From a virus: a stretch of DNA of 20,953 nucleotides. Each line of letters starts with the position of its first letter. Within the stretch, counting starts at the first letter, position 1. The translations under genes were made by a program, and so were the position numbers. This document shows, one piece after another, positions 1 through 20,953 of the stretch. The notes under the pieces are model-generated. The model was given only the letters and a program-made list of their open reading frames with translations. It did no database searches and had not been told where the DNA came from. The DNA is taken from positions 1 to 20,953 of the IMG/VR virus record IMGVR_UViG_3300017763_006365; one strand, 5' to 3'.

Positions 1-1008
1 ACCTTTTACTTCAGTCAATCACTAGGAGTAGAAGGTAAGTTCTTTAGAGATTTAATAAATCTAAAGGCTCAACCAGAAATAAGACACAGAAGCGTTGATA
101 ATAAAACATTAATATTTGGTAACCTTGGTATCAGAGGTCAATATGAAATAACACCAAAACTCATTCTTAATTCTACCGATTCATTTTCTCATTTAGAAAG
201 AGAGCCAAGTGACATTGATGATGATCTAGATGTGACTTACTTCATGTATAAGAGTTCGTACATGCTGACGTGGAAACCTCGGCATCTCTTAAAAGTTAAA
301 GGTGGTTACGAAAACCATATTAAACGTTGGTCAGAAAACTTACCAGTAGGAGTTGGCGCTGAGTTAACTAACGGCGACTTTACTAAAGATGCATTTACGT
401 TTGGCGCAGAACAAATTATTGGCAAACGTTTTATTCTAGAGTTAATAGGCAAGAAATCATTTTTAGATTATAGCGGAGTTCGTGGAGCAATTGATACTAA
501 TACATATTATGCACAATTTTCGTACATAATGAATCCATCAACTATCATAAAAATAAACTATGGCGTGATCGATGCATTGATTGAAGATCAATATGGTGCG
601 CTAACTGAATATTCGACTCCCACGTATGGGGCAAATATAACATACTTTACCGAAAAGGGCACAGTGATTTTATTAGGCACCGTGTACGAAGTGCTAGATT
701 CATCTGTTGCGTATTGGAATATGAAAGAGAATTTAAAAACATCTCTTATGATGAAATATCCAATAACGCCAAAACTTGAAGTAAACGTAATGGGCGCCCA
801 TCTCCTTACCTCATACAAAGATATTGGTAATCGATACAATGCTGGGTTAGAACGCGAAGAAGAAGTCTTTATGTCGAGTATAACTTTTTCTTGGAAATAC
901 AACGAGAGCCACTATGCTGAAATTGGTTATCAAGGTTTACATCTATTGAACAAAGATGCCGACGTTTTTAAGAATAAAGCATTCGTTGGGTATCGCTGGA
1001 ATTTTTAA
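1..1008 (+). CDS. Outer-membrane beta-barrel protein, 5' end missing
   Basis: The reading frame is open from base 1, so this is the C-terminal 335 residues of a larger protein; a GTG at 232 is internal and not the real start. The visible part is almost entirely short amphipathic strands alternating polar and hydrophobic/aromatic residues, separated by turns rich in N, D and G. It ends in the strand FVGYRWNF with a terminal phenylalanine, the usual C-terminal signature recognised by the BAM machinery. This pattern fits a porin-like barrel of the Gram-negative outer membrane, possibly of the putative beta-barrel porin type. No signal peptide can be judged because the N-terminus lies outside. 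Its stop overlaps the stop of the convergent minus-strand gene by three bases, so it is packed like its phage neighbours. A role in surface conversion or superinfection exclusion is inference only. Confidence 0.7.
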   Translation, partial: TFYFSQSLGVEGKFFRDLINLKAQPEIRHRSVDNKTLIFGNLGIRGQYEITPKLILNSTDSFSHLEREPSDIDDDLDVTYFMYKSSYMLTWKPRHLLKVKGGYENHIKRWSENLPVGVGAELTNGDFTKDAFTFGAEQIIGKRFILELIGKKSFLDYSGVRGAIDTNTYYAQFSYIMNPSTIIKINYGVIDALIEDQYGALTEYSTPTYGANITYFTEKGTVILLGTVYEVLDSSVAYWNMKENLKTSLMMKYPITPKLEVNVMGAHLLTSYKDIGNRYNAGLEREEEVFMSSITFSWKYNESHYAEIGYQGLHLLNKDADVFKNKAFVGYRWNF

Positions 1009-1193
1009 TTAGACCCGCCAAAAGTCTCATAAATAATAAACTCTGGTTGATTTTGTTTCTCTTTATATTGGTTGGGAAAAACAGTTACGGGATGTTTCTT
1101 GCCGTCTATGAAGACATAACCAGCTAAATATTTTCCATTTTTACCCTCTTTTTTCCAGAAAGCGCCCCGTTGTTGTTCCGTCCATTTACTCAT
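1005..1193 (-). CDS. Small conserved-looking protein, 62 aa, unknown function
   Basis: A 62-residue protein starting at an ATG. It has the order aromatic-rich N-terminus (SKWTEQQRGAFWKK), a glycine/tyrosine strand (GKYLAGYVFIDGKK), then PVTVFPNQYKEKQNQPEFIIYE. This faintly recalls the small DUF736-like beta-strand proteins (A-x-W-K-K, Y-x-x-G, Pro-rich end) common in phages and plasmids, but family membership is not established. It has no membrane segment or signal peptide. It has its own sigma70-type promoter just upstream and is the last gene of the leftward block, ending tail-to-tail with the beta-barrel gene. The start is supported by position: there is no other methionine downstream. Function unknown. 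Confidence 0.7.
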   Translation of the reverse strand: MSKWTEQQRGAFWKKEGKNGKYLAGYVFIDGKKHPVTVFPNQYKEKQNQPEFIIYETFGGSN

Positions 1194-1201
1194 TAATATC
1201 C

Positions 1202-1230
1202 ATAGTAAGCTGGATAGATGAAAATGTCAA
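1202..1230 (-). promoter_or_regulatory. Sigma70-type promoter for the 62-aa gene
   Basis: On the minus strand TTGACA (1230-1225) is followed after 17 bases by TACTAT (1207-1202). The -35 box is a perfect consensus match with ideal spacing; the -10 box matches 4 of 6. Transcription would start near 1195, about two bases before the ATG at 1193, so the mRNA would be nearly leaderless. Confidence 0.6.
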
Positions 1231-1238
1231 GTTAAATT

Positions 1239-1610
1239 TTAAACATCTTGCTGCAGAATCAACTTAGATCCATTTTCTTGAAGCATGAAATCGCCATCTT
1301 GAAGCTCTAAATAGTCTGATACACCTACGCTCGGAGACCCAGCACCAAAGAAATCGTCAAAATTTAAAGGCCTAAAGCCTGCGTCAGTAGGTTGTATTAT
1401 ATGACTATATAAATTGTTTTCATCTAGTTTTCTATTTAATTGTTGTATAATTTTAGTAAACATGTGAAAATTTTGAACGTCTCCAGTTGGATAATCAGCA
1501 GCCAAAGAGGATATTCTGCTTGGAAAAGACGTTGAGCCCTCTCCTGTTAAGGGTACTGTGCTAGTCGAGCCTTTAATTTCGCTTCTTAACAAACTTGGAT
1601 TTTCGGACAT
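1239..1610 (-). CDS. Hypothetical protein, possible virion component, 123 aa
   Basis: A 123-residue protein with an ATG start just after a TA-repeat stretch (1611-1620). The first 35 residues are rich in Ser, Thr, Pro and Gly and look flexible. A helical stretch follows (VQNFHMFTKIIQQLNRKL, about residues 45-62). The end is a run of short strands with the pattern L-x-L-Q-D-G-D-F-x-L-Q-E-N-G-x-K-L-x-L. Such a two-turn, Gly/Asn-punctuated tail is often seen at the ends of phage structural and fibre proteins; that is recalled from other phages, not proven here. It sits downstream of the GNAT-like gene with a 24-base gap. No enzymatic motif is visible. Confidence 0.6.
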   Translation of the reverse strand: MSENPSLLRSEIKGSTSTVPLTGEGSTSFPSRISSLAADYPTGDVQNFHMFTKIIQQLNRKLDENNLYSHIIQPTDAGFRPLNFDDFFGAGSPSVGVSDYLELQDGDFMLQENGSKLILQQDV

Positions 1611-1634
1611 ATATATATATTACACTCTTTTTGG

Positions 1635-2138
1635 TTATTTGGGTTTGTTAAAATAATCTTCATAGTTCACTTTTAAAAGGTATTGATGATTATATAATTT
1701 ATTTATTAGGGGGTCATTTATTTCAAGTTCCTCAGTAGAGCGGAAGAATATTTGATTGTGTTTTTTAAACGATAAAAACTTTTCTCTATTCTCGTCTAGT
1801 GGCAAAATAGCCTCAATGAGCCCCATATCTTTCGTTTTTAAAAAGAATTTTTCGAAAAATACTCTTACAGTATGCATATTGTAGTCGCCTAAATCATAGT
1901 TCCAGAAGAATATGTCCATAAAAACCCTTTTTTCGTGAACGTAACCAAGGGCTCCGCAAACAATATCCTCTTTATTTTTTAAAAAAAGCTTAAAGTTTTT
2001 ATCGTCGAAGAAAAGCTCGTCAAAATTTAATTTAAACTCTTTCGGGTCAAAATTATTAATAATTTTTTTAAATTGTCTTCTAGCTAATAAATAAGACTGA
2101 AGATAGTTCGATTCTTGTGTGAATTCATGTTTTTCCAT
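1635..2138 (-). CDS. Hypothetical protein, possibly GNAT-like, 167 aa
   Basis: The ATG at 2138, one base after the stop of the upstream gene, is chosen; an in-frame TTG at 2147 would add three residues. The middle (roughly residues 50-85) has strand-turn-strand texture around a lysine/glycine loop (KNKEDIVCGALGYVHEKR) like the beta2-beta3 hairpin of N-acetyltransferases, followed by an aromatic strand (VFMDIFFWN). However, the acetyl-CoA loop (Q/R-x-x-G-x-G/A) is absent, so a GNAT assignment is weak. It is charged and Lys/Phe-rich, with no signal peptide or membrane segment. It is cotranscribed between the 198-aa and 123-aa genes. It may be a degenerate acetyltransferase or an unrelated phage protein. 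Confidence 0.55.
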   Translation of the reverse strand: MEKHEFTQESNYLQSYLLARRQFKKIINNFDPKEFKLNFDELFFDDKNFKLFLKNKEDIVCGALGYVHEKRVFMDIFFWNYDLGDYNMHTVRVFFEKFFLKTKDMGLIEAILPLDENREKFLSFKKHNQIFFRSTEELEINDPLINKLYNHQYLLKVNYEDYFNKPK

Positions 2139-2139
2139 A

Positions 2140-2736
2140 TTAATCAAAGTATAATGTTGTTTTATCTTTATAATTACTATAAGTATCCAAGTTAAAGCCC
2201 AAAGCTATCATTTTGTGCACCATTTCATGATCGTACATATTTGAATTGATTTGATTGATTGTTTCATTATCTTTATACATTTTTGTGTATTTCTCGCCTA
2301 CATCGTAAATCTTTTCTCTTATTTTATTAGATGAGCTCCTGCAATATTCTTTGCAATGTATTTGAGAAAGGTCTTTTTTTAAAAAATAAATTTTAATTTC
2401 ATCATTTTTTATATCCCAGCCTACTCCATACCAATCAAAACCAGTTGGGGCTTTGGGAGATATATTTAGAGAATTTAACATATTTAACGCGTTTTTCTCA
2501 AATAAACCTGGATTAGTTTTTGTTCCCACAATAAATCGAGAAGTGTTAGTTAAAGAGCCTTCAACACTAACAACAAAGCAGTAACAAGAAAGATGTTCGT
2601 TATCAAGAATATCTTCTTCGGTTATATTGCTCAAAGTCTCTGTGATAAAATCATATTCTAATCTATTTGTATTGGATAAAATTGAATATATATTTTTTTG
2701 ATATATATAAAACAAATCTTTAATTCTTGGCAACAT
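2140..2736 (-). CDS. Hypothetical protein, 198 aa, unknown
   Basis: First gene of the leftward block, with an ATG directly after a good promoter. I do not recognise the family. It starts with a helical region (to about residue 55) containing many polar residues. A core of strands follows, including LSCYCFVVSVEG and the aromatic segment FDWYGVGWDIKNDEIKIYFL (about residues 99-118), which looks like two adjacent strands. A Cys-containing stretch (HCKEYC) and a C-terminal helix then follow. There are no transmembrane segments. Its neighbours are equally obscure, and the stop lies one base before the next start, suggesting translational coupling. By position it may be an early or accessory gene; no function is assigned. 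Confidence 0.6.
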   Translation of the reverse strand: MLPRIKDLFYIYQKNIYSILSNTNRLEYDFITETLSNITEEDILDNEHLSCYCFVVSVEGSLTNTSRFIVGTKTNPGLFEKNALNMLNSLNISPKAPTGFDWYGVGWDIKNDEIKIYFLKKDLSQIHCKEYCRSSSNKIREKIYDVGEKYTKMYKDNETINQINSNMYDHEMVHKMIALGFNLDTYSNYKDKTTLYFD

Positions 2737-2741
2737 AATAT

Positions 2742-2769
2742 ATTATAAACCAAGCAAACGAAGTGTAAA
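2742..2769 (-). promoter_or_regulatory. Sigma70-type promoter of the leftward block
   Basis: In the 40-base divergent gap, the minus strand reads TTTACA (2769-2764), 16 bases, then a perfect TATAAT (2747-2742), five bases before the ATG at 2736. The predicted start of transcription coincides with the start codon, so the message would be leaderless. The same gap must also carry the start signals of the rightward tail block. Confidence 0.6.
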
Positions 2770-2776
2770 GAGTAAT

Positions 2777-3793
2777 ATGGCAGAAGGAATAAATAAAAAA
2801 GTAGCATCTGAGGCGATGTCTCTGGAGCCTAGTCAGATATTGGAATTTTATCTGATATATTATGGTTGGCCAGAAGATCAAAACAGCGTGCTAGCTTTAA
2901 CTCCTATGCGGCCTGGGATGTCGCGCCCCAATGGTAGCTCCACCCTATCAGCTAGTAGAATAGTGTGGCAAGGTCAAGAATTTGTATCCTACCCAATGGA
3001 AACTAGCGGCTTTGAAGTAAAGGGCGACAATAGCCTCCCTAGGCCGAGATTAAAAGTAGCAAATATAGAATATGCCATATCAAAGTATTTAAAAGTGCAT
3101 AATAATTTAATTGGGGCAAAAGTGGTAAGAAAAAGGACTTTTGCTAGATTTTTAGATGATGTCAATTTCCCAGCAGGAAAAAATCCATATTGGAATGTAG
3201 ATACTCAAAATAGCGAGGCTTCTTCGACTTCCTATTTACCAGATCAAACTTATTATATAAACAGGAGAACTACAGAAACAAAAGATCTAGTAGAGTTAGA
3301 ATTATCTACTGTTTTCGAATTAGATAATAAATTTTTACCAAACAGAAATGTTTATTCAAAGTATTGCACATGGATATATAGAGGATGCGGGTGCCTTTAC
3401 AATAGTATACCTATAAGGACAACAAACGATGAACTATTTAAAGATTCTAGTGGTACTGTCGTACCTATCGACAAAGCAAACTATAAAAATAGATGGGATT
3501 CCTTGGAGACATACGGTAAGGGGGATCATGTATATATAGAAATAGCCAACCATGACATTTCTGATGATGATTCAGAAAGCTCTATAAATGGCGCTTCGAT
3601 AAAACCCTTGCGAACTTTTTATGTCTGTGTCGAATCTAGCGTAAGTGGAAATGAAAATTTCCCGCCAATATCCGACAAATGGCAAAGAGATGAATGCTCT
3701 AAAAAAATATCAGCTTGTAAGCTAAGATTTGGCAAAAAAGGATTAAGATTTGGAGGATTTCCAGGAACTCATGCATACCAACCCAGAGGATAG
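2777..3793 (+). CDS. L: Minor tail protein L homologue (Fe-S tail tip protein)
   Basis: Resembles lambda gpL, the tail-tip protein known to bind an iron-sulfur cluster. Residues 1-190 give the body, including PRPRLKVAN (89-96) and INRRTTETKDLVELELS (161-177). The C-terminal part has the family's cysteines: YCTWIYRGCGC (C197, C204, C206) and DECSKKISACKLRFG (C307, C314), ending in LRFGGFPG. At 338 residues it is longer than lambda gpL (about 232). The extra length lies largely between the cysteine pairs at about 236-306, where W240, YGKGDHVY, FYVCVE and P-x-S-D-K-W resemble a CBM5/12-like carbohydrate-binding fold; this is inference. It heads the tail-tip block and overlaps the K-like gene. 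An AAAGAG four bases before the ATG is a weak ribosome site. Confidence 0.85.
   Translation: MAEGINKKVASEAMSLEPSQILEFYLIYYGWPEDQNSVLALTPMRPGMSRPNGSSTLSASRIVWQGQEFVSYPMETSGFEVKGDNSLPRPRLKVANIEYAISKYLKVHNNLIGAKVVRKRTFARFLDDVNFPAGKNPYWNVDTQNSEASSTSYLPDQTYYINRRTTETKDLVELELSTVFELDNKFLPNRNVYSKYCTWIYRGCGCLYNSIPIRTTNDELFKDSSGTVVPIDKANYKNRWDSLETYGKGDHVYIEIANHDISDDDSESSINGASIKPLRTFYVCVESSVSGNENFPPISDKWQRDECSKKISACKLRFGKKGLRFGGFPGTHAYQPRG
3763..3766 (+). promoter_or_regulatory. Ribosome binding site deciding the K start
   Basis: AGGA lies four bases before the ATG at 3771, inside the end of the L gene. It favours this ATG over the upstream in-frame TTG at 3750. Confidence 0.6.
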
Positions 3794-4163
3794 TCTTGTA
3801 AATAGTTTAGTCGAATACGCCAATACAGACTTAAAAAAAGAAGTTTGCGGCTTTATTTGTTATAAAAATAATGAACTATTTTTTAAACCAGCGAAAAATC
3901 ATTCGCATGATGATGATATATTTTTAATTAATCCAGCGGATTTTTTGCAGGTAAAATTAAACGAGGGTTTATTAGCTATATTCCATACTCATGTAAGCGG
4001 TAGAGAGGATCCATCTGAATACGACATACAGAATTCAAAAAATTGCCTTTACCCGTTTTTAATATATTCTTTGGCTACAGAGAGGTTTCATTTATTTGAT
4101 ATGCCCAATTTCAAAAGATCAGAAAAAGGTGTAATAATGTTAAAGGAGCTTTTGGATGACTAA
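3771..4163 (+). CDS. K: Tail assembly protein K homologue, JAMM peptidase only
   Basis: A 130-residue protein carrying the JAMM/MPN metalloprotease signature: E24 in KEVCGF, then HTHVSGREDPSEYD, where H72 and H74 are followed by seven residues, S82, two residues and D85. These are the zinc ligands and catalytic residues of the fold. Lambda gpK joins such a JAMM domain to an NlpC/P60 peptidase; here the protein stops after the JAMM domain, so the second domain is missing or encoded elsewhere. In lambda-like phages K acts in assembly of the tail tip, probably through proteolysis or peptidoglycan contact. The start overlaps the L gene by 23 bases and the end overlaps the I-like gene by 8, so translation is likely coupled. 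Confidence 0.85.
   Translation: MHTNPEDSLVNSLVEYANTDLKKEVCGFICYKNNELFFKPAKNHSHDDDIFLINPADFLQVKLNEGLLAIFHTHVSGREDPSEYDIQNSKNCLYPFLIYSLATERFHLFDMPNFKRSEKGVIMLKELLDD
4143..4148 (+). promoter_or_regulatory. Strong Shine-Dalgarno for the I-like gene
   Basis: AAGGAG seven bases before the ATG at 4156, within the K-like gene. It is the best ribosome site in the window and supports a host that uses Shine-Dalgarno pairing. Confidence 0.7.
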
Positions 4164-4752
4164 TGTAATTATACACGGAGAATTTGGAGAAATTTATGGA
4201 ACAAATCATAAATTTAAAGTAAGTAAGCTTTTAGAGATTACTAATGCTTTGCAGGCGAATAATCCAGGAGTTAGAGATTTTTTGCTTTCTAAATTTAAAG
4301 AGGGTTTGAGTTATGCATTTATAGACCCCAAAAACCCAAATAAAAAATGGGAAACAGTAGACGAATTATCTTCAGCTAACGCTCCCGAAGAAATACATAT
4401 TGTCCCAACCATAACTGGCGCGTTTGTTTTTACTGCGATAGCGGCCGCTGTAGTGGGTATCGGCGGCTTTGTGGCGGGCGCTTTAGGCGCTTTGGGAACG
4501 GCTTTAGCAAGTGGTGGCTTTTTAGCTAATTTGGCCGTTGGAATGTTAATTCAAGGGATTATGTCTTTACTGTTTCCAATTGAAACCCCTAAACCCCAAA
4601 CTGCAGAAAGTAAAATAGATATGTCTAGTTATATTTTTACTAATTTAGAAAATAATGCAGTTCAGGGATTCCCAGTGCCATTGCTATATGGAGAGCTTCG
4701 AGTTGGCTCCAATGTTATTTCAACAAATGTCACTAGTGCAGATTTAGGATAA
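4156..4752 (+). CDS. I: Tail assembly protein I homologue
   Basis: Resembles lambda gpI. The N-terminal 80 residues look like a beta-grasp domain (VIIHGEFGEIYG at 4-15, the helix LLEITNALQANNPGVRDFL at 25-43). Next come HIVPTITG (81-88) and a long glycine/alanine-rich hydrophobic stretch (about 89-141) typical of this family and able to insert in or cross a membrane. The C-terminal part contains the hallmark QGFPVPLLYGELRVGS (170-185). Its length of 198 is close to the lambda protein. It acts with K and J in tail-tip maturation; its exact role is unclear even in lambda. The stop shares one base with the J start (TAATG). Confidence 0.85.
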   Translation: MTNVIIHGEFGEIYGTNHKFKVSKLLEITNALQANNPGVRDFLLSKFKEGLSYAFIDPKNPNKKWETVDELSSANAPEEIHIVPTITGAFVFTAIAAAVVGIGGFVAGALGALGTALASGGFLANLAVGMLIQGIMSLLFPIETPKPQTAESKIDMSSYIFTNLENNAVQGFPVPLLYGELRVGSNVISTNVTSADLG

Positions 4753-7700
4753 TGGGTTTTTATAAGAATATATTTAAGAAAAAAGCAATTATTGCTGGTA
4801 GGAGTAAGGGAGCTTCACCTTCTTACTTGATGCCGCCAGACGGAAGTCAAACAAAGCAAGGGTATCAGATATATGAGGCGATAGATTTAATCTGTGAAGG
4901 CGAAGTCGAAGGTTTTGTCAATCAAGAGGGTAAAACTTTACAGGGGACAAGAGCCATGAAAAATTTTAACCAAGAGCAAAACGCTATTGGGAATGCCACT
5001 TTACCTATTGATCAAGGAATTTATTTTAATGATATAGCGCTAAGAGATGTCGATAATAATTCGACCCATTCTAAGTATAATCTTGAATTCAAATCAGGAA
5101 GAATTATGCAGGGTAATTCTTCTATCGTACATCATCCAGGAAAACTAACTAAATTATCGGTTCCGATTAAAGGTCCATATAATATGGCGGCCGTATACGA
5201 GACAAGGTACAGGTGGTGGGGCGAGTCCTATCAAGTTGTCGTTAATAATAATGGCGCTAGAACAGGTAGTGGAAGTAGAGACATAAGAACTGAAGGAACT
5301 TCAGCAAGAAATTTCGTCTCTTGGCAAAATTATGTACCGATAGAAAGAGCTGCTAAACCATATACATACACAAACTATGATAGAGATATAGATTCGATAG
5401 ATATAGGTCTACAAATAGATGGATTAAGCGATACAAAATCATTTTCTACTAAAAGCGAAAATCAAGCGGGTAAAAGTAAAATGGGTACGCCACTGCCATT
5501 AACAATAACTTTTCAGGTCACAACTGGTAAAGCAGATAAAGATGGTATCGTAACAAGTTCTAATGCTCGCTTTACAGTTAGGCCAGGAAAGGGCAAAACA
5601 GTTGGAGATGGAAACGGAAGGGTGGCGGTTAGAGGAATTATTACAGCCCCATATACCATCACACTAGAAGGCATTCATCTACCTACGATGTCTGATAGTG
5701 ACTTGTATAATTTTGTAAAGGTAGAGAAGGTACAGCATGAAACAATTTCTAATTTAATTAGAAGGGACGCTGGGGTAGGGACAGTAACAGAAAAATATCT
5801 CGATACATATTACTATCCTGGAAGTTGTTATGTAGCAAGCCAGATAGATTCTCAATATTTTCCACAAGTTCCAGCTAGGACGTTTAGACTTAAAGGCAAA
5901 AAAATAAAAATACCCTCTAATTATAACCCAACAAATGCTGATGGAACTGATAGGAGATTTTCAGATTTGCTACCAGCCTCATCGCAGGTTACTTCTTTTA
6001 CGGTTTCAAATGACGATGGAGGGAATAATTCGAACGACGCTGTAGGAACTTTCGCCATAGATGGAGCTACCGAATTAGGTTCTAAAAAATGGATATCATC
6101 TTCAAACGGCCATACTATAAGAAAAGTACAAAATGACAATAATATCTTTGTTTGGGTTTATAGAGATAGCGATAACGATCCCTTTTTTGTTTCAGAGCGC
6201 ATTCCAAATGCGACCACAACCTCTCAGAACTATCCGTGGCAAGTTTCCTCGAACTGGGCTCATTTTACAAATGGGCTCACCGAAATCGAGAGCTTTAATG
6301 AATTAATATTTTCTAATTTTGCGCCCACTGTAAATGGCAATATAGGACAGCAGATCTATTCAAATAATGGTCGATGGGATGGAAATTTTAAATACGCTTG
6401 GTCGGATAATCCAGCTTGGATATATTACGATCTTCTAACTAATAAAAGATATGGTTTGGGATCTTATTTACGGGATATAGACATTATAGATAAATGGACT
6501 CTATATGAAATAGGAATGTATTGCGATGCCGTAACAATGAATGACGGAAGCTATACTACCAATGATATGGGAGGCGCTGGTAAGTTTATCGGAGTGGACG
6601 ACGGATTTGGTGGACTTGAGCCTAGGTTTAGTTGTAATATATTGATAAAAGATCAAACCAACGCTTTTGATGCTATTCAGAATTTAGCTAGATCATTTAG
6701 GGCGATGACATATTTTAATAATTCTTGCGTCTCAGTCAGGGTAGACAGACCATATCTTTTTGAAGACATTAATAACACTTCAAATCCAGTATCAGCTAAA
6801 AATAAATTCCCATCTCATCTAATATTTAATAATTTGAATATCAAAGATGGAATGTTTTCCTACGCAGATGTAGACAGGACAACAAAGTTATCGGCTGTAG
6901 AAGTTTCTTATTTAGATAAAAGAAATAATTTCACATCACAAACAGAATATGTAGAAGATCCTGAAGCTATAAAATATGTAGGATTGAATTTTAAACAAAT
7001 AGAGGGAGTTGGAGTCACCTCAAAAGCTCAAGCTCACAGGTTGGCAAAATACATTTTATTTGAATCGCAAAATACTACAGAAACAATATCTTTTAATGCT
7101 GGATTTGAAGCTCTTTTAATACAACCAGGCGATATCATAAGAGTTGAAGATGAGATGAGAAATTTTACTCGAAACTATGGAACAGTTTTGGGCACAAGCG
7201 GAACCAGCAATTACAGTAACCCAGATCAATCTACAAATAATATAGGTCAAGGGCCGTCAGCTATAATAGTCGAACCAGCTATAGGGAGTGATTTAACTGA
7301 CTATGTAACTGGAGGGAATATACATTTATATAATCCGATAGGTAAGTCTGGAATTGAAGATTTTTATAGAAATCCTAGTTCAAATAGCGAACTGTATAAG
7401 GAAATCCATAACCCGCAAATAATCTCTTTAAAAATAAAAGATACTAGTCCTGGTCAGACAAATGTTAGTTATGAAATTATAGATAGCGGTGTTGCTATAT
7501 TTATAAACGGAGGAGATGGCCAATGGTTCTCAGAAAAAGATGCAAATATAAAACACGGAACGGTATATAATATTGATTCAAGTGGTAGAGACCCAAAATA
7601 TTATAAAGTATTAAACATAGAAGAAGATAAAAATGCAGGGTTTAATGTATCAGCTACAATACACCATACTGGGAAATTTAAATTTGTAGAAGAAAATGTA

Positions 7701-10700
7701 TCTTTTGATTTAGAGACAGGCACATTCCAACCGAATCTTAATGTAACAGAGGTAAGTAGGCCTAATCCACCACTTACTGTTAGTACACCCACCACCACCG
7801 CGGGCAGTAATAGATCTTTAAATCTAAATTTTACAGTAACTGACCCAGCTGACAAAGTACCAGACAAATATATAGTTATTTTAGAAGAGCCCGACTCTAC
7901 TACGATTGTTAGCGAACATTTTAAAAGCAATAGCACTCAAACAAATATAGTATTGAGTGGGGATTCAAAAATAGACCAAATAGGAGATTATTCGATAAGT
8001 GTGTTTTCTGAGATAACGACCCCACTAATTAGTAGATCACTTCAAGGAGTTACGGTTGATTTTAGCACTCAAACAAGCGATTTTAATTTCAACGCCCAAG
8101 AAGCTTTTACTGAGTATTCAAATATTTTTATAGAAACAGATTTTAGTTCTACATTTAACAATGCGGCCGAGACTGGAGTTGCACAAAATTCTTTTTTTGA
8201 AAATGACAGCTCAATAAATGCAGTTGTCAATTTAGAATTTGAAGATATATTTGGGAATGTAGGAAATGAAGTATTAAACACTGTAACCTCACAAACCATA
8301 AACTTGTTAGATTCTCAAGGAAATTCTAAATCGGGTAATTTTAAAACGCTTGGCAGTGATAGTTCTTTCACAATAACTAATCGCGAACTTAATGAAGCGT
8401 TTCAGTATACTGGAGATTCAAAATATAGAATACCTGAATCTGTAAAATTTGAAGTTGATAGTTTCCAATTGGCCTCGGGCGCTACAAGTAAAAATATTAC
8501 ATTAAATGCTGGGTTTACAGAAAAACCTGCCGTATTTACTCAACAAAAAGTCAGCGGATCTTTCACGGAAATTGGATATAAACCACTAGGAAGAACTTCT
8601 GTAAGCTCTGATTCTTTTCTAGTCACTTCAGAGGGCAATAATTTTGAAACTAATTATTCGTATGTAGCTTCTCAAACTGGAAGATTTACTATTGATTCCA
8701 AAAGCATAGAGGTTGGGTTTGTAACAAAAAATAATACTTCGGCAAACCAGGAGGTACAATTCAGCCAAGCATTCTCATCGACACCTACTATTATTATACA
8801 ACTACAAGACAGGGGTAGCAGTAGCAGCCAATCAAGATACTCTGAAACTTGTATAACTCAAGCGTCTGCCACTAAATTTTTCTTCAAAGCTTTTCAGGAT
8901 GATAATAATGCTGCGGGCGGAGACGGTCAGTATGCATATATAGCTGTAGATGAATTGGCGTTCAATAACACTACGTCAAGCGACTTGCCTCAAGGAGTAT
9001 TAAATTATGCGGCGACTGGAATTTCTAATTACTTTTTCAGGGATCCAATTTTAAATCAATTTAACGGTTCAGCAACTTCTGTTACAAATAGTAGGTATAA
9101 CCACGATCAATACGCGGTTTTGTGCCAAAGGTCTGGAGTTGACACTGATCTAGATAACAAAACTTTTTTAGTTCACGAGATTGACGGTGAAAATAGATTA
9201 CATCAACACATGCTTACAAGCGGACTTGATAATGGCATAAGAACCAGTGAAACCAATGGCGCGAACAATCATATTTTATTAACTGGAAATGATTTAAATG
9301 TAGGGACTTCTGATTTCACACTGTTTGCTTTTGTAAGATTTGACCCAGGCCTTAACGGTAAACAATACTTACTAGAATCTCATAAAAATGGAACTGGAAT
9401 AGCTTGGTTCCAGTCTGGCGACGGAAAAAACTATGTAAATTTAAATGGAGTAGATTATTTAGCAGTTACTGGTAATGGGGGAGCATCATTAAATGATGGA
9501 AATATTCATTCGTTGCAGGTGTTTGTAGATAGAGACAATGGTTTAACTGGCTGGTCGCATACAAACCCAGCAGGTTCTTTATCCGTACAAAAAACAATTA
9601 ATACAAGAATAATTGAACAATCTACTGGATTCTCTGTAGGCTCTTTAGGCTCAACTAACGTTGGGAGCGGAATGCCTCAAAATCCACACAGTTTTGATGG
9701 TAGCTATAGAGGAGGCGGAAACTCCTATCAACACATAGTATCATCAAATAGCACGGAAATAAACGCAAGTGGTTCTGAAAGTGTTTGGATTTTGGTAGAT
9801 AATGATTCTTCTACCCCATACGCCCATACTCCAATAGCTTGGTCAGGAAGCGAAGTGGTATACTCCGATGTCACTGCTTTTAGGGTTAATAATACCGATG
9901 GAGGAGATGATGCAGACGATGGAGTAGGAAATTTTACCATAGATACTAGTAATCCCCCTGCCCCATTCGGTTCTAAAAAATGGAAAGATACTTCAAATGG
10001 ACATTTTATAGAAAAAAGAGTCCGTCAAGGATTTCCTGGAGAATATGTTTGGGCTTATGGGGACTCAGACGATCAAGATCCATTTTTTGTTTCAGAAGTA
10101 ATTCCAGGCGCAACCGCCAATTCCCAAGAATATCCTTGGGACGTTGATTCAAGATGGGCTCATTTTACAAATGGGAGCAACTTGCTGGAGGGTTTTGATA
10201 CATTAACATTTTCTAATTTTAAAGATTCTCAAAACAATTTAACATCACATAGTCATCCTAAAAATGTTCAGAATTGGACTGGAGCAAAATTTTATACTGG
10301 ACTCAGTGTATCTAATGTTGGGACTGGAATGAAAGATAACAGCCATGGCGATTTCGATGGCACATATACTGGACACGCTGATTTGTATGTTAATACAACA
10401 ACTTCTGGACTAAGGATCAAGAAGACTGGGGCTAATAATACTTGGATATTATGTGATGATGATCCAGCTCATACTTATAAAGATCATAATGCAATTGCAT
10501 GGTCTGGAGGACAAAATATAAGGTTCCCATGGAATGTAAGTACTTGGTCAGGAGGGTCCACAATAACAAATGGAATAATTACAGATAGTAGTGCTCCAGG
10601 ATTCTCGCAGTTATTATCAGGAAAATATGCTGGAACTTCTGCTCCCCTCATCGGTGGACTAAGTCACGAAAGTTTCGACGCTCAAACAGGATTTAAAGTA

Positions 10701-11027
10701 TTAGGGAATTCAGAATTACCTGGTAATGCTTTAACAAGTGGTCATGTAATCGAGCATATAGGATTATCAACTGGCAACGATATTACTGATAATTATATAA
10801 CCAATCATCTTAGTAATCCAAGCCAAGCTAGAAATGGTTTAGATCATCAAGTAAGTACAAAATTTATATTAAATGTAAATGCTGAAAAATTCTCTGAAGA
10901 TATTTCTACTAATAATACAGCTAGCGGAAGCATAGTAGGATCTGTAGAAAGATCTGAAGCAATAATAGACCGAGGGAAGAATGGTGATTTTAACTTTATA
11001 CAAATAGGAGTAACAGGTACATTATGA
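4752..11027 (+). CDS. J: Tail tip attachment / receptor-binding protein J
   Basis: A 2091-residue central tip protein. The J core is clear: YEAIDLICEGEVEGF near residue 45, IPSNYNP (387-393), GRWDGNFKYAWSDNPAW from 540, LLTNKRYGLG, TSKAQAHRLA (756-765) and the tail-hub motif QPGDII (791-796). All match lambda gpJ segments in order. About 140 residues are inserted between NYNP and GRWDG, where lambda has fewer than ten. Downstream are an FnIII-like stretch (about 1003-1110), two H-type-lectin-like segments (about 1235-1404), a LamG-like region (about 1505-1632), then repeats B-A-B (1628-1919) and a unique end. Lambda gpJ is 1132 residues, so the extra length is mainly adhesive modules. It probably forms the tail hub and binds the host receptor. 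An AGGA lies two bases before the ATG. Confidence 0.92.
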   Translation: MGFYKNIFKKKAIIAGRSKGASPSYLMPPDGSQTKQGYQIYEAIDLICEGEVEGFVNQEGKTLQGTRAMKNFNQEQNAIGNATLPIDQGIYFNDIALRDVDNNSTHSKYNLEFKSGRIMQGNSSIVHHPGKLTKLSVPIKGPYNMAAVYETRYRWWGESYQVVVNNNGARTGSGSRDIRTEGTSARNFVSWQNYVPIERAAKPYTYTNYDRDIDSIDIGLQIDGLSDTKSFSTKSENQAGKSKMGTPLPLTITFQVTTGKADKDGIVTSSNARFTVRPGKGKTVGDGNGRVAVRGIITAPYTITLEGIHLPTMSDSDLYNFVKVEKVQHETISNLIRRDAGVGTVTEKYLDTYYYPGSCYVASQIDSQYFPQVPARTFRLKGKKIKIPSNYNPTNADGTDRRFSDLLPASSQVTSFTVSNDDGGNNSNDAVGTFAIDGATELGSKKWISSSNGHTIRKVQNDNNIFVWVYRDSDNDPFFVSERIPNATTTSQNYPWQVSSNWAHFTNGLTEIESFNELIFSNFAPTVNGNIGQQIYSNNGRWDGNFKYAWSDNPAWIYYDLLTNKRYGLGSYLRDIDIIDKWTLYEIGMYCDAVTMNDGSYTTNDMGGAGKFIGVDDGFGGLEPRFSCNILIKDQTNAFDAIQNLARSFRAMTYFNNSCVSVRVDRPYLFEDINNTSNPVSAKNKFPSHLIFNNLNIKDGMFSYADVDRTTKLSAVEVSYLDKRNNFTSQTEYVEDPEAIKYVGLNFKQIEGVGVTSKAQAHRLAKYILFESQNTTETISFNAGFEALLIQPGDIIRVEDEMRNFTRNYGTVLGTSGTSNYSNPDQSTNNIGQGPSAIIVEPAIGSDLTDYVTGGNIHLYNPIGKSGIEDFYRNPSSNSELYKEIHNPQIISLKIKDTSPGQTNVSYEIIDSGVAIFINGGDGQWFSEKDANIKHGTVYNIDSSGRDPKYYKVLNIEEDKNAGFNVSATIHHTGKFKFVEENVSFDLETGTFQPNLNVTEVSRPNPPLTVSTPTTTAGSNRSLNLNFTVTDPADKVPDKYIVILEEPDSTTIVSEHFKSNSTQTNIVLSGDSKIDQIGDYSISVFSEITTPLISRSLQGVTVDFSTQTSDFNFNAQEAFTEYSNIFIETDFSSTFNNAAETGVAQNSFFENDSSINAVVNLEFEDIFGNVGNEVLNTVTSQTINLLDSQGNSKSGNFKTLGSDSSFTITNRELNEAFQYTGDSKYRIPESVKFEVDSFQLASGATSKNITLNAGFTEKPAVFTQQKVSGSFTEIGYKPLGRTSVSSDSFLVTSEGNNFETNYSYVASQTGRFTIDSKSIEVGFVTKNNTSANQEVQFSQAFSSTPTIIIQLQDRGSSSSQSRYSETCITQASATKFFFKAFQDDNNAAGGDGQYAYIAVDELAFNNTTSSDLPQGVLNYAATGISNYFFRDPILNQFNGSATSVTNSRYNHDQYAVLCQRSGVDTDLDNKTFLVHEIDGENRLHQHMLTSGLDNGIRTSETNGANNHILLTGNDLNVGTSDFTLFAFVRFDPGLNGKQYLLESHKNGTGIAWFQSGDGKNYVNLNGVDYLAVTGNGGASLNDGNIHSLQVFVDRDNGLTGWSHTNPAGSLSVQKTINTRIIEQSTGFSVGSLGSTNVGSGMPQNPHSFDGSYRGGGNSYQHIVSSNSTEINASGSESVWILVDNDSSTPYAHTPIAWSGSEVVYSDVTAFRVNNTDGGDDADDGVGNFTIDTSNPPAPFGSKKWKDTSNGHFIEKRVRQGFPGEYVWAYGDSDDQDPFFVSEVIPGATANSQEYPWDVDSRWAHFTNGSNLLEGFDTLTFSNFKDSQNNLTSHSHPKNVQNWTGAKFYTGLSVSNVGTGMKDNSHGDFDGTYTGHADLYVNTTTSGLRIKKTGANNTWILCDDDPAHTYKDHNAIAWSGGQNIRFPWNVSTWSGGSTITNGIITDSSAPGFSQLLSGKYAGTSAPLIGGLSHESFDAQTGFKVLGNSELPGNALTSGHVIEHIGLSTGNDITDNYITNHLSNPSQARNGLDHQVSTKFILNVNAEKFSEDISTNNTASGSIVGSVERSEAIIDRGKNGDFNFIQIGVTGTL
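5988..6320 (+). repeat. Repeat A, copy 1, inserted in J core
   Basis: Encodes J residues 413-523. It begins VTSFTV and contains GSKKW, SNGH, DPFFVSE, a YPW motif and WAHFTNG, and ends SNF. It aligns along its whole length with copy 2 at 9870-10220, at roughly 60% identical residues by hand alignment. Some DNA stretches of 16-21 bases are identical, so the duplication is fairly young or maintained by recombination. Confidence 0.85.
9633..9848 (+). repeat. Repeat B, copy 1, in J
   Basis: Encodes J residues 1628-1699. It shares the pattern NVG-S/T-GM, FDG-S/T-Y-x-G, a WIL-x-D-x-D strand and a closing IAWSG with copy 2 (10293-10508). It lies directly before repeat A copy 2. Confidence 0.75.
9870..10220 (+). 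repeat. Repeat A, copy 2, in J C-terminal region
   Basis: Encodes J residues 1707-1823. It begins VTAFRV, contains GSKKW, SNGH, DPFFVSE, the YPW motif and WAHFTNG, and ends SNF. It is the partner of the copy inserted in the J core and is flanked by the two B repeats. Confidence 0.85.
10293..10508 (+). repeat. Repeat B, copy 2, in J
   Basis: Encodes J residues 1848-1919, with SNVGTGM, FDGTYTG, TWILCDDD and IAWSG. It follows repeat A copy 2, giving the order B-A-B. Confidence 0.75.
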
Positions 11028-11962
11028 TATTTAATGAAATAGTTATAGGGCAACATCCAGCTGAGTCTGGTTATATATTAGAATGTCTTGTGAGAGGAAA
11101 CGAAGATCCAAATGAATTTCCGATAGGATCGGGTAGACTTAAAGTAGAGTTTCCTAAATTTGACGTAACTGGATTAGAATTTCAAGGAAAAAATCTTTTA
11201 TTTCTGCCTACAGGAGAAGAAGAAGAAACAAGGCTTATGGACAGTATAATTGTTCTAGAAAAAAATATAAATTTAAGGGCTTTCTTTTCTGGAGATTTAA
11301 ATGAAATAGGTGATGGACTAGCTGTTCAAAATGTAAAAAATATAGATGTATACACTGGAGACGCCCCAGATTTTACGCCAGATACATTAGATTTTTCAAA
11401 TCGGGTGGCAGAATTTCCTGTTACTTTAAGCGCTGGAGAACCATCTTTTGATATTAATATCACTGACACAGAAATAGATGGCAGAGTAGAAGAAAATCTT
11501 CACTACAAAGTAATTCCAACTGATTATCTAACCTTTGGAGAGGAGTCGGCTTCTGTAAGTGGGCTCATGTTTAGTGGGTTTGATAAATTTCCTAAAATAA
11601 ATGAGGCAAATGTAACTAACAATCAGTTTTTAATATCTAGATCAAATGGAAATGATGCATTTGCGGGTGCGGGTGAGCTAGTAGAAATATTTACAGGATG
11701 TACTATAATAATTGATGGCACAATACCATTAGATTTTTATGGAACTTTTAGAATTAGAACAGCCCAGGAGATAAGAATATCTGGAGGGTATGATGCCGAT
11801 GGAGCGCAAGTCACTCTACAAAGTACTATTCAAAACTTTCCCGTGAGTAATAATATGATTACAATAGATGCAAGTCCCGACAATGAATTTACCGAATTTG
11901 ATATTGCCAACTTATTAGACGAGAATAATGAAAGGCAAGCATACATAGTAGGCGACTTATAA
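11024..11962 (+). CDS. Tail-tip associated beta-rich protein, 312 aa
   Basis: Starts in a 4-base ATGA overlap with the J stop, so it is translationally coupled to J and probably part of the tail tip or its fibres. I do not recognise the family. It is acidic and strand-rich. Around residues 140-190, segments such as PSFDINITDTEIDGRVEENL and YKVIPTDYLTFGEES resemble an Ig-like or Calx-beta-like sandwich. Residues 220-290 look like another beta domain, and the protein ends in an acidic helix (NLLDENNERQ). No catalytic motif, signal peptide or membrane segment is seen. In lambda the genes after J encode fibre and outer-membrane proteins, which fits an accessory tail role here. The end overlaps the stop of the convergent GNAT gene by six bases. 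Confidence 0.75.
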   Translation: MIFNEIVIGQHPAESGYILECLVRGNEDPNEFPIGSGRLKVEFPKFDVTGLEFQGKNLLFLPTGEEEETRLMDSIIVLEKNINLRAFFSGDLNEIGDGLAVQNVKNIDVYTGDAPDFTPDTLDFSNRVAEFPVTLSAGEPSFDINITDTEIDGRVEENLHYKVIPTDYLTFGEESASVSGLMFSGFDKFPKINEANVTNNQFLISRSNGNDAFAGAGELVEIFTGCTIIIDGTIPLDFYGTFRIRTAQEIRISGGYDADGAQVTLQSTIQNFPVSNNMITIDASPDNEFTEFDIANLLDENNERQAYIVGDL

Positions 11963-12403
11963 TTCTTTTAAATACATGCTTTCGATATGTTTGTATTTTT
12001 TTCGAGTATATAGTCTCTTTAATTTGTCTGGCATTGAGTTCTCTAAATGAACCATACCTATTCTTTTGCACCCTATAGATTTTGCATAAGACTCATATTT
12101 ATTAAGTAGTTTTAATCCAGCGCCCCTATGCTGTTCGTCTACATACCAAAAAGCCTCTGTAGCACAAAGGGCGCCATCTTCCAGAGCTGGCGTTATCAAA
12201 AATCCTAAAGCTCCTATAATCTTTCTTTCTTTTTCTAAAGCAAAAATTTTGCCCTTTTTAGATTTAATTAAATCTTTCCAAGCTGGAATCCAATTTTTTT
12301 TAAAACCATTTAAATCTTCTTTGTATGGTAATATTTTGTAAAAATTTTCTAAAACATTTCTTAGTTCCAGTAATTCAGAATCCGTTTTTGCTTCAAAAAT
12401 CAT
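11957..12403 (-). CDS. GNAT-family N-acetyltransferase, 148 aa
   Basis: A complete single-domain acetyltransferase. Residues 51-71 give the beta2-beta3 hairpin (GKIFALEKERKIIGALGFLI). The acetyl-CoA binding motif A is visible as VDEQHRGAGLKLL (88-100), where Q91-x-x-G94-x-G96 matches Q/R-x-x-G-x-G/A. The helix and beta5 follow (YAKSIGCKRIGMVHL), then motif B-like LKRLYTRKKYKHIE. The family moves acetyl from acetyl-CoA to an amine; the substrate here is unknown. The chosen ATG at 12403 overlaps the upstream stop as ATGA; another ATG at 12427 would add eight residues. It is the last gene of the leftward operon and converges with the tail block. It may modify a host or virion protein. Confidence 0.8.
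   Translation of the reverse strand: MIFEAKTDSELLELRNVLENFYKILPYKEDLNGFKKNWIPAWKDLIKSKKGKIFALEKERKIIGALGFLITPALEDGALCATEAFWYVDEQHRGAGLKLLNKYESYAKSIGCKRIGMVHLENSMPDKLKRLYTRKKYKHIESMYLKEL
11970..12002 (+). terminator. Weak candidate terminator after the tail block
   Basis: AAATACA (11970-11976) can pair with TGTATTT (11992-11998), followed by more T residues to 12002. The stem is all A/T except one pair and lies inside the convergent GNAT gene, so this is only a possibility. Confidence 0.25.
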
Positions 12404-13140
12404 AAAAGCTTTAAAAGCTTGCGGCATTCCTTGGCGGGAACATCTTTATAATCCGACCACTCTTTGATGACCTCTGGGTCATTAGTGTATGCGCCAGTCT
12501 TATACCACGCTCTAAGGCACCCTTTGAACGAATTGAAGTCTGTACCCGCTTTTTCTTTTAAAATGCCCTGTGGGCTAATATCTTTCGCTCCAGAGGATGA
12601 TGGGGGAGCTACAATAGGAGACTTGTTTTTGGATGAGTCAATCTCGTCGGCCCCAACAATGTGAATACCCAGGAAATTACGAACAGTACGAACAAATGCA
12701 CGATTTTCTGCAATACATTCTAAAAACTTAGCAGCAAATCCATTTGTATTATGTGTTGTGGCATTAGCTATAGAAGCAAAAGTTTGAGAGCAACTACTTT
12801 CGTAGTTTTCTATCCAATTTATCATACATTGGACAACAACACGACTATCTGAAGACTCTGTAACATCATAGGTTACATTATTAAAGCCACGAAGCTTTGC
12901 GAGCTCTTTGATTCCACCAAGCTTGATTAAAAGCTGGTTGTCTTCGAGGCCCTCGATAGAATCTGGAACTGGCATCTTGCGCATTTCAAAGTGATCCTTG
13001 TTGGGATACAAGTGTTCTGGGCTAATCATAGCTCGCCAGTTGACTGAACCATCTTTATTAAATTCATATTCAACGGACTCCAAAAGTCCGTGTTCGTTGC
13101 GTTTCCACAAATCTGGTCCGTATAATTTATTCTTCGACAT
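12400..13140 (-). CDS. Rad52-like single-strand annealing protein
   Basis: A 246-residue protein resembling the Rad52/22-type annealing proteins of phages. The N-terminal part has NWRAMISPEHLYPNK (34-48). The core has LIKLGGIKELAKLRGF (71-86) and the strand pair SRVVVQCMINWIENYE. The region FASIANATTHNTNGFAAKFL (121-140) leads to the helix AENRAFVRTVRNFLGI (144-159), like the alanine/arginine-rich ATR-x-R-AL helix of annealing proteins. A linker rich in Pro and Ser (about 169-195) and a small helical C-terminal domain follow, as is common in recombinases. It would anneal ssDNA during recombination-dependent replication. The gene is visibly less AT-rich than the two upstream, and overlaps both neighbours (14 and 4 bases). 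Family assignment is from memory of similar phage proteins. Confidence 0.6.
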   Translation of the reverse strand: MSKNKLYGPDLWKRNEHGLLESVEYEFNKDGSVNWRAMISPEHLYPNKDHFEMRKMPVPDSIEGLEDNQLLIKLGGIKELAKLRGFNNVTYDVTESSDSRVVVQCMINWIENYESSCSQTFASIANATTHNTNGFAAKFLECIAENRAFVRTVRNFLGIHIVGADEIDSSKNKSPIVAPPSSSGAKDISPQGILKEKAGTDFNSFKGCLRAWYKTGAYTNDPEVIKEWSDYKDVPAKECRKLLKLL

Positions 13141-14221
13141 ATAGGTATAAGCTTTCTATTTCTGATTTTGAGATTTCATCGTATATGAATTTATTAGAAT
13201 TGTCAAGCGTTTTAGAGGAAAATTCTGAACTAAATACTTTGCCATTAGAAATAAACTTTTTTCTAGAAAGAAATTTACATTCAGTATTCGGTGCATCCGT
13301 TACCTCAAGATCATTTTTTGGAACAACATTATAGTCAAAGTATTTTAAACTAACTTCAGAAACCATGTCTTTATCTTCAACTTGGATCGCGAATTTTACT
13401 TTGTTATTTTTTAATTTTTTAATAAAGTTCGTAAGATCTAAGTTTTTATGCTCTGCGGTGAAATTAAAAATTACTTGTTTTAAATTTGAGCAGGCATCGA
13501 TAATGTCGTCATCTATAATTTGATCTAAGAAAAGATTTACATTTGAATGTTTGCACCAATTTATAATATGATCTTTATCAAAATGGATATCTGACTTGAC
13601 GTTTATATTTTTATTTCTTAAATCCGAATGAGGAGAGAAAAAATTAGGGACAATTTCAACAATGTCTTGATTGTAATTGTAACCAATTCTTATAGTTTTA
13701 AACTTTATTTTTTCTTTAATGTTTAATTTATCTAAAACACTCTGGGCGATATTTTCCGCGAATATCTCATTAATCCTTTTTTTAGACTCTTGAAGAGAAA
13801 AAGAAGGTTTAATTGAAGAAAAGTCTGGGGCAATTATTTTAGAATATTTAGAGTTCATATTACTTGGGTATGAATTCGACAAAAGACAAACGGATGGTTT
13901 TTTATAAATATCTGAAATTACCATGAAATGGTTTGCAACGCCCAAATACAACTGCGAATTTTTAATTAAAAAATTATTTTGTTTAACGCTTTGGTTTTTA
14001 TTGTCATGTATTTCAAGAATTTTTATTTTATGTTTTTCAAGAATTGGGTTCAACAACGGCATAACAATTCCCCAGTAATCATATTGATTGACTTGGATTG
14101 GATCGTCCTTAAAAAATGTTATATATTTTTCTTCTGGTACAGGGTGAAAATGCTCTGTAATTTTTGCTTTTCCTATTTTGACACCAAGGTCTTTTGCATA
14201 AACTTCTGATATACTACTCAT
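13127..14221 (-). CDS. Possible GT9-like C-terminal half plus unknown domain
   Basis: A 364-residue protein. Residues 1-130 look like the second Rossmann domain of a heptosyltransferase-type (GT9) fold: a strand after a linker (KYITFF), a long helix (YDYWGIVMPLLNPILEKH), a second strand (IKILEIHD), then FLIKNSQLYLGVANHFMVIS and KKPSVCLLSNSYPSN. This is the usual 'ligand-pocket, hlA-x-a, p-v-l-f-g' order. The rest (about 150-364) is an unrecognised alpha/beta region with strand-helix units such as VNLFLDQIIDDDII and NLKQVIFNFTAEH. The start overlaps the stop of the upstream glycosyltransferase by 8 bases, and that protein ends in what looks like the first half of the same fold. Very AT-rich. 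The GT9 reading is inference. Confidence 0.5.
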   Translation of the reverse strand: MSSISEVYAKDLGVKIGKAKITEHFHPVPEEKYITFFKDDPIQVNQYDYWGIVMPLLNPILEKHKIKILEIHDNKNQSVKQNNFLIKNSQLYLGVANHFMVISDIYKKPSVCLLSNSYPSNMNSKYSKIIAPDFSSIKPSFSLQESKKRINEIFAENIAQSVLDKLNIKEKIKFKTIRIGYNYNQDIVEIVPNFFSPHSDLRNKNINVKSDIHFDKDHIINWCKHSNVNLFLDQIIDDDIIDACSNLKQVIFNFTAEHKNLDLTNFIKKLKNNKVKFAIQVEDKDMVSEVSLKYFDYNVVPKNDLEVTDAPNTECKFLSRKKFISNGKVFSSEFSSKTLDNSNKFIYDEISKSEIESLYLYVEE

Positions 14222-15896
14222 ATAATTTGTGATGTGTTTTATCTATTCCGTTGTGGTGATAATTAGGGAATTTTTGAGTGCCGAGAGAGGGCAAAAACGC
14301 TAATTCAAAATATCCTTTATGATTTCCGACTCCTTCTAAAAAATTAGAATTATCTATTGATTCAGAATATGGCAAAACTTTATGAACCTTGGGGTTGTCT
14401 TCTATATAAGGGAAGAAGATGGGTGCTGTAAAAACATAAATATCATGATCTTTATAAAGGTCTTGCAGGCTGTCAATTAAAGAATTAATGGCTAGTAAAT
14501 CTACGGCTGATTGAGGAACAACAATAGCGATGCGCTTGCCTTCGTCCAAAAAATCTCCCAAGTCTTTGTTTTGATTGTCTTTGTCCCAATCAAAGTCATA
14601 TTGTACCGAAGGCATTTCATCTATAATTTTTTCTAGTTTTTTGCCAATAGACTCTGTAGAGTAATTTTCAATAGTCCAGTCTCTGGCTTTTTTGCCAATT
14701 TCAAATCTTTTGTGTGGCTTTAGGTTATAAACTTTTTTGAGTTGTTTAGCTATACTAGATGGGTATGTTGAAGCTTTAATAAACTGAGTACCTGGCTCTC
14801 TGTATTCAGACCAATCAAGGGGGAAACTACCACATTCGGGGCCAGAAGAATCTTCTCCGCAAGAGTAGTTTGTGACTAGAGTTATAAGCTCAGTCATTTT
14901 TGCCTCAAATATGGGTATTTCCATGCCTCCACTGGTAAATGGGTGGCAATAAACATCCATGATATTGTAGATTTCATTCAACTGGGATTCATCTACTCCA
15001 GCCCTAGTATTTGTAGTATTGAAAGTCTTTTCGGAGCCGCAAAATGGGCAAGTTTTTTCTTGTCCGCAGAAAGGCGCTATCGCATAATTATTACAAGAAG
15101 AGCAAAAATAAGTAGTTAAAATATCTTCATTATTTATATTTTTTTCCTTTAAAAGTCTTGGGATGTCCCATCCTTCACCCCAATGAGTATGCAATAATAA
15201 TTTAGCTTTCGGACATTCTTTTTTAAATATTTTAAAACCTTCGAGTAGATTGGGCACACTTTTTCTTAATTGATTTCTAAACACAAACCCAACAATAAAT
15301 TCATCAGAAAGGTTAAATTTGGATCTTAATTTTTGCTTATCATCGTTACTGACTTTATAAAAATCTTCGGTGTTGACGGTGCCATGCAAGGTATTGACAT
15401 GGCTGTGCCCTAATTTTTTCATATCTTTTTCTGCAAAAGATGCCCAAACATAAAAATTTTTAGTCTTAGGGGCGGCATCCAGCGCTTGCTGAAGTATTGG
15501 TTGACTGTCAAGAGTAGTCCAAATCATATTATTGATTTTATCCCACCAGGGCTTTTCCCAATAATTTGCAAAGGCCCAAATATCTTCACATCCTATATAA
15601 ACATCTGGCTTATATTCTTTGATGGCCTCATCAATAGTATAACTACCGTACGAGCCCATTCTAGATTTTTGTTGATCGGAATTCATTTCCCTCAATAAGT
15701 CTGGGTTATTCGGCAAAGAGCCTTGTGCTTCCCAGGGTCTTAATGAAAGAGATGGGTGACCCCATTGCATACCATTTGCAAATTCAACAATTTTATATTT
15801 ATTGGTCTTGTGCAAATAACGCAAAATATTTTTTGCATTTTTACCAAATCCAGTAAAGGCTTTGGCTGAATTAGAGTGAAAAAGAATCTTTTTCAT
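14214..15896 (-). CDS. GT4-type glycosyltransferase with zinc ribbon and extra domain
   Basis: A 560-residue protein. Residues 1-430 form a GT-B glycosyltransferase of family GT4 type: N-terminal strand with the glycine loop AFTGFGKNAKNIL (13-25), DVYIGCEDIWAFANYW (98-113), HGTVNTEDFY (171-180), the second-domain start IVGFVFRNQLRKSVPNLLEGF (201-221), and the EX7E-type signature GGMEIPIFEA (323-332, E326 and E331 region). Inserted at about 262-290 is a four-cysteine zinc ribbon (CSSC 265-268, CPFC 283-286). Residues 454-560 look like the first Rossmann domain of a GT9 fold (RIAIVVPQSAVDLLAINSLI, then NPKVHKVLPY). It would transfer a sugar from an NDP-sugar; the acceptor is unknown. The start shares a base with the upstream stop (TAATG). 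Confidence 0.8.
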   Translation of the reverse strand: MKKILFHSNSAKAFTGFGKNAKNILRYLHKTNKYKIVEFANGMQWGHPSLSLRPWEAQGSLPNNPDLLREMNSDQQKSRMGSYGSYTIDEAIKEYKPDVYIGCEDIWAFANYWEKPWWDKINNMIWTTLDSQPILQQALDAAPKTKNFYVWASFAEKDMKKLGHSHVNTLHGTVNTEDFYKVSNDDKQKLRSKFNLSDEFIVGFVFRNQLRKSVPNLLEGFKIFKKECPKAKLLLHTHWGEGWDIPRLLKEKNINNEDILTTYFCSSCNNYAIAPFCGQEKTCPFCGSEKTFNTTNTRAGVDESQLNEIYNIMDVYCHPFTSGGMEIPIFEAKMTELITLVTNYSCGEDSSGPECGSFPLDWSEYREPGTQFIKASTYPSSIAKQLKKVYNLKPHKRFEIGKKARDWTIENYSTESIGKKLEKIIDEMPSVQYDFDWDKDNQNKDLGDFLDEGKRIAIVVPQSAVDLLAINSLIDSLQDLYKDHDIYVFTAPIFFPYIEDNPKVHKVLPYSESIDNSNFLEGVGNHKGYFELAFLPSLGTQKFPNYHHNGIDKTHHKLYE

Positions 15897-16363
15897 TAAT
15901 AATTAAAGTACTTAAACAAGAAAAGATCAAACAATCCTTTGAGAGTTCTAGCTTCTGCTATCTCTACACCCATTCCAAATTTTAACGTAGAATTTTTAAC
16001 AACACTAAAAGAAAAAGCTTTTTGCCCATTCTTTTTTGTATAAGGTTTAAATGATATTTGAGTTTTATCATCATTATAACTGTGATAAGCCGAAAACTCT
16101 ACATAATTTTCGATTGCGTTTAACATGCCGCCAATTTCATTTTCCCCTAACTTAAAGTAGATGTTCTTTTCTGGGTCTTTGGCGTTGGCGCTAAAAGATC
16201 CCGTTTTCTTTTGAGAATCCCAGCTAGCCTGTTTAATTGACTGTACTAAGAATGAAGGTTTTTGGCTATTACCATCTTTGTCTTTTTCAACAATCTTGAA
16301 AGAAAATGCACATCCAGAATTAAAAGAATTTGGCTTATAAATATCGTGTTGCTTATGACTCAT
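15896..16363 (-). CDS. Possible PC4/Whirly-like ssDNA-binding protein
   Basis: A 155-residue protein. Several curved-strand candidates are visible: CAFSFKIVEKD, PSFLVQSIKQAS, GSFSANAKD, NIYFKLGENEIGGMLNAIE, VEFSAYHSY, TQISFKPYTKK and AFSFSVVKN. A C-terminal amphipathic helix (EIAEARTLKGLFDLFLFKYF) follows. Strands followed by a helix, with many aromatic and lysine residues, are the plan of the PC4/Whirly ssDNA-binding fold; phage T5 is known to carry a PC4-like protein. The identification is based on pattern only. It lies between the pseudokinase and the glycosyltransferase genes, with the Rad52-like gene three genes downstream. A perfect TATAAT sits five bases before the ATG. It could also be an unrelated beta-rich protein. 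Confidence 0.4.
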   Translation of the reverse strand: MSHKQHDIYKPNSFNSGCAFSFKIVEKDKDGNSQKPSFLVQSIKQASWDSQKKTGSFSANAKDPEKNIYFKLGENEIGGMLNAIENYVEFSAYHSYNDDKTQISFKPYTKKNGQKAFSFSVVKNSTLKFGMGVEIAEARTLKGLFDLFLFKYFNY

Positions 16364-16368
16364 GCAGG

Positions 16369-16374
16369 ATTATA
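16369..16374 (-). promoter_or_regulatory. Candidate -10 box before the 155-aa gene
   Basis: TATAAT on the minus strand, five bases before the ATG at 16363, in a 47-base gap. No convincing -35 box is found at 15-19 bases, so the call rests on the -10 box and on its likeness to the promoter at 2742-2769. Confidence 0.35.
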
Positions 16375-16410
16375 ATGCAATAATCATGATATTCTATTAT
16401 TTTATATAAC

Positions 16411-17625
16411 TTAATCTGAGTCTTCGTTATAATCTTCTATCGCTGTATTAGAGTAGTCTTCATCCACCTCTTCTTCATCCACAATGCCTGAGATTTCTTT
16501 TAATTCATCCAAATCATAAGTTTTAATTGTTGGAACAACGGTGTAGAATAATTTATCAAAACTTTCAGTATAATCAGCGAAACGCTTTTCGATAGTCGGT
16601 TTGAGATTATGATACAATTCAATATAATTAATTAGGTCTGATGACCTATAAAAAGCTCCGTAAGCGTTAAAATGAAAGAGTATCCTGTGAAATAAGTCTT
16701 GAAATAGTAAAAATCGATTTGTTTCTTTTTTTTCTTCGTACCGATTTAAAAAATCTTGGAAAGATAAATGCTTGAGTAAGTTAGAAGAGGAATAATACTT
16801 TTCTAAAAATAATGCGATGTCTTTAGATGACTTGAATAGCATTAAGTTGTTGATAACTTTCAACAAACTATAGTAGATGTCCGCTTTGTGGGAATGCTCA
16901 AAATTAATAAACTTTATATATTCTGATTGAAACAAAATATTGCTTTTTTTTAAATTAGAATGACATAAAACGGTTATATCTTCGGAGTAACTTTCTTCTA
17001 AAACACTTTTAAGTCTTGAAAAAATAATTTTGACATCATCCAAATTCAAATCTGTCATTTTTTCGAAAAGAGATTTTTCTTTTTCGTCAGAACTTTCAAA
17101 AAGCTCGATTATCGATTCATTCTGAGAAAATTTATCTTCAAAAGATATTAGCCCCGAAGTGTCGGATTCGTGCACAAAGTCTAAATTGCATGTAAAAGTT
17201 CCCATATTATATACGAGATCGTCTATACCTATAGAATCAAAATCTATACCATTTTCCCAAGATGTGAGAAGAAACTCGATTCCAGCATCTTGATCATTTG
17301 TGTAATTTATAACCTTAGTCGAGACTAAATCACTAACAGAATCTAAAGATTTTTTTTCAGTAGAAAGTTTTTCATTGTCTGGGTCTAAGCTAATTTTTAA
17401 GAGATATTTTTTATCTTCATTTAAAAAAGAATAGCTCTCATAGAAAAAATTTGAGCTAATTAATTCTATGGTTTCTTCTGATTGTTTAAGGTCTGTAAAT
17501 ATATCTTCAAGATATGATCTAATCAACTCTTCCTCAAATTCAGATATTTCATCGTCTCTTTGGTCGGGCCTAGTGTCGACCGTAAACAAATTTCCTATAT
17601 ATGCTTCCTTTTCTTTAGTGGCCAT
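16411..17625 (-). CDS. APH-fold protein lacking both catalytic aspartates (pseudokinase)
   Basis: A 404-residue protein with the layout of aminoglycoside phosphotransferase/choline kinase-type enzymes. SSNFFYESYSF (57-67) takes the place of the nucleotide loop, and YLLKIS (74-79) carries the ATP-binding lysine K77. FLLTSWENGIDF (118-129) is the hinge, and CNLDFVHESD recalls the usual La-x-LH segment. The catalytic loop reads CHSNLKKSNIL (221-231) where active enzymes have H-x-D-x-x-x-x-N, so D is N224. The metal-binding DFG-equivalent reads INFEH (240-244) where active enzymes have I-D-F-E, so D is N241. The AAT codons are clear in the sequence. The protein ends in a very acidic tail (E/D-rich, about 375-404). 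It is first in a transcript that starts after a strong terminator. A binding or regulatory role is more likely than catalysis. Confidence 0.6.
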   Translation of the reverse strand: MATKEKEAYIGNLFTVDTRPDQRDDEISEFEEELIRSYLEDIFTDLKQSEETIELISSNFFYESYSFLNEDKKYLLKISLDPDNEKLSTEKKSLDSVSDLVSTKVINYTNDQDAGIEFLLTSWENGIDFDSIGIDDLVYNMGTFTCNLDFVHESDTSGLISFEDKFSQNESIIELFESSDEKEKSLFEKMTDLNLDDVKIIFSRLKSVLEESYSEDITVLCHSNLKKSNILFQSEYIKFINFEHSHKADIYYSLLKVINNLMLFKSSKDIALFLEKYYSSSNLLKHLSFQDFLNRYEEKKETNRFLLFQDLFHRILFHFNAYGAFYRSSDLINYIELYHNLKPTIEKRFADYTESFDKLFYTVVPTIKTYDLDELKEISGIVDEEEVDEDYSNTAIEDYNEDSD

Positions 17626-17631
17626 AGATAG

Positions 17632-17637
17632 AGTATA
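17632..17637 (-). promoter_or_regulatory. Candidate -10 box before the pseudokinase gene
   Basis: TATACT on the minus strand, six bases before the ATG at 17625 and just after the intrinsic terminator. No clear -35 box is seen. A new transcript must start here if the terminator is efficient. Confidence 0.35.
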
Positions 17638-17643
17638 TTACAC

Positions 17644-17667
17644 AAAAAAGGCGGTATTTCTACCGCC
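17644..17667 (-). terminator. Intrinsic terminator after the 69-aa gene
   Basis: The minus strand gives a perfect 7-bp GC-rich stem GGCGGTA / TACCGCC with a GAAA tetraloop, directly followed by six T residues (17649-17644). It starts eight bases after the stop of the 69-aa gene. This is the clearest transcription signal in the window and separates the DnaE-Clp-69 aa unit from the downstream block. Confidence 0.92.
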
Positions 17668-17675
17668 CTAGTTTA

Positions 17676-17885
17676 TTAGATACTGACTGTACCCATCTTG
17701 AGCCCAGTTAGACTAGTTTTGGCAAACTTCCGCCTAATACCAGCATTTCGGTCGTGAATGACCACATAACTAGGTGTCTCATTAACGAACTGAGCATTAT
17801 AACTAGCTCCGTCCTTTGTCCGAAGGCCAAAGAATCGGCCCCCGCTCTGCTTCATTGTTTTTACGATACGATTTGTTTTTCTCAT
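17676..17885 (-). CDS. Small basic protein, 69 aa, unknown
   Basis: A 69-residue, strongly basic protein beginning MRKTNRIVKTMKQSGGRFFG, followed by strand-like segments ASYNAQFV and SYVVIHDRN and a second basic patch RRKFAKTSL. The texture (short beta strands with Lys/Arg clusters) suggests a small nucleic-acid-binding or SH3-like protein, but I do not recognise the family. It starts at an ATG nine bases after the Clp stop and is followed at once by a strong terminator, so it is the last gene of the DnaE-Clp unit. Its base composition is closer to the replication genes than to the AT-rich accessory genes. No membrane segment. Confidence 0.75.
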   Translation of the reverse strand: MRKTNRIVKTMKQSGGRFFGLRTKDGASYNAQFVNETPSYVVIHDRNAGIRRKFAKTSLTGLKMGTVSI

Positions 17886-17894
17886 AATTAATTA

Positions 17895-19394
17895 TTAAAA
17901 TCCTATTTTACCTGATAATGGAACATTTTTACCGCTTCTAATGTTTTCTTTAGAAGTATTTAATTTATATGCAAATATATCATATATTAATTCAATGTCA
18001 ACAGGAAAAACCTTGTTTTCAAGACTTTTTCCCCATTTTTCTATTATTTTAGCGTAAGTTTTTTGAAACTTGGCGTATTGGGCGGTTTCTTGAAATTTAG
18101 CATCCATTAACTTTGGTTCCATATTTTTAGCTTTTTGCGGGCGAATAAAATTTATTTTTTTGCTCCTAGCCCCAGACTCATCCAAAACATCAAAAGCCTT
18201 GTCTGGAAATTTTTTATTTGTTAAATAAATATCACAAAGATCTATTATTTTAGCAAGCACATCTTCTTTGTACTCAACTTGATGGAATTTTTCATAAGAT
18301 TTTTTCGCGACTTTAATTAATTCAAAAGTTTCTTCTTTGGTCGGCTCTTTAATATCAATCTTTTCAAAACGACGATTTAAGGCAGAATCTTTTTTAAAAA
18401 ATCTTTCGTATTCTTCTTTAGTGGTAGCCCCAACACATGAAATATCGCCCCTAGATAGGGCTGGCTTCATTATGTTCGCAAAGTCTAAGCCCCCGCCGTC
18501 TGAGCCTCCTCCAGCGCCAATTATATTATGGACTTCGTCAATAAAAAGAATGTAATGATTATCTGATGATAGCTGATCTAGAATTTTTTTTAGTTTTTCT
18601 TCCATCTGTCCTCTGTATATAGTACCAGCAAGAACCGAAGCTAAGTCCAGTGATAGTATTTTTTTATGCAAGAGTAAATCTGGGCATTGCCTTTTTAATG
18701 TTTTTTCAGCCATGCCCTCTACAATGGCAGTTTTGCCAACCCCAGCTTCTCCTACTAGAATTACATTGCTTTTATTTTTTTTCAAAAGAACTTCAAAGAT
18801 TCTATCTATTTCTTCATCTCTGCCAAAAATTTCAAAATCTCCTCTTTCACTGATTTTTTCATTTAAGTCTTCGCACCAATCTGAAATGTCAGATGTGGGT
18901 TCGTTGTTCGGCTTTTTATTTGATTGATTTGATGCTACTAACTCTTTTGGTGTCCCATTTTTTATAGTATTTTTTAGATCCTTGTTGATTTTTTCTAAAT
19001 CGACATCAAGAGAAAGCAGAAAATCGCATATCTCTTCTCGAGTACTGAGTATTACTAACAGTATATGATCTATGCCTACAAATTCGTCCTTTAATTTCGA
19101 AGATAACTTAACAGAGTCTTCTAAAATGTTTTGTATTTCTTTGGAATATATTTTATGTTTTCGCTTGGGCTCTTTGTAGCAAGTTAGAGCGTACTCAATA
19201 CTTTTTTTAATCCCTTCTTTAATAATTCCATTAGAACTAAATACGTGATCTATATTATTGTGATTAAAATTTAATATTGAAAGTATAAGATGCAAATCTA
19301 TTACTTTTAAGTGACCAAATGTTTCAGCCACAAACTCAGAATCCTTTAAGGATTTTTTTGCTGAAGGGGTTAAATTAAATTTTGATAAATCCAT
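17895..19394 (-). CDS. Single-ring ClpA/ClpC-like AAA+ ATPase
   Basis: A 499-residue protein. Residues 1-147 form a Clp N-domain with two helical repeats (the second has FVGIDHILLVIL, 105-116). After a polar linker comes one AAA+ module: FGRDEEIDRI (190-199), Walker A GEAGVGKT (215-222), YRGQMEEKLKKIL, Walker B ILFIDEVH (282-289), sensor 1 GATTKEEY (322-329), arginine fingers at R341-R342 (LNRRFE) and sensor-2 region FPDKAFDVLDESGA (396-409). The protein stops soon after, so the second AAA+ domain of ClpA/B/C, including the internal ClpP-binding loop, is absent. The last residues are SGKIGF, and IGF is the tripeptide that ClpX uses to dock on ClpP. The start shares one base with the DnaE stop. 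A role in protein unfolding or remodelling is likely; the target is unknown. Confidence 0.88.
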   Translation of the reverse strand: MDLSKFNLTPSAKKSLKDSEFVAETFGHLKVIDLHLILSILNFNHNNIDHVFSSNGIIKEGIKKSIEYALTCYKEPKRKHKIYSKEIQNILEDSVKLSSKLKDEFVGIDHILLVILSTREEICDFLLSLDVDLEKINKDLKNTIKNGTPKELVASNQSNKKPNNEPTSDISDWCEDLNEKISERGDFEIFGRDEEIDRIFEVLLKKNKSNVILVGEAGVGKTAIVEGMAEKTLKRQCPDLLLHKKILSLDLASVLAGTIYRGQMEEKLKKILDQLSSDNHYILFIDEVHNIIGAGGGSDGGGLDFANIMKPALSRGDISCVGATTKEEYERFFKKDSALNRRFEKIDIKEPTKEETFELIKVAKKSYEKFHQVEYKEDVLAKIIDLCDIYLTNKKFPDKAFDVLDESGARSKKINFIRPQKAKNMEPKLMDAKFQETAQYAKFQKTYAKIIEKWGKSLENKVFPVDIELIYDIFAYKLNTSKENIRSGKNVPLSGKIGF

Positions 19395-20953
19395 TACTTT
19401 ATTTCTGATAGTTTTCTATAAATTTTCTCATCAAGGATTGTAAGCTTTTCTCCAAAGATCACATCGTCACCTTTACTTCCATAAACAAAAACGATCTCCC
19501 CTTCTTTGGGTTTTTTGCCCCCATTGTTTAAGTAGTTATCTAGCGTAGAAGATCTTCTATTATTCATAAGCATAAAATTAACCTTGCCGAAGTCGTCTTG
19601 GACTTCTGCTCTCATGTATTTATTACCACTTCTGCTTGTTCTTGAAATGCAATCTGTGACCACTCCTACAAATTTAACTCTATCATGATCGGCTATAGAT
19701 TTCATTTCTAAGCTATTGTAAAGGTTGCCAGAGTTTTTAAAAACTTTTTTAATTTCTGTAGAGTGACTATATCCTAGATACTTTCTCTCAAAGAACCAGT
19801 TGGCAAACTCAAGGTGATTTTTATTTTTTTCATATATATCCTTGTAGCCCTTATATTTCTTTTTAAATGTTTGGAAGCGTGATGGCTTCATAATTGGCCT
19901 GCCATCATCGGCCACTAAAGAATCCTTTATGATTGCTTGGATAGTATTAAGAACATCATAATTATACTCTTCTCCGATTTGAATAATGTTTCTCTTCTCT
20001 CTGTCAGTAAGTATGTTAAAGGACTGAGCCTCTAAGACTAGGCGACAGCGATTAGGTAACGATGAATTTGTTTCGCAAAAAGAGTCCATTGTCCCGCCTT
20101 GAATCAGCCCAGAAAGTACGCCAATATTAATGCCTGACTGCTTGGCATTGGTAAATATATCATACTTATTTTGATTAGTCTCTTGAGCTTTTCTAAAATC
20201 AACTAAGTTCTCTAGAGTCTTCTCAGATACCCCTTTAACGCTGTTAACTCCGTATCTAATGTTGCGACCCTCAATGCCAAAGTTAATATCTGACTTGGAC
20301 AAATCTGGTGGCAGAAGCTTTATATCAAACTGGCACAACTCTTGACTGATAAGAGCAATCTCTGCATGAGAGTCTGGCTCATGCTTAGTCATTTTAAGCA
20401 AAGATAGAAAGAACTCTTGTGGATGCTTAAACTTTAGGTAAGTTGTAATTGCCGCGAGAATAGCATAACTAATTGAGTGCGACTTATTAAAAGAGTAATT
20501 CGCTGAATCTTCTGCGACCTTCCATAAAACTTCGCCGACTTCTTTATCTAAATTTTTCTCTTCGACTTTTTGCTCAATCTTAGCTTTCCAAGCTGGCATT
20601 TGATCTACCTTCTTTTTACCCACAATTCTGCGGAGCTGTTCTGACTCATCAAGAGTAAATCCGACCTTAACGGCCATCTTCATTAACTGCTCTTGATATA
20701 GGGGGATACCGCCAGTATAAGAGAGGATATCGTCAAAGAATTCATTAACTGACTGGAATCTAGAGGTACTTGCATAGTCAGCATATACATCCAGATAGTC
20801 AAGTGCACCAGGGCGAGCAATCGCAACCACAGCAGACAACTCCTCCAGGTTTTTAGGAGCGATTTTTTTACAGACCTTAAAGTTTGTATCCGCTTCAATC
20901 TGGAACAAACCCTTTGGTGCCTCAATGAATTTGAAGTTTTCATATATTTCTGG
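19394..20953 (-). CDS. dnaE: DNA polymerase III alpha subunit (DnaE), C-terminal part
   Basis: The frame is open to the right edge, so the N-terminal PHP and palm regions lie outside; 519 residues are visible (a TTG at 20908 is internal). Family-C polymerase signatures follow in order: KGLFQIEAD, AIARPGALD, LYQEQLMKMA, LRRIVGKKK and the fingers motif YSFNKSHSISYAILAA with TYLKFKHPQEFF. Next come the helix-hairpin-helix region LLPPDLSKSDINFGIE to YGVNSVKGVSEKTLE, and a C-terminal OB fold (VKFVGVVTDCISRTSRSGNKYM, about 40 residues of strands with QDDFGKVNFMLM). This is the replicative polymerase, which would work with the host sliding clamp or its own. No proofreading domain is visible in this part. 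Translation of the Clp gene is coupled to it by a TAATG stop/start. Confidence 0.95.
   Translation of the reverse strand, partial: PEIYENFKFIEAPKGLFQIEADTNFKVCKKIAPKNLEELSAVVAIARPGALDYLDVYADYASTSRFQSVNEFFDDILSYTGGIPLYQEQLMKMAVKVGFTLDESEQLRRIVGKKKVDQMPAWKAKIEQKVEEKNLDKEVGEVLWKVAEDSANYSFNKSHSISYAILAAITTYLKFKHPQEFFLSLLKMTKHEPDSHAEIALISQELCQFDIKLLPPDLSKSDINFGIEGRNIRYGVNSVKGVSEKTLENLVDFRKAQETNQNKYDIFTNAKQSGINIGVLSGLIQGGTMDSFCETNSSLPNRCRLVLEAQSFNILTDREKRNIIQIGEEYNYDVLNTIQAIIKDSLVADDGRPIMKPSRFQTFKKKYKGYKDIYEKNKNHLEFANWFFERKYLGYSHSTEIKKVFKNSGNLYNSLEMKSIADHDRVKFVGVVTDCISRTSRSGNKYMRAEVQDDFGKVNFMLMNNRRSSTLDNYLNNGGKKPKEGEIVFVYGSKGDDVIFGEKLTILDEKIYRKLSEIK

Follow-up and report, generated by a model that had tools for sequence, protein, structure and literature searches.

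Lambda binds its receptor through the fibre end, and the resulting change travels to the hub, in which HDII, HDIII and HDII-ins shift as the tube opens (PMC11101478). The tube is closed by the HDII insertion in T5 and the gene transfer agent (GTA) (PMC10038345). FNIII-A in lambda gpJ is a module inserted in a hub protein (PMC10721106), the "peripheral" domain of the RcGTA hub points outward (PMC7296036), and the roseophage R4C megatron has a fibre-binding domain along with a CBM-like domain that extends beyond the peripheral domain (PMC10276861). The Tal insertion of SW13/TP-778L contains two lysin modules and projects away from the trimer axis (PMC9437275), and CBMs are present in the "evolved" Dits of lactic-acid-bacteria phages (PMC9437275, PMC9692632). 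Architectures similar to the one described here are already known in these Dit, Tal and megatron proteins. What is new is the A domain, located at a loop that unrelated domains also occupy in separate lineages. We found no paper on domains in this loop among the open-licence literature.

The window is the whole stretch of viral DNA that was analysed, 20,953 nucleotides (IMG/VR record IMGVR_UViG_3300017763_006365), and it contains the L-K-I-J gene order of the lambda gpJ family. The window J is a member of this family by sequence (phrog_31, 4.4e-100; PF13550, Phage-tail_3, 1.1e-14), and it has the gene order, hub fold, and NYNP and WDG motifs in common with lambda gpJ (8IYK, 8XCG; PMC10721106, PMC11101478). 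VIA-align placed J36–820 on lambda gpJ 8XCG with a Z score of 24.2 over 480 residues at 3.4 Å and 30% identity. The AlphaFold model of the hub (830 residues, 59 sequences) has pLDDT values mostly between 80 and 94, and values of 31–64 at J400–530. Apart from the insert, the hub is modeled as an ordinary gpJ hub with the HDII/HDII-insertion/HDIII/HDIV fold. The coordinates of these features are collected in Table 1.

Table 1. Tail-tip genes of the window and the motifs, domains and repeats of J. Positions are nucleotides of the window.
Feature	Position	Strand	Evidence
gpL-like tail-tip protein	2777–3793	+	PF05100 Phage_tail_L 1.6e-43; phrog_18
gpK-like protein, cut down to the JAB/Mov34 domain	3750–4163	+	PF14464 Prok-JAB 6.9e-8; phrog_30
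gpI-like tail assembly/plug protein	4156–4752	+	phrog_32 7.9e-37
J, lambda gpJ-like hub and central fibre, 2091 aa	4752–11027	+	phrog_31, PF13550, lambda gpJ structural match
NYNP motif, end of HDII-insertion module, J390–393	5919–5930	+	alignment
Net insert versus insert-less relatives, about J405–529	5964–6338	+	protein and DNA alignments
A domain, hub copy, J413–523	5988–6320	+	dN/dS 0.28 against L009
WDG motif, J542–544, opens the segment leading into the universal hub core	6375–6383	+	alignment, structural matches
Hub core after the loop, J547–821	6390–7214	+	VgrG, gp27-like and Tal structure matches start at about J547–552
B repeat 1, fibre C terminus, J1623–1703	9618–9860	+	
A domain, fibre copy, J1707–1823, between the two B repeats	9870–10220	+	56–57% identical to hub copy
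B repeat 2, J1847–1923	10290–10520	+	

The gpK-like protein has only 137 residues and matches just a JAB domain, whereas lambda K has a peptidase half as well. Beside the tail genes, window positions 1–1008 encode a 335-residue C-terminal fragment that resembles an outer-membrane beta-barrel and ends in FVGYRWNF; it matches neither Pfam nor PHROG families. Running opposite to the tail genes, on the minus strand (17895–20953), are a DNA polymerase III alpha-like gene and a gene for a Clp-like AAA protein containing a Clp_N domain. In the fibre part of J, residues 1333–1376 (8748–8879) match the H-type lectin family PF09458 with an E value of 0.023, which is below the cut-off.

The NYNP and WDG motifs of the window J are separated by 148 residues, in agreement with the first-pass annotation, which put the spacing at about 149. 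That annotation also had lambda reading NYDP followed by WDG after fewer than ten residues. The short spacing is correct, as lambda gpJ (PSNYNPQTRQYSGIWDG; NYNP-QTRQYSGI-WDG) has an 8-residue loop, its extra domains being located at other sites (FNIII-A at 72–215 and a beta-sandwich at 483–569), but the lambda motif is spelled NYNP, and NYDP is found in several other phages. A search using the J segment that follows the loop, with the insert absent from the query, identified 25 relatives at 61–90% identity. The loop, measured from the end of NYxP to the conserved WDG, is 25–34 residues long in all of them except L009 (the same as L003), where it has 145. The basal loop of the clade is about 20 residues longer than that of lambda (NADGTDRRFSSDGTTRGNxIYxG), and in these sequence comparisons the baseline for insert size is the insert-less relatives and not lambda. 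Because the loop of the relatives already has 25–34 residues, the window has a net insert of about 115–120 residues, and the extra segment is confirmed. The insert is bounded by TDRRFS (J399–404) on the left and GQQIY (J532–536) on the right, and the DNA alignment shows that it is in frame and clean. An assembly artefact was considered and ruled out by the presence of the same insert at the same place in another contig, L009.

The insert contains a complete domain of about 110 residues, as had been noticed at first pass, and a second copy of this A domain is found at the fibre end. The A domain at the same position in the L009 hub loop is 61–63% identical to the window hub copy; the L009 fibre has one B repeat and no A. 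These three copies are the known A domains. Single-sequence and alignment patterns detected no others in IMG/VR viral contigs, and searches of species genomes and of 50,697 phage records returned none. The A domain has no match in Pfam, PHROG, NCBIfam or PDB sequences and no hit to a lectin, CBM or other adhesin family. The AlphaFold model of A alone, computed from three sequences, has a pLDDT of 46 and is unusable. The B repeats are about 75 residues long and number one to five at the C terminus of the J fibre (L004, 9262–10311; window, 9618–10520); searches of Pfam, PDB sequences and cultured phages returned nothing similar to them. Comparison of A with B by hhalign gave a colinear alignment with an E value of 0.08 and 28% identity.

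An intein or another self-removing element would also be inserted in frame between conserved motifs, as this segment is. No intein or mobile-element family was matched, however, and the homologue of the insert is an ordinary fibre domain that lacks the flanking conserved hub motifs. We consider this explanation extremely improbable.

Substitution rates were compared between the window and L009. The A domain has a dS of 1.02 and a dN/dS of 0.28, compared to 0.91 and 0.23 for the J hub before the loop, 0.78 and 0.07 for the hub after the loop, and 0.92 and 0.29 for the 580 J residues following the hub. The dS of A is like that of the rest of J and its dN/dS is 0.28, which makes joint descent of A and J since the split between the window and L009 probable. 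On these values A is a constrained domain, kept by purifying selection and evolving faster than the hub core. The J tree puts the window and L009 in one group, modestly supported (SH-aLRT 81). A is carried patchily: the nearest single row to the window by identity is L004 (89–90%), which does not have the insert, and A is therefore dispensable for this hub.

The distribution of inserts was examined in a census of 189 distinct loops drawn, like our other loop samples, from top-scoring lists, so that the counts are not unbiased frequencies. Ninety loops are short and lambda-like, 77 are moderately extended, one has 50 residues, and 21 have at least 100 extra residues; a short loop is a frequent trait of the gpJ family and not a defining one. 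The 21 long loops are of three kinds: A (2 loops), a VWA-like domain of about 225 residues (15 loops), and beta-rich inserts (4 loops, one of 472 residues). The VWA-like and beta-rich inserts share with A the loop and the protein family, but they are unrelated domains, mostly of about 225 residues, on other branches. A search with the VWA-like domain returned 106 loci, and in all of the best 80 the domain occupies the NYxP–WDG loop; 77 of these have both flanks, 3 are cut upstream by the contig end, and 48 are distinct. In bacterial and archaeal genome records, the loop is short in 76 of 80 J copies and moderately extended in the other 4, and none has a large insert. None of the three insert kinds has a match in the 50,697 records of the cultured-phage collection. 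The insert in the window had been called unusual, which holds in that most gpJ homologues have no insert, but some other uncultured phages have large domains unrelated to A at this position.

Each kind of insert lies on one branch of the J tree, with support of 81 for A, 100 for the VWA-like inserts (counting L209, which falls inside this branch, as VWA-like) and 99 for the beta-rich inserts (L227 was not placed with its insert-bearing copy). The location of the three kinds on separate branches indicates at least three separate gains. The presence of A in only two of the distinct loops, together with 67% identity between the hub and fibre copies at the DNA level, would fit a tolerated passenger that recombined from the fibre repeats and has little function. 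The dN/dS of A between the window and L009, measured at a dS of about 1 and similar to that of the J segment after the hub, argues that the domain is maintained, and we judge the passenger explanation very unlikely.

Several other loci in the survey have distinctive organizations. Five contigs (L173, L224, L227, L130 and L216) have two J-like open reading frames each; in three of them (L173, L224 and L227) a beta-rich insert is present in one copy, and the loop of the second copy is plain. The J frame of L154, L132, L206 and other VWA-like loci starts only about 100–125 residues before the loop, and a separate upstream open reading frame seems to encode the N-terminal hub module in this lineage. 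Extended-loop J relatives were found in metagenome-assembled genome contigs labelled Flavobacteriaceae, Verrucomicrobiales and Lokiarchaeota (L256, L257 and L258), labels that may reflect the binning of phage contigs. The 50-residue loop of intermediate length is in L149 (5848–5997) and is possibly a different small insert.

Profile comparison was used to characterize the inserts other than A. The VWA-like insert aligned with 15 cellular VWA sequences (hhalign E 8.7e-5, probability 60%) over its C-terminal third, and the other pairs in the same comparison had E values of 0.055 or worse. Its best Pfam match (0.011) was below the cut-off, the NCBIfam match was also sub-threshold, and a PF00092 (VWA) search of the records with this insert gave no match. 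Where VWA domains have the MIDAS motif DxSxS, most members have DQNxN instead. These comparisons and the position of the motif are suggestive of a VWA identity for the insert. The term beta-rich is our reading of the residues in the other inserts, for which profile comparison identified no relatives. A LamG/ConA identity was plausible by eye, but it was rejected as PF13385 gave no support and the profile comparison had an E value of 0.17.

The position of the loop in the hub was deduced from the structural matches. The VgrG, gp27-like and Tal matches begin at about J547–552, directly after WDG. Because these general hub matches start only past this motif, the loop is placed at the seam at which the siphophage HDII-insertion module joins the universal HDII-HDIII-HDIV core, a position that may explain its tolerance of insertions. 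The first-pass annotation had the insertion within the conserved core of the hub. It does lie between two motifs conserved in the hub, but it is at the seam, ahead of the universal core. The suggestion that the insert places a binding domain near the tail axis is not supported, as the domains in the nearest analogues project outward (PMC7296036, PMC10276861, PMC9437275).

The GTA-type hubs are a further close parallel. The RcGTA chain 6tba_8A matches the J hub with a Z score of 12.9, and J beyond the loop is homologous to the C-terminal hub part of the R4C megatron, which follows the TIM barrel (profile E 1.4e-8, probability 95.5%). Profile comparison aimed at mapping the N-terminal part of the R4C megatron onto J residue by residue gave no signal. 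The large peripheral domain of the GTA and R4C megatrons lies between the adhesin-like and central domains (PMC7296036, PMC10276861), hence between the same two hub parts; it is, however, a TIM barrel of about 500 residues without NYNP and WDG motifs, and the equivalence of the loop would follow from domain order. By this analogy, GTA-type hubs probably carry the TIM barrel near the same junction. The evolved Dit and functionalised Tal proteins likewise have binding or lytic modules projecting outward from ring or hub proteins, and the window J resembles them in having an extra tail-tip domain (PMC9437275, PMC9692632). They differ in belonging to phages of Gram-positive hosts, in having the Tal insertion between sub-domains 3 and 4 and the Dit CBMs in the galectin domain, and in using other module families.

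The location of the loop raises a structural or regulatory role for hub A, in which it would brace the J, L or I subunits or tune hub opening. The loop adjoins the gpJ parts that move in opening, HDII, HDIII and HDII-ins (PMC11101478), and the HDII insertion is what closes the tube in T5 and GTA (PMC10038345). The same domain, however, recurs within the repeats of the fibre tip, at a distance from the hub, and the loop of the relatives holds unrelated domains or none, which is unexpected for a fixed hub interface. We view this role as unlikely. A could instead be a docking platform for another virion protein, such as a side fibre or the protein encoded immediately downstream of J (11024–11962). 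This gene adjoins J in L003/L009 too, and the R4C megatron provides a precedent for a fibre-binding domain (PMC10276861). A docking function would require the same partner at the fibre copy of A, and we think it a decidedly unlikely one.

The analogies with outward-projecting modules suggest that hub A is an accessory module, probably binding the cell surface and likely facing outward. We give an even chance to the reading that the loop is an acceptor site in several lineages and that hub A is an accessory, outward-facing secondary adhesin. The loop joining the HDII-insertion module to the universal hub core would have become an acceptor site for extra domains. Lambda J is a trimer, from which we infer three hub A and three fibre A domains per tail. 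That the fibre end has a second A copy speaks for one ligand-binding function shared by both sites, and hub A would most likely serve as a secondary or low-specificity adhesin. First contact with the cell would be made by the fibre end with its A domain. After closure of the tip on the envelope, hub A, located at the tip base and turned outward, would attach to surface ligands of the same kind. Bound hub A would then hold the hub down during opening. The copy number, outward orientation, ligand binding and timing in this scheme are all what we infer from the comparisons above. A broader and more tentative proposal, which we rate a little short of even, is that the NYxP–WDG loop is a general acceptor site where at least three unrelated kinds of domain have been independently placed as a hub-borne second adhesin, matching the fibre-tip module in the phage of the window, with the GTA TIM barrel as a fourth case.

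These data pinpoint, in a widespread family of siphophage hubs, a candidate acceptor loop that is used in nature. The diversity of its inserts is so far visible only in metagenomes. The window and L004, with about 90% identity over the hub core, are a natural pair with and without the domain. Such pairs make it testable how a hub-borne module acts in adsorption and how a hub may gain a domain while keeping its opening mechanism.
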